DNA from: Bryobacterales bacterium
GTDB lineage: Bacteria > Acidobacteriota > Terriglobia > Bryobacterales > UBA6623
NCBI GenBank assembly: GCA_026713545.1
Contig: JAPOOG010000064.1
Location: 62,001 to 126,000 of the forward strand
DNA: 64,000 bases
Reading direction: 5' to 3'
In this document: positions 1-64,000 of the stretch, one piece after another
How the letters are laid out: each line of letters opens with the position of its first letter
How positions within the stretch are numbered: the first letter of the stretch is position 1
Translations under genes and position numbers: made by a program
Notes under the pieces: model-generated
The model's input: the letters and a program-made list of their open reading frames with translations, nothing else
Told to the model about the DNA's origin: nothing
The model's database searches: none

Positions 1-551
1 CGGACGGCTATCCGACTCGCAAGCGGGCGGGCTCCCCAGAGATCGTCAGCGAACCGCCGGTCGCTCCCTCGTCAGGCAAGTATCAGTGGTGGATGAAACC
101 GGAACAAGGCAAGGCTGTCCGCGAATTCGTTGACCAGGGCGGGACGGCGCTTTTCCTGCACAACGTCACGCACGTAGGGCTGACGGACCCTGATTTCCGT
201 CACGTTCTCGGGGCAGCCTACCAAGGCCACCCGCCGATCCGGCCGTTCAAGGTCAAGGTGAAGAACCAGAACCACCCGATCACGCAAGGCGTCAACGACT
301 TCGTCGTGACGGACGAGCAGCATTACATGGAATACGACAAGGACCCGAATCACATCCTGCTGGAGTCGGTGAATGAAGAAGGGCTGGAGTTCCGGGACCT
401 CGGCGCAACCGCCCCGGCAGGATGGGCATATGACTACGGAAAGGGCCGCGTCTGCTATTTTTCACCGGGGCACCTGCTCACCGCGCACTGGAACCCGGAG
501 TACATCAAACTCAAGCAAAACGCGGTCCGATGGCTGCTCAGAAAGAGCTGA
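1..551 (+). CDS. ThuA-domain protein, C-terminal part (5' end outside window)
   Basis: The reading frame is open from the window edge, so only the last ~183 residues are present; the first ATG in the window (93) is internal. The visible part is the C-terminal half of a ThuA (trehalose-utilisation, class-I glutamine-amidotransferase-like) domain: a 'P-E-Q-G-K-A-V-x-x-F-V-D-Q-G-G' helix, then 'F-L-H-N', an 'NHPIT-GV-DF-V-DE-H' block and the ending 'GWAYDYGKGRVCYFSPGH...WLLRK'. ThuA domains are common in secreted proteins of this type of bacterium; their reaction is poorly defined. The same blocks recur in the C-terminal half of the gene at 62228-63787, so the window holds two homologous domains. 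Family assignment is good, function is not known. Confidence 0.8.
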   Translation, partial: DGYPTRKRAGSPEIVSEPPVAPSSGKYQWWMKPEQGKAVREFVDQGGTALFLHNVTHVGLTDPDFRHVLGAAYQGHPPIRPFKVKVKNQNHPITQGVNDFVVTDEQHYMEYDKDPNHILLESVNEEGLEFRDLGATAPAGWAYDYGKGRVCYFSPGHLLTAHWNPEYIKLKQNAVRWLLRKS

Positions 552-586
552 ATCGAAAGTTCCGCGGCGACATCAAGGGCAAACAA

Positions 587-617
587 AAGGCCCGCATCCC
601 CTCAGGGAGCGGGCCTT
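587..617 (-). terminator. Intrinsic terminator of the radical SAM gene
   Basis: A perfect 9-bp stem (AAGGCCCGC at 587-595 with GCGGGCCTT at 609-617) is followed, on the minus strand, by TTTTGTTT. It lies 33 bp past the stop codon of the minus-strand gene ending at 651. On the plus strand there is no T tract, so it mainly suits minus-strand transcription, although the stem could also serve the ThuA gene ending at 551. Confidence 0.7.
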
Positions 618-650
618 GCTGAAACCGGGAGACGAGGGCACTGGGCTCTA

Positions 651-2786
651 CTAATCTCCGCTAACCCCCACCAATTCTTGACCTGCCGGCTTCGCGGCAC
701 CGTTCCCCGAGCCGCTCCCCAAGCCGTTGATCTGAACCAAGCCGGGCTTCGTTGTCTCTTTGAGAACCTGCTCGCGGTACATCTTCATCAACCGATCTTG
801 TTCATCCTTGGTCAGAATCTTCTTCTTCGAAGCTTCCGAACGCGGAATCTCCCCCTTGGCGCGCGCTTCGGCCAGCTTGCGGTCGCGCTCCATGATCTTC
901 TCTTCGTGGGCGTTCGCGGGGCCTACGTAGACTTGCGCACCGCGGACGGCATCGGCTTCGTCGATGGACAGATCGAGCCCGTCCCGGCCCTTGACTTCCT
1001 CGACCTTCTTACCGCCAGCATAGATCTTGTGCCGGCCGTGCTCGCCATACCATTCGCTGAGCGTGGCCGTCATGTGGATCTTCTCGATGATGTTCCGCCA
1101 GCCGATGCCCGTGTTGTAGGCGCAGAAGGAAATCTCGCCCTCTTGCGTGCCGTAGGGAATGATGCACATCTCGGTGCGACGGAAGTCGTAGTTGAACAGG
1201 TCTTGGAACCACATACCGGCAACGAACAGGAAGTTCCACGGGTCATTGCGGCGCGCGACACCCTTGCCGTAATTCTTGCCCGAAAGTCCGAATGACTTAT
1301 CGAACTTCGTCAGCAACGAGAACAGGCTGAACGAAGAGGGCGCCTTCTCCGGATGATAGTTTTTCAGCAGCGCCAAACCCATCTGGAAGTTGGTCATCTT
1401 CGCCGAGCGGGCGCTGTCGGTAATTGTGCGGATGTCCTGCACGAACTGCGGAACGTTGATGAACTCGGCGACCGGAGCCATCTCTTTCGTCTGCTTGTTG
1501 ATCATCAGCGCTGTGCCGACTCCGCAGTTCGGGTGGCAACCACAACTGACTTGCCCCCAGGTGGCTTGCGGGCCGTGCGCCACATCCGCAGCGTCGGCGA
1601 AGGATGACATGATCGAGATGGGGAACCAGTCGCGGTTCGGTTCGGTGATGCCGACCTGCTGCTTGACGTCACGTGCGAGGTGCGAGAGCGTGTAGCGCTG
1701 CCGCAAGCGGCGCTCGTCGGTGATCTCTTCGTCACGGCCCGTGAACGACACCGGCTGGAAAGCGATAAAGGCGACTTTTCCGGGGTTGTCCATTGCGAAC
1801 CGGATGATCGGACCGACCTCTTCGTTGTTCACATTGTTGACGAGAGTCGTGACGAGAATGATCTCCGTGCCCGCCGAGTGCATGTTCTCGATGGCCTTCA
1901 ACTTCACGTCGAACAGGTTGCCGATCTTGCGGTGCGAGTTTGGCTCGTTGCCGATGCCGTCGAACTGCAGATAGGCATAGCGAAGACCCGCGTCGGCCGC
2001 CAGTTCGGCAAATTCCTTGCTCTTGGCAAACTCGATGCCGTTTGTCGCCGCCTGCACCGAGTTGAAGCCTATCTGCCGAGAGTATTGAACGGCCTTGATG
2101 AAGTAAGGCGACATGGTGGGCTCGCCGCCGGAAAACTGCACCGACATCTGCCGGCGCGGCTTGATCTTCATCGCGTTGTCGAGGATGGTTTTGATTTCAT
2201 CCCATTCAAGCTCGTGGACGAAGCCGACCTGGTTGGCGTCCATGAAGCAGGGGTCGCACATCATGTTGCAGCGGTTCGTCAGGTCAACGGTCAGGACGGA
2301 GCCGCGGCCGTACTTGACCGTGCTGCTGCCGTGATTGTGCAGATCCTTGTCGTTGTGGGCGCGGATGTCACGGCCCGGGAAGTTCGACTCGATGTGCTCG
2401 AGGAACTTCGAGTCGATCGCCATGATGTCTTCGACGCGGCCGTGCGTCGGACAGTCCTTGACCATCCAGATCTCGTTGTCGCGCTCGAGGATCGTGGCCT
2501 TGACCTCGCCGACCTTTTGCGACTTGAGAATCTTGTAGTCGACTTCACCGTTGAGGATCGCCTCACGCGCTTCGCGTACGCACTTGGGACAGAGCGAATC
2601 GGTCTGCCGAGGCCAGCCCAGAGGCGGCTTCGACTTTTCCCAGGTCTTGAGCATGGGCTTTTCCGACCAGTTGGGTGTGAACGACGGGTTTGGCGCCTTT
2701 TTCGTGTTGAAGTACTGCACCGCGTTCCACATCCCGGCCGCGGCCTTGGTCAGGCCTTTTTCGACGTACTTAACAGGTCTTTGCAT
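651..2786 (-). CDS. Radical SAM enzyme with N-terminal CxxC module, tetraether/membrane-spanning lipid synthase-like
   Basis: A 711-residue radical SAM protein. Start chosen at 2786 because AGGAGA sits 7 nt upstream; an upstream ATG at 2813 has no ribosome site. Order of motifs: a CPKC pair at residues 66-69 answered by DCPTHG at 111-116 (a zinc-ribbon or rubredoxin-like knuckle), the radical SAM cluster CNMMCDPC (Cys173, 177, 180), GGEP at 220-223, a cysteine-rich CGCHPNC at 415-421, and a C-terminal pair, Cys541 and 'FCAYN' Cys555. This order matches the archaeal MJ0619/Tes family and bacterial homologues tied to membrane-spanning lipids. If the assignment holds, it would couple lipid tails by radical chemistry at the membrane. 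The last ~110 residues are charged and glycine-rich. It stands alone between a terminator and a 333-bp upstream gap. The radical SAM call is certain; the lipid substrate is inferred. Confidence 0.85.
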   Translation of the reverse strand: MQRPVKYVEKGLTKAAAGMWNAVQYFNTKKAPNPSFTPNWSEKPMLKTWEKSKPPLGWPRQTDSLCPKCVREAREAILNGEVDYKILKSQKVGEVKATILERDNEIWMVKDCPTHGRVEDIMAIDSKFLEHIESNFPGRDIRAHNDKDLHNHGSSTVKYGRGSVLTVDLTNRCNMMCDPCFMDANQVGFVHELEWDEIKTILDNAMKIKPRRQMSVQFSGGEPTMSPYFIKAVQYSRQIGFNSVQAATNGIEFAKSKEFAELAADAGLRYAYLQFDGIGNEPNSHRKIGNLFDVKLKAIENMHSAGTEIILVTTLVNNVNNEEVGPIIRFAMDNPGKVAFIAFQPVSFTGRDEEITDERRLRQRYTLSHLARDVKQQVGITEPNRDWFPISIMSSFADAADVAHGPQATWGQVSCGCHPNCGVGTALMINKQTKEMAPVAEFINVPQFVQDIRTITDSARSAKMTNFQMGLALLKNYHPEKAPSSFSLFSLLTKFDKSFGLSGKNYGKGVARRNDPWNFLFVAGMWFQDLFNYDFRRTEMCIIPYGTQEGEISFCAYNTGIGWRNIIEKIHMTATLSEWYGEHGRHKIYAGGKKVEEVKGRDGLDLSIDEADAVRGAQVYVGPANAHEEKIMERDRKLAEARAKGEIPRSEASKKKILTKDEQDRLMKMYREQVLKETTKPGLVQINGLGSGSGNGAAKPAGQELVGVSGD

Positions 2787-2813
2787 GAGGGGGTCTCCTG
2801 ATGCGCTCGGCAA

Positions 2814-3119
2814 GCGTCCTTATGTAGGTCAGTGCGCTGTGCGGGATCAGGCCGAGCGCACCAGACGGAATACACCTTCCGTCCGATACGTCAGCTTAGT
2901 CAAGTGGTGTTGCCGGTGGCTAATGGAAATGATTGAACGGCGCAAATCCGACCCTGTACGGCGATTCCGTAATCTAAACGGCAGCTCCGAGATCAATCTG
3001 CAAATTCGGGATTCAAGTTTTTGAAAGTACATGACATCGCGAGGACAGGCAGCCGGATGCCGTTCGACGGCTCTCGCAGACCCGGCGCAGCAAGGATAAA
3101 CTGACCACCAGCCAGCACC
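2814..3119. other. Intergenic region with a small inverted repeat
   Basis: Divergent spacer between the radical SAM gene and queG, with no credible reading frame. It holds one perfect 7-bp inverted repeat (GACGGAA at 2864-2870, TTCCGTC at 2877-2883), about 80 bp upstream of the radical SAM start, which could be an operator. I see no convincing -35/-10 pair. Confidence 0.4.
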
Positions 3120-4169
3120 ATGGACGCCGATACCGTCAAATCCCTGGCCCGCGAAACCGGCTTCGACCTCGTCGGCATCACTTCAACGGGGCCCACGCCG
3201 GCATCGGCCTTCTACCCGGAGTGGCTGGCCGCCGGGTACCACGGAGAAATGAGTTACCTCGAAGGCCACCGCGGGGTCCTCCGCAGCGAGGCCCGGAAGC
3301 TGCTGACGTCCGCTAAATCTTTGATTTCACTGGGGCTGATCTATGACACTCGCCAACCATACACTCCTGATGTGGAGTTCACTTCCCAAGCCTGGATTTC
3401 CCGCTACGCCTGGGGGGCCGACTATCACGACGTAGTCCGGCGGCTGCTCTATCAACTCGTCGAGCGCATCGAGAAGCAGACCGGCCCGTTCGAACACAAG
3501 GTATGTGTCGATACCGCACCGCTTCTGGAGCGCGCCTACGCCGCCCAAGCCGGGCTTGGCTGGATCGGCAAGAACACTTGCCTCATTAACGAGAAGATCG
3601 GATCCTGGGTCTTCCTGGGCGAGATCCTGACGTCGCTCGAACTGGCATTCGACGACCCGGCCCCGTTCCGCTGCGGCACCTGCACCCGTTGCATCGATGC
3701 CTGTCCGACCGACGCCCTTGTGCCGATCGTACCGACCGCGGGCCCTTCACACGCGCTCGATTCGACCAAGTGCATCTCGTATTGGACCATCGAGCTGCAC
3801 GGCCCCATTCCCGAAGACGACCGCCCCGGCCTGGGCCCGCACGTGTTCGGTTGCGACATCTGTCAGGATGTTTGTCCCTGGAACCGCCGCGCCCCTCAAA
3901 CCGACCGACCCGATTTCCAGCCCCGCAATGCCCTCCCGGAACTGGAGGAGCTGGCGAAACTCACCGAGGATGAGTTCAACGAACGGTTCGCCGACTCGCC
4001 GATCGAACGCGCCCGCTACCGGGGCTTCCTCCGCAATGTGGCGGTGGCGATGGGCAACAGCGGCAACCGCGATTTCCTGCCGCTGCTTGAAAAGCTCGCC
4101 GCCAATCCAGACCCGCTCATCCAGGAACACGCCCGCTGGGCCATCGAACAGATCGGTGCCATCGAGTGA
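3120..4169 (+). CDS. queG: Epoxyqueuosine reductase QueG
   Basis: 349 residues, the normal family length. QueG removes the epoxide oxygen from epoxyqueuosine in tRNA, the last step of queuosine synthesis, using cobalamin and two [4Fe-4S] clusters in the cytoplasm. The sequence shows the N-terminal domain with 'GLGWIGKNTCLI', then two bacterial-ferredoxin cysteine sets, 'CGTCTRCIDACPTDAL' and 'CDICQDVCPWN', and a C-terminal HEAT-like tail. It is not next to other queuosine genes; queC lies 43 kb away at 46695. No strong Shine-Dalgarno sequence is seen. Confidence 0.96.
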   Translation: MDADTVKSLARETGFDLVGITSTGPTPASAFYPEWLAAGYHGEMSYLEGHRGVLRSEARKLLTSAKSLISLGLIYDTRQPYTPDVEFTSQAWISRYAWGADYHDVVRRLLYQLVERIEKQTGPFEHKVCVDTAPLLERAYAAQAGLGWIGKNTCLINEKIGSWVFLGEILTSLELAFDDPAPFRCGTCTRCIDACPTDALVPIVPTAGPSHALDSTKCISYWTIELHGPIPEDDRPGLGPHVFGCDICQDVCPWNRRAPQTDRPDFQPRNALPELEELAKLTEDEFNERFADSPIERARYRGFLRNVAVAMGNSGNRDFLPLLEKLAANPDPLIQEHARWAIEQIGAIE

Positions 4170-4337
4170 GGCGCGCTCCGTCCAGGCCTTGGCCGGGCGG
4201 ACCGTTGCCGCATCGGAAGCCGTCGGTGTGATGACGGGAACATCGCCAAGCCCAGCCTGCAAGCCTCCCCCTGGCGCCGGAGCCGACACCATGACCTACA
4301 TCTCCAGGACGGGACCCTGCGTCCCGCCGTGCTCCGC

Positions 4338-4679
4338 CTATTCCTCGTCTACCGTGCAAAAAACCGGTTGCTGCAGATAGGCCGGGCTCACTCCCTTGGT
4401 CAGCAGCATCAGGCTGTAGCGGCCCGGTTTGATCTTGGGAACAGCAAACCGGATCGAGTCGGCCTTCTGCTCGACCATCTTCACCTTGTGGTCGTTCGTG
4501 CCGTCGGTCAGGAACAAATCCGCTACGGTGTTCCCGTCGAGGCTTTGGCCCTGTGCGACCAATTCGTCACCGGCTTTGCCGTTCGCCGGTTCCACCGACT
4601 TCAAGCGCGGCACTTGCGCGGCAGCGCTTACGGCCAAAAAGGTGACCGAAATCAGAACAACGAACATTCGTCGACGCAT
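4338..4679 (-). CDS. Small secreted IPT/TIG-domain protein
   Basis: 113 residues. Residues 1-21 form a typical Sec signal peptide (MRRR, hydrophobic core, then AAA before 'Q'). The rest is a single immunoglobulin-like IPT/TIG fold: 'VPRLKSVEPANGKAGDELVAQG' style opening strand, then beta-rich sequence ending 'PVFCTVDEE'. A strong AGGAGGT lies 6 nt upstream of the ATG. It stands alone and converges on queG. Exported single TIG domains are usually thought to bind carbohydrate or protein; no catalytic residues are visible. Function unknown. Confidence 0.8.
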   Translation of the reverse strand: MRRRMFVVLISVTFLAVSAAAQVPRLKSVEPANGKAGDELVAQGQSLDGNTVADLFLTDGTNDHKVKMVEQKADSIRFAVPKIKPGRYSLMLLTKGVSPAYLQQPVFCTVDEE

Positions 4680-4789
4680 TGCGGCACCTCCTGATCATGA
4701 GACGTTCCGCTGCCATCCTAGACATCCTTGCTGCCCAAATACAACCCTGGATGCGCGGAAAGGCTTCCCTGCGATACTGTTAACCTCTC

Positions 4790-5572
4790 ATGCGACTCAA
4801 CCGAACCCGACAACTCCTCCAACAAGGCAAGCCCGCTCTCGGATGCGGCCTCGCCCAGCTCGGATCCGCCGAGATCCCCCGCATGTTCGCCGCAGCCGGT
4901 CTTGACTGGATCTTCACCGATACCGAGCACGGCGGTTTCACCACTTCAGTCATTCAAGACCTCGTGCGGACCGCCCTGCTCACACCCATTACTCCGATCG
5001 TGCGCGTCTCCGACCTGCAATACACGCTCGTCGCCCGAGCGCTCGATCAGGGCGCGGAAGGCGTCATCTTCCCGCGCGTCGAAGACCCCGAACGCCTCGC
5101 AGAAGCTGTCAGTTGGACGAAGTACCCGCCCATTGGCATTCGAGGCTACGGACTCATGCCGCAACAACTCGGCTACGAGGCGACCACCTTCCCCGAAGCC
5201 ATCGAGCACATCAACCGAGAGACCCTCGTCGTTTCTCAAGTCGAAACCCAGAAGGCCCTCGATTGTTGTGACGAAATGGCGGCCGTGCCCGGGGTCGACG
5301 TACTGCTGGTCGGCCCCTCCGACCTGTCGATCTCCCTCGGTGTCGGCGGCGAATTCGAAAACCCCAAGCTTATCGCCGGTATCGAGCACGTGATCGAGTG
5401 CTGCCGCAACCACAACAAGTGGACCGGCATTCAGGTTCGCAACCCTCAACTCGCCAAGATGTGGATGGCAAAGGGAATCCAGCTCATCGGCTGCTCGAAC
5501 GAAGCCGTCCTGCTCTGGAACTCCGTGAAAGTCCTGGCTGCCGACCTCCGGGAGGCCCGCGGCGACAGTTGA
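4790..5572 (+). CDS. HpcH/HpaI family class II aldolase
   Basis: 260 residues, full length for the metal-dependent pyruvate aldolases that cleave 4-hydroxy-2-oxo acids such as 2-keto-3-deoxy-rhamnonate or 4-hydroxy-2-oxoheptanedioate. Visible signatures: 'DTEHGG' near residue 45 (general base histidine region), 'ARALDQGAEGVIFPRV' near 82, the metal-binding 'QVETQKAL' glutamate near 148 and 'VDVLLVGPSDLSISLG' near 170 with the metal-binding aspartate. The ATG at 4790 has no Shine-Dalgarno sequence close upstream. It is probably a step of sugar-acid or aromatic catabolism; the exact substrate cannot be read from sequence. Confidence 0.9.
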   Translation: MRLNRTRQLLQQGKPALGCGLAQLGSAEIPRMFAAAGLDWIFTDTEHGGFTTSVIQDLVRTALLTPITPIVRVSDLQYTLVARALDQGAEGVIFPRVEDPERLAEAVSWTKYPPIGIRGYGLMPQQLGYEATTFPEAIEHINRETLVVSQVETQKALDCCDEMAAVPGVDVLLVGPSDLSISLGVGGEFENPKLIAGIEHVIECCRNHNKWTGIQVRNPQLAKMWMAKGIQLIGCSNEAVLLWNSVKVLAADLREARGDS

Positions 5573-5673
5573 TCGGCGTCGATCGCCGCTGACGCGGTTC
5601 GAGACATCACTTCCGACTGGGACTTGCGGCCCTGCGGGGTCTTGAGGCGCCCAATGAAACGGCCGGAGCCGCT

Positions 5674-5705
5674 AAAGGCTGCCGAAAGGACGTTCGGCTG
5701 CCTTT
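5674..5705 (+). terminator. Probable intrinsic terminator
   Basis: Two 13-nt arms (AAAGGCTGCCGAA at 5674-5686, TTCGGCTGCCTTT at 5693-5705) pair with a single T-T mismatch around a 6-nt loop. They lie 100 bp after the aldolase. The downstream T tract is weak, so the call is tentative. Confidence 0.5.
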
Positions 5706-5753
5706 CGCTTAGATCTTTGGGCAAGGGCTGCTTCCCGAGCAGGCATCGTGCTA

Positions 5754-5793
5754 GCCTGCATTCTTCACCTCCACAGGTGGTAAAAATGCAGGT
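5754..5793. repeat. Solo hairpin made of the two termini of the dispersed element
   Basis: CCTGCATT at 5756-5763 and AATGCAGG at 5785-5792 are inverted, with an inner CACCT/AGGTG pairing around the loop. These match the left and right ends of the ~180-bp dispersed element (see 29535-29719) with no interior between them. Located between the aldolase and the PIG-L gene. Confidence 0.65.
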
Positions 5794-5858
5794 CAGTTTC
5801 TCGGATTCGGTGACCGGAGGATTCCGCATCCGAATCGCTCATGAATCAGGAGGATCTC

Positions 5859-6851
5859 ATGAAACGCAGACGCTTCCTTGGCAGCTCTCTCGCGGGTGGA
5901 GCCATGGTGGGTGCGGGCGCGTCCGCACAAGACCGGAAAGCAACGAAGCAGTTCTCTGAACCGGGCGGGAGTAGTTCGACCGACTGGCATGTGGACGAAA
6001 TCATTGTGGAGCGGAAGCAAGCCGGCAAACCCCACAAGGGCAAGATGCTAGCGGCGATCCAGCCTCATTGCGACGACATCCCGATCTACGCCGGCGGCAC
6101 GGTCTTGAAGCTCATCGACGAGGGGTACGAGGGCATCCTGATCAACATGTCGAACGATGAGATGGCGGGCCGGGGCGCGACGTTCGGCGAAGTGATCCGT
6201 AACAACGAACTGGACACTCGCGAGGTTGCGCGGCGCATGGGGTTGAAAGACGTGGAGTTCCTGCTCTACCGCAACCACATCATGGACGGTGCGCAGATGC
6301 TGGAGATGCGGGCCCGGCTGATCTTCCTGTTTCGGCTGTACAAAGTGGACACGATCCTGGTGTACGATCCTTCAGGCCTCTATGAGCGCAATCCGGACCA
6401 CTACACGACGGCAAAGGCCGCCGAGGCAGCGGCCTGGATGTGCGGATCGAAGTGGGACTACCCCGAGCACTTCAAGGCCGGACTGGAACCGTATGCCGTC
6501 AAGGAGCGCTATTACTTCTCGCGGGGGCCGCAACTCACCAATCACGTTGTCGACATAAGCGACTATATCGACAAGAAAGCCTACGTGAACGTCGCGAACG
6601 TTACCCAAGGGCCCGCGGGTGACAATGGCGCGCGCCTCCGCAGGAAGCTCGCCGCTGAAGGCAAGCGGCTACCGTTGCTCGGCGAGGATGACGATACGGC
6701 AAACCTTCAGTACACGAAGCACATCGCGTTACGCCGCGACCGCGAACGGGGGCTGAAGCATGGTCTGGAGTACGGTGAGTACTTCCACTACATCGGGCCG
6801 CCGCAGTCGTACGCGAACCGCTACGTGGCTGAGAATACCGTGCCGCTGTAG
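5859..6851 (+). CDS. Tat-exported PIG-L family deacetylase
   Basis: 330 residues. Start set at 5859, where AGGAGG lies 5 nt upstream; an earlier in-frame ATG at 5841 has no such site. Residues 1-23 are a twin-arginine signal (RRRFLG, then an Ala/Gly-rich core ending ASA). The LmbE/PIG-L zinc motif 'QPHCDD' is at 68-73, with 'GGTVLKLIDEG' following, and 'NPDHYTTAKAAEAAAW' supplies the usual C-terminal His region. The family removes acetyl groups from N-acetylglucosamine-type sugars. This copy would act outside the cytoplasm. It converges on thiC with only 6 bp between stop codons. Family certain, substrate unknown. Confidence 0.88.
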   Translation: MKRRRFLGSSLAGGAMVGAGASAQDRKATKQFSEPGGSSSTDWHVDEIIVERKQAGKPHKGKMLAAIQPHCDDIPIYAGGTVLKLIDEGYEGILINMSNDEMAGRGATFGEVIRNNELDTREVARRMGLKDVEFLLYRNHIMDGAQMLEMRARLIFLFRLYKVDTILVYDPSGLYERNPDHYTTAKAAEAAAWMCGSKWDYPEHFKAGLEPYAVKERYYFSRGPQLTNHVVDISDYIDKKAYVNVANVTQGPAGDNGARLRRKLAAEGKRLPLLGEDDDTANLQYTKHIALRRDRERGLKHGLEYGEYFHYIGPPQSYANRYVAENTVPL

Positions 6852-6857
6852 GAGCAG

Positions 6858-8363
<1,506 letters not shown>

Positions 8364-8418
8364 TCACTCTGCCCTCCCCAACCGACAGGGCCCCTTCTGT
8401 GGAGGGAGCATATTACCC

Positions 8419-8444
8419 TGTTGTAGCCCAATGATAATGTCCCC
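8419..8444. repeat. Left terminal inverted repeat of the insertion sequence
   Basis: 26 bp beginning TGTTGTAGCCCAATG and ending AATGTCCCC; it pairs with 9853-9878 at 19 of 26 positions. Confidence 0.7.
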
Positions 8445-8517
8445 ATGAGCACCCCATAGAAATGTCCCCTAATCATCTGGGGCTCCGAAGGAGGAGCCGA
8501 GATTGGGAAGGACAGGG

Positions 8518-9771
8518 ATGGGCACGAAGGAAATCAGGCTTGGTGAAGTGCTGAGCCGGGTGCAGCGCGGGGATTTGAAGCTGACAGAAGCGGCGGCGTT
8601 GATGGGGGTGAGCTATCGGCAGGCGAAGCGTCTGAAGAAGCTTTACGGCGAGGGAGGGGGCCAGGCGCTGGTGCATGGCCAAGTGGGCCGCCCGTCGAAC
8701 CGCGCCGAAGAACAGCGCCGCGAGCGGGTTGTGGAGTGGGTGCGGGAGCATTACGGGGGAGCGCCTGGGGAGCGCTTTGGGCCGACGCTGGCGGCGGAAC
8801 ATTTGGCATTGGATCACGAGATCGAAGTGCCGCGAGAGACCTTGCGGCGCTGGATGCGGGCGGCCGGTCTGTAGAGCCGCCGCAGGAAGCGCCGGCCGCG
8901 GCGGGCGCACTTTGGCGAGTTGGTGCAACTCGACGGTTCGCACCACCATTGGCTGCAGGGACGTGGACCCAAAGCTTGCCTGATGAACTTCGTCGACGAT
9001 GCGACCGGTCGGGCGCTGTGCCGTTTCTCGGACGAGGAAACGACTTGGGCGGCGGCCGACCTGCTGGAAGCGTGGGTGCATCGATACGGTGTTCCGCAGG
9101 CGTTGTACTGCGATGGGAAGAACGTCTACCAGCGGCGGCCGACGTCACGGGAAGCCATTGAAGGAGTTGAGCCGCAGACGCAGTTTGGACGCATGTGCGC
9201 GAAGCTGGGCATCGGGATCATGGTGGCGTCGTCGCCGCAGGCGAAAGGGCGTGTGGAGCGCCACCACGGCATCCATCAAGACCGCCTGATCAAGAAGCTG
9301 CGGCTGGCGGGGATCAGCGGTTACGAGGCGGCGAACCGCTATCTGCAGGCGGGCTATCTGGAGGAGCACAACGCCCGCTTCGCGCGGCACCCGGCGGCGG
9401 CGGACTTTCACCGGCGTGTAGCAAAGGGCCTGGACCTGAGAGGGGTGTTTTGTTTGGAAGCTGAACGGGTGGTCTCGAACGACTTGGTGGTGCGTTTTGA
9501 GAATCGCTTCTTGCAGTTGAAGCCCAAGCGGAATCAAGACCTGGGAGCGGGAGCACGAGTGACGGTGCAACAAGCGCGGGGTGGGGATCTGCGAGTGCTG
9601 CACCAGGACCTGAAGGTGGCCTTCGAGCCGCTGGCGCGGCCGCAACCGCAACGCCATGCTGAGCCGCGGCCTCGCAGGGCGCCGCTGCCACCGCTACCGC
9701 GGCCACCAGCGGCCGACCATCCTTGGCGGCGCTACCCGGCCGTGAAAAAAAACGGCGCGGCGGCGCGGTAG
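8518..9771 (+). pseudogene. ISNCY-like DDE transposase interrupted by an in-frame TAG
   Basis: The frame from ATG 8518 (AAGGACAGGG just before) runs to a TAG at 8872-8874, and the same frame continues without any other stop to 9771. The N-terminal part holds a helix-turn-helix ('LKLTEAAALMGVSYRQAKRL'). The C-terminal part holds the catalytic core: 'VQLDGSHH' (first Asp), 'LYCDGKN' (second Asp) and 'AKGRVERHHG' (Glu), then a proline-rich tail. The stop falls in 'AGL-stop-SRRRKRR', where relatives as I remember them have Trp, so a TGG to TAG change is the simplest explanation. Restart at the internal ATG 8920 or amber readthrough are alternatives. The catalytic triad is intact, so decay looks recent. 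Confidence 0.82.
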
Positions 9772-9852
9772 GCTGTGGAAATGACGGAAATCGCTGCTGC
9801 GATTCCCACATTCCCACAGCCACGACGACGACGATTCTCTCTTGACGTACAA

Positions 9853-9878
9853 GGGGACATTTCTATTGGGCGTTGACA
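9853..9878. repeat. Right terminal inverted repeat of the insertion sequence
   Basis: 26 bp from GGGGACATT to GTTGACA; partner of 8419-8444. Confidence 0.7.
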
Positions 9879-9908
9879 TTCGCCTCGCCGCGTGGTGAGA
9901 AATGCAGG
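9879..9908 (+). repeat. Right-half copy of the dispersed element, cut off by the insertion sequence
   Basis: The 30 bp from TTCGCCTCGCC to TGCAGG match the last ~30 bp of the full element. They begin at the first base after the insertion-sequence end; the rest of the element is absent on the other side of the insertion sequence. Confidence 0.65.
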
Positions 9909-9977
9909 CTAGTTGAGTTACACTCTTGAGAGGTCTATTTGCCCTCACTCTCACGCACAGTTCATTCAGGAGACGCC

Positions 9978-10925
9978 ATGCAGCGCTCGTTCCTTCTTGC
10001 AGTCTTTCTCGTGTTGCTTGTTCTCGCGGCGGGACCGAACCTTCTCACTACCTCGGCCAATCACTCCTACCAAGTGGTCCACGGCTGGCCCAAGCTGCCC
10101 GAGGGATTTGCCCTTGGCCAGACCACGGGCGTAGAAGTGAACTCGAAGAATCAGGTTGTCGTCTTCCACCGCGGCGCCCGTCCGATCATCGTTTTCGAGG
10201 CCGAAAGCGGCAAGATGATCGCGTCGTTCGGAGATGGACTGTTCGGGTCGGCGCATGGCCTGACGGTCGATCACAACGACAATATCTGGGTCACTGACGG
10301 GCGCCGGCATACCGTCCACAAATTCAGTCCCGACGGAAAGCTGCTGATGACGGTAGGAGCGCAGGACGTACCCGGCTTGGACGGCTCGCATTTCAACCGC
10401 CCCACCGACGTCGCGATCGCACCCAACGGCGATATGTACGTGGCGGATGGCTACGGCAACCGCCGCATCGTTCACCTGGACTCGAGCGGGAAATTCATCC
10501 GCGACTGGGGAACCGAGGGCGACAAGGAAGGGCAGTTCGTCGATCCCCACGGAATCACTCTCGATGAAGCGGGCAATGTCTACATCGCGGACCGCGGCAA
10601 CTCCCGCATCCAGGTGTTCACGAAGGAAGGCAAATTCATACAGCAGTGGAAGAGCGATGAACTCGGGCGGCCCTGGGGTGTCGACGTCGGCTCGGACCGC
10701 TTTCTCTATGTGGCCGATGGCGGCGACCTCAATCCTCAACCGCCCGAGCGCAATCGGATCCTCAAGCTCGACCTCAACGGCAAGATCCTCGAAGCCTGGG
10801 GGTCGTTCGGAAGCCAGGACGGCCAGTTCTGGTGGGCCCATGATGTCGCGGCCGGCGACGACGGCGCGGTCTACGTGACCGACGTCAACGTCGGGATGCG
10901 AGTCCAGAAGTTCGTCAAGCCCTGA
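9978..10925 (+). CDS. Secreted NHL-repeat beta-propeller protein
   Basis: 315 residues from the ATG at 9978, which has AGGAG 5 nt upstream; the ATG at 9939 lacks one. Residues 1-27 are a signal peptide. The mature part has about six NHL repeats, visible as recurring 'G.G..F..P..I......VYVAD..N.RI..F' blocks ('GDMYVADGYGNRRIVHLD', 'GNVYIADRGNSRIQVF', 'RFLYVADGGD'). The closest families are peptidyl-alpha-hydroxyglycine lyase-like and other six-bladed propellers, which are usually binding scaffolds. It is followed after 28 bp by the corrinoid-activator gene, but the two may not be functionally linked. Confidence 0.85.
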   Translation: MQRSFLLAVFLVLLVLAAGPNLLTTSANHSYQVVHGWPKLPEGFALGQTTGVEVNSKNQVVVFHRGARPIIVFEAESGKMIASFGDGLFGSAHGLTVDHNDNIWVTDGRRHTVHKFSPDGKLLMTVGAQDVPGLDGSHFNRPTDVAIAPNGDMYVADGYGNRRIVHLDSSGKFIRDWGTEGDKEGQFVDPHGITLDEAGNVYIADRGNSRIQVFTKEGKFIQQWKSDELGRPWGVDVGSDRFLYVADGGDLNPQPPERNRILKLDLNGKILEAWGSFGSQDGQFWWAHDVAAGDDGAVYVTDVNVGMRVQKFVKP

Positions 10926-10953
10926 CGGCCCTCAGGCCGGTTAGCCTCCATCC

Positions 10954-12585
10954 ATGAGCCGGATCGCTTTCGGCGGGCACAGTCTGCCTCTCATAGCCGG
11001 CAAGACGATATTCGACTACGCCGACGAGCTCCAGGTGCGCGTTCCAACCTCCTGTGGCCGCACCGGCCTTTGCCACGAGTGCATCGTCGAAGTGAAGGCA
11101 GGGCAGGAAAACCTCGGCGCGCCGACCGAGCCGGAAGCGTTTCTGCGAGGGGACTACCGGCTCGCTTGCCAGGCTGTGATCAAGCACTCCGACGAGGACA
11201 TCGAATTTTCGTTGTTGCACGCCAATCAGAAGATTCTCTCTTCGCGTCCCCCAAAAGACGTTTCACTCGACCCTGCGGTTCGCCGCGACGGGGACAACGT
11301 TATCCACGGAGAACAGGTCATCGACAAGTACCGGGGCCGCATGTACGGAGTCGCCGTCGATCTCGGCACGACGACCGTGGTCGCCGAACTGGTCGATCTG
11401 GAAACAGGCGAGAGCAACTATTTGGCATCGTTCGAGAACCCGCAGCGTTTCGGAGGCAGCGACGTGATGCATCGCATCTCGTACGACTCCGGTCCGTTCC
11501 ACGGCGAACTACACAATGCCGTCATCAACACCCTGAATCAAGAGTTGCGCGAGATGTGCCGACGGCTTGCATTGCGGCGGCAGATGATCTACGAGATCAG
11601 TGTCGTCGGCAACTCCACGATGCGCGAACTGTTCTTCAACCTCGACGTGAAGTCGATCGGTCAACGGCCCTACAAGTCGCCGGTCGAACACGAGTACCTG
11701 GCGGGGGATCGTGAAACGACCGCACTGGTTGAAGACGCGCGCAAACTGCGCTTATGGGCACACCCGAGGGCCAAGGTGTATGCCGCGCCGCTGATTGCCA
11801 GTCACGTCGGTGCAGACATGGCGGCTGCTCTCGTTGCAGTCAACATCGAATTGCAAAGCGAGAGCGTGATGATTGTGGACATCGGGACGAACACCGAAGT
11901 CGTCGTGGCGCATGAGGGGCGCCTGATGGCGGCTTCGTGCCCCGCCGGACCGGCTTTCGAAGGCGGTGGGATCCGCTACGGCATGACGGCAGTGGATGGC
12001 GCGATCGAGACCCTGCACTTTAACGGAGACGCGCAGTACGAAACGATTGGCGGAGGTGAGCCTCGAGGACTTTGCGGTTCGGGGTTGATCGATCTGCTCG
12101 CTGAGTTGCGCCGTTACGAGCGGATGAGCCCGAAAGGCGTTTTCGCCGACAAGTCACAGGAAATATCCATCGTCCCGGAGCGAGGGATTACCTTCTCCCG
12201 CGAGGACGCCAGCAATCTTGCTCAAGCCAAGGCAGCGAATTACTGCGGGCAATTCATCGTGATGCGGAAGCTGGGCTTGCAGCCCTCGGACATCGGCAAG
12301 CTCTACCTGGCGGGCGGATTCGCGAACTACGTTGACGTGGCAAACGCCATCGAGATTGGTTTTCTCGCTTCAGTGCGGGAAGAGCGCGTCGTCAAAACGG
12401 GCAACGCCGCGCTGCAGGGAGCCAAGGAGTTACTGCTTTCAACAAGCAAGCGCGAGTCACTCGACAGGATGGTCAAGCGCGTCGAGCACGTCGAGTTGGA
12501 AACGACGCCGGATTTCTTCGAGGTTTTCGTTGAAGGCTGCCAGTTCAAGCCGATGCCGGCAGACCTCAACCTTCTCGGCGAGTGA
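10954..12585 (+). CDS. Corrinoid-protein reductive activator (RACo/DUF4445 type) with N-terminal [2Fe-2S] ferredoxin domain
   Basis: 543 residues. Residues 1-85 are a plant-type ferredoxin domain with Cys34, Cys40, Cys43 and Cys72 (CX5CX2CX28C). After a linker, 'MYGVAVDLGTTTVVAELVD' (about 130) starts an ASKHA ATP-binding fold that continues with 'DIGTNTEVV' and ends with 'LYLAGGFANYVD'. In studied cases such proteins use ATP to push an electron onto cob(II)alamin and so rescue an inactivated corrinoid methyltransferase. The next gene, 18 bp on, is a homocysteine methyltransferase, which suits this role. No corrinoid-binding (B12-domain) protein is encoded in the window, so the partner must lie elsewhere. 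Confidence 0.9.
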   Translation: MSRIAFGGHSLPLIAGKTIFDYADELQVRVPTSCGRTGLCHECIVEVKAGQENLGAPTEPEAFLRGDYRLACQAVIKHSDEDIEFSLLHANQKILSSRPPKDVSLDPAVRRDGDNVIHGEQVIDKYRGRMYGVAVDLGTTTVVAELVDLETGESNYLASFENPQRFGGSDVMHRISYDSGPFHGELHNAVINTLNQELREMCRRLALRRQMIYEISVVGNSTMRELFFNLDVKSIGQRPYKSPVEHEYLAGDRETTALVEDARKLRLWAHPRAKVYAAPLIASHVGADMAAALVAVNIELQSESVMIVDIGTNTEVVVAHEGRLMAASCPAGPAFEGGGIRYGMTAVDGAIETLHFNGDAQYETIGGGEPRGLCGSGLIDLLAELRRYERMSPKGVFADKSQEISIVPERGITFSREDASNLAQAKAANYCGQFIVMRKLGLQPSDIGKLYLAGGFANYVDVANAIEIGFLASVREERVVKTGNAALQGAKELLLSTSKRESLDRMVKRVEHVELETTPDFFEVFVEGCQFKPMPADLNLLGE

Positions 12586-12603
12586 AAACGATAGGATTGG
12601 ATC

Positions 12604-13530
12604 ATGGGACAGACGCTTCTCAAAGCGCTTCAAGAACGCGTCCTTCTGAGCGACGGGGCGATGGGGACGCAACTCCAATCCGCCGGTCTCGAACCGGGCG
12701 GCTGTGGTGAAGCCTGGAATCTGGAACACCCCGATCGGCTGCTGAAGATTCAGAGGGCCTACGTCGAAGCGGGTTCCGACTGTCTCATCACGAACACGTT
12801 CGGAGGCTGCCGAATCATGCTCGAGCGGCATCATCACGGCGACGAGGTCGCGGCGATCAATCAAGCGGGCGCACGACTGGCGCGCGAAGCCTTCGGCGAC
12901 AAGCCCGGGTTCGTGCTCGGCGATATCGGGCCGTTCGGAGGTTTGATGGAACCCTATGGAGAAGTTCCGGAACAACGTGTCGTCGAGGCGTTCGCCGAGC
13001 AAGCCGAAGCCCTCGTCTCGGGCGGAGTGGACGCCATCATCGTCGAAACGCAAACCGCGCTGGAAGAACTGACCATCGGCATCGAGGCCGCCAAGAAGGC
13101 CGGGGCCCCCTGTGTCATCGGATCGATGGCCTACGATGTAACGCGCGACCGCTCGAAGCTCCGCACGATGATGGGCGTCAGTCCGGAACAGGCCGCTAAT
13201 CACATGCGCGATGCAGGGGTGGACATCATCGCACTCAATTGCGGGGCCGGCGTGGATGTGAGCTGGGCAGCGAAAGCCGTCGCGTCGTACCGGTCGGCGG
13301 CTGATCTGCCGACCATGGCGCAACCCAACGCCGGCCAGCCGGTCCTCGAAAACATGAAGGTGGTCTACAAGCAGACGCCCGAGGAGATGGTCGGCGACCT
13401 GCCGGCGCTGCTCGACGCAGGCGTCCGTATCGTAGGCGGCTGTTGCGGCAGCACACCGGGCCACATTCGCTTGTTCCGCAGCGTGATCGACGATCATGAG
13501 GCGAGTCGGGCTCCGGAGACAGCACCGTGA
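12604..13530 (+). CDS. Homocysteine S-methyltransferase family protein
   Basis: 308 residues, equal to the homocysteine-binding barrel of MetH or betaine-homocysteine methyltransferase without any folate or B12 domain. Zinc ligands are visible as 'LNCGAG' and the 'GGCCGS' pair near the C-terminus; 'LLSDGAMGTQLQ' opens the barrel and 'TNTFGG' follows. It would transfer a methyl group to homocysteine or a similar thiol. Coming right after the corrinoid activator, it may take methyl from a separate corrinoid protein; methyl donors such as S-methylmethionine are also possible. Its stop overlaps the GTG start of the sulfatase by 4 nt, so the two are translationally coupled. Confidence 0.9.
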   Translation: MGQTLLKALQERVLLSDGAMGTQLQSAGLEPGGCGEAWNLEHPDRLLKIQRAYVEAGSDCLITNTFGGCRIMLERHHHGDEVAAINQAGARLAREAFGDKPGFVLGDIGPFGGLMEPYGEVPEQRVVEAFAEQAEALVSGGVDAIIVETQTALEELTIGIEAAKKAGAPCVIGSMAYDVTRDRSKLRTMMGVSPEQAANHMRDAGVDIIALNCGAGVDVSWAAKAVASYRSAADLPTMAQPNAGQPVLENMKVVYKQTPEEMVGDLPALLDAGVRIVGGCCGSTPGHIRLFRSVIDDHEASRAPETAP

Positions 13531-14870
13531 ATTCCCGCCGACGATTCGCTGCAGCAGGATTGGCGCTGTTGTTGGTATACCTTGGGCCGCCCTTGCAGGC
13601 TGCTGATCGGCCGCCGAACGTGATCCTGATGTTCTCCGACGACCAGGGGACTCTGGACATGGCGAAGTTGGGGGCACGGGACCTCCACACCCGGAATCTG
13701 GACCAGTTGGCGGACCAGGGGGTACTGTTCACGCAGTTTTATGCCGCGGCGCCCGTCTGCTCTCCTTCACGAGCGGCGCTGCTCACCGGGCTCTACCCGC
13801 AGCGTGCGGGCGTACCCGGCAACGTGGGTCTGCGGGCGCAAGGTTTGCCAGCGCGGCAAGTGACCATCGCGGAAATGCTCAAGCAGTCGGGCTACCGAAC
13901 CGCGATTGTGGGCAAGTGGCACCTTGGTCACGTGAACGGCAACGGGCCGCTCGATCAAGGGTTCGATTCCTTCTTCGGACACAAGGTCGGCTGTATCGAC
14001 AATTACTCGCACTTCTTCTACTGGTCGGGACCGAACAAGCACGATCTGTGGCGCAATGAAAACGAGCATTGGGAGGATGGCGGCTACTTCCCCGATCTGA
14101 TGATGCGCGAGGCGCGGGCATTCCTCGAGGAGAGTAAGGACGAGCCGTTTTTCCTGTACCTGCCATTCAACATCCCCCACTATCCATTGCAAGGCCTGGA
14201 GAAGTGGCGGCGACTCTATTCGTACTATCCGACGCCGCGGCGTGAGTACGCGGCGCTTGTTTCCACTCTGGATGAGAAGGTCGGAGAAGTGCTGGCCATG
14301 GTCGACGAACTGGGCCTGCGCGAGAAAACACTGATCATCTTCATGTCCGACCACGGACACTCGACGGAAGAGCGAACCATGTTCGGCGGCGGCTATGCGG
14401 GATCGTACCGCGGTGCGAAGTTCAGTTTGTTCGAAGGGGGAATCCGCGTTCCGGCGATCGTGAGCATGCCGGGGACCCTGCCGCAGGGCGCGGTCCGCAG
14501 TCAGTTCGCTACTGCCCTGGACTGGCTGCCCACGATTGCGGAGATCACCGGTACGGCCCTACCCGACTCGCCCGTCGACGGCAAAAGCCTGATGCCGATC
14601 ATCAAGTCGGCGGATGACCCCTCGCCTCACGAGGTCTTCCATTGGCAGACCGGAAAGCAATGGGCCGTCCGCGAGGGGGACTGGAAACTGATCGTGAACG
14701 CTCGTGATACCAACCGCGAGTATCTCAGCGGTAACGACGCCACTTTTCTGGTGAACCTTGCAGAGGATATGTCCGAGCGAACCAATCTCGGCGAACGACA
14801 TGCCGACGCGGTTCAGCGGCTCACCCGACTCCATGACGACTGGCTCCAAGAGGTCGAAGCGGAAGAATAG
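13527..14870 (+). CDS. Secreted sulfatase, cysteine (formylglycine) type
   Basis: 447 residues from a GTG that overlaps the preceding stop. Residues 1-25 form an export signal with RRRF, so Sec or Tat is possible. 'NVILMFSDDQ' near 31-40 gives the metal-binding Asp pair, and 'VCSPSRAALLTG' (Cys78) is the sulfatase signature whose cysteine must be changed to formylglycine. 'GKWHLG' and 'FMSDHGHS' supply further active-site residues. It should hydrolyse sulfate esters of polysaccharides or small molecules outside the cytoplasm. No formylglycine-generating enzyme is in the window. Coupling to a methyltransferase gene is odd and unexplained. Confidence 0.93.
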   Translation: MNSRRRFAAAGLALLLVYLGPPLQAADRPPNVILMFSDDQGTLDMAKLGARDLHTRNLDQLADQGVLFTQFYAAAPVCSPSRAALLTGLYPQRAGVPGNVGLRAQGLPARQVTIAEMLKQSGYRTAIVGKWHLGHVNGNGPLDQGFDSFFGHKVGCIDNYSHFFYWSGPNKHDLWRNENEHWEDGGYFPDLMMREARAFLEESKDEPFFLYLPFNIPHYPLQGLEKWRRLYSYYPTPRREYAALVSTLDEKVGEVLAMVDELGLREKTLIIFMSDHGHSTEERTMFGGGYAGSYRGAKFSLFEGGIRVPAIVSMPGTLPQGAVRSQFATALDWLPTIAEITGTALPDSPVDGKSLMPIIKSADDPSPHEVFHWQTGKQWAVREGDWKLIVNARDTNREYLSGNDATFLVNLAEDMSERTNLGERHADAVQRLTRLHDDWLQEVEAEE

Positions 14871-14984
14871 CTCCGGGAAAACCTCCTTGCAGATACAGTC
14901 CTGGAGGCCGGTCCGAATCGCCAAAGAGCCGGCCCTCAACGGAGCGGCGGTTCGCAGCCGTCACATTGCAGGATCAGATGCCGC

Positions 14985-15920
14985 CTAAGCAACCCTCTCC
15001 CACCCCGATAACTCATGTCCGAACCGGAACGTCTCCGGGTGCAGGATCTCCGCCAGAATCTCGAGCGACTCGACCAACCGCGGCCCCGGACGATTGAAAT
15101 ATTGATTCCCGTCCGCCAGATACACTTGACCATTCCGGACCGCCTGCAAGTCCGGCCAACCTTGCCGGGCCTGAAGCAGAGGAACATCCTCGCGCGTGCG
15201 CTCCAAGTCGAAGCCGCACGGCATGATCACGATCACCTCCGGGTCCGATTCGCGCAGCTCGTCAAACGTCATCCAGGGCGAATGCCTGCCAGCTTCTCCG
15301 AACAAGTTTCTGCCGCCGGCGATACGAACCAGCTCCGGCGTCCAGTTCCCAGCCGCCATCAAAGGGTCGACCCATTCGATGCTGGCAACCGTCGGCCGCG
15401 CATCGAGCGGCAGGGAACGCGTCTCGGACTCGATGGCTTCCATCCGCGATTGCAGGTCCGCCACGAGTTGCATTCCCTTGTCCGTCACTCCCAAATGAGC
15501 CGCCGCTCTGCACAGATCCGCCCAGAAGTCGGCAAGGTGGTTCGGCTGCAACGAGATGATGGCCGCCTCGCAGCCCGTCACCTGCCGCACCGCCAACTCG
15601 ACATCCCGCAGACTGACCGCGCACACCTCGCACTGGGCCTGAGTGACGATGTGCGTCGGCCGCAGTTCGCGCAGTTTCTCAGGAAACACTTCGTAGACGC
15701 CCAGCGCGTCTTCAACGATCGACTTCCGCTGCAACGCCTTGACCCGCTCGTCGATCTCACGGCTGCTTCCGGCCACCTCGAATCGCGGCCGGGTGCAGAC
15801 AGGCAGGTCTTTGACCGACTCGGGGTAATCGCATTCATGCGACCGCCCCACAAGAAACTCCCCGAGTCCCAACGCATGAACAATCTCCGTAGCGCTCGCG
15901 ATCAACGTGATGATCCGCAA
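14985..15920 (-). CDS. BtuF-like cobalamin-binding/ABC substrate-binding-fold protein without signal peptide
   Basis: 311 residues with the two-lobed BtuF/FhuD fold: 'RIITLIASATEIVHALGLGEFLVGRSHECDYP' style opening, 'PTHIVTQAQCEVCAVS', a central helix, then 'VASIEWVDPLMAAGNW.PELV..AGG' and a C-terminal 'RPGPRLVESLEILA'. The family usually delivers vitamin B12 to an ABC importer, but this protein starts directly with the first strand and has no export signal. It may act inside the cell or be anchored otherwise. No BtuC/BtuD genes are nearby. It converges on the sulfatase and lies 30 bp after xerD on the same strand. Confidence 0.82.
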   Translation of the reverse strand: MRIITLIASATEIVHALGLGEFLVGRSHECDYPESVKDLPVCTRPRFEVAGSSREIDERVKALQRKSIVEDALGVYEVFPEKLRELRPTHIVTQAQCEVCAVSLRDVELAVRQVTGCEAAIISLQPNHLADFWADLCRAAAHLGVTDKGMQLVADLQSRMEAIESETRSLPLDARPTVASIEWVDPLMAAGNWTPELVRIAGGRNLFGEAGRHSPWMTFDELRESDPEVIVIMPCGFDLERTREDVPLLQARQGWPDLQAVRNGQVYLADGNQYFNRPGPRLVESLEILAEILHPETFRFGHELSGWERVA

Positions 15921-15950
15921 AACCCCTCCTCGATCGTACCGGCGGGCATG

Positions 15951-16838
15951 CTAGCTCCGCGGGTGATGCTGATCGTACACCTTCCGCAACCGCTCCCGAA
16001 GGATATGCGTATAGATCTCCGTCGTCGAGATATCCGAGTGCCCCAACATCATCTGAACGCTGCGCAAGTCCGCCCCGCCCTCCAACAAGTGCGTTGCGAA
16101 ACTATGGCGCAGTACGTGCGGCGTCAACGGACTTGTGATCCGCGCTTCCAAACCGTAGCGTTTCAGCCGGATCCAAAAGTTCTGCCGCGTGATGCGGCCG
16201 GCCCGCGAGTTGACGAACAGGAACCGCGAGGCCTTGCCCTTGAGAATCTTCGGCCGTCCGTCCCGCACGTACGTTTCGATCGCTGCCAGGGCCTCCCGGC
16301 CGATCGGAACGAGCCGCTGCTTGCCGCCTTTGCCGGTCAACCGCAGGAAACCCATCTCGGCGTTCAGGCTACGCTGCTCCACCGACACCAGTTCGGAAAC
16401 CCTCAACCCCGTCGCGTAGAGCAACTGCAACATCGCCCGATCCCTCAGTCCCAACGGTTTGGCGTGATCGGGCGCATCGAGCAGGCGGTCGACTTCGTCC
16501 AAGGTCAGGTATTTCGGCAAGCGTTTCCACTGTTTCGGCGACCCGATGTCCGCCGCCGGGTCTTCTTCGATGCGTCCACGGCTCAGAAAATACTTGTAGA
16601 AATTCCGAACGCTCGCGATGTGCCGGGCGATCGACCGGCTCGTCAACCTCGCCTGGTAGAGCGAATCCACGAAGCCGCGCACCTCGTCTGTTCCGGCGTC
16701 GAGAACTTCCCGCTCGCGCTTCTTACAGAAGGCCGAGAGCTTCTCCAGATCCCGCCGGTAGGCTGCAAGGGTATTCCCGGCAAGCCCCTTCTCGCTGCGG
16801 CAATAGAAAAGAAACTCCTCGACCGGAGCGGCAGCCAT
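15951..16838 (-). CDS. xerD: Tyrosine recombinase XerD
   Basis: 295 residues, the usual length. An N-terminal SAM-like core-binding domain (1-100) precedes the catalytic domain with Arg146 ('ATGLRVSEL'), the 'GKGGKQR' lysine near 170-173, 'HVLRHSFATH' (His241, Arg244), His267 ('LGHSDIST') and the nucleophile Tyr276. With XerC it resolves chromosome dimers at dif. No dif site was recognised in the window. A phage-type integrase is less likely given the length and close match to the XerD pattern. It is divergent from the gene at 16962. Confidence 0.93.
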   Translation of the reverse strand: MAAAPVEEFLFYCRSEKGLAGNTLAAYRRDLEKLSAFCKKREREVLDAGTDEVRGFVDSLYQARLTSRSIARHIASVRNFYKYFLSRGRIEEDPAADIGSPKQWKRLPKYLTLDEVDRLLDAPDHAKPLGLRDRAMLQLLYATGLRVSELVSVEQRSLNAEMGFLRLTGKGGKQRLVPIGREALAAIETYVRDGRPKILKGKASRFLFVNSRAGRITRQNFWIRLKRYGLEARITSPLTPHVLRHSFATHLLEGGADLRSVQMMLGHSDISTTEIYTHILRERLRKVYDQHHPRS

Positions 16839-16883
16839 TACTTCAACAGTAGCAAAATGAATAACTTAGGTTCTTATTTTTGC

Positions 16884-16913
16884 TTGACTCCAGCGCCGCG
16901 GCCGTACTAGTAT
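16884..16913 (+). promoter_or_regulatory. Sigma-70-like promoter of the 16962 gene
   Basis: TTGACT (16884-16889), an 18-bp spacer and TAGTAT (16908-16913). The predicted start is near 16920, giving a ~42-nt leader. Confidence 0.5.
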
Positions 16914-16961
16914 TGCCTAAGGAGGCGCTCTTTCCCGCGGAGCGCGTCAGGCGCGCGCCTC

Positions 16962-17471
16962 TTGGCCGGTTCAACGACAAAGAAGGTCAGTGTTCGCTGT
17001 TTCGATGAACGCCTGATCCACGGCTACGCCAGCCTGCAAACCCTTCTCCGGCCCAACAACATCGAGTTCCTCGACCGTACCGCTCAACTCCAGGTCATCC
17101 CTTACGAGGAAGTCCGCACCGTCTCCTTCGTGCGCGACTTCCAGAACGACCCAGTTCCAAACCAACGCAAGACCTTCGGAGCCCGGCCGAAATCCGACGG
17201 CCTGTGGGTTCGCCTCAACCTGCGTGACGGAGAAATCCTCGAGGGCATCATCCCCAACGATCTGCTGCAATTGAACGAACGCGGCATCACCGTCACGCCG
17301 CCCGATCCCAATGCAAACACCCAACGCATCTTCGTTCCGCGAGCGGCCTTGTTAACGCTCAAGGTCCTCGGCGTCATTGGCAGCCCGGTCCGCCGGCCTA
17401 CCCGCCCGCGCCACCCACTCCCCGCACAGGATCAAATCGACTTCTTTCCACGCCCCGCCTCCGCTGAATAG
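16962..17471 (+). CDS. Conserved protein of unknown function, probably acidobacterial-specific
   Basis: 169 residues from a TTG; no ATG or GTG is available in frame upstream, and the only strong GGAGG (16921-16925) is 36 nt away, so the true start is uncertain. The sequence has an opening strand pattern 'KKVSVRCFDERLIHGY', a central 'VRTVSFVRDFQ', 'RPKSDGLWVRLNLRDGEILEGIIPNDLL' and 'QRIFVPRAALLTLKVLGVIG', which look like a small beta-barrel (PilZ- or SH3-like). I recognise similar proteins only in Acidobacteriota. The C-terminal 30 residues are Pro/Arg-rich. No membrane segment or signal peptide. Function unknown. Confidence 0.7.
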   Translation: MAGSTTKKVSVRCFDERLIHGYASLQTLLRPNNIEFLDRTAQLQVIPYEEVRTVSFVRDFQNDPVPNQRKTFGARPKSDGLWVRLNLRDGEILEGIIPNDLLQLNERGITVTPPDPNANTQRIFVPRAALLTLKVLGVIGSPVRRPTRPRHPLPAQDQIDFFPRPASAE

Positions 17472-17721
17472 CCGCCCTCGTCGAAAAGGAACCGGCCGAC
17501 TCGACACGGGAGTATGATGGCCCCCCGCGAATCTGTCATAAGCACATAACGTCCCGTTACCAAGAGAACCGAGGCAAACACAGACCGGCATTAAGCACAC
17601 CACCTATAGAACGAGAGCACTTGTCGGTTGAAAGAGCCTTGGAGGCCCACAACGGGGGCACTACCGGATAGAGAAGTGCGGTCTGCTCCTTGATACTGGA
17701 CGGCCAATCGCCTGTCGGTTC

Positions 17722-18222
17722 TCAGAACAGACGCTCGAGCGTAAAGCTCTTGAAGCGGCGCCGACGGTCTTGTTCGGGCGTGTCGTTCCACCGCCGCACC
17801 GGCACCGCAGCGCCGCTCACGGCGTCGCGGGCGGCGGAGAACTCGCGGATAAGGTCGATACCGCCTTCGCAGACAACACCCTCGAACCGGTACACCACGA
17901 TGTTGACCTGATTGCCGGCCTGCTCGCGTGTCTCGACGACGAACTCCACCTCGCCGCGCTCGTCAACCTTGCCGTCAATGATCGGGCTGCCGGCCCCGTC
18001 ACGGTAGAGCTTCCCACTCAGAGTCGCACCATGCTGAATGATCTTGAACTCGATATTCCGCTCCACTCCCGGGATCAATCCCATCCAGGTTCCCGTCAGG
18101 TTCTCCGCCGACGCTGCTACAGTCAACAAGCAGAACCCGACCATCAGCAGCCCACCCCGGAAGAGAAGGCAGCGGCTCAGCATGGCGTGCCCGCGGCGTC
18201 GGGGCCGAAAAAGCTTTTGCAT
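17722..18222 (-). CDS. Secreted hypothetical protein
   Basis: 166 residues. After a basic leader (RPRRRGH) a hydrophobic stretch ending 'TVAASA' gives a signal peptide; an internal ATG at 18183 is an alternative start that would give a more standard signal length. The mature part begins 'LTGTWMGLIPG' and is beta-rich with 'GATLSGKLYRDG' and 'INGKV'-like strands, the pattern of lipocalin-like or 'TGTW' small secreted domains often seen in Acidobacteriota. It ends in a basic tail. It lies 6 bp after the DUF1552 gene on the same strand, so it may be co-transcribed with the 21479-18229 pair. Confidence 0.65.
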   Translation of the reverse strand: MQKLFRPRRRGHAMLSRCLLFRGGLLMVGFCLLTVAASAENLTGTWMGLIPGVERNIEFKIIQHGATLSGKLYRDGAGSPIIDGKVDERGEVEFVVETREQAGNQVNIVVYRFEGVVCEGGIDLIREFSAARDAVSGAAVPVRRWNDTPEQDRRRRFKSFTLERLF

Positions 18223-18228
18223 GGGAAA

Positions 18229-19575
18229 CTAGGTATTCAGCAAGCCCGCCAGCGGCCCCGTGCTGTCCGCAAACCGCTCCACCGGCGCCCCGAAAGCGTC
18301 AAGCATCGAAACATATAGATTCGACAACGGGTGATCATTCCCGTAGACCAGGTGCCGGCCCGTGTCGACCCGTCCTCCTCCACGGCCGCCGAGCAGGATC
18401 GGCAGCTTGTGCGGATCATGCTTGTGACCGTCGCTCAAGGCCGAGGCGAACAGAATCATCGAGTTGTCGAGTACGCTCGATTCGCCCTCTTGCATCGAGG
18501 CCAGACGTCGCAGCAGGTAAGCGTACTGCTCAACATGCCAGCGATTGATGATCTTGTACTGACTCAGTTTGGTCTCTTCACTCGCGTGATGCGAGAGGTC
18601 GTGATGGCCGGCGTCGACGCCGTCGAGGAACCGGAAGCTCACGTTGCTGACCGCATTCCCGAACATGAACGTACTGATGCGCGTCGTGTCCGTCTGGAAA
18701 GCGAGCGCAATCATGTCGAGCATCAGGCGAACATGCTCCAGGTGACTCGACGGCCGGTCCGTCGGCGCCGCTTCGAGATCGATCGGCACGCGTGGTTCCC
18801 AGGAGTCGCGTCCGGGATCGTCCGCGCGTTTCAGCCGTTTCTCCAGGGAACGCATGACGGACAGGTACTCGTCGAGCCGCGCTTGATCTTCCTTGCCCAC
18901 CCGGCGACGCAAGCGCTTGGCGTCGCCCAGAACGCGGTCCAGGAGGAGCGAGTCCAGCTTGGCCTCGTCGGTTCCCGAGCCATGTGCAGCCCGGAACAAC
19001 CGCTCATACACAGCCTTAGGATTCAACTCGCGCGCCAGCGGTGTTGCCGGACTGCTCCAGGAAATGTGCGAGCCGTAGACCCGCGTATAACCGACCACAG
19101 CGTCATTGCCGACCGCGACAGGCGTGATGCCGAGCTCCAGCGACGGCAAAGGCGTCGAGTGACCGGCTTGCCTGGCCGCTACCTGGTCCACCGAAATGCC
19201 GTTGCGGATATCCGCGCCCTGAGTCTTCTTGATACGAGTGGAAGTCAGAATCGCTGCTTCCTTGACGTAATGCCCGTCGCCGTCCTTCGACTGCTCGTTC
19301 CACAGGTTACTGAGCACGACTACTTCGCGTTTCAGATCGGCGATCGGTTCGAGTGATGGAGTCAAGTCGTAGTCACGTCCGGGGCACTCGGGGGTCCAGG
19401 TCAGCGGAAAAGCCCCGTTCGGCATGTAGAGCGCCGCCATCCGTACCGGGTTCTTCGGCGGCGCCGCTCGGCCGACCGCCGGCGTCATCGCCTCCAGCCA
19501 CGGCAAGCCGACGGCCGCCCCCGCTCCGCGCAGCAGTGTGCGGCGCGAGATCGGCTTGGTGCGGATCAGGTTCAT
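18229..19575 (-). CDS. Tat-exported DUF1552 protein
   Basis: 448 residues. An N-terminal twin-arginine signal ('ISRRTLLRGAGAAVG') is followed by the DUF1552 fold: 'RMAALYMPNGAFPLTW', 'LSNLWN', 'GISVDQVAA', 'YTRVYGSHISW', 'DSLLLDRVLGDAKRLRRRVG', and 'LPILLGGRGGGRVDTGRHLVY' near the end. This alkaline-phosphatase-superfamily-like family is always found with the heme-containing DUF1587/1592 proteins. Here its ATG overlaps the stop of that partner (ATGA, 19572-19575), so the two are coupled. Biochemical role is not established. Confidence 0.88.
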   Translation of the reverse strand: MNLIRTKPISRRTLLRGAGAAVGLPWLEAMTPAVGRAAPPKNPVRMAALYMPNGAFPLTWTPECPGRDYDLTPSLEPIADLKREVVVLSNLWNEQSKDGDGHYVKEAAILTSTRIKKTQGADIRNGISVDQVAARQAGHSTPLPSLELGITPVAVGNDAVVGYTRVYGSHISWSSPATPLARELNPKAVYERLFRAAHGSGTDEAKLDSLLLDRVLGDAKRLRRRVGKEDQARLDEYLSVMRSLEKRLKRADDPGRDSWEPRVPIDLEAAPTDRPSSHLEHVRLMLDMIALAFQTDTTRISTFMFGNAVSNVSFRFLDGVDAGHHDLSHHASEETKLSQYKIINRWHVEQYAYLLRRLASMQEGESSVLDNSMILFASALSDGHKHDPHKLPILLGGRGGGRVDTGRHLVYGNDHPLSNLYVSMLDAFGAPVERFADSTGPLAGLLNT

Positions 19576-21479
19576 CGTTGCTCCTCCGCTTCGGCGGACT
19601 CCAGGAACGGCGCGCTCAGCACAATCTCCCGCACCAGCGCCCAGGCTCGATCATCGGCTTCCCGAACGCGATCGACAATCGTCTCCACCGCACAGGCGTC
19701 GGCCGGGGCCAGACCGCGACCTATAGCATACCCCAACATTCTCTTCGTCAGGTTGCGAATAAAGAATTCAGAACGGTCCTGCAGCGCCTGCTTCAGCCCC
19801 ACCGGACCTTCGATCCTCGTCCCGTCCGTCAACTCGCTCGATGCATCAATCGGCTCGCCTGCGTCCTCTTCCCGCCAACGTCCCACCACGTCGTAGTTCT
19901 CGAGTGTGAAACCCCAAGGGTCGATCCGCTGGTGGCAGCTCGCGCACACAGCTTTCGCGCTGTGCTGCGTCAACAGGTCTCTTATCGACCTCGGCGCATC
20001 ACTCTCTTGCTCGTCATCCAGTTCCGGCACGTCAGGAGGAGGGGGCGGCGGTGGCGTGCCCAAGATCGAGTCCAGAATCCAAGCCCCTCGCAAGACCGCG
20101 CTCGTCCTGTACGGATGCGACGACACCGCCAGCACCGCCGGCATGCTCAGCAATCCGCCCCGATGCGAGCCCTCCGGCAAACGTATCCACTCGGGATTCT
20201 TCGTCGTCTTGCGCTCCGTCTCGACCGCAAAGTGCTTCGCCAAAGCCATCGTCAGAATCGTGTGTTCCGAATCCAGGAAGTTCAGCAGCGACAGGTTCTC
20301 GCGAAAAACGTATTGAAAGAAGAAAACCGGCTGCAGCAGGATATCCGAGTGGAGTTCCTCGTTGGTCGCGTATTCGGGGAACAACTCGGGGTCGGGGCCA
20401 TGCGCGCCCTCCAACTCTCGCGTTCGCAGCCATTGCTCGACGAACCGGTCGGCAAACTCCAGCGCCCGCGGGTCGCGAAGCATGCGCGGCACGAGTTTCC
20501 GCAGCACTTCCGGGTCGTCCATCTTCCCCGCCGCCGCCACATCGAACAGAAATTCGTCCGGCATGCTGCCCCAAAGGAAGTAGGAAAATTTCGACGCAAG
20601 CTCGTACTGCCGCAGTTCCGGGTCGTCTCCCGCCGACTCAACGTGAAAGAGAAACCGCGGCGAGACCAGCACGCTGCGCAGAGCAAAAAGGATCGCCGGT
20701 TCGAAGTCATGCCCCTGCTTGCGCGCTGCACGAAAGAGACTGACGTATCCGTCTACGGTTTCGGGGTCAACCGGCCTCCGGAACGCCCTCGGTAGAAACG
20801 CCTGAAGGATCTTCTCGGCCGCTTCCTGATCGCCGATCCCCGGGCCGGGCTCGGCAACGAAAATCTTGTGACGCGACTTGTGTTCCTTCGACGCTGCGTC
20901 GAGCACCGACTTTGCAATCTCCAGGTACTTCTCCGAGTGCAACGGTGACAGAAACAACGTTTCGGCCGCGTTGTCAAAACCCTCGCCACCCGGGCCATCC
21001 AGCGGCAACTCTGAGCTGAAGTCAAGCTGCAAATCGAACAGATCGCGCACCGTGGCTGCATATTCGTGCCGGTTCAAGCGCCGGATCAAGCTCGGAGGCG
21101 GTGGAAGGTCGGCGGCGCAAGCCTGGCTCCTCCAGGTCGACTTCACCCAATCGAGAAACGACTCGCGCTCGTCGAGGTTCGGAACCGGTGCGCCTTTCGG
21201 CGGCATCTCGTTGTTCGAGACACGCGCTGCAAGCCGCGTCCAACTGTCGGAACTTATCCGAAACGACTCGATCGTATCGAGGCCCTCGACGCGGAACCTG
21301 GCCTCAGCCGATTCTCCCTGATGACACGCCTGGCAGTAGTTGCTCAGGAACTCTCGGGCATGGGTCAGTGAGTATGGATCCGCAACGGTATCGACCGCCG
21401 GCATCAGACCGGTGAAGACTAAAAACAAAACCATTCGGCAACCAACGGCCGGTCGAAACAACAATCGGTCCACAGACAC
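19572..21479 (-). CDS. DUF1587/DUF1592/DUF1588/DUF1585 multi-domain cytochrome-like protein
   Basis: 635 residues from a GTG at 21479 (no clear ribosome site; an ATG at residue 16 is possible). A hydrophobic export signal precedes a heme-binding CQACH at 49-53. Next come the planctomycete-type domains in order: 'LNRHEYAATVRDLF' (DUF1587), 'AFRRPVDPETVDGYV' and 'FLFHVES' (DUF1592), 'HRGGLLSMPAVLAVSSHPYRTS' (DUF1588) with a second heme motif CASCH near residue 510, and 'LTKRMLGYAIGR' (DUF1585). Secreted c-type heme proteins of this kind are abundant in Planctomycetota, Verrucomicrobiota and Acidobacteriota. Coupled to the DUF1552 gene. Confidence 0.88.
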   Translation of the reverse strand: MSVDRLLFRPAVGCRMVLFLVFTGLMPAVDTVADPYSLTHAREFLSNYCQACHQGESAEARFRVEGLDTIESFRISSDSWTRLAARVSNNEMPPKGAPVPNLDERESFLDWVKSTWRSQACAADLPPPPSLIRRLNRHEYAATVRDLFDLQLDFSSELPLDGPGGEGFDNAAETLFLSPLHSEKYLEIAKSVLDAASKEHKSRHKIFVAEPGPGIGDQEAAEKILQAFLPRAFRRPVDPETVDGYVSLFRAARKQGHDFEPAILFALRSVLVSPRFLFHVESAGDDPELRQYELASKFSYFLWGSMPDEFLFDVAAAGKMDDPEVLRKLVPRMLRDPRALEFADRFVEQWLRTRELEGAHGPDPELFPEYATNEELHSDILLQPVFFFQYVFRENLSLLNFLDSEHTILTMALAKHFAVETERKTTKNPEWIRLPEGSHRGGLLSMPAVLAVSSHPYRTSAVLRGAWILDSILGTPPPPPPPDVPELDDEQESDAPRSIRDLLTQHSAKAVCASCHQRIDPWGFTLENYDVVGRWREEDAGEPIDASSELTDGTRIEGPVGLKQALQDRSEFFIRNLTKRMLGYAIGRGLAPADACAVETIVDRVREADDRAWALVREIVLSAPFLESAEAEEQR

Positions 21480-21584
21480 GCTGCGTTTTATTCTAATCAG
21501 GCGAAGGGCGCGGTCACGGCTGCGTAGGGACAGACAGCCGCCCTTCGCCGTCTGCGCATAGTAGACTGTACCGTTCCACCTACC

Positions 21585-22361
21585 ATGCCTGCCCTACCGC
21601 TGCAAGTCGATCTCAGGGGCCGAGCCGTTCTGGTGACAGGCGGAGCCACCGGCATCGGCCGGGCGATCTGCCTGGGGATGGCCCGCTGCGGAGCATCGGT
21701 CGTCGTCGGTTACCACACGAGCGGCAAAGCGGCGGAAGAGCTGGCCGCTACGATCAAAGAGCGGGGCGGAACCGCAACCGCTGTGCAGGCGGACGTGACG
21801 AACGAGGCCGAAGTGCAGGGTTTGGTCTCGGCCGTGAAAGACCGTTTCGGACGGCTGGACATTCTGGTAGCCAACGCCGGCGGGCCGACGGCACAGAGCC
21901 CGACGGTGGAGTTAACGGCGGAACAATGGGACAACGGGTTGGCCGTCAATTGCAGGTCCGTCTTCCTGTGCGTAAAGCATGCCATCGGGGTGTTAGAGAA
22001 TGACACCGGACGGATCGTAGTGAACTCGTCGATCAGCGCCCGCACGGGAGGCGGCGCGGGGAACCTCAGCTATGCGGCCTCGAAAGCCGCCGTCAGCAAC
22101 ATGGTGCGCCAATGGGCCCGGGAACTCGCCGGACGCAGAATCACCGTGAATGCCATCGCCCCAGGTGTAATCCGCACCCGGATCCATGAGCGCTGGACAC
22201 CGCCCGAGACGTACCGCAAGATCGTTCAGGAGCAGATCCCGTTGCGCCGCGATGGCCTTCCCGAAGACTGTGTCGGTGCGGTGTTGCTGCTCGCCAGCGA
22301 CGATGGAAGCTATATCACGGGTCAGGTCATCGAGATTAACGGCGGTTTGCTAATGCCATAG
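21585..22361 (+). CDS. SDR-family oxidoreductase, FabG-like
   Basis: 258 residues, classical short-chain dehydrogenase. 'VTGGATGIGRAI' binds the NAD(P) cofactor, 'ILVANAGG' stabilises it, the catalytic set is Ser ('VNSSISA') and 'YAASK', and the C-terminus ends with the usual 'YITGQVIEINGGLLMP'. The specific substrate (3-oxoacyl-ACP, sugar or sugar acid) cannot be told. An MFS carrier follows after 17 bp on the same strand, which favours a catabolic dehydrogenase working on the imported compound. Confidence 0.92.
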   Translation: MPALPLQVDLRGRAVLVTGGATGIGRAICLGMARCGASVVVGYHTSGKAAEELAATIKERGGTATAVQADVTNEAEVQGLVSAVKDRFGRLDILVANAGGPTAQSPTVELTAEQWDNGLAVNCRSVFLCVKHAIGVLENDTGRIVVNSSISARTGGGAGNLSYAASKAAVSNMVRQWARELAGRRITVNAIAPGVIRTRIHERWTPPETYRKIVQEQIPLRRDGLPEDCVGAVLLLASDDGSYITGQVIEINGGLLMP

Positions 22362-22378
22362 CGTCCCCGCCATGTTTC

Positions 22379-23794
22379 GTGGCCCACAACCGCGGGCCGA
22401 GACATCCGCAATTGTCCAATAACCTGCAAGACGCATCGACTTCGACCTTTCCTGTCATCGCGCCGGAGGGCCGTCCTACCGCGATTCGTCACTTCATGCT
22501 GGCCGCGGTGGCGCTGGCGGCTTCGAGCGCCTACTTGACGCGCCACTGCATTGTGGTCGCGAATACAACGATTCAGAGCGAACTCCAATTCACTACAGAG
22601 CAGATGGGGTGGATCCTGGCCGTGTTCAACATCGGCTACTTCGCTTTTCAGGTGCCGGGCGGAGCATTGGCCAACCGCTTCGGAACGCGCGCGACACTTC
22701 CCGCATTGAGCGTGCTGTGGTCGATGCTGGCGGCCTGGACCGGTTCCGTTTCGAGTTACATCCCGATGCTGCTCTCGCGAGCTACCTTCGGGGCCGCGCA
22801 GGCAGGTCTCGTGCCCAACACGGCCAAGGTCATCAACGATTGGATTCCCGTGCAACGAAGAGGCTCCAGCGGCGCGACGATCGGGGCGGCCATGTCGATT
22901 GGCGCCGTGATCACGATGGGCCTCACGGCCATGCTGCTGGAGCATGCTCATTGGCGCACGGTGTATTACCTGTATTCGCTCGTCGGGATCGCATGGGCCG
23001 GCGGCTACTTCGCTATCTCGAGGGAAAAGCCGTCTGATCATCCCTGGGTGAACCCGCAGGAGCGCGCACTGATCGAGGCCGGCAGGGACGAGTCCACGGG
23101 TGATGACGGAACAAAGACACCGGTCCGGCTCACGGCCGCAGTCGCTCGCGCCATGGCGACCTCGATCAACATGTGGGCCATCTGTGGCCAAGCGGTCTTC
23201 CGGTCGGCCGGTTACGTCTTGTTCGTCAGTTGGTTCCCCGCGTTTCTCGAGAAAGGTTACGGAGTCACTCGGCAGGACTCGGGCTTGATGAACATGTCCC
23301 CGCTGCTGGCGACCATCCTGGGAACGATGACGGGTGGTTTCATCGTGGACTGGCTGCTGAACCGCACTCGGTCGAAGCGGATCAGCCGTTGTGGGATAGC
23401 CGTGGCGGGACTGGGTCTGTGCGGGTTGTTCAGCCTGTTCGCGTCTCTGACTTCCACGCCCGGACAGCTCGTGACGGCCATTGCCATCGCGGCCCTTTGC
23501 TCAGGCCTCGCCTACGCATCAACCTGGGCTGCCGTGATGGACATGGCTGGAGACCAGACACCCATCGTGATCGGCGTCAACAACATGGCGAGCACGCTGG
23601 GCGCGTTCGTGATGCCGGCGGCGCTCGGCTATCTGATCGGGGACATCGAACGCTCCGGCGGCGATTGGAACCAAGTGATTTATCTGTTCGCTGGAGTCCA
23701 CTTTGCGGGCTCATTGTGTTGGTTGGCGATCCGGCCGGATGTGCCGCTGGCCGGAACAGCGCAGGGGGTTCCAGCAGAGACCGGCAACCGCTGA
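22379..23794 (+). CDS. MFS transporter of the anion:cation symporter type
   Basis: 471 residues from a GTG. About twelve membrane helices, with 'VPGGALANRFGTR' between helices 2 and 3 (the MFS signature loop) and 'LVPNTAKVINDWIPVQRRG' after helix 4, which is typical of the ACS group that imports hexuronates, glucarate and similar organic anions with protons or sodium. The first 38 residues are hydrophilic. It is likely in an operon with the SDR gene. The substrate is inferred only to class level. Confidence 0.9.
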   Translation: MAHNRGPRHPQLSNNLQDASTSTFPVIAPEGRPTAIRHFMLAAVALAASSAYLTRHCIVVANTTIQSELQFTTEQMGWILAVFNIGYFAFQVPGGALANRFGTRATLPALSVLWSMLAAWTGSVSSYIPMLLSRATFGAAQAGLVPNTAKVINDWIPVQRRGSSGATIGAAMSIGAVITMGLTAMLLEHAHWRTVYYLYSLVGIAWAGGYFAISREKPSDHPWVNPQERALIEAGRDESTGDDGTKTPVRLTAAVARAMATSINMWAICGQAVFRSAGYVLFVSWFPAFLEKGYGVTRQDSGLMNMSPLLATILGTMTGGFIVDWLLNRTRSKRISRCGIAVAGLGLCGLFSLFASLTSTPGQLVTAIAIAALCSGLAYASTWAAVMDMAGDQTPIVIGVNNMASTLGAFVMPAALGYLIGDIERSGGDWNQVIYLFAGVHFAGSLCWLAIRPDVPLAGTAQGVPAETGNR

Positions 23795-23864
23795 AGCCGC
23801 CGAGAGAACTTCGCGACCGAGACTACAGAGCCGGCAGCCAGCCGCTCTCGAGAACGGCGTAACG

Positions 23865-25367
23865 CTAAGCGATGATGGCTTCGATGGGTTTGCCGTAGTC
23901 GATCGCGAGGCGCTGTTGGCCAGGGACATCCAGTCTTTGGGGATCGAGGCCCAGTTGATGCAGTGCGGTGGCGTGGATGTCCGTTACATAGTGCCGGTCT
24001 TGCGCGGCGTGGAAACCGAGTTCATCGGTGGCGCCGTTGACGATGCCGCCTTTGATGCCGCCTCCGGCCATCCAGCAGGAGAAGCCGAAGGGGTGATGGT
24101 CGCGTCCTTCTCGTTCGCCTTCTACACCTGGGGTGCGGCCGAACTCGGTTCCCCAGACCACGAGAGTCTCATCGAGAAGGCCGCGTGACTTGAGGTCCTT
24201 CAAAAGGCCGGCGATGGGCTTGTCGGCTTGGCGCGAATTCCTGGAATGGTTCTCTTTCAGGTCAGCGTGAGCGTCCCATCCGCCGCCGCCGGTATCGTGA
24301 TAGCCGTGGAAGCACTGCACGAAGCGGCAGCCGCGTTCGACCAAACGGCGCGACGTGAGCAGGATCTGCCCCCAGTAGTCGGTCGGTTTCTCGCCGATGC
24401 CGTAGAGCTTGCGCGTTGCCGCCGATTCTTCCGAGAACTGGAAGAGTTCGGGGACCGACGCCTGCATGCGGAAGGCCATCTCGTAAGACTTGATGCGAGC
24501 CCTGAGCGCCGGATCGTCAGGGTATTGCACGCCCTCTATGTGGTTGAGTTTCCGGAGGAGTTCGAATTCGGCGGCCTGCTCCTCACGGTAGACGTCCCCG
24601 GGACGCCCGAAGGGCAACGGGTCGTCAGGATCGACGTTCAGCGTGACACCGTTGTGCTCGGGGCCAAGGTAGTCGCCTCCCACGGCCGCAGGGCCGCCCA
24701 GTTGCGGCGGGACTCCTCCGCCGAGGACAACGAATTGCGGCAAATTCTCGTTCAACGTGCCGAGCCCGTAGTGCACCCAGGATCCGATTGACGGGAAGTA
24801 ACCCTGGAAGATGTGCCGGCCCGTGTGGAACTGAAGCTGGGCGGCATGGTCGTTGTCGGTTGTCCACATCGAGCGGATAACGGCGATGTCGTCGATCACG
24901 TCACCCAGGTGCGGCCACCAGTCGCTGACTTCGATGCCGCTTTGGCCGCGCTTTTTGAACCCGACCTGCATGGGGAAGATCTTCTTCATCATCTTGCGGG
25001 TGGCGGCGGTGAACTCTACGACGTTGTCCTTGAGGTTCGGAGACTCGAGGACGCCGGCATGCGGCGTTTCGTCAATGGTCTTGCCGGCGTATTTGTTCAG
25101 CTCGGGCTTGGGGTCGAAACTTTCGAGATGACTGGTGCCGCCCTGCATGAAGAGCCAGATGACACTCTTGGCCTTCGGGGCAAAGTGCGGCAGGCCGTCG
25201 GGCGGCGTCCACACAGCAGGCTCGTGGGTAGCGGCGCGCACGATGCCGTCGCGGTGGAGCATGGCGCCGAGGGCGAGGCCGGTGAAGCCCATGCCGAGGT
25301 CGGCCAGGAACGCGCGGCGTGGAACGCGCCGGCAGTTGCATGCGGCGGAGACGGACGGCTGTTTCAT
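23865..25367 (-). CDS. Tat-exported DUF1501 protein
   Basis: 500 residues; ATG preceded by AGGAG at 7 nt. A twin-arginine signal ('PRRAFLADLGMGFTGLALG') leads to the DUF1501 domain: 'SVIWLFMQGGTSHLESFDPKPELNKYAG', 'VAVIRSMWT'-like strand, 'IGSWVHYGLGT', 'FVVLGGGVPPQLGGP', 'LVVWGTEFGRTPGVEG' and 'DHHPFGFSCWMAGGG'. The fold is related to alkaline phosphatases and sulfatases, and some metal-ligand-like residues are visible, but no member has a settled activity. It follows the PSD1 cytochrome gene after 73 bp, as in many related genomes. Confidence 0.9.
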   Translation of the reverse strand: MKQPSVSAACNCRRVPRRAFLADLGMGFTGLALGAMLHRDGIVRAATHEPAVWTPPDGLPHFAPKAKSVIWLFMQGGTSHLESFDPKPELNKYAGKTIDETPHAGVLESPNLKDNVVEFTAATRKMMKKIFPMQVGFKKRGQSGIEVSDWWPHLGDVIDDIAVIRSMWTTDNDHAAQLQFHTGRHIFQGYFPSIGSWVHYGLGTLNENLPQFVVLGGGVPPQLGGPAAVGGDYLGPEHNGVTLNVDPDDPLPFGRPGDVYREEQAAEFELLRKLNHIEGVQYPDDPALRARIKSYEMAFRMQASVPELFQFSEESAATRKLYGIGEKPTDYWGQILLTSRRLVERGCRFVQCFHGYHDTGGGGWDAHADLKENHSRNSRQADKPIAGLLKDLKSRGLLDETLVVWGTEFGRTPGVEGEREGRDHHPFGFSCWMAGGGIKGGIVNGATDELGFHAAQDRHYVTDIHATALHQLGLDPQRLDVPGQQRLAIDYGKPIEAIIA

Positions 25368-25440
25368 CGCGAGGCTCCTGTTATCGATCGGATGGGCAAT
25401 CCGGCCGGGCCGGAGGCCGCCTTCAGATCCGGTTGCGGTT

Positions 25441-28400
25441 TTATCTTAGCACCAGAAATTCGTTCTTATTCAGTAGTACGTGGACCAGGTTTTCCTTGGC
25501 TCGGGTTCCGGGATCGGTTGCCGGCGGGACTTCGGGCTTGTCGGCGGCCTGGAATGCAGTAAGTTGTTTCGACTTCTGAAAAAGAGAGCTCTGCCCGGCC
25601 AGGAACTCGGCGCTCATCGTTCGCTCGACTTTGGACGGCGGGCGAGACAGAATTTGTTCGAAAGCAGCATCAATGAACGGCTCCGCGGCTTTGGGCTCCG
25701 ATGCGTCGATCAGCTTGGCTGTGAGAAGGCGGGCCATGGTGAGGCTGAGCTTGCTGTTCGAAAGGGCCAGGGCCTGTTGCGGCACAATGCTTTCATACCG
25801 CTCGTAGCACTCGGCGGCGTTGCCTCCATCAAAGAGGGTGAGGAAGAGCATCTGCGAATTGGGGGTGTGGGTGAAGTAGAGACTACGGCGCCGTGAAGTT
25901 TCGCCCATGGTTTCGTCGAGCTCGGGTCCGCCCATCTTCGTGTCGAGTTCGCCGGCGACGTGCAGGAGACTGTCGCGAACGGTTTCCGCTTCCATGCGGC
26001 GGGGATTCATCCGCCAGTACCAGAGATTCCCGGCGTCGACAGCCAGGTTCGGGTGGTCGACATCGCGCGCGCTCGAACGCATGCGATAGGTATTGCTGGT
26101 AACCATGAGGCGGTGCAGCGCTTTCATGCTCCAGCCGCTTTCGACAAACTTGACAGCCAGCCAGTCGAGCAGCTCCGGATGGGTGGGCGGTTTTCCGTTA
26201 AGCCCGAAGTTGGCCACCGTCGGCACGAGCGGCGCGCCGAAGTGACGCATCCAGACGTGGTTGACGGCGACGCGCGCGGTCAGCGGATTGTCCGGGTCGG
26301 TGATCCAACGGGCGAGAGCGGTGCGCCGGCCGGTGCTTTGTTTCGGATACATCTTGCCGAGCGGCGTGTACTCCTTGGAGGCTTGAGCAAGTGCGTCCTG
26401 GGCTTGAGCGAGGCGCTTGGCGGCAGCCGCAACTTTCTTTTCCCGGGCCGAGCGGGCATCGTCATCGGCAGGCTGCGGCGAGCGCAGCACTTCGTCCAGG
26501 CGCTGTTGAGCGTCAAGCAGTTCCACACGCCCCTTGAGCAGATGGGCGTGGCGTTCGGCGTCAAGCGCCCTTTTGGCGAGGTCTTCCGAATCGGGGGCAG
26601 GCGGCGAGGCGTACTTGGCTCTCTCAGCCGCGATGCGGGCCGCCAAGGCGGGCAGGTTGGCGCGAGTCCAGTCGAGTTTTCTCTCTGCAACCCTGACGGC
26701 ATCCTCGGCGTGGCTCAGCGTGACCGCGGGGTCTTCGGACGGCATCTGATCGATCCACTTGGCGATCGTTTCGATCTTTCCGTCCGACAGAGGCGACTGA
26801 CGATAGGGCATGCGCGGTTTGATCTCGCCGGTCATGGACTTGACGAGCGGGCTTTCGGCGCCCTTGCCGGGGATGACAACCGGTCCACTGAGGATGCCTC
26901 CGGCAAAGATCGCGTCGGGTGAGGTGAGATTCAGGCCGCTCTTGGCCACCCGACTACTGTGGCACGAGGTGCAATGGGTTTCGAGAATCGGCTTGACATC
27001 CCGTTTGAAGTCAACCTTTTCGGCCTCGGGAATCTCTACGGCTTCCTCCACGACGCCTTGCGAGGCTTGCCGCCGGGCTTCTTCAACCTCCCGCCTCGCC
27101 TTCGCGAGCGCGGCTTCGGCACGGGAGATGTCAGATCGCGCCTCGGAGAGAAGGTCGTCATGGATCGCCGGCCGGAGGTCGGGGTAGTACGATTCCAACG
27201 GCAGATCGACCGCCTGGATCTCAATGGGATTCGAGGCGCTAGCGAGAATCTCCGGGATGCCCGGGTCCAGAGGGTTTTCCTTGTCGGGGTTGTTCTCGTC
27301 GCCTCCGATGAAGCGGTAGGTCTTCTCGAAGATACCCGGGTAGAAGGGCACCGTGGTCCTGGGCGGCCGCGGTTTTGCATCGTAGACTCGCGGCAGACCG
27401 TCTTTCTCGAGGTTCGGTTCGCCCCTGATCCGGTCGGTTCTGACATCGTGGGGCTCGAAGAAGGCGCGTAGCTTGTAATACTCCTCGTGAGCGATCGGAT
27501 CGAACTTGTGATCGTGGCAACGAGCACACTTCATGGTCACGCCGAGGAAGCCGGCGGCCGTGTATTCCACGGTGTCGCGAACCCAGACATTGCGATTGAA
27601 CACGAACCAGTTGCGGACGAGATAGCCGGTGGCGCGAAGAGCATCGCTATCGGTCGGCGCGATCTCGTCGGCCGCGAGCATCTCCTGGATCATGCGGTCG
27701 TAGGGCTTGTCTTTGTTCAGCGACTCGATGATCCAATCGCGCCAATGCCATAGGTACGGCTGGCTGTTGCGTATATCGCCCGCTGAGCGGCGTCCGTACC
27801 AGTCGCTGTAGCGCCAGATGTCCATCCAGTGGCGGCCCCAGCGCTCACCGTACCGGGGGCTGTCGAGCAAGTCGTCGACCAGCAGCTCATAAGCATTCGG
27901 GCGCGTGTCGTTCCGGAACTCTTTGACCTGCTCCGCAGTCGGCGGCAAGCCGAGCAAGTCGAGATAGAGCCGGCGGACGAGCACGTTCCTGTCCGCTACG
28001 GGCAACGGCTCGAGGCCGTGCTTGTCGTGCTCGGCGGCGATGAAGGCGTCGATTGGATTCCTGACCCATTTCGCATTGAGCACTTCTGGGACAGGGTTCT
28101 TGACCGGATTCTGATACGCCCAGTGGTCGCTGCCGTGGGAGAAAGCCTTTTCGCTCAGTTCGCCGGGAAGCACGAGAGCCGCGGTGTAGGGAGCTTCGGC
28201 ATTGATCCAGGCTTCGAGTTTCGCGATGTCGGAATCGGGCAGCTTGCCGGACTGATAGGGCATACCCGGTTCGTGCTCGTGACGAATTTTCTTGCTCAAC
28301 AGGCTGGCGGCGGCATTGCTGGGGATCACGACATCCTGATGTTCGTCGCTGCCGCGCAGCAGCTTTTCACGAGTCGAAATATCGAGTCCGGCCTGTTTGA

Positions 28401-36694: not shown

Positions 36695-37807
36695 TTGCCG
36701 GCGTACATTCATGAACTTCCGAACTGGCCCCGCTTCACCTGGAATCAAGGGGAAGTGTCACGGTCCCTGGCTGCTGTCCGGCATCAGCAGGGCCGGTTGA
36801 TCGGCAGGATGGAGTCGCTCGGCTTCGATCTCCGGCAACAGGCTGTCCTGCGGACTCTCACCGAAGATGTCGTCAAGACGAGCGAAATCGAAGGCGAGAA
36901 GCTGGACGCCGAGCAGGTCCGTTCGTCGATCGCGCGCCGTCTTGGCCTGGATGCCGCCGGTTTGAGACAGCCGGACCGCGGGGTCGAGGGCATTGTCGAG
37001 ATGATGCTCGACGCGACGCGTCATTACGACCAGACGCTAACGGCGGAAAGGCTTTTTGCGTGGCATGCTTCACTATTCCCGACGGGCCGTAGCAGCATGA
37101 GACGTATCCGGGCCGGCGCATGGCGAGACGACGCAACCGGCCCGATGCAGGTTGTCTCCGGTCCTATTGGGCGCGAGCGGGTTCATTTCGAAGCGCCCGC
37201 GGCCGGCCGGCTCGATCACGAGACATCCGTCTTTTTTGACTGGTTCAATACCCCGGCGGAGACTGACAACGTTCTGAAGGCCGCGCTGGCCCACCTGTGG
37301 TTCGTCACGATGCACCCACTCGATGATGGAAACGGCCGGGGCGCCCGTGCGATCGCCGACATGTTGCTCGCGCGTTCCGAACAGAGCTCGCAGCGCTTCT
37401 ACAGCATGTCCGCTCAGATCCGACACGAGCGTGCGGACTACTACAAGGTCCTGGAGAGGACGCAGAAAGGCACCTTGGACGTCACGTTGTGGATGCAATG
37501 GTTTCTCCGATGTCTTGGCCGAGCCATCGAGGGATCCCAGGAAACGCTTGCGGCCGTCATCAAGAAAGCGCGCTTCTGGGAAACCGTTCGGACCGTGCCG
37601 CTCAACGAGCGTCAGCGGATGATTCTGAACCGCCTGCTCGACGGCTTCGAAGGGAAGCTGACCACCTCAAAATGGGCAAGGATCGCCAAGTGCTCCCAGG
37701 ATACGGCCCTCCGCGACATCAGCGGTCTTTTGACTCACGGCATTCTGGCTCGCGGCGACGCGGGCGGACGCAGCACCAGCTACGAAATCGCGCGCCGTTT
37801 TGCTTGA
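36695..37807 (+). CDS. Fic-family AMP-transferase with DUF4172-type N-terminus and C-terminal winged helix
   Basis: 370 residues from a TTG 12 nt after AGGAGG (36677-36682). Residues 1-60 match the DUF4172 opening ('YIHELPNWPRFTW'). 'TSEIEGEK' at 62-69 is the inhibitory-helix motif (S/T-x-x-x-E-G) of self-inhibited Fic proteins. The active-site loop is 'HPLDDGNGRGAR' (207-218), intact except that the usual Phe is Leu. The last ~60 residues form a winged helix ('TTSKWARIAKCSQDTALRDISGLL'), so the protein may bind DNA, possibly the tandem palindromes upstream. Fic proteins transfer AMP to target-protein hydroxyls; the target here is unknown. No antitoxin gene is adjacent, in line with built-in inhibition. 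Confidence 0.9.
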   Translation: MPAYIHELPNWPRFTWNQGEVSRSLAAVRHQQGRLIGRMESLGFDLRQQAVLRTLTEDVVKTSEIEGEKLDAEQVRSSIARRLGLDAAGLRQPDRGVEGIVEMMLDATRHYDQTLTAERLFAWHASLFPTGRSSMRRIRAGAWRDDATGPMQVVSGPIGRERVHFEAPAAGRLDHETSVFFDWFNTPAETDNVLKAALAHLWFVTMHPLDDGNGRGARAIADMLLARSEQSSQRFYSMSAQIRHERADYYKVLERTQKGTLDVTLWMQWFLRCLGRAIEGSQETLAAVIKKARFWETVRTVPLNERQRMILNRLLDGFEGKLTTSKWARIAKCSQDTALRDISGLLTHGILARGDAGGRSTSYEIARRFA

Positions 37808-37862
37808 GTTCATCGAGTAAATTCCGTGATCCGTGTCTCGTGATTCGTGACCCGCATGCACG

Positions 37863-37891
37863 TCGCCTCGCCACCTGGTGAGACATGCAGG
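37863..37891 (+). repeat. Right-half copy of the dispersed element
   Basis: TCGCCTCGCCACCTGGTGAG to TGCAGG matches the last ~29 bp of the full element. It is preceded by CCGTGTCTCGTGATTCG (37831-37847), a short motif also found at 29294-29310 and, in part, at 43350. Lies between fic and the tRNA gene. Confidence 0.6.
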
Positions 37892-37931
37892 CTGGTGTGC
37901 TTCATCTTCAATGAGGAAGCTGCCGCAAAGC

Positions 37932-38006
37932 TGGAGCGGGAGACGGGGATCGAACCCGCGACATGCAGCTTGGGAAGCTGCCGTTCTACCACTGAACTAC
38001 TCCCGC
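37932..38006 (-). tRNA. tRNA-Gly(CCC)
   Basis: Full cloverleaf read from 38006 to 37932: acceptor GCGGGAG pairing with CTCCCGC, D-arm GTTC-AGTGGT-AGAAC, anticodon stem GCAGC/GCTGC with loop TTCCCAA (anticodon CCC), T-arm GCGGG-TTCGATC-CCCGT, discriminator T and an encoded CCA. 75 nt including CCA. Confidence 0.95.
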
Positions 38007-38169
38007 TCGGGAGGGAATGACGCCCTCTTATGGTAGGGCCGCTGGATTGGGGCGGCAAGGGGCCGCAACCGGAGGCCCGAAAGTAGGCGGGCAGTCTTTC
38101 AGCAAGGAGACATGCCGCAGAGAAAAAGATTCAGTACGAAGATGAAAAAGCGCGGGAGTCCAGTGGAAT

Positions 38170-39282
38170 CTATTGGATCCAACCGCCGCCGACGACGGTG
38201 TCGCCGTCATAGAACACGGCCGCCTGTCCGGGAGCGACGGCCCGCTGCGGTCGTTCGAACTCGACCGTTGCCGAGCTCGACCCGCCGTCGGGACTCACTT
38301 CCGCCCAGGCCGGCTTGAACTGGTGCCGGATCTTCACCTGCACTCTCAGGGGGTCTCGCGGGCCGGCGACCGCGATCCAATTCAGGTCACGAACGGAAAA
38401 ACTGGTTCGCAGCAGCTCTTCATTCGTGCCGACGAACACCTTCTTCGAAGCCGGCTCGATCTTGACCACGTAGAGCGGCCTGCCGGCGGCGACCCTCAGG
38501 CCGCGGCGCTGGCCGACCGTGTAGTGATGAATCCCGTAGTGCTCGCCGAGAGTCTCTCCGTCGGTCGAGACAATCTCGCCGGCGGTTTCCGAAGAGCCGT
38601 TGGCCCCCTTGCTCGCGAGATACAGCTCGACGAAGCGGGCGTAGTCCCCATTGGGGACGAAGCAGATCTCGCGGCTCTCGCCCTTGCCGGCCACCGGGAT
38701 ATCGAGAGACTGAGCGAGCTGACGCACCTGGGTTTTCCGCATTCCTCCCAACGGGAACAGAGAACGCGACAGTTGTTCCTGCGTCAATCCGAACAGGAAG
38801 TAGGACTGATCGCGGGACTCGTCCAGGCCGCACTTCAGCAGATATCGGCCGCTGCGCTCGTCGAAGCCGATCCGGGCGTAATGGCCGGTGGCGACCTGCC
38901 AGGCGCCCACTTGCTCGGCCGTGGTCAGAAAGCGGTCGAACTTCACGAAGTTGTTGCAGAGCGTGCAGGGAATCGGCGTCCGCCCCGCAAGGTAGTCGCT
39001 GACGAAGGGCTCGACCACCTCCTGCTCGAAGCGGTCCTCGAAGTTGAGCACGTAGTAGGGAATACCGAGATGTTGAGCGACCTGCCGCGCGTCGTAGACG
39101 TCGTCGAGCGAGCAGCAGCGGCCGACAGAGCCGCCCGGCGGGATCAACTCGGGCATGCGGCGCTGGTTCCAGAGCTGCATCGTCATGCCGACGACGGGCG
39201 TACCGTCGCGGTGCAGCAGACCGGCGACGGTCGAGCTATCCACGCCGCCGCTCATGGCGACCGCAATGAGATCGTTGCTCAC
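38170..39282 (-). CDS. mnmA: tRNA 2-thiouridylase MnmA
   Basis: 370 residues from the GTG at 39282; the open frame continues upstream to 39498 but that part looks non-coding, and other MnmA proteins start just before the P-loop. MnmA puts sulfur on uridine 34 of Lys, Glu and Gln tRNAs. Seen: the PP-loop '[11 protein letters not shown]' at the N-terminus, the 'PCTLCNN' catalytic cysteine, and the second cysteine in 'SREICFVP'. The C-terminal barrel is complete. A cysteine desulfurase that could supply the sulfur is encoded 2 kb away at 41271-42431, and a tRNA gene lies 163 bp downstream. Confidence 0.96.
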
Positions 39283-39376
39283 ATGCTCATTCTCGCAGAC
39301 GCCGGCGTTGCGGTCCGCGCGTAGCGCCGGACGATGAAGTAGGCTATCCTTTAGCTGGATATCGGGAGGTGGATTC

Positions 39377-40441
39377 ATGAAGCGATTGACCGTCAGTGCT
39401 CTTTTCGTTCTTCTACTCGCGATGAGCTGGGTGTTGGGCCTCGACCGCTCGACCAGCGCTGCATCGAAAACCAGCGGCCAGGGGAAGATGACCTTCAAGG
39501 TGCTCTACACCTCGAGCCATCTGCCGTCCGAGGCGCAGGTTCCCGACGTGCTGAAAGCCGCCCACGGGGGTTTCGCGGTCGATCGGCGGCCGGGCAAGGG
39601 CGAGACGTACTTCGCGCTTCCGGGCGCGGGCATCATCCAGATCAGCTCGGACCTGAAGAGCACCCGGATGATCAGCACGCCGCCCTCGATGAAAGACACG
39701 AACATGCACAACGCGACCATCTGGTACTCCGACGGCGGCGCCTATCTCACCTTTCCCGGAAACCAGTCGAAGCAAGTCGTGACGACGACCCTGGACGGCA
39801 AGCTCGTCAACACCCTCAAGCCCCCCAAGCCCGGCACCGACCTCGGGCATCCTCATGCCAGCGACTACTTCGCCGGAGCGGGCAACTTCGTCCCGACCGA
39901 CACCGAGTACCTCGACGGCATGATCTACGTCGCGACGGGCTACTCCAAACTGGACTATGTGCTGACCGCCAAGGTCTTGAGCACCAACCCGTTCAAGGCC
40001 GAATGGCACGACCTTTCGTTCGGCGGCAAGGGCACGGGCGTCGGCCAATTCGGCACAGGACACGGCATCACCGTACCCGGGGGGACGCGGCGCGTCGACG
40101 TCGCCGACCGGCTATATTCTGAAATCGACCGTTTCACCCGCACCGGCCAGTACATCTCGACCCTCGACATGCCGTTCGGCTCACTGCCGTGCGACATCGA
40201 CTATCTCGATGACTACGCCATTGTCGGCGCGCTGCGCGGGCCGGATACGAGCAGAGGGGCGCCGATCTACATTCTCGAAAATGACAAGCTCATCTCGACG
40301 ATCATGATCAAGGAAGATCTGGGCCTCGAGAACTTCACCCACATCCACAACGCGGTGCTGCGAAAGCACGGCGGCAAGCACTACGTCATCGCCCAGGCCT
40401 GGAATCCGGGCGACTTCGCCATCCTCGAGCAGGTCAACTGA
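39377..40441 (+). CDS. Secreted beta-propeller-like protein of unknown function
   Basis: 354 residues; GGGAGG lies 7 nt before the ATG. Residues 1-29 are a signal peptide ('[14 protein letters not shown]...SAA'). The mature part is beta-rich with repeated segments ending in aromatic-Gly turns ('[18 protein letters not shown]', '[25 protein letters not shown]', '[15 protein letters not shown]', '[17 protein letters not shown]'), consistent with a six-bladed propeller. '[22 protein letters not shown]' is His/Asp-rich and could bind metal. I do not recognise a named family. Its 3' end overlaps the next, opposite-strand gene by 8 bp. Confidence 0.72.
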
Positions 40442-41003
40442 CCCTGCTTCTCACGGTTGCCGGAAGGATCTCGACCACCTCGGCGAGGGTCTTTCCGGCG
40501 GCGTCGGACAGGCGGTTGCAGCGGCCATAGAGGGTTTGGTCGCGCGGGTCCTGGAACGCCTCTTTCAAGAATCGGTTCGCCGGGAGCCGGAAGAACCCTT
40601 GAGGATCGGAGACGTGGGGAATCCGGTACTCCGAGAGCACGGCGCCGAGAGGCTGCCTGCCCCGGATAATCACGGGCAGAGCTTCCTGCGGAAACCGATT
40701 CAGGTTAATCCTGATGGCCCCGGCCTCGACGGGAATCCGGCCGGGGCCCGCCGTGAGCACGACTTGGCGGTGCAGCAGGTCCCCATCGCGGAACACGATG
40801 AGCGGTCGAAGCGCGATCGGCAGATCCCAATAGTCGCTCAACGTAGGCGTCATGTCGCTGTCATGGGCGAGCAGTGAGCGGTAAGGTTCGGGAATCAGCA
40901 CCGGTTCGATGGGCTCGATGCCCTGGATGGCCTTCCGCGCGGACGGGTCTTCCCTGTTGAGGGGATCGAGCACCGCGGCGATATCCTGGAGGAACCGGGC
41001 CAT
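40434..41003 (-). CDS. Chorismate pyruvate-lyase-like protein
   Basis: 189 residues with the UbiC/chorismate-lyase-like fold: 'PYRSLLAHDSDMTPTLSDYW' (the 'LL-H-DMT-TL' block of this family), then 'RQVVLTAGPGRIPVEAGAIRINLNRFP', 'IIRGRQPLGAVLSEYRIPH' and 'SDPQGFFRLP'. True UbiC makes 4-hydroxybenzoate for ubiquinone, but Acidobacteriota generally use menaquinone, and related chorismate-lyase-like proteins have other roles. No quinone genes are nearby. No signal peptide. Fold assignment is fair, activity unknown. Confidence 0.65.
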   Translation of the reverse strand: MARFLQDIAAVLDPLNREDPSARKAIQGIEPIEPVLIPEPYRSLLAHDSDMTPTLSDYWDLPIALRPLIVFRDGDLLHRQVVLTAGPGRIPVEAGAIRINLNRFPQEALPVIIRGRQPLGAVLSEYRIPHVSDPQGFFRLPANRFLKEAFQDPRDQTLYGRCNRLSDAAGKTLAEVVEILPATVRSRVS

Positions 41004-41094
41004 TCTTTCTTGTGGGAGGCGCGCAACGCCGGTAAGGTCTCAGTTCGATCCAGTCCCCGTTCGTGTTGCCTCCCCGACTACGACACGGGTCCAA

Positions 41095-41270
41095 CCTGCA
41101 TTTCTCACCACCCGACGGCCGAAGAACGCGATAGGACCGCCATGACTTCGTTGCGCTTGCTTGCCGTGCTCGACGTACTTTCAAGCACACCTGCGCGCGC
41201 CAAGCGGCTCGCGCCTCGTCCTGACGGCCCTCTCACGCACTTCAGCTCGCCTCGTGATGAGAAATGCAGG
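41095..41270 (+). repeat. Dispersed element, full copy 3
   Basis: 176 bp from CCTGCATTTCTCACCAC to GATGAGAAATGCAGG. Its right flank (CTA, 41271-41273) is the stop codon of the minus-strand cysteine desulfurase gene. Confidence 0.85.
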
Positions 41271-42431
41271 CTAACCGGCATAGGCGGGGGATAGCTTGCG
41301 AAGGTGAGCTACGACAGAGGGGACCGCCTCCAGCAAGGCGTCGACATCCTCGTCCGTCGTCTTCTTGCCGAGTGAGAAGCGGATGCTGGACTTGGCCTGC
41401 TCGGTCGACAGTCCGATGGCCGTGAGGACGTGGGACGGTTTCACGGCGCCGCTGGAACACGCCGCGCCGCTCGATACCGCCACACCTTTGAGGTCGAGCG
41501 CTATGACCATCGCTTCGCCTTCGATGTGATCGAAGCGAATGTTGGTCGTGTTCGGCGTACGCTCCACCTCATCACCGTTGACGACGGCGCTTTCGACGCG
41601 GGCCAGAACACTCTTCTGCAGGCGGTCGCGCAGCGCGGACAAACGCCGGCCTTCCGAATCCAGATCGCGATGGGCCAGGGCCGCGGCTTCGCCGAGTCCG
41701 ACGATTCCCGGCACGTTCTCGGTTCCCGGACGGCGCCCGCGCTCGTGGCTGCCGCCGAACAGGACCGGCTCGAGGACCGTGCCTTTCCGGATGTACAACG
41801 CGCCGACACCCTGCGGGCCGTAGATCTTGTGTCCGCTCAGAGCAAACAAATCAACACCGAGTTGCTGCACGTCGGCCGCGATCTTGCCGGCGCTCTGGAC
41901 ACCGTCGGTGTGGAAGGGAATCCCCGAGTCGCGGGCCAGCCGCGCGATCCCGGCAATGGGTTGAACCGTGCCCAGCTCATTGTTGGCGTGCATGATGGTG
42001 ATCAGCACGGTTTCAGGGCGCAGCGCCTTGCGCACGTCCTCGACGGAAACGACTCCGTTCGAACCGCCGGAGAGCCAGGTGACATCAACGCCCCGGCTTT
42101 CAAGGCGGCGGCAGGTGTTGAGGACGGCCGGATGCTCGATGGTGCTGGTGATGACGTGCTTGGCCGGCTTGCCGGACCCGTACACTGCGCCGAGAATCGC
42201 CAGATTGTCCGCTTCCGTTCCGCCGCTCGTGAAGACGATCTCGGCGGGTTTGACGTTCAGCAGAGCCGCTACCTGCCGCCGGGCGCGCTCGACGCCCGAG
42301 CGGGCCTGCTGCCCGAAAGTATGAATGCTCGACGCGTTGCCATAGCCCTGCTCGAGGTAGGGCAGCATGGCCCGCAGCACCTCGGGGGCCACCGGCGTCG
42401 TCGCGTTGTAGTCGAAGTAGTGGCGTTTCAC
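41271..42431 (-). CDS. Cysteine desulfurase (NifS/IscS family)
   Basis: 386 residues from a GTG, class-V aminotransferase fold. 'YFDYNATTP' opens the protein, 'FTSGGTEADNLA' and 'HANNELGTVQPI' bind PLP, 'FALSGHKIYGPQG' carries the PLP lysine, and 'SSGAACSSGA' carries the catalytic cysteine on a mobile loop. It takes sulfur from cysteine for Fe-S clusters and tRNA thiolation. With mnmA 2 kb away it may feed 2-thiouridine synthesis. Its stop codon touches the end of a dispersed-element copy. Only 29 bp separate its start from the divergent gene at 42461. Confidence 0.94.
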   Translation of the reverse strand: MKRHYFDYNATTPVAPEVLRAMLPYLEQGYGNASSIHTFGQQARSGVERARRQVAALLNVKPAEIVFTSGGTEADNLAILGAVYGSGKPAKHVITSTIEHPAVLNTCRRLESRGVDVTWLSGGSNGVVSVEDVRKALRPETVLITIMHANNELGTVQPIAGIARLARDSGIPFHTDGVQSAGKIAADVQQLGVDLFALSGHKIYGPQGVGALYIRKGTVLEPVLFGGSHERGRRPGTENVPGIVGLGEAAALAHRDLDSEGRRLSALRDRLQKSVLARVESAVVNGDEVERTPNTTNIRFDHIEGEAMVIALDLKGVAVSSGAACSSGAVKPSHVLTAIGLSTEQAKSSIRFSLGKKTTDEDVDALLEAVPSVVAHLRKLSPAYAG

Positions 42432-42460
42432 GGAGTTACGGTGCGACTATTGATTATATC

Positions 42461-43273
42461 GTGGGTTCTGAAATCGTCACTCTGACCACGGACTTCGGAC
42501 ATGAAGACCACTACGTGGGCGTGATGAAGGGTGTGATCGCAGACATCCACCCAGCCGCCCGCATCATCGATCTGACGCACGACGTGGGCCCGTACGGTCT
42601 ACTGAAAACGGCATTCGTGATCGCGCAGGCGCATCCCTTTTTCCCTGCGGAGACCGTTCACGTCGTCGTCGTGGATCCAGGCGTGGGAACGAGCCGGCGG
42701 CCGATCCTCGTCGAAGCCGCCGGTCAGCACTTCGTTGCGCCGGATAACGGCGTACTGTCGCAAGTCTACGAACAGACGGAGCACCTGGTACGGGAAATCG
42801 ATGCAGAACGGTGGGCCTTGAAGCCCACGAGCAACACGTTCCACGGACGGGACCTTTTCGCGCCGGTCGCGGCGTGGCTGGCGAAGGGGACGCCGCCCAC
42901 TGCCTTCGGATCGCTGATCGACGAGTACGTTCAACTCGATCCCACAACTCCCGCCTTGGCGCAGCCGGGCCGTTGGCTCGGGAAGGTCCTGAACATCGAC
43001 CGCTTCGGGAACATCGTCACGAGCTTTCCGGCGGAACTGCTCGGGGAATCCCCCTCGGATTTCCGCCTCTTGGCCGGCGGGATCGAGGTCTCGAAGACCG
43101 CAAAAGCGTATGCCCAAGCCACGCCGGGCTCCGCGTTCGTGATCACGGGAAGCAGCGGCTATCTGGAGGTCTCGATCAACCGGGAATCGGCCGCTGAGAG
43201 GGGCGGCGTGACGATCGGGGATGCCGTGGATCTGGTGTTTCCGAAGGACGGGAGTTCTCACCCGCTACGTTGA
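42461..43273 (+). CDS. SAM hydroxide adenosyltransferase (SAM-dependent halogenase/DUF62 family)
   Basis: 270 residues from a GTG. 'VTLTTDFGHEDHYVGVMKGVI' at the N-terminus, 'FVAPDNGVLS', 'TFHGRDLFAPVAAWLA' with the Asp/Arg/His set of the hydroxide adenosyltransferases, and 'IDRFGNIVTSFP' at the start of the C-terminal barrel. This common bacterial family splits S-adenosylmethionine to adenosine and methionine using water; the fluorinase and chlorinase are rare relatives. The arrangement here fits the ordinary hydrolase. It is divergent from the desulfurase gene. Confidence 0.9.
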   Translation: MGSEIVTLTTDFGHEDHYVGVMKGVIADIHPAARIIDLTHDVGPYGLLKTAFVIAQAHPFFPAETVHVVVVDPGVGTSRRPILVEAAGQHFVAPDNGVLSQVYEQTEHLVREIDAERWALKPTSNTFHGRDLFAPVAAWLAKGTPPTAFGSLIDEYVQLDPTTPALAQPGRWLGKVLNIDRFGNIVTSFPAELLGESPSDFRLLAGGIEVSKTAKAYAQATPGSAFVITGSSGYLEVSINRESAAERGGVTIGDAVDLVFPKDGSSHPLR

Positions 43274-43304
43274 CCGCGGTTCCGGGATCAGCCGGGTGGC
43301 CTGG

Positions 43305-43341
43305 CCTGCATTTCTCACCACCCGACGGTCGAAGCACGCGA
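43305..43341 (+). repeat. Left-half copy of the dispersed element
   Basis: CCTGCATTTCTCACCAC to GAAGCACGCGA matches the first 37 bp of the full copies, then ends and is followed by a CCGTGATTCGTGA motif (43349-43361). Confidence 0.65.
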
Positions 43342-43377
43342 AAAAAGGCCGTGATTCGTGAAACCATGGGCGGGGGC

Positions 43378-43438
43378 CTGACCTGAAACATCCCCCTGAT
43401 CAAGCGGCGTTGACACTGGCCCGGATGTTCCAGGTCAG
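43378..43438 (+). repeat. Second palindromic repeat family, copy 2
   Basis: 61 bp with inverted 16-bp ends matching at 15 positions: CTGACCTGAAACATCC (43378-43393) and GGATGTTCCAGGTCAG (43423-43438). The reverse complement matches 36442-36498. The TCA at 43435-43437 is the stop codon of the minus-strand gene that ends here. Confidence 0.75.
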
Positions 43439-43704
43439 CCGCCGCGGCCCTTGCGGTACTCGTCGCGAAGCTTCTTCGCGTAGCTCTTGAATCCCTGTTT
43501 GGCGTTCTCGATTTCGGGTTGGGCCTGTTGCCAGGCCTTTTTGGCCCGCGGCTTGATGTTCTCCTCCAACACCTGTGAAGCCTTGGCACGGGCTTCCGGA
43601 TTGGCCGCCAGTTCCTGAGCGGCGCGAACTACCAGTCGGCGCAGGAATCTCATCGGGTCGAAGTTCAGTATATCCGATGCCGGCTTTTTCCCTTCGCCGG
43701 CCAA
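43435..43704 (-). CDS. Small helical hypothetical protein
   Basis: 89 residues, strongly charged and predicted all-helical: 'MRFLRRLVVRAAQELAANPE', 'ARAKASQVLEENIKPRAKKA', 'ENAKQGFKSYAKKLRDEYRK'. The Ala/Lys/Glu spacing suggests a coiled coil or apolipophorin-like amphipathic helix. No signal peptide or membrane segment. Its stop codon lies inside the 61-bp palindromic repeat, so the repeat has set or trimmed its C-terminus. I do not recognise the family. Confidence 0.6.
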   Translation of the reverse strand: MAGEGKKPASDILNFDPMRFLRRLVVRAAQELAANPEARAKASQVLEENIKPRAKKAWQQAQPEIENAKQGFKSYAKKLRDEYRKGRGG

Positions 43705-43771
43705 GATTTACTTTCGAGTCAATTTCACGCGGCGATCCGTTGTCCCGCTTTACGGTCCGGGCGGAGCCTTG

Positions 43772-44953
43772 CTAGTCCTCGACGGCCGCCGCCACCGCAT
43801 TGGAGACGCGCCGCAGCAAGCGGCCGTTCTCGACCATGCGGTTCGTCAGGATCACACAGAGCAGGTCCCGCTCCGGGTCGGCCCACGCAACGGTGCCGGT
43901 CGCGCCGGTGTGCCCGAAGGTCTTCGCTGACACCAGTTCGCCGAAGAAGTTCCAGACGGGCGAATCCCGAAGCGCCCATCCGAGCCCCCAGGGGGCTTCC
44001 AACGAACCGTTCTGGTCGCTCGTCATGGCATCGACAGCGGCGCGGCTGAAAACGCGCTTCCCGCCGTACTCGCCGCCGTTCAGCATGGTCTGGAGCAGGA
44101 CCGCCAAGTCGAGCGCGCTGCTGTGCATGCCGCCCCAAGGGTGGCCCATATCCCGCCAATAAGGGCTGTTAGGGCCGAAACGCTCCAGATCGACCTGATT
44201 CGAGTTGGGCGACGTCTCGACCCACACGGTTTCCTCGAGCTTCCAGTCCCCCATTCCCAGAGCGCTGTGACGCATGCCGAGCGGCCCGAACATCTCTTCC
44301 TTTTCGAAGTCCCTGAGCCGCTTGCCTGAGACGCGTTCGACGATCTCCGCCGCCAGCAGGATGCCCTTGCTCTGGTACCGGAAGCTCGAACCGGGAGAGT
44401 AGAGCAGCGGCGTCTTCGCCGCGCCCTGCACGAAGCCGCTCAGCGGGGAATGCGCCCGCCGCAGCTCGCGATTCTGCGGCAGCATATCGGGCAACCCGGA
44501 AATGTGCGAGAGCAGGTTGCGCACCGTGACCTTGGCGCGTTCTCCGCCCTGAAATTCAGGGATGTAGTGGGAAACAAGGTCGTCGAGCGACACCAACCCG
44601 CGGTCCACCAGGATCATCAATGCGCAGCCCGTCACCGGCTTCGTGATCGACGCCAACAGGAAGATCGAGTCCGGCTTCGCAGGGGGGGCCTCCGCATCAT
44701 GGCTCAGCTTCCCGAAGCCGCGAGCGAGCACGATCCGATTCCGCCGGGCCACGACGATCGATGCGGCCGTGACGGGACCTGAATCAAGCTGCTCCGCCAG
44801 GATCGACGCGGCCGCCTCGAGTTGTCGCTCCGACATGCCCACCGAAGACGGCGGTCCTTCCTGGAGTTGCGCGCGCAGGGGAATCGTCATGATGCAGAAA
44901 ACCGAAGCCAGGACCAAACAGAACGCGAGTCCGCGTAGAGAGGCAGTCAGCAT
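43772..44953 (-). CDS. Secreted serine hydrolase, beta-lactamase/PBP class C type
   Basis: 393 residues with a signal peptide (1-29, ending 'PLRAQ'). The class-C beta-lactamase-like fold shows 'LLASITKPVTG' (S-I-T-K, catalytic Ser-Lys), 'FRYQSKGILLAAEIVE' where Y-x-S replaces the usual Y-x-N, and 'GHTGATG' as the third motif. 'LLSHISGLPDMLP' is typical of the esterase/peptidase group rather than true beta-lactamases. It may be a D-aminopeptidase, carboxypeptidase or esterase. Followed upstream on the same strand by the VWA gene. Confidence 0.88.
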   Translation of the reverse strand: MLTASLRGLAFCLVLASVFCIMTIPLRAQLQEGPPSSVGMSERQLEAAASILAEQLDSGPVTAASIVVARRNRIVLARGFGKLSHDAEAPPAKPDSIFLLASITKPVTGCALMILVDRGLVSLDDLVSHYIPEFQGGERAKVTVRNLLSHISGLPDMLPQNRELRRAHSPLSGFVQGAAKTPLLYSPGSSFRYQSKGILLAAEIVERVSGKRLRDFEKEEMFGPLGMRHSALGMGDWKLEETVWVETSPNSNQVDLERFGPNSPYWRDMGHPWGGMHSSALDLAVLLQTMLNGGEYGGKRVFSRAAVDAMTSDQNGSLEAPWGLGWALRDSPVWNFFGELVSAKTFGHTGATGTVAWADPERDLLCVILTNRMVENGRLLRRVSNAVAAAVED

Positions 44954-44984
44954 GCGCCCACTTTAGCTCATCGCGCTCCGCGGT

Positions 44985-46649
44985 TCAGCGGGCGTAGTAG
45001 CCGGGCCGCGCGCGAATCGTCACGCCGGAGCGCCCGACCTTGACCTCCACGCCGCGCCACTCGCCGTCGAAATTCTGGTTGCTCGGGTAGTAGGCAACAC
45101 TGTAGACGCCGCGCAACTCCGATTCGATCAGCGGGAGCACGGGATCCAGATCCTGAATGGAAATCGCCGGGAAAATCCGGCCGTGAGACGCGGCGGCCAA
45201 CGTCTCCAGGCGTTTACGCGCCTTCTGCGACCAACCGCGCCCGAAGCGCTCGCCCGAACGGAGAAAGACGGGATAGATGAGCGCGTGCATCTCGCCGGCC
45301 GCTTTGGCAAGACGTTTGAACCGGATCGTCGATGGCGTGTCCGTCCTCTGGTTGCTCACCTGGTTGTCGATGCCGTCACTGATCACGATCAAGGCATTGC
45401 GCTCGCCGGGGCGCTCGTGCAGTTCCTCGGCATAGGCCAAGGCGATGGCGTCGTAAACGGGTGAGCCGCCCGCGACGTCCGGGAGCTTGTCGACGGTTTC
45501 GAGCAGCGCTTCGCGATCGTCGGTCAGCGGGGAAACCACGTGGAAGATATCGCCGGCGAGGGCGTACAGGGCGACCCGGTCGAGAGGACGAGCCAGCGAG
45601 ACGAATCGCCTGGCGGCTTCCCTCATCGCGAGGCGGTCCGGCTTCGTGCTGCCGCTGAGATCAAGAAGGATCGCCAGATTGAACGGCACATCATCCGATC
45701 CCGCGAAACGCACCTCCTGCTCGCGGCCTTCCTCGATGACGGCGAAGTCCCCCGGATCCAACTCGGTCACCGGCCGCCCCGCCGCGTCGGTAGCCGTGAC
45801 GACGAGATTGACCATCCTTACGTCAGACCGGAATACGGGATTACCGGCAGCCGGATGAGGCTTCGTGAGTGCGGGGGCTGCCTGTGGGTCAGGCCTCGGC
45901 GGCGGTTTCGGTTTCCCCGGCTTCTTGTGATCGAACGCTTTCGCCAACGCTTCGACCGACTGCCAGGGGAGTTTGATGGGCGAGTCCTGCGGTATGGGCT
46001 CATTGGTCAGCCGCAGCTCACCGGGCGCTTGCGCCCGCACGCGAATGAGTCCGTACGTAACCCGACCGCCGGTGAGGCGGTCCCTGAGCCGCCAGATCGT
46101 CCTCTCCGGAGTCACCTGGATGTCGTTTTGGGTGAAATTTGCCTGCTGGGGAAGATGCACCGCCGCGGGCTTCCGCTCCGAATCCATCCGGATGCGCGTC
46201 GCCCGCCAAGGCGCCGCCAAACGGATATCGCCGGTTTCCGTGACGAGGCGCGCCCCGCGAATCATCCCGTTGATTTCTATCGTCCCATCCGTCGTCACGA
46301 CATCGACGGAGAAACCGATCGGGATGAAGATGTCGAGGTCGATCGGCTCGGAATCGTGCGGCGCGCACTTGACGACCACGCGCTCCTCGGTGCGCGTGAC
46401 CTCGATGTCGTCGCGCGTGATTTCGCGCGTCGTCCCTGTTGCTCGGATCCGGAAGCGTGGATCCGACCCTACAGCGACGCGAACGCCGCCAAATGGATTA
46501 TCGACATCAACCGTGATGGCCGGCAGCCGAGAAGCCGCTGGTGGCAGCAGCAAAACCCACAACACGCATCTCGTCCATGGACTATGCGCCGCGATCATCA
46601 GAAGCCGCCCGGCTCGAGCAAATCGCTCTGTACCGCCGGTCCCCATCAT
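44985..46649 (-). CDS. Secreted VWA-domain protein of the acidobacterial type
   Basis: 554 residues from the ATG at 46649 (AGGAGA 5 nt upstream); the open frame extends to 46808 across the queC start and is discarded. Residues ~20-45 are a signal peptide. A beta-rich part ('GTTREITRDDIEVTRTEERVVVK', 'TTDGTIEINGMIRGARL', adhesin-like) is followed by a Pro/Lys linker ('KKPGKPKPPPRPDP'). The C-terminal half is the VWFA-related domain: 'NLAILLDLSGSTKPD' (MIDAS D-x-S-x-S), 'ALIVISDGIDNQ', and the closing 'YSVAYYPSNQNFDGEWRGVEVKV' seen in acidobacterial proteins. Probably metal-dependent adhesion or scaffolding. Confidence 0.86.
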   Translation of the reverse strand: MMGTGGTERFARAGRLLMIAAHSPWTRCVLWVLLLPPAASRLPAITVDVDNPFGGVRVAVGSDPRFRIRATGTTREITRDDIEVTRTEERVVVKCAPHDSEPIDLDIFIPIGFSVDVVTTDGTIEINGMIRGARLVTETGDIRLAAPWRATRIRMDSERKPAAVHLPQQANFTQNDIQVTPERTIWRLRDRLTGGRVTYGLIRVRAQAPGELRLTNEPIPQDSPIKLPWQSVEALAKAFDHKKPGKPKPPPRPDPQAAPALTKPHPAAGNPVFRSDVRMVNLVVTATDAAGRPVTELDPGDFAVIEEGREQEVRFAGSDDVPFNLAILLDLSGSTKPDRLAMREAARRFVSLARPLDRVALYALAGDIFHVVSPLTDDREALLETVDKLPDVAGGSPVYDAIALAYAEELHERPGERNALIVISDGIDNQVSNQRTDTPSTIRFKRLAKAAGEMHALIYPVFLRSGERFGRGWSQKARKRLETLAAASHGRIFPAISIQDLDPVLPLIESELRGVYSVAYYPSNQNFDGEWRGVEVKVGRSGVTIRARPGYYAR

Positions 46650-46694
46650 AGCCGTCTCCTGTAAGCGAACAGGACGGGGCTCTGCATCGCGGCT

Positions 46695-47405
46695 ATGATG
46701 ATGACCATGCCGGAAAGGCCCAAGGCCGTAGTGTTGCTCAGCGGCGGCATGGATAGTTGCGTCACCGCGGCGATCGCGTCTCGAGATTTTCGGCCGGCCG
46801 TGTTGCATTCATCGTACGGCCAGCGGACGGAAGCACGCGAGCTGCGGGCCTTCGAGCAGATCGCGGACTATCTCGGGGTGGAAGAACGATTGCATATCGA
46901 TCAGCGCTATCTGACGGCGATCGGCGGCTCGGCGCTTACCGACCAGGCGATCGAAGTGCCGGAAGCCGATCTCGCCGCGGCTCAACAAGGCGAGATCCCT
47001 GTAACCTATGTGCCCTTCCGGAACGCCCATTTCCTGACGGCGGCCGTATCGTGGGCCGAAGTGCTGGGCGCGGAGCGGATATTCGTCGGGGCCGTCGAAC
47101 AGGACAGCTCCGGATACCCCGACTGCCGCCCAGGCTACTACCGGGCCTTTGCGGCAGCCGTCGAGGCGGGAACCCGGCCGGAAACACGCATTGCGATCGA
47201 GACTCCGTTGATACACTGCTCGAAGACAGAGATCGTGCGGCGCGGCATGGCGCTCGGAGCGCCCCTTCATCTGACGTGGTCGTGCTACCGGTCCGAGAGC
47301 AGAGCTTGCGGTGAGTGCGATAGTTGCGTTCTCCGCCTGCGTGCGTTCGAACAAGCCGGAGTCGAGGACCCTGCGCCCTATGCGATATGCGATTGCCGAT
47401 CCTGA
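46695..47405 (+). CDS. queC: 7-cyano-7-deazaguanine synthase QueC
   Basis: 236 residues. QueC converts 7-carboxy-7-deazaguanine to preQ0 using ATP and ammonia, an early queuosine step. The PP-loop '[13 protein letters not shown]' is near residue 13 and the zinc site is '[15 protein letters not shown]' near the C-terminus. Several ATG codons lie at the start (46695, 46698, 46701, 46707); the first is used here but 46707 ('[10 protein letters not shown]') is as likely. No queD, queE or queF lies next to it. It is divergent from the VWA gene with about 45 bp between starts. Confidence 0.95.
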
Positions 47406-47490
47406 ATGACCGCTTTTCGGTGGCCGGGACCGAGAGAAATATAGTATTCTGAGCAGGGGGCATTCGGGCCCCCAGGAAAGGAGTATGACT

Positions 47491-48633
47491 ATGTTTGCCA
47501 GAGCCTACCATGTTGCCTTGTTGACGGCCGGGTTGTTGTGCTCAACGGGCATCGCGTCCGCACAAACGGGGCGTTTGGCCGGCAAGGTCACTGGGGAAGA
47601 CGGACAGCCTCTGCGGGGAGCGGTCGTCCGTGTCGAGCGCCAGGAAATGCCGGGCACGGCACAAGTCAAAACCAACAAGCGCGGCGACTACCTCTTCGGC
47701 TTTCTGCAGATGGGGGTCTACAACGTCACCCTGGAGGTGGATGGCCAAGAGAAGGCCCGTGTGAACAACATCAAGCCGTCGAGCGCGGGTGAGGCGACCC
47801 AACTGGATTTCGACCTGGCGCAGGAAGCGGCCAAGAGAAAAGCCGCGGAATCGGGGCAACTGACCGAACAGCAGTTGAGGAACATGTCGCCCGAGCAGCG
47901 CAAACGCTACGAAGAGCGGCTCAGCAAGCGCCGCGAACAAATCTCCAGGAACAAGGAACTGAACGACGCCTACAACGCCGGCATGGAAGCACTGGAATCC
48001 AGGAACTTCACAGCGGCTATCGATTCGTTCAAGAAGGCCGCCGAGATCGATCCGAAGCAGGTGGCCGTGTGGGCGCGATTGGCGATAGCGAATTCCGGTC
48101 TGGCCGGCACCAAACGCGGGCCCGAGGGGAAGGCGGTCCGCGCCGAATCGATCGCCGCCTATCGCAAGGCCCTCGAGTTGCAGCCCGACAATGCCGGCTT
48201 CCACAACAATCTTGGTCTTGAATTGATCAAGGACGGGCAGATGGATGCGGGCAAGCAGGAGTTGGCGAATGCCGCGCTGCTCTCACCCAACAACGCCGGC
48301 CAGTTCCACTACAATCTGGGCGCCACGTTAATGAACCAGGGGGATACGGCAGGTGCGATTGAGGCCTTTCGTGACGCCACGACGGTAACCCCCCCTTATG
48401 CCGAAGCCTTCTACCAGATCGGCGTGAGTCTCATGGGCCAAGCCAAAGTAGACGATCAGGGCAACACGATCCCGGTGGATGGTACGATCGAGGCGTTTCA
48501 GAACTATCTGCAGACCGCGCCGAACGGGCCAAACGCTCCGACCGCCAAGAGCCTCATCACTTCGCTCCAAGCCAGCGTCGACATGAGCTTCGAGAATCCC
48601 AACGCCAGGAAGCGCAGACGGCGCAAGCAATAG
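47491..48633 (+). CDS. Secreted TPR protein with N-terminal carboxypeptidase-regulatory domain
   Basis: 380 residues from the second ATG (47491), which has GGAG at 7 nt; the ATG at 47485 sits only 1 nt from it. A signal peptide ends 'GIASAQ'. Residues ~25-110 are a carboxypeptidase-regulatory-like domain ('GRLAGKVTGEDGQPLRGAVV'), then a charged helical linker ('PEQRKRYEERLSKRREQ'), then about four to five TPR units ('AYNAGMEALESRNFTAAIDS', 'AGFHNNLGLELIKDGQMDAG', 'QFHYNLGATLMNQGDTAGAI'). It likely scaffolds protein complexes in the periplasm. The C-terminus is basic. Confidence 0.85.
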   Translation: MFARAYHVALLTAGLLCSTGIASAQTGRLAGKVTGEDGQPLRGAVVRVERQEMPGTAQVKTNKRGDYLFGFLQMGVYNVTLEVDGQEKARVNNIKPSSAGEATQLDFDLAQEAAKRKAAESGQLTEQQLRNMSPEQRKRYEERLSKRREQISRNKELNDAYNAGMEALESRNFTAAIDSFKKAAEIDPKQVAVWARLAIANSGLAGTKRGPEGKAVRAESIAAYRKALELQPDNAGFHNNLGLELIKDGQMDAGKQELANAALLSPNNAGQFHYNLGATLMNQGDTAGAIEAFRDATTVTPPYAEAFYQIGVSLMGQAKVDDQGNTIPVDGTIEAFQNYLQTAPNGPNAPTAKSLITSLQASVDMSFENPNARKRRRRKQ

Positions 48634-48675
48634 CCCGTCTTGGGCGATGGCGGCTTGCTGAGCTCGGGTTTTGGG

Positions 48676-48704
48676 GAAGACGCCGGCCTGCGGCCGGCGT
48701 CTTC
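48676..48704. terminator. Very strong hairpin after the TPR gene
   Basis: A perfect 13-bp stem (GAAGACGCCGGCC at 48676-48688, GGCCGGCGTCTTC at 48692-48704) with a 3-nt loop, 43 bp after the TPR stop codon. No T tract follows on either strand, so it may attenuate or protect the RNA rather than act as a classic terminator. Confidence 0.55.
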
Positions 48705-48721
48705 GTACTTGAGATAACACC

Positions 48722-49030
48722 GTGCGCAATCTTCTCCTCATCATTCTGACCGTCATTGCCCTGGCGTTGGTGCGCTGGTTGATCACCGATGTCGTCAAGG
48801 CGGTCAAGAAAGCCCTTTCGCCCTCCTCCAGTGAGAGTACGGACGGCAGCGGCGAAACCACGGACGGCAAAGAAGCGAAAACGGGCCGCCTGGTCAAGGA
48901 CCCCATCTCCGGCATCTATGTCGACGAAAACGTTGCGGTTCGAGAAGAGATCGACGGCGAGATGTTCTTCTTCGAGTCCAGCCGGAATCGCGACGAGTAC
49001 ATCAAACGCGCCCGCGCCGGGCGAACCTGA
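48722..49030 (+). CDS. Small membrane-anchored protein with a PP0621-like C-terminus
   Basis: 102 residues from a GTG. One membrane helix at 3-19 ('LLLIILTVIALALVRWL'), a Ser/Gly/Glu linker, then 'GRLVKDPISGIYVDENVAVRE', 'GEMFFFESSRNRDEYIK'. The 'L-x-x-D-P-x-C/S-G-x-Y-V' region resembles small PP0621/metal-binding-like domains found in many Gram-negatives, but the usual cysteine pair is replaced (P-I-S-G), so metal binding is doubtful. Lies 7 bp before the GH88 gene and may share its transcript. Confidence 0.65.
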   Translation: MRNLLLIILTVIALALVRWLITDVVKAVKKALSPSSSESTDGSGETTDGKEAKTGRLVKDPISGIYVDENVAVREEIDGEMFFFESSRNRDEYIKRARAGRT

Positions 49031-49037
49031 CCTGCCT

Positions 49038-50156
49038 ATGATCGAGACCTGCCCCTCCGAACAGTGGCGTCCAGCCCTGGAAAACGCCTACGACTTCGCC
49101 CAGAAACAGGTCCTGGGATTGATGGAACGCGATCCCGATTTCTACCCGATGTACACCCGGAACGGGAAGTGGCGTCACCAAAGCGAGGCATGGACCCATT
49201 GGTGTGACGGCTTTCTGCCCGGCATGATGTGGGTCTTCCACCGCCGCACGGGCGACGCCCAGTGGCGCGAACTCGCCGAGCGCTACACAACCCCTCTCGA
49301 ACCTCGCAAGATGGACCGCGGCGTCCACGACTTGGGGTTCATCTTCTTGTCAACCTACCACCGCTGGTACCGGCTCACCGGCGACCGGCCGCTGAACGAT
49401 GTCGTGATTCAAGCCGGGCGAACGCTGGCACTGCGATTCAAGGAGAAGGGCGAGTATCTCTGCTCGTTCATGGGTCCCGACTCGTTGTTCATCGACATCA
49501 TGGCCAACGTCGGCATCATCTTCTACGCCGCGCTGCAAACCGGAGACGCGAAGCTGCTGGACGTGGCGATGAAACATTGCCTGACGACGCGGCGCGTGCT
49601 GATTCGCGGCGACGGCAGCTCGTCGCACGAAGGCATGTACGATCTCGAAACCGGCGAGTTCCTGCGGCAGTCGACGCAGCAGGGCTTCCGAGGCGACTCC
49701 TGCTGGTCGCGCGGGCTGGCTTGGGCGATCTACGGGTTCACGTCGTCGTACAACGCCGTTCGCGACCCGCGGTTTCTACAGACCGCGGAGGCATGCGCCG
49801 ACTTCTACATCCGGGAAACGCCGACGAACGGCGTTCCGCTGTTCGACTACGATCTGCCCGCCGACGGCCCGCGCCATCTGGATACGTCGGCGGCGGCCAT
49901 CGTCGCGGCGGGCCTGTTGCGGCTGGCGAAGCTCACCGCCGACCCCGCCAAGGGGACGCTCTATGACCAGACGGCGCGGCGCATTCTGACGACGCTTTCC
50001 GAGGAGCCCTTCCTGGCCCGCGGAAAGCCGGGATGGGAAGGCATTCTCACCGAGGGTGTCTACCATCTACACAAGGGCCTTGGCGTCAACGAGTCGGTGA
50101 TGTGGGGAGAGTACTTCTACGTGGAGGCGCTTGATCGGGCACTGCGTGGGGCGTGA
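49038..50156 (+). CDS. GH88-family unsaturated glucuronyl/galacturonyl hydrolase-like
   Basis: 372 residues from the ATG at 49038; the longer open frame to 48789 overlaps the previous gene and is not coding. It has the (alpha/alpha)6 barrel repeats of GH88: 'WTHWCDGFLPGMMW', 'HDLGFIFLSTYHRWYRLTGD' with the expected Asp, 'LFIDIMANVGIIFYAA' with a second Asp-rich helix, 'GDSCWSRGLAWAIYGF' and 'FDYDLP'. The family hydrates and opens the unsaturated sugar left by polysaccharide lyases. No signal peptide, so it is likely cytoplasmic. No lyase gene is in the window. Confidence 0.88.
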   Translation: MIETCPSEQWRPALENAYDFAQKQVLGLMERDPDFYPMYTRNGKWRHQSEAWTHWCDGFLPGMMWVFHRRTGDAQWRELAERYTTPLEPRKMDRGVHDLGFIFLSTYHRWYRLTGDRPLNDVVIQAGRTLALRFKEKGEYLCSFMGPDSLFIDIMANVGIIFYAALQTGDAKLLDVAMKHCLTTRRVLIRGDGSSSHEGMYDLETGEFLRQSTQQGFRGDSCWSRGLAWAIYGFTSSYNAVRDPRFLQTAEACADFYIRETPTNGVPLFDYDLPADGPRHLDTSAAAIVAAGLLRLAKLTADPAKGTLYDQTARRILTTLSEEPFLARGKPGWEGILTEGVYHLHKGLGVNESVMWGEYFYVEALDRALRGA

Positions 50157-50255
50157 GAAGCCCCGCCGGCTCTTGGCGAAACCACTATCGACTTTCCCTT
50201 CATCGGGAATGCCTTTTGCTCGCTGCCGCGAGGAAACAGAAGCCCTGAATCCTCC

Positions 50256-52004
50256 TCAGCGCTGATAGACGACTTTGCCGCCGACGATGGTGGTGAGGGC
50301 CTCGATGTCCCGGATCTCCTGCACGGGACAGGTCAGGTAGTCCTTCGAGATCACGACCATGTCGGCGAGTTTGCCGGGTTCGATGGAGCCTTTCACCTCT
50401 TCATCGAAGGAGTGGTAGGCGGCGTTCCAGGTCCACATCTTCAGCGCCTGCTCGCGCGTCAGCCGCTGCTCGGGGTTGAAGACCTCACCGGTGACGGTTT
50501 CCCGTGTGATCGTCATCCACATGCCGAAGAAGGGGTGATAAGGATTGATGGCGGTGCGGGAATCGAACTTGATCATGTGGTCGGCGCCACCCGCCACAAC
50601 AAGCCCGGCGTTGAACAGGGATCGCAGCGGCTGGAACGTCTTCATTCTTTCCGGGCCGAGAACTTCGGCCAGAGCGGGGCCGTCGAAGTGATACCAGGCC
50701 GGCTGCACGTCAACGAGAACGTTTAGCTCCCTGGCCTTCCGGATCGACTGCTCGTTGTGAAAGTTGGAGTGAATGAGAGTGAAGCGGCGGTCCCGAATCG
50801 ACTCTTCGCGATCCACCGCCTCGAAGGCTTCCAGGAGGAGGTCGGTCGATGCGCCACCGGTCGTGTGCGCGGACATCTGCCAACCGAGTCCGGCCCCGAA
50901 CTTGACCCACGCAAACAGCTTCTCGCGCGGCAGGCGCAGGACACCACGGAAATCGGGGTCGCTGTAACCGTAGACTTGCGTGTTCGTCCCGTAGGGCGTT
51001 CGCAGGTAGGCCGTACCGATGAGGATGCCGCCGTCAAGCACGACCTTGAGTCCGCCGATCCGCAGGTAGTCGTCACCGAAGCCCGTCAAGGGAGCCAGCA
51101 ACTGGGTTTGGGAGCGCAGGGTTTCGATCGGCTCCTCGCCGGTCAATCGCAGGGTCATGTTGGTCCGAACCTGCAGCTCGCCCGACTCCCAAAGCCGCTG
51201 GTACGTGCGAACCTGCTCCGGCCGCATCGCCCGGTCGATCACACTCGTCAGGCCGGCGGCGCTATAGGCTTTCTGCATCTTGCGCAGCGCCCGGAGGCGG
51301 TCTTCGGCGCTGAACTCCCGCTGTTCGATCAAGCCATCGAGCAGTTGCCGCGCACCGAGTATCAGGCCGGTGGGCTCGCCGCCGTCATTGCGAATGATCT
51401 TGCCGTTGGCCGGGTCGGGAGTGTCGGCTGTTATGCCTACGGCTTCGAGGGCGGCCGAATTCAACGACGAGGCGTAGTTGTTGTCGAGCATGACCTTGTG
51501 GCCGCCGCTGAACCGATCGAGTTCCCAACGAGTGGGATAGCGGCGCTCCGTCAGCCGCGTCGAATAGACCTTCGGCACGAAAATGAGCTTGTCGGCCGGA
51601 GTCGAGCGCACTGCCCTTTCGACATAGGTGCGGATGTCGGCGAAGTTCTTCATGATCGGGATTTCAACGTCACGCTCCGCCAGCCCCGCGTTGATCGCAT
51701 GAACATGCGCGTCGATCAGGCCCGGCACAACCGTCCTGCCCGCAAGGTCAATCTGCTTCGTGTCGGGGCCGACCGTGCGGCCCACCTGCTGGGTCGTGCC
51801 GATCGCCAGGAATCTCCCATCGGCGATCGTGACCGCCTCCACGATCGGCCGCTCCTCCCACATCGTGATGATCTTGCCGTTGTAGTACATCGTCTCGGCC
51901 CGGCCCGTGGGGATCACCCTGCGGCGCGGTTCGCCGGTCAACTGAACGGGCAGGAGGAGGGCCGCCAAAAGGGCCGCTACAGCGCTTGAAGGTCTGACCT
52001 GCAT
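50256..52004 (-). CDS. Secreted amidohydrolase of the YtcJ type
   Basis: 582 residues. Residues 1-25 look like a signal peptide ('SSAVAALLAALLLPVQLTG'). The metal-dependent barrel shows 'VVPGLIDAHVHAINAGL' (H-x-H), 'LIHSNFHNEQSI' (His), 'VAGGADHMIKFDSRTAINPY' (Asp) and the ending 'PGKLADMVVISKDY'. YtcJ-type enzymes hydrolyse amides or carbamates of small molecules. The predicted start codon lies in the left terminus of a dispersed-element copy (51998-52175) and no ribosome site is visible, so the element has probably replaced the original upstream region. Confidence 0.85.
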   Translation of the reverse strand: MQVRPSSAVAALLAALLLPVQLTGEPRRRVIPTGRAETMYYNGKIITMWEERPIVEAVTIADGRFLAIGTTQQVGRTVGPDTKQIDLAGRTVVPGLIDAHVHAINAGLAERDVEIPIMKNFADIRTYVERAVRSTPADKLIFVPKVYSTRLTERRYPTRWELDRFSGGHKVMLDNNYASSLNSAALEAVGITADTPDPANGKIIRNDGGEPTGLILGARQLLDGLIEQREFSAEDRLRALRKMQKAYSAAGLTSVIDRAMRPEQVRTYQRLWESGELQVRTNMTLRLTGEEPIETLRSQTQLLAPLTGFGDDYLRIGGLKVVLDGGILIGTAYLRTPYGTNTQVYGYSDPDFRGVLRLPREKLFAWVKFGAGLGWQMSAHTTGGASTDLLLEAFEAVDREESIRDRRFTLIHSNFHNEQSIRKARELNVLVDVQPAWYHFDGPALAEVLGPERMKTFQPLRSLFNAGLVVAGGADHMIKFDSRTAINPYHPFFGMWMTITRETVTGEVFNPEQRLTREQALKMWTWNAAYHSFDEEVKGSIEPGKLADMVVISKDYLTCPVQEIRDIEALTTIVGGKVVYQR

Positions 52005-52175
52005 TTCTTATCACCCGACGGCCGAAGCACGCGATACGACCGCCATGACTTCGCTTTTCCTTCGCAACGCTTGCTCTCGACGTGCTCGACGTACTGTTCA
52101 AGCGCCATGCGGCGCGCGACTCGTCCTGACGGCCCTCTCACACACTTCACCTCGCCACCTGGTGAGCAATGCAGG
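51998..52175 (+). repeat. Dispersed element, full copy 4
   Basis: 178 bp from CCTGCATTTCTTATCAC to GGTGAGCAATGCAGG. Contains the start codon of the minus-strand amidohydrolase (52002-52004). Interior blocks as in the other copies, but the CGCGCGCC region is shortened. Confidence 0.82.
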
Positions 52176-52376
52176 CTTGCGATCGTCAATGTCCTCGATG
52201 CCGCTGCAGAGCCGCGGGACATACGGATGCCAGCATGACAACACAAACCCACCATGAATGGAAGTGCTACGACGCCGGATGCGGGCCGACCCCGGCCAAG
52301 CGTGCTTCACGCCTTCGTCCGAGGGCTGGATGGGGAAGGTCAGCGGGAAAGCCGGGGACCGAACCTCGGAGAGGCG

Positions 52377-52664
52377 CTACTCGATCACGGCGAGAATCTC
52401 ATCCTCGCGCATGACCAGAAGTTCTTCGCCATCCACGGTCACATCGGAACCGGAATACTTGCCGAAGAACACTTTGTCGCCGACCTTGACGTCCATGGGG
52501 GAGACCTTGCCGTTATCAAGCCGCCTGCCGGGGCCGGCCCCCACAACCTCGCCGCGCTGCGGCTTCTCTTTGGCGGAATCGGGAATGATGATGCCGCCTT
52601 TTACCTGCTCCTCTTCTTCGGTGCGACGGACCACGACACGGTCGCCCAACGGTTTCAAAGTCAC
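52377..52664 (-). CDS. groES: Co-chaperonin GroES
   Basis: 95 residues from a GTG with AGGAG nearby. The seven-membered cap protein of the GroEL chaperonin: '[17 protein letters not shown]', the mobile loop '[20 protein letters not shown]', '[12 protein letters not shown]' and '[15 protein letters not shown]'. GroEL is not encoded next to it: downstream are ~200 bp of spacer and a dispersed-element copy, then an unrelated gene. No CIRCE-type inverted repeat was found upstream. A separate groEL elsewhere is the simplest explanation. Confidence 0.96.
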
Positions 52665-52734
52665 GGCTTTTCTCCTTGTTGATGGATCAACCGCAGGCTT
52701 GCGCCCTGCTGGGAACTCGACTTCGCAAGGCTAA

Positions 52735-52910
52735 CCTGCATTTCTCACCACCCGACGGTCGAAGCAAGCAATAAGACCGCCATGACTTCGTTGCGCTTGC
52801 TTGCCGTGCTCAACGTACTGTCAAGTACGCCTGCGCGCGCCAAGCGGCTCGCGCCTCGTCCTGACAGCCCTCTCACCTACTTTGCCTCGCCACGTGGTGA
52901 GAAAGGCAGG
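52735..52910 (+). repeat. Dispersed element, full copy 5
   Basis: 176 bp, upstream of groES, from CCTGCATTTCTCACCAC to GTGGTGAGAAAGGCAGG. Closest to copy 3 in its interior (shared CTTCGTTGCGCTTGCTTGCC). Confidence 0.85.
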
Positions 52911-52953
52911 CTAACAACGAACCACGACGAGTGTCAACAGGGCCGGAGCCCGT

Positions 52954-52995
52954 AGTCAAGACGCAATAGGAATGTACCCTTGTTCTTACAGAGAG
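52954..52995 (-). mobile_element. Decayed end of a related insertion sequence
   Basis: About 33 of 42 positions match the reverse complement of the right end of the 8419-9878 element (AGTCAA, CAATAG, AATGT, CCCTTGT, AGAGAG). No transposase remains beside it. The following sequence to 53089 is unassigned. Confidence 0.5.
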
Positions 52996-53089
52996 ACCCG
53001 TCGCCGCCGCAGCCGGCCCATCCAGCGGATCATGGGTCTGCCTGCCGACGCAGATTCACGATCTGCTGCGGGCTGATTGCTATTGCTCC

Positions 53090-53854
53090 TCAGCAATAAG
53101 CTGCGCATACCACGCGCTTGCCCCGCGCGTGCTGCTCGTAAGCCTGGACGGGCGGGTCCACGAACTCGACCCGCGCAAAGCCCGCTTGCTCGAGCATGAA
53201 CGCGAGCGCCTTCGGGGAAGGGCAAGTGACCAGGGGCGAATGGCCGGTTTCGGTGTTGTCGGCGTTGAACTCGCCGGTTTCGTCGATCAAGGCGAGCACG
53301 CCCCGATACGGCCGGGTCCACTCTTGAGCGCCCCACTCGGCCTCGCCTTCGATTTCGTCGATCACCTGCGTCTCGACGATGCATAGCTCCGAGGTCACGG
53401 AGCGCATATTCCGCAGCGCCCGCATGGGGTTCTCCAGGTGATAGAGCACACCGAGAAGGAGAGTCAGATCAAACGTGCCCAGCGACAAGGCGTCGAGCGT
53501 CTCGACGTTGCCCTGCCGGAATTCGATTCCGGCATGCCCAAGCTGCTCCGCAGCGAAGCGCGCCTTGGTCAGATTCACCTCACGAACGTCCAGCCCCATG
53601 ATGCGTCCCATGCCGAGCCGCGCCATCGCGAAGCTGTAGAGGCCTTCGTGGCAGCCGACATCGAGACACCGGACCTCAGCGAGGCGCTCCGAGAAGTGGG
53701 CCGCTACGATGCCTTCCACCATGCGCCGCCTGGTTTCGAAGATCTCGATGACCTGGGGCGGGACGATCGACTCCGTTCGGACGCCGCCGAAGTCGAACGG
53801 GTAGAACCACGGCCCGAGCGCCTCGACTTCACGCTGGAGTTCTTGTGATGTCAT
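53090..53854 (-). CDS. Class I SAM-dependent methyltransferase
   Basis: 254 residues with the Rossmann methyltransferase fold: 'VRCLDVGCHEGLYSFAMARLG' (SAM-binding loop, E/DxGCxxG), 'IMGLDVREVNLTKARF', 'DLTLLLGVLYHLENPMRALR'. The opening 'ALGPWFYPFDFGGVRTE' recalls the CmoB/DUF1698-type and glycolipid/O-antigen-linked methyltransferases. Its ATG overlaps the stop of the upstream CmcI-like gene, so both act together. The substrate is unknown; the pairing favours modification of a cell-surface sugar or secondary metabolite. Confidence 0.85.
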   Translation of the reverse strand: MTSQELQREVEALGPWFYPFDFGGVRTESIVPPQVIEIFETRRRMVEGIVAAHFSERLAEVRCLDVGCHEGLYSFAMARLGMGRIMGLDVREVNLTKARFAAEQLGHAGIEFRQGNVETLDALSLGTFDLTLLLGVLYHLENPMRALRNMRSVTSELCIVETQVIDEIEGEAEWGAQEWTRPYRGVLALIDETGEFNADNTETGHSPLVTCPSPKALAFMLEQAGFARVEFVDPPVQAYEQHARGKRVVCAAYC

Positions 53855-54636
53855 GTGGCCTGACGGCAGGCGCGCCTCCGCAACCAGCCGCCTCCCCAGT
53901 AGCTCACCGCATCTGGAAGATCGTCCAGGCCGTCCGGCGGGGAATGGGAGACGCGCTCGAACTCCGGATGGTCCGCGAGGAAGGCGTCAACGGCGGCCGC
54001 CGGGCTGTCCTCGATCCAGGACGGCTCACCGCCGGGCACATCGGCGAGGTCGCGCATGATCGTATCCGCGACGATCAAGTAGGAACCCTCCGTGACGATG
54101 GGAGCAAAGGCCTCCAACTCCCGCCGAACGTGCTCCCGGCTGTGGTCGGAATCGAGAAGGACGAGGGTCGTTTCATCCGGGTTGCGCAGAGCCTCGATCT
54201 GCCGAAGGACTTCCGGAGAAGCCGAATCGCCCTGGATCAGCGTGATCAGCGATCCGACATCGCGCCGAGCCACCGTTTCGCGGAGACTTGCCGGCATGTC
54301 GATGTCCACTCCCACGACGCGCCCCTGGCCCAGGGCCTTGCAGAGGCTCGCGTGGAAGAGCAGCGAGCCGCCCTGAAAAACCCCCGTCTCGATCACCAGG
54401 CGCGGACGCACTTCCCAAAAGACCTCTTGCAAGCGAACCAGGTCGTCGGGCAACTGCAGGACAGGCAGCCCCATCCAGGTAAAGCCGTGATAGTAGCGCA
54501 GGCTCCAACCCGCACGCACCCACTGACGCGAAATATGAGCGAACGCATCCCGGCCGTACAGTTCATGCGAGACACTTTGCTTGCCTGCCTCTTCGACGGC
54601 GAGGGTTCGGGCGTCCGTGTCGATAACAAGTTTCAT
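53851..54636 (-). CDS. CmcI-family methyltransferase/cephalosporin hydroxylase-like
   Basis: 261 residues from the ATG at 54636. The frame stays open upstream to 54969 and the 30 residues before this ATG ('RETVRKERLSYAGS') look plausible, so a start at a TTG near 54715 is possible. 'RQWVRAGWSLRYYHGFTWMG', 'PDDLVRLQEVFWEVRPRLVI', 'ETGVFQGGSLLFHASL', 'VVGVDIDMP', and 'LLDSDHSREHVRRELEAF' are the CmcI signature blocks, including the metal-binding D-x-D-H. Members methylate sugars or rhamnosyl groups and, in one case, take part in cephamycin synthesis. Coupled by ATGA to the next methyltransferase gene. Confidence 0.86.
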   Translation of the reverse strand: MKLVIDTDARTLAVEEAGKQSVSHELYGRDAFAHISRQWVRAGWSLRYYHGFTWMGLPVLQLPDDLVRLQEVFWEVRPRLVIETGVFQGGSLLFHASLCKALGQGRVVGVDIDMPASLRETVARRDVGSLITLIQGDSASPEVLRQIEALRNPDETTLVLLDSDHSREHVRRELEAFAPIVTEGSYLIVADTIMRDLADVPGGEPSWIEDSPAAAVDAFLADHPEFERVSHSPPDGLDDLPDAVSYWGGGWLRRRACRQAT

Positions 54637-55030
54637 GGATCCGGCGTATGAAAGCCGCTCTTTCCGGACTGTCTCCCGCGAATCGAGATCATCGATCAGC
54701 AGATTCAACAACTCCGGATCGACCCGCCGCGGCCCCGGCTGAGCAGCTTGCCGCTGTTTCCGAAAGGCAGCAGGACAAGCTTCTCGAGAATGACCTTTCC
54801 CCAATAGTACTCCGGCGCGGCGGCCGGCAGTTGTTCGTACGGAGGCGCGATATCCTTCCTGACCTCGGTTTGCAGCAAGATCTCCAGCGCTTGACCGTCC
54901 GGGATCGAACCTTTTGTCGATCGCCATTGTAGAGCCTCTCGGGATGCTCCCTTCCGGGATACGGATCACGGCCGGCCGCTTGTCGCCTCCTCAAGCTGCC
55001 GATATACTTCAATTGCGGAGATCGTTCGCT
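54637..55030. other. Divergent intergenic region
   Basis: Contains the possible N-terminal extension of the CmcI-like gene (minus) and the leader of the second PSD1 gene (plus). GGAG lies ~10 nt before the GTG at 55031. No repeat or clear promoter seen. Confidence 0.4.
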
Positions 55031-57724
55031 GTGCGAATCAAGCCAGCTCCCACAATCGGCGTGTTCTCGGCACTTCTTTGTCTGAGCTTTGCCTCGTCCG
55101 CGGGCGCTCAGTCCGGCGCGGACGCCGTCGAGTTCTTCGAGACCCGCGTCCGGCCGGTTCTTGCCGAGAACTGCTTCGCTTGCCACACGTCCACGAAGCT
55201 CGGCGGCCTCGAGATGGTCTCGCGGAGCGCACTCATCAAGGGCGGCAACTCGGGCTCCGCCATTCAGCCGGGCCATCCCGAGCGGAGCCTGCTTCTCAAG
55301 GCCGTGAAGCATACCCACGAACGCCTGAAGATGCCGCCGCAAGGCAAGCTCACCGACGAGCAGATCGGTAACATCTCGGTGTGGATTCGCGACGGCGCCG
55401 TTTGGCCGGACGCCCCGGCGACCCAAGCCGGCGATGCATTCCGAATCACGGACGAACAACGGAACTTCTGGTCGTTCCAGCCCGTCAGCGAGCCCGAGCC
55501 GCCCAAAGTTCGCGACGAGGCGCGAGCAACGACGCCGATTGACCGCTTCGTCATCAAGAGGCTTGAAGAGAACGGTCTCGAACCGGCTCCGCCCGCAGAC
55601 AAACGCACGCTGCTGCTTCGGGCCTACCTGGACTTGATCGGCCTGCCCCCCACGCCCAATCAAGTACACGCCTTTGTCGAAGACGATGACCCGGATGCCT
55701 TCGCCAACGTTGTAGACGATTTGCTGGGGTCGCCGCGATACGGCGAGCGCTGGGGGCGTTACTGGCTCGACGTAGCCCGTTACTCGGACGACAAGCTGAA
55801 CTCCACCCAGATGGAGCCCTATCCGCAGGCTTATCGTTTCCGCGACTGGGTGATCAAGGCGTTCAACGACGACATGCCCTTCGACCTGTTCGTGAAGGCG
55901 CAGATCGCCGGCGACTTCCTCGAAGGCGGCAAGAACCCCAATCTCGTTGCCGGTCTGGCTTTCTACGGACTCAGTCCGCAGTTCCAGGACGACCGTATCG
56001 ACGCCACTGGACGAGGCTTTCTGGGACTGACCGTGCAATGCGCACAGTGCCACGACCACAAGTTCGACCCCATCCCGACCGAGGACTACTACGCTCTGCT
56101 CGGTGTCTTCAATAGCAGCATGGTCGACGAATTCCCGCTCGCCGACGAGAAGACGGTTGCCGAGTATCAAAAGAAAACGGCAGAGATTGCAAAGGAGCAG
56201 AAGCAACTCGACGAGTTTCTGGGGACTCAGGCTCGCCAGTTGGTTGAGGTGCTGGCCGGCAACACCTCGTCGTATCTCGAAGCCGCCTGGAACGTCCTCG
56301 GCCCTCTCCGGCGCGGCATGGCTGAAGTCGCGCATGAATTCCTCCTGGACGAGGAAACGCTCGAGCGTTGGGTACGGTACCTGGATCACTCGCCCCGCGA
56401 TCACCCGCTGCTCGATCGATTTGATGAATTTCTGAAGGATCCGTCCCCCGGGAATCTGCGCCCTTGGGCCGCCGAGATGGAGACTCTCGCGCTCGGCGTG
56501 CTGCGAGAGAAACGGCGGATCGACAAAGAAAACGAAATCCGGCTCGGCGGCGAGGACAGCAGCCGTGTGCGCAACGAAGTCGAGTTGCTGTCGCTGGAAC
56601 GCGACCGGCATTTTCTCTGGCGCGACCTTGGCTCGGCACAGGCTCTCAATGCGCCCGTTGGGTTTGACCACGGTGTGCTCTACTACGCGGGCGTTGAGAT
56701 CGACCGCTTTCTTCCCGCCGCATGGCGCGAACACGCTGATCGACTGAGAGCAAAGATCGAGAGCCTTCAAAAAACTCTTCCGGAGAAGTACCCATTCCTG
56801 CATGTTGTTCACGACAAGGACGATCCGAAGAACGAGCATGTTCACATCCGCGGCAGCAAGGACAATCTCGGCGCCGAGGTGCCGCGGCGCTTTCTCAGCA
56901 TCCTTGGAGGGAGCGAGTTCAAGACCGGAAGCGGCCGGCTCGATCTGGCGGAAGCGATTGCCGGGCCGGACAATCCACTCACCGCGCGGGTCATGATCAA
57001 CCGGGTCTGGCTGCACCATTTCGGCCGGGGCATCGTGAACACGCCGAGCAATTTCGGGCGGATGGGCGAGAAACCGAGCCATCCGAAGCTGCTCGACTAT
57101 CTGGCGGCGCGGTTTGTAAAGAACGGTTGGTCGATCAAGGCGATGCATCGCGAGATCATGATGTCGGACGCCTATGCCCGCAGCTCGGAGAGCGTTGGGA
57201 AGAACGAAGAAGCAGACCCCGACAATCGGCTGTTCTGGCGAGCGAACCGCCGTCGCTTGGACATCGAGGCGCTACGGGATTCGCTGCTTCAGGTTTCAGG
57301 CAATCTGGAGCTGTCCGGCGGCGGCGAGCCGACGCGGGTTTCCGACCCTGCGAACGGGCGGCGGACGGTGTATTCCTACGTGAGCCGCCGCAAGCTCGAC
57401 AAAAGTCTCGGCCTGTTCGATTTCCCGAACCCGAACCGGACGAGCCCGCAACGCATCGGCACGAATACCCCGCTGCAGGGTCTTTTCTTTCTCAACAGCG
57501 AATTCGTCATGCGCCAAGCCGAACGGTTGAGCGACCGCCTGATCGATGAAGCCGGTTGGGATGATGCCGCACGAATCCGCCGCGCCTACTGGCTGGTCTA
57601 CGGCAGACCGCCCAAGGAGGAAGAGCTGGCCATGGGGCACGAATACCTCAGGGGCGGCGCCGGCGCCTGGCCGAGTTATGCACAGGCCCTTTTGAGTTCG
57701 AACGAGTTCCTTTATATTCAGTGA
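55031..57724 (+). CDS. PSD1 (DUF1549/DUF1553) protein with one cytochrome c-type domain
   Basis: 897 residues from the GTG at 55031; the frame runs further upstream without coding character. A signal peptide ends 'SSAGAQ', then a planctomycete cytochrome domain with CFACH at 48-52, DUF1549 ('RYGERWGRYWLDVARYSDDK', 'CAQCHDHKFDPIPTEDYY'), an acidic helical insert and DUF1553 ('PDNPLTARVMINRVWLHHFG', 'TNTPLQGLFFLNSEFV'). Shorter than the homologue at 25441, which carries two further cytochrome domains. It is coupled to the DUF1501 gene that follows (TGATG overlap). Probably a periplasmic heme protein. Confidence 0.9.
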   Translation: MRIKPAPTIGVFSALLCLSFASSAGAQSGADAVEFFETRVRPVLAENCFACHTSTKLGGLEMVSRSALIKGGNSGSAIQPGHPERSLLLKAVKHTHERLKMPPQGKLTDEQIGNISVWIRDGAVWPDAPATQAGDAFRITDEQRNFWSFQPVSEPEPPKVRDEARATTPIDRFVIKRLEENGLEPAPPADKRTLLLRAYLDLIGLPPTPNQVHAFVEDDDPDAFANVVDDLLGSPRYGERWGRYWLDVARYSDDKLNSTQMEPYPQAYRFRDWVIKAFNDDMPFDLFVKAQIAGDFLEGGKNPNLVAGLAFYGLSPQFQDDRIDATGRGFLGLTVQCAQCHDHKFDPIPTEDYYALLGVFNSSMVDEFPLADEKTVAEYQKKTAEIAKEQKQLDEFLGTQARQLVEVLAGNTSSYLEAAWNVLGPLRRGMAEVAHEFLLDEETLERWVRYLDHSPRDHPLLDRFDEFLKDPSPGNLRPWAAEMETLALGVLREKRRIDKENEIRLGGEDSSRVRNEVELLSLERDRHFLWRDLGSAQALNAPVGFDHGVLYYAGVEIDRFLPAAWREHADRLRAKIESLQKTLPEKYPFLHVVHDKDDPKNEHVHIRGSKDNLGAEVPRRFLSILGGSEFKTGSGRLDLAEAIAGPDNPLTARVMINRVWLHHFGRGIVNTPSNFGRMGEKPSHPKLLDYLAARFVKNGWSIKAMHREIMMSDAYARSSESVGKNEEADPDNRLFWRANRRRLDIEALRDSLLQVSGNLELSGGGEPTRVSDPANGRRTVYSYVSRRKLDKSLGLFDFPNPNRTSPQRIGTNTPLQGLFFLNSEFVMRQAERLSDRLIDEAGWDDAARIRRAYWLVYGRPPKEEELAMGHEYLRGGAGAWPSYAQALLSSNEFLYIQ

Positions 57725-59136
57725 TGAAAAGAGATCCCATGCCGATGCCACCCGGAACCATCAGCCGTCGCGACATGCTGCGCAGCGTCGGGACGGGATT
57801 GGGCGCCGTCGGGCTGGCTCGCACGCTGGCCGCCGGCACGAGTTCGCCGAACCCTCTCGCCGTAAGAGAGCCGCACTTTCCCGCCAAAGCGAAGCACGTT
57901 ATCCATCTGTTTCTCAACGGCGGCGCTTCGCATGTCGACAGCTTCGACTACAAGCCAACGCTCGAGAAGTACAACGGGAAGCCCTATCCCGGTGGGAATC
58001 TCAAGACAGAGCGCAAGACGGGTGCGCTGATGCGCTCGCCTTTCGAGTTCAAGGAATTCGGCGAGAGCGGCCTGAAGATCAGTGAGATCTTCTCGAACCT
58101 CGGGACGTGCGCCGACGACCTCTGCATCGTGAAGTCGATGTATACCGATCTGCCGTTCCATGAGCCGTCGCTGTTCATGCTGAACTGCGGCCACCGGGTC
58201 GCGGGACATCCCTCGATGGGGGCTTGGCTGACGTACGGCCTCGGCACTGAGAACCAGGACCTGCCGGGCTACATCGTGATGTGTCCCGGATTGCCGGTGA
58301 TCGGACCGCAGTTGTGGTCATCGGCGTTCCTGCCGGGAAGCTTTCAAGGCGCCTACGTGCGCAACGACGAGGAAGACCCCGAGAAGCTCGTCTCCTACGT
58401 GCGCAACCCGCGCCTGCGTCCCGAGCAACAGGCTCGTCAAGTCGAGTTGTTGGGCAAGCTCAACCGCAGGCACCTGGGCCAACAGAATCACGCTCCGGAA
58501 CTGGAAGCGACGATCCACTCGATGGAAGTCGCGTTCCGCATGCAGGTCGAAGCACTCGATGCGTTCGACGTTCGCAACGAGAGCACCAAGACACGCGAAC
58601 GCTACGGCGACGGAGACTTTGCGCGCGGCTGCCTGATTGCCCGGAGGCTGGTTGAACGCGGCGTCCGCATGGTGCAGGTCTACTACGGCAACATGCAGCC
58701 TTGGGACACCCACCAGGACATCCAGCGCATGCGCAAGCTGACGGCCGATTCGGATGCGCCGATGGCGGCGCTGATTCAGGATTTGAAGGCGTCAGGGCTG
58801 CTTGATGAAACGATCGTGCTGATCAGCGGCGAGTTCGGGCGCACTCCGACGGTCGAAGTCAGCGGACGCATCTCGGTGCAAAACGGCCGCGATCACAACA
58901 GCCACGGTTTCTCGGCCGTGCTGGCGGGCGGCGGGTTCAAAGGAGGCCTGGCCTACGGCAACACCGACGACTTCGGGTTCAAGGCGGAAGAAAACCCCGT
59001 CCACCCTCACGACCTGCACGCCACGATGCTGCACTCGATGGGCTTCGATCACACCCGCCTCACCTACCGCCACAGCGGCCGGGACTACCGCCTCACGGAT
59101 GTCGAGGGGAAAGTGGTGGAGGCGCTGCTGGCTTGA
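57724..59136 (+). CDS. Tat-exported DUF1501 protein
   Basis: 470 residues from the ATG that overlaps the PSD1 stop by 1 nt (TGATG); the GTG at 57721 is less likely. Twin-arginine signal 'ISRRDMLRSVGTGLGAVG', then DUF1501 with 'HVIHLFLNGGASHVDSFDYKP', 'LCIVKSMYTDLPFHEPS', 'MGAWLTYGLGT', 'TIVLISGEFGRTPTVE' and 'DHNSHGFSAVLAGGG'. Homologous to the protein at 23865 but clearly a separate lineage. Function not established. Confidence 0.9.
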   Translation: MKRDPMPMPPGTISRRDMLRSVGTGLGAVGLARTLAAGTSSPNPLAVREPHFPAKAKHVIHLFLNGGASHVDSFDYKPTLEKYNGKPYPGGNLKTERKTGALMRSPFEFKEFGESGLKISEIFSNLGTCADDLCIVKSMYTDLPFHEPSLFMLNCGHRVAGHPSMGAWLTYGLGTENQDLPGYIVMCPGLPVIGPQLWSSAFLPGSFQGAYVRNDEEDPEKLVSYVRNPRLRPEQQARQVELLGKLNRRHLGQQNHAPELEATIHSMEVAFRMQVEALDAFDVRNESTKTRERYGDGDFARGCLIARRLVERGVRMVQVYYGNMQPWDTHQDIQRMRKLTADSDAPMAALIQDLKASGLLDETIVLISGEFGRTPTVEVSGRISVQNGRDHNSHGFSAVLAGGGFKGGLAYGNTDDFGFKAEENPVHPHDLHATMLHSMGFDHTRLTYRHSGRDYRLTDVEGKVVEALLA

Positions 59137-59307
59137 GTCGGCAGACCCTGTTCGATAGAGAAAGAGCACGAGGTTCTACAACCGGGTCGTCGTCCCAACC
59201 GAAAGTCTACGCTGCGGTAGAGCGGGCCAGTGTGAACGAGGAGATCGAGGACAAGGCCAACCCAACTACGCGAACCCGCTGGCGTGGGACGAGGGGTGCG
59301 GATGTCA

Positions 59308-59343
59308 GCCTGCGTTGCTCGCCATGTGGTGAGCAACGCGGGC
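59308..59343. repeat. Solo hairpin related to the dispersed element, with compensatory changes
   Basis: GCCTGCGTTGCTCGCC (59308-59323), loop ATGT, GGTGAGCAACGCGGGC (59328-59343). The stem is 16 bp with only G-T exceptions. Relative to the element ends, GCATTTCTC has become GCGTTGCTC on the left and GAGAAATGC has become GAGCAACGC on the right, so pairing is kept. Confidence 0.75.
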
Positions 59344-59404
59344 AAGACTGGTGGGCAGTTGCGTTCGCTGCGGCACCCTCTCAAGGAGTGCTGGAGGAGA
59401 TTGA

Positions 59405-59923
59405 ATGAGCCGGAAACCCGACCCTTGGCTCCGCGGCCCTGTAGACGGCTTCGAGCCTCTGCTGATGCCCGCCGTGCACGCCCTGATGCAGGCCCGTGAA
59501 GAGGTGGAGAGCCTGGTCGCGTCCGTAGCGGCCGAGCACGTGTGGCAGCGGCCAGGCGGCGCGGCGTCGATCGGGTTCCATGTCCGCCACCTGGGTGGGG
59601 CGCTGGAACGCCTGCTGACCTATGCGCGGGGCGAGCGGCTGTCCGAGTCTCAACTGGCTGCAGCGCGTACCGAAGGAGAGCCCGGGGAGCCCGCCCCATC
59701 GCTGAGAGAGGTCGCTGCCGGCACGTATGCTGCGATCGAGCGCGCGCTGGACCAGTTGCGCGTCACCGCTCGCGAAGAGCTGTTGGTCCCAAGAAAGGTG
59801 GGTCGAGCCGGCTTGCCGAGTACGACCCTGGGTCTGATCTTCCACGCCGCCGAGCACAGCACGCGGCATGCGGGGCAAGCCATCTCGACGGAAAAGATTC
59901 TGAGCGGCGCGAACCAGCGGTAA
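59405..59923 (+). CDS. DinB/YfiT-like metal-binding protein
   Basis: 172 residues with GGAGG 6-7 nt before the ATG. Four-helix bundle of the DinB superfamily: 'MPAVHALMQAREEVESLVAS', 'SIGFHVRHLGGALERLLTYA' (first His), and 'LIFHAAEHSTRHAGQA' (two further His) supply the metal triad. Members include thiol-dependent transferases such as bacillithiol S-transferases and damage-inducible proteins. The substrate is unknown. It lies after the second PSD1/DUF1501 operon with a 268-bp gap holding a solo hairpin. Confidence 0.85.
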   Translation: MSRKPDPWLRGPVDGFEPLLMPAVHALMQAREEVESLVASVAAEHVWQRPGGAASIGFHVRHLGGALERLLTYARGERLSESQLAAARTEGEPGEPAPSLREVAAGTYAAIERALDQLRVTAREELLVPRKVGRAGLPSTTLGLIFHAAEHSTRHAGQAISTEKILSGANQR

Positions 59924-60071
59924 CACTCGGGTTCCGAGCGCCGATGCGGTTCGAAGGAAGCGACAACGGCTACACGTGAACCCGTGACTTGAAGACCTCC
60001 GCCGCCGAGTGGATGCGGTAGCGCATTCAAGTTGGCCGACGATTCTGGTTCGCCCGAGCCCGGGTTGACCG

Positions 60072-60701
60072 TTAGAGGCCTTCCAGGATGTGGCCCAGCT
60101 TGTCTTTCTTGGTTCGCAGGTAACCGGCCGTGCGGTCGCTGCTCGGCACTTCACAAGGGATGCGCTCGACCACCTCGATGCCGGATTGCTCGAGCCCGGC
60201 GACCTTGGAGGGGTTGTTCGACAGCAGCCGGACACGGCTTACGCCGAGAGCGTGCAGCACGCTGGCGGCCAACTCGTAGGACCGCAGATCCGCAGCGAAC
60301 CCCAGTCGTTCATTGGCTTCGACGGTGTCGGCGCCTTCGTCCTGAAGCTGGTAGGCCTTGAGCTTGTTGAGCAGGCCGATGCCGCGGCCTTCCTGGGGAT
60401 CGTAGATTAACAGTCCGGAGCCTTCTCGGCCGATCTGTTCCAGAGCCATTGCCAGTTGTTTGCCGCAATCGCAGCGCAGGCCGTGGAAGACCTCTCCGGT
60501 CAGGCACTGTGAGTGAATGCGCACCAGCGGCACTTCGTTTGCTGACAGGTCGCCGGCCTTGAGCACGATGATCTCGCCTGCATGACCGTTGGCGCGTCCG
60601 CGAAAACCGAGGATGCGGAAATCGCCGTAGGTACACGGAAATGCGGCATCGGCAACCTGTTCGAGTTCCGTGGTGTCCGCTGCTATCGAGGCCGGCTCCA
60701 T
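60072..60701 (-). CDS. ribA: GTP cyclohydrolase II
   Basis: 209 residues. RibA opens GTP to the first riboflavin intermediate. Zinc ligands Cys66, Cys77 and Cys79 ('SQCLTGEVFHGLRCDCG'), 'YDPQEGRGIGLLNKLKAYQLQD' with the catalytic region and 'LLSNNPSK' are all present. It is the stand-alone form without a fused RibB domain. A TATAAT lies 8 nt before its ATG on the minus strand, so the mRNA may have almost no leader. No other riboflavin genes are in the window. Confidence 0.96.
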   Translation of the reverse strand: MEPASIAADTTELEQVADAAFPCTYGDFRILGFRGRANGHAGEIIVLKAGDLSANEVPLVRIHSQCLTGEVFHGLRCDCGKQLAMALEQIGREGSGLLIYDPQEGRGIGLLNKLKAYQLQDEGADTVEANERLGFAADLRSYELAASVLHALGVSRVRLLSNNPSKVAGLEQSGIEVVERIPCEVPSSDRTAGYLRTKKDKLGHILEGL

Positions 60702-60760
60702 CGCATATCATTATAGAGAACGGACTTGCAGCATCCGTCCCGTTCCGCAAGCCGCCGCAG

Positions 60761-62134
60761 ATGCCGGGAGAAAAAGAGCTCCTTATCAGCCTGTTGGTGA
60801 AGATCGCCATCATCGCTTCGATGGCCAGCCTTCTTCTGCGTTGGGGTTTCGCCAAGCGGATGCTGCTGCGCGAGCAACGCACGCTGCGGCAGCGGCTGCA
60901 ACTCGGCGCTCTATTCGGGCTGTTCTTCGCGGCCGGGAGTCTGGTTCGGCTTGTGCTCGGGTACGACGCTGCTGAACTGGGGCTGGAGGGCGCTTTCGTC
61001 ACGGGACTGGTGGGCGGATACGTGACAGGCGCGCTTGCGGGGGGCCTGGTCGCTCTCCCTGCGATGTTGATTTCACCGCATGAGCTGCTCACCTTGCCCC
61101 TGATGGTTGGCGTCGGAGCGCTGGGAGGACTCTTGCGCGACATTGCCCCTGGGCCTGAGGATGTCTGGCGATTCTCTCCTTTGCACCCTTTCACCTTGTC
61201 CAGTTGGCGAATGCCGATGCTGCGCTCGCCGCAGGGCGCCTTCCAGATGCTGCTGTTCTTTTGCTGTCTGGCGATCGAGTTCATCCGATCGAGCCTCGGA
61301 CATGCTTTCCCGTCCAACAACTGGTTGTTCGTGATGAATCCTCCGGCGGCGACACTCAACCCCGCGACCGTGGTTCTGGTGTATTTCTCAACGATGCTGT
61401 GCGTCGGCCTGACCCTCAAGATCTGGAACAACACCCGCAACGAATGGAAGCTCGAAGAGCAGCAACGGCTACTGGTCGAGGCCCGGCTGGCGTCACTGAC
61501 GAGTCAGATCAACCCTCATTTCTTGTTCAATACGCTGAATTCGGTGGCATCGCTCATCCGCAGCGACGGCGATGCCGCCCGGCTGTTGATCTTCAAGCTG
61601 TCGACGATTCTGCGGCGGTTGCTGCGCAAGCAGGAAGCGCTCGCACCGCTTCGAGATGAATTGGCTTTTGTCGACGACTACCTGAGCATCGAGGTAGTGC
61701 GGTTCGGCGACAAGCTGAAGATCGTCAAGGAGGTCGCCGCCAATACGACGAACGCCTTGATCCCCAGCATGCTGCTGCAACCGATTGTCGAGAACTCCAT
61801 CAAGCACGGCATCAGCCCCAAGGTCGGCGGCGGCACCATCTGGATTCGCAGCGACGTGCAGGGGTCGCGGCTCCAGCTTGAACTCGAGGACGACGGTGTC
61901 GGTATTCGCCCGGATACGATCCCCGATGTCTTCCGCTCCGGCATTGGCGTAAGCAACGTGTACGAGCGGCTCGAGGTTTTGTTCGGGAACGAGTTCGACA
62001 TGGTGATCGAAGACAGACCCGGAGGCGGCACTCGGGTGCGCATTCAGATCCCGGAGATGAAAGACTACTCCATCGAAGCCGCCGAGGAGGCGGCGTTACC
62101 CTCGTTTGCGACGAGCGCCGTACAGCGCGGCTAG
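60761..62134 (+). CDS. LytS/YehU-type sensor histidine kinase
   Basis: 457 residues from the ATG at 60761; the open frame to 60641 overlaps ribA and is discarded. Residues 8-218 hold about six membrane helices, including the 5TM-LYT-like part ('FVTGLVGGYVTGALAGGLVALPAMLISP'). The kinase core follows: 'SLTSQINPHFLFNTLNSVASLI' with His253, 'SMLLQPIVENSIKHGISPK' (N box) and 'DDGVGI' (G box). Kinases of this type usually pair with a LytTR response regulator; none is encoded next to it, so this is an orphan in the window. The signal sensed is unknown. Confidence 0.9.
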   Translation: MPGEKELLISLLVKIAIIASMASLLLRWGFAKRMLLREQRTLRQRLQLGALFGLFFAAGSLVRLVLGYDAAELGLEGAFVTGLVGGYVTGALAGGLVALPAMLISPHELLTLPLMVGVGALGGLLRDIAPGPEDVWRFSPLHPFTLSSWRMPMLRSPQGAFQMLLFFCCLAIEFIRSSLGHAFPSNNWLFVMNPPAATLNPATVVLVYFSTMLCVGLTLKIWNNTRNEWKLEEQQRLLVEARLASLTSQINPHFLFNTLNSVASLIRSDGDAARLLIFKLSTILRRLLRKQEALAPLRDELAFVDDYLSIEVVRFGDKLKIVKEVAANTTNALIPSMLLQPIVENSIKHGISPKVGGGTIWIRSDVQGSRLQLELEDDGVGIRPDTIPDVFRSGIGVSNVYERLEVLFGNEFDMVIEDRPGGGTRVRIQIPEMKDYSIEAAEEAALPSFATSAVQRG

Positions 62135-62227
62135 GGGCAAGCTGGGGTTTTCATCACGCCACGCTGAGTCCTCGAACGGCGAGTTGCTGTTGGATAGGCT
62201 GGATGTCCGTAGGACCCGCGCTGCAGG

Positions 62228-63787
62228 TCAGCGTTCGAGCATCCAGGTGACTGCGTTCCTCATGAGCCGTTGGAACATGGGGTGCTCCATCGCCTCCCTC
62301 GTATGTCCCGGCGCCAAGTGCACGAGCCTTCCCCGCCCCGGCTCGTAAGCCCAGCCGGCCGCCGCTTCCCGCGAGCCGTCATCGGAACGGCTCCGCAGAA
62401 AAACGTGGACCTTGTCCTCATCGTAAGGGGGCGTATGCTGCTCGTCGGCAACGGAGAAGTCCTCGACACCCCGCACAATCGGGTGCTCCCGATTCGTCAC
62501 CATCACCCGGAAACGTTCAAGGGGTCCATGGCCGATGTAACGTCCGCCGACAAGGTCGAGGTACGGTCCGTTTTCGGGATAGAGCCCCATCGAGTTGTGC
62601 AGGTTCAAGAAGGCGCCGCCCTGTTCGACAAAGTCGACAACCGCCTTTTCCTGCTCGGGCGTCATCCAAATCTTGTATTGCTTGCCGCGCTCGATGCCGT
62701 CGGGCCAGAGCATGCCGTCCTTGAGAATGACGAGCAACTGCACCTGCCCGAGGTTGCCGGACGAGAGCGCCCGCGTGTCTAATGTGAAATGTGGAGTCAC
62801 GGCGGTCGCCTCGAACACTTTGCGCAACGCGATTTCAATGTGTTCCGGCTCGTGATACCGATCCGAGATGAGCACCAGTGCGCGCGGTCTAGCGTCATCC
62901 TGACTGAGCGGCTGCCCGTTGAACGGAGCGTCGGGAACGGTCAACTCCCTATAGACATGCTTTACATCTTCTTCGCGGGTCCTGTCGTAGGGAATCCAAA
63001 CCGAATACTCAGCCGGAAATCGGACCGTGGGGAATATCCTCTCCGGCCGCCAGCCCATCGCAAGGCCGTAAGCCACCTGCCGCCGCAATTCCACCAAATA
63101 CCAGCGCATCCGAGCCAGCACATGCGCGTCCCCCCATGATCCGAAAGCAGGCACGACGCTTGCAGGTAGAAGTCCCTCGAGGCGACGAGTGGCATCCACC
63201 CAGCGGGTCGAGTTGCTGCCCTCCAGCAGCGCGTGTGGTCCATTGACGGCAACCGGCCCCGCGAACAGCACTTTTCTATTTGGCAGATGCACAGCCGCCG
63301 CCCCTTTGGCGGCCGTGCGGTCCAGTGGGATGTAGTCCACGGGAACGGACCCGTCCACGATCCGCTCCTGCTCGCCGTACACCCGCAACTGCGCGGGCGA
63401 TACGGAATCCGAACTCGCCACGAGGTCTTCCGCAATGCCGCGCGAAACGACGACTTCCTCGATGCCCGACTCAAGCGCCGACTCGATAATCTCTTCGTCG
63501 CCCTCTCGATAACTCGTGAGCACGAGCCGCTTGGCGGTCTTGCCACCGGCCTTGCTTACTTCGGCAAGATAGTACTCGAACGAAATGCCGCGAGGAAGGT
63601 CCACCAGCACAACCGAATCACGCAACTCGATCCAGCCAGAGTTTGCAGAGCCGTGTGCGTGCGAAAAGCCGACGGCGTGCACGCCGGGCGCGACCTCCTC
63701 GTGATGGGGCAGCAGTGAGGACGCCGACAGCATGACGTTCATGGCAAGTGAAGTGAACAGCAGGCGCTTCGACACGGGTACAGACAT
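62228..63787 (-). CDS. Fusion of a degenerate metallo-beta-lactamase-fold domain and a ThuA domain
   Basis: 519 residues from the ATG at 63787. An N-terminal signal peptide (about 1-24) is followed by an MBL-like fold: 'GVHAVGFSHAHGSANSGWIEL', 'DSVVLVDLPRGISFEYYLAEV', 'RLVLTSYREGDEEIIESAL' where true enzymes have the H-x-H-x-D-H motif, and 'DYIPLDRTAAKGAAAVHLPN', 'VLFAGPVAVNGPHAL'. So the metal ligands are lost. The C-terminal ~200 residues are a ThuA domain ('PEQEKAVVDFVEQGGAFLNLHN', 'EHPIVRGVEDF', 'AAGWAYEPGRGRLVHLAPGH'). The stop codon of a DUF3604-like gene lies 15 bp upstream on the same strand. Confidence 0.82.
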   Translation of the reverse strand: MSVPVSKRLLFTSLAMNVMLSASSLLPHHEEVAPGVHAVGFSHAHGSANSGWIELRDSVVLVDLPRGISFEYYLAEVSKAGGKTAKRLVLTSYREGDEEIIESALESGIEEVVVSRGIAEDLVASSDSVSPAQLRVYGEQERIVDGSVPVDYIPLDRTAAKGAAAVHLPNRKVLFAGPVAVNGPHALLEGSNSTRWVDATRRLEGLLPASVVPAFGSWGDAHVLARMRWYLVELRRQVAYGLAMGWRPERIFPTVRFPAEYSVWIPYDRTREEDVKHVYRELTVPDAPFNGQPLSQDDARPRALVLISDRYHEPEHIEIALRKVFEATAVTPHFTLDTRALSSGNLGQVQLLVILKDGMLWPDGIERGKQYKIWMTPEQEKAVVDFVEQGGAFLNLHNSMGLYPENGPYLDLVGGRYIGHGPLERFRVMVTNREHPIVRGVEDFSVADEQHTPPYDEDKVHVFLRSRSDDGSREAAAGWAYEPGRGRLVHLAPGHTREAMEHPMFQRLMRNAVTWMLER

Positions 63788-63802
63788 GGTACACAAGAAC
63801 GA

Positions 63803-64000
63803 TCAATAGGCCGGACTGTAGCTGCGTTCCTCCACCCAAATCGGACTCGACCAGGCGTAGCTGCCGTTGGTCTGCGCGACGCGAACCTGATACCAACCCG
63901 CGCTCGTCGATTCCTCATCCGAGTACTTGAATTCGGCCCGGTAGTTGTCCGCAAACACCACCCGGTGGAACAACATCGACTCCGTCGAAAACTCGCCCAG
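63803..64000 (-). CDS. DUF3604-like protein, last 65 residues (5' end outside window)
   Basis: The minus strand is open from the window edge to a TGA at 63803-63805. The translated tail ends 'GWYQVRVAQTNGSYAWSSPIWVE', which resembles the closing segment of DUF3604 (PHP-like, exported metal-dependent) proteins. It lies 15 bp upstream of the MBL-ThuA gene and is probably in the same operon. The call rests on one short segment. Confidence 0.55.
   Translation of the reverse strand: MGEFSTESMLFHRVVFADNYRAEFKYSDEESTSAGWYQVRVAQTNGSYAWSSPIWVEERSYSPAY

Follow-up and report, generated by a model that had tools for sequence, protein, structure and literature searches.

A Tes-family radical SAM protein without the N-terminal cluster as candidate iso-diabolic acid synthase in Acidobacteriota

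Introduction

Iso-diabolic acid is a membrane-spanning lipid typical of soil Acidobacteria and a likely building block of the brGDGTs, which are used in palaeoclimate work. Within the Terriglobia, it makes up 12–30% of the fatty acids in strains of Edaphobacter and 27–49% in the Occallatibacter group. Pyrinomonas is likewise rich in it, and it is a frequent finding in subdivisions 1, 3, and 4 (PMC4644332).

The closest described enzyme is the archaeal Tes, represented by MJ0619, in which four metal sites have been defined: a rubredoxin iron (C9, C12, C33, H36), an N-terminal auxiliary cluster, [4Fe-4S]N (C73, C77, C80, and a His), the radical SAM cluster, and a C-terminal cluster, [4Fe-4S]C, with the labile ligand Met439; Met439 and Tyr459 are fully conserved across 1,000 archaeal Tes (PMC9433317). 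Zeng et al. described bacterial homologues of Tes and suggested that they act in brGDGT synthesis, and with the Methanosarcina acetivorans protein as the query a single homologue was found in Edaphobacter aggregans (32% identity) and further homologues in Koribacter (42%) and Solibacter (40%) (PMC8941075). E. aggregans produces both iso-diabolic acid and, under low oxygen, brGDGTs (PMC8941075). Solibacter usitatus possesses Tes homologues ('one or both') and brGDGTs, with no detectable iso-diabolic acid (PMC10087280). The function of bacterial Tes is unconfirmed (PMC11868695).

Two other enzymes are relevant to the comparison. For bacterial Mss (Sahonero-Canavesi 2022, cited in PMC13274423), the proposed reaction is the conversion of iso-fatty acyl lipids to iso-diabolic acid, the same as the one proposed here, and Mss models are reported to have the Tes architecture. 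Neither Mss nor Tes is believed to distinguish ester from ether lipids (PMC13274423). Gms, another radical SAM enzyme, cross-links the tails of GDGTs (PMC11186832).

Results

Gene and motif content

The window is the whole stretch of 64,000 nucleotides analyzed here, from a Bryobacterales genome estimated to be 99% complete, and the features of the gene are collected in Table 1. The gene of interest had been placed correctly by the first-pass annotation, which gave no strand; the open reading frame lies on the minus strand, with an ATG at 2786, a stop codon at 651–653, and an alternative TTG start at 2813, nine codons upstream. All of the cysteine motifs listed in that annotation are present at CPKC (C66/C69), C112-P-T-H115-G, CxxxCxxC (C173/C177/C180), CGCHPNC (C415/C417/C421), and the C-terminal pair C541 and C555 (FCAYN), and their occurrence is far beyond chance.

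Table 1. Features of the gene and its protein (positions in the window)
Feature	Position	Strand	Remarks
Clade-A Tes-family radical SAM gene, 711 aa	651..2786, stop included	-	sole strong Tes-family match in the genome
N-terminal extension, residues 1-57	2616..2786	-	predicted helix 4-27 with high hydrophobic moment; Tes lacks it
Rubredoxin-like domain, residues 58-123	2418..2615	-	C66, C69, C112, H115 = Tes C9, C12, C33, H36
H150/H152 region	2307..2369	-	both His invariant in 122 sequences
Radical SAM core, residues 160-350	1737..2309	-	C173, C177, C180, F181, G221, Q344, S347, R351
CGCHPNC	1524..1544	-	C421 = Tes C338, [4Fe-4S]C ligand by position; C415, C417 clade-invariant
C-terminal cluster	1122..1214	-	M525 = Met439, C541 = C455, Y545 = Tyr459, C555 = C470
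C-terminal tail, residues 590-711	654..1019	-	partly helical with disordered end; not in Tes, variable within the clade

Both the CxxxCxxC motif and a partial TIM barrel place the protein among the radical SAM enzymes (Pfam PF04055, E = 9e-17, over its cut-off; structure model), and the N-terminus matches Zn_ribbon_HMPTM (E = 1e-13). The top PDB match by sequence is MJ0619 (7tol, E = 7e-64), and the best NCBIfam match is Tes (NF045702), with a score of 325.5 bits that falls below the cut-off of 450. The closest named relative is a protein with 98% identity from the MAG Bryobacterales bacterium RHO3_bin_12. PHROGs profiles returned only generic radical SAM matches to the protein, and a promoter and terminator scan remained at chance level. 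The plus-strand frames across from the gene (678–2801), the longest of 373 aa, appear to be mere by-products of the gene's codon use and not genes themselves.

Cofactor sites compared with archaeal Tes

Alignment with MJ0619, in which the three [4Fe-4S]C cysteines were assigned by position, revealed that the protein retains the CxxC...CxxH rubredoxin site, the radical SAM cluster, and the ligands of [4Fe-4S]C (C421, C541, C555) together with M525 and Y545. Across 122 relatives (112 clade A and 10 A2 sequences), these residues are invariant with the exception of one C69S substitution. The same alignment exposed a feature that the first-pass annotation had missed: all four ligands of [4Fe-4S]N are lost in every one of the 122 sequences. 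At the positions of Tes C73, C77, C80, and His, the window protein has D or a gap, H152, S155, and K158, such that the lost ligands are replaced by H-x-H-G-S-S. H152 and S155 (A in one sequence) stand at C77 and C80 across the relatives, H150 is invariant, and C415 and C417 are invariant as well. The Tes adenosine contact R210 is also lost and replaced by K, Q, A, H, or G.

The window protein and archaeal Tes/GDGT-MAS (MJ0619, 7tol, 7tom; NF045702) therefore have in common the rubredoxin site, the radical SAM core, the C-terminal cluster ligands, the Met439 and Tyr459 equivalents, and the overall fold, but differ at 32% identity in the two losses described above and in extensions of 57 residues at the N-terminus and ~120 residues at the C-terminus. 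The N-terminal extension, by its predicted helix, possibly makes contact with the membrane. The rubredoxin-like domain carries an insert of ~23 residues relative to Tes.

Structure model

An AlphaFold2 model built with 39 family members (pLDDT 79, pTM 0.83) matches the full-length MJ0619 fold. A Foldseek search with the model identified 7tom (E = 3e-31, TM-score 0.81 by target), and VIA-align superposed 473 residues on 7tom at 3.4 Å (Z 36.1, residues 58–585), with MoaA as the next protein at Z 19. The comparison of structures suggested alongside the first-pass annotation thus recovers the Tes fold, with the correspondence of cysteines taken from the alignment. The model is weak (block means 53–61) at residues 141–160, the region of the lost cluster, and at residues 171–190, the radical SAM loop.

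Phylogeny of the family

In a tree of 61 sequences and 610 columns, rooted on two groups of paralogues (clades C and D), MJ0619 branches first, followed by clade B, and clade A plus A2 form a single group (100/100) nested among the clade B sequences, with clade A on a long branch of its own. The protein falls within the Tes group, as the first-pass annotation anticipated, and support is high both for the A/A2 group and for the split between it and clades C and D. Since A and A2 are nested among cluster-bearing clade B sequences, the simplest interpretation is that the cluster was lost secondarily; the exact joining point is unsure because long branches were flagged, including MJ0619 and two A2 rows.

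Clade B differs from clade A in that it keeps the N-terminal cluster motif (CPxxCGLCxxH), is closer to MJ0619 (37–45% identity, compared with a clade A mean of 31%), and is rarer among relatives; two scanned members scored 472 and 591 bits with the Tes model. The Koribacter and Solibacter homologues of PMC8941075, which belong to the same family and the same phylum as clade A, are probably clade B, judging from their 40–42% identity to archaeal Tes. Conversely, the E. aggregans homologue is probably clade A, because a value of 32% fits the clade A mean and not the clade B range.

The Tes-like paralogues of clade C (L162, L167, L168, L170, L172) and clade D (L163, L164, L169) are present in Chloracidobacterium and in part of the genomes of the order. 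They have an N-terminal CPxDCGxCPDH and altered C-termini and score approximately equally with the Tes and TrsS models. One of these clades may be related to Mss.

Distribution

The clade A gene occurs as a single copy in its own genome, where no further member of the Tes family is present. Among the 61 genomes of its family and order, two (G036, G050) have no Tes-family match beyond the generic radical SAM level, several others have cut or partial matches, and four carry clade B over the Tes cut-off. In the phylum sample, clade A was found in all 52 genomes of its own class, its own included (E ≤ 3e-290), and at E near 0 in many other families. Some families have matches of 1e-200 to 1e-250, which were A2 in those checked, whereas in others the best matches reach no more than 1e-80 to 1e-100, which proved to be clade B wherever checked, or are generic. 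Clade A was not found in many families of the sample, most of f25, f49, and f44 among them. Named carriers of clade A include the Pyrinomonadaceae, Chloracidobacterium, Blastocatellia, and the Terriglobia isolate Acidipila rosea, where it is the only match.

Beyond the phylum, a sample of 101 genomes surrounding a Gemmatimonadetes MAG includes eight with clade A or A2 (L174, L175, L133; G475, G479, G487, G490, G495). This is not simply contamination, because the G490 copy lies on a contig of more than 2.6 Mb.

Genomic context and ether-lipid markers

The neighbors of the gene in the window are ThuA, QueG, an HpcH/HpaI aldolase, PIG-L, and ThiC, and no lipid operon was found at the gene, either here or in 80 loci around clade A genes. 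The divergent epoxyqueuosine reductase QueG (3120–4169, plus strand) adjoins the gene upstream, with a homologue nearby in 15 of the 80 loci. Recurrent neighbors, named by eye from representatives, include a phosphomannomutase-like protein, QueG, SurE, and a protein-isoaspartate methyltransferase.

Ger/PlsA is the ester-to-ether enzyme, and PF09989 was taken by us as one of its markers. The other, PF01869, was chosen on the basis of PMC13274423. A search limited to these two Pfam families gave no match in the genome, and both were matched in the control Thermotoga maritima. With no Ger/PlsA marker in the genome, the product there is probably ester-bound and not a tetraether.

Discussion

With a probability of roughly 0.7, the gene encodes a Tes-family enzyme that joins two iso-C15 lipid tails at their methyl ends to form iso-diabolic acid membrane-spanning lipids. 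The present analysis shows the family, the fold, the retained catalytic ligands, the clade, the single copy, and the distribution, and from these we infer the lipid substrate (two saturated iso-branched glycerolipid tails), the iso-C15 specificity, and the product. By homology with MJ0619, SAM would be cleaved at the C173/C177/C180 cluster, and the resulting 5'-deoxyadenosyl radical would abstract a hydrogen from the end of a lipid tail inside a hydrophobic tunnel. A sulfur of [4Fe-4S]C (C421, C541, C555, with labile M525) would then hold the carbon radical until the other tail, activated by a further SAM, attacks it to form the C–C bond. Clade A fits such a synthase because of the lipid data from the Terriglobia (12–49%) and the single 32% homologue of E. 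aggregans, and it is the best candidate iso-diabolic acid synthase, though not a proven tetraether synthase. It should be noted that several observations count against an iso-diabolic acid product: the lipids of S. usitatus, which do not fit a simple one-gene-one-lipid rule, the loss of R210 and of the N-terminal cluster, which might alter the chemistry relative to Tes, and the lack of a lipid operon. To our knowledge there is no report of iso-diabolic acid from the Gemmatimonadetes group, which likewise weighs against it.

The first-pass annotation named the gene a candidate for either a tetraether or a membrane-spanning lipid synthase. Lipid coupling as in Tes/MJ0619 has good support from the sequence and fold, from the catalytic residues, and from the tree and the distribution. 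The tetraether half of the proposal lacks such support, given a score of 325 of 450 bits, a clade of its own, one missing Tes cluster, and the lack of both Ger/PlsA Pfam markers in the genome, and a synthase of the membrane-spanning lipid iso-diabolic acid describes the gene better. That Acidobacteriota make iso-diabolic acid and branched tetraethers through such homologues, as was also stated there, is a published hypothesis and not a demonstration (PMC8941075, PMC11868695). An enzyme that couples iso-C15 diethers to form brGDGTs, much as archaeol is the substrate of Tes, would nonetheless account for the brGDGTs that E. aggregans makes under low oxygen with a lone homologue at the clade A level of identity (PMC8941075), and would agree with the proposed indifference of Mss and Tes to ester or ether substrates (PMC13274423); given the two unmatched Pfam markers and the sub-threshold Tes score, we regard it as improbable, although an ether route through ElbD or Agps is conceivable.

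A different outcome on a lipid substrate, such as cross-linking, methylation, ring formation, or the coupling of a different tail, is suggested by the separate clade and its long branch, by the loss of the N-terminal cluster and Arg210, by the additional N- and C-terminal parts, and by the precedent of Gms (PMC11186832). This too is unlikely, as the radical-holding cluster of Tes is invariant along with the equivalents of Met439 and Tyr459, and in genomes with clade A alone the Tes family supplies no second candidate for making iso-diabolic acid. Least probable is a radical SAM enzyme of peptide or cofactor metabolism with only ancestry in common with Tes: the lack of adjoining lipid genes and the recurrent proximity of QueG speak for it, but the fold match spans the whole catalytic body of Tes, the gene is a near-universal single copy in lipid-rich groups, and the neighbors are mostly unrelated housekeeping genes.

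The iso-diabolic acid synthase reading can be extended, much more tentatively than the reading itself, to a division of labor that we consider less likely than not. The widespread clade A, without the N-terminal cluster, would produce iso-diabolic acid in ester-bound form in Acidobacteriota and part of the Gemmatimonadota, and the rarer, canonical clade B would perform a different step. At the lost site, the invariant H-x-H and/or the additional C415/C417 would now form a metal site of another kind.

The acidobacterial coupling enzyme is unconfirmed (PMC11868695), and the split into two clades points to one gene as the candidate. Clade A also provides a natural example of a Tes-type enzyme that lacks the N-terminal cluster, a site with no assigned role in Tes (PMC9433317). 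Searches with a threshold of 30% identity, as in PMC11868695, would miss or mix clades A and B. Single in-frame stop codons were also seen within clade A/A2 matches in L149 and in genomes G110 and G396, which may represent assembly errors, end-of-frame read-through, or decay.
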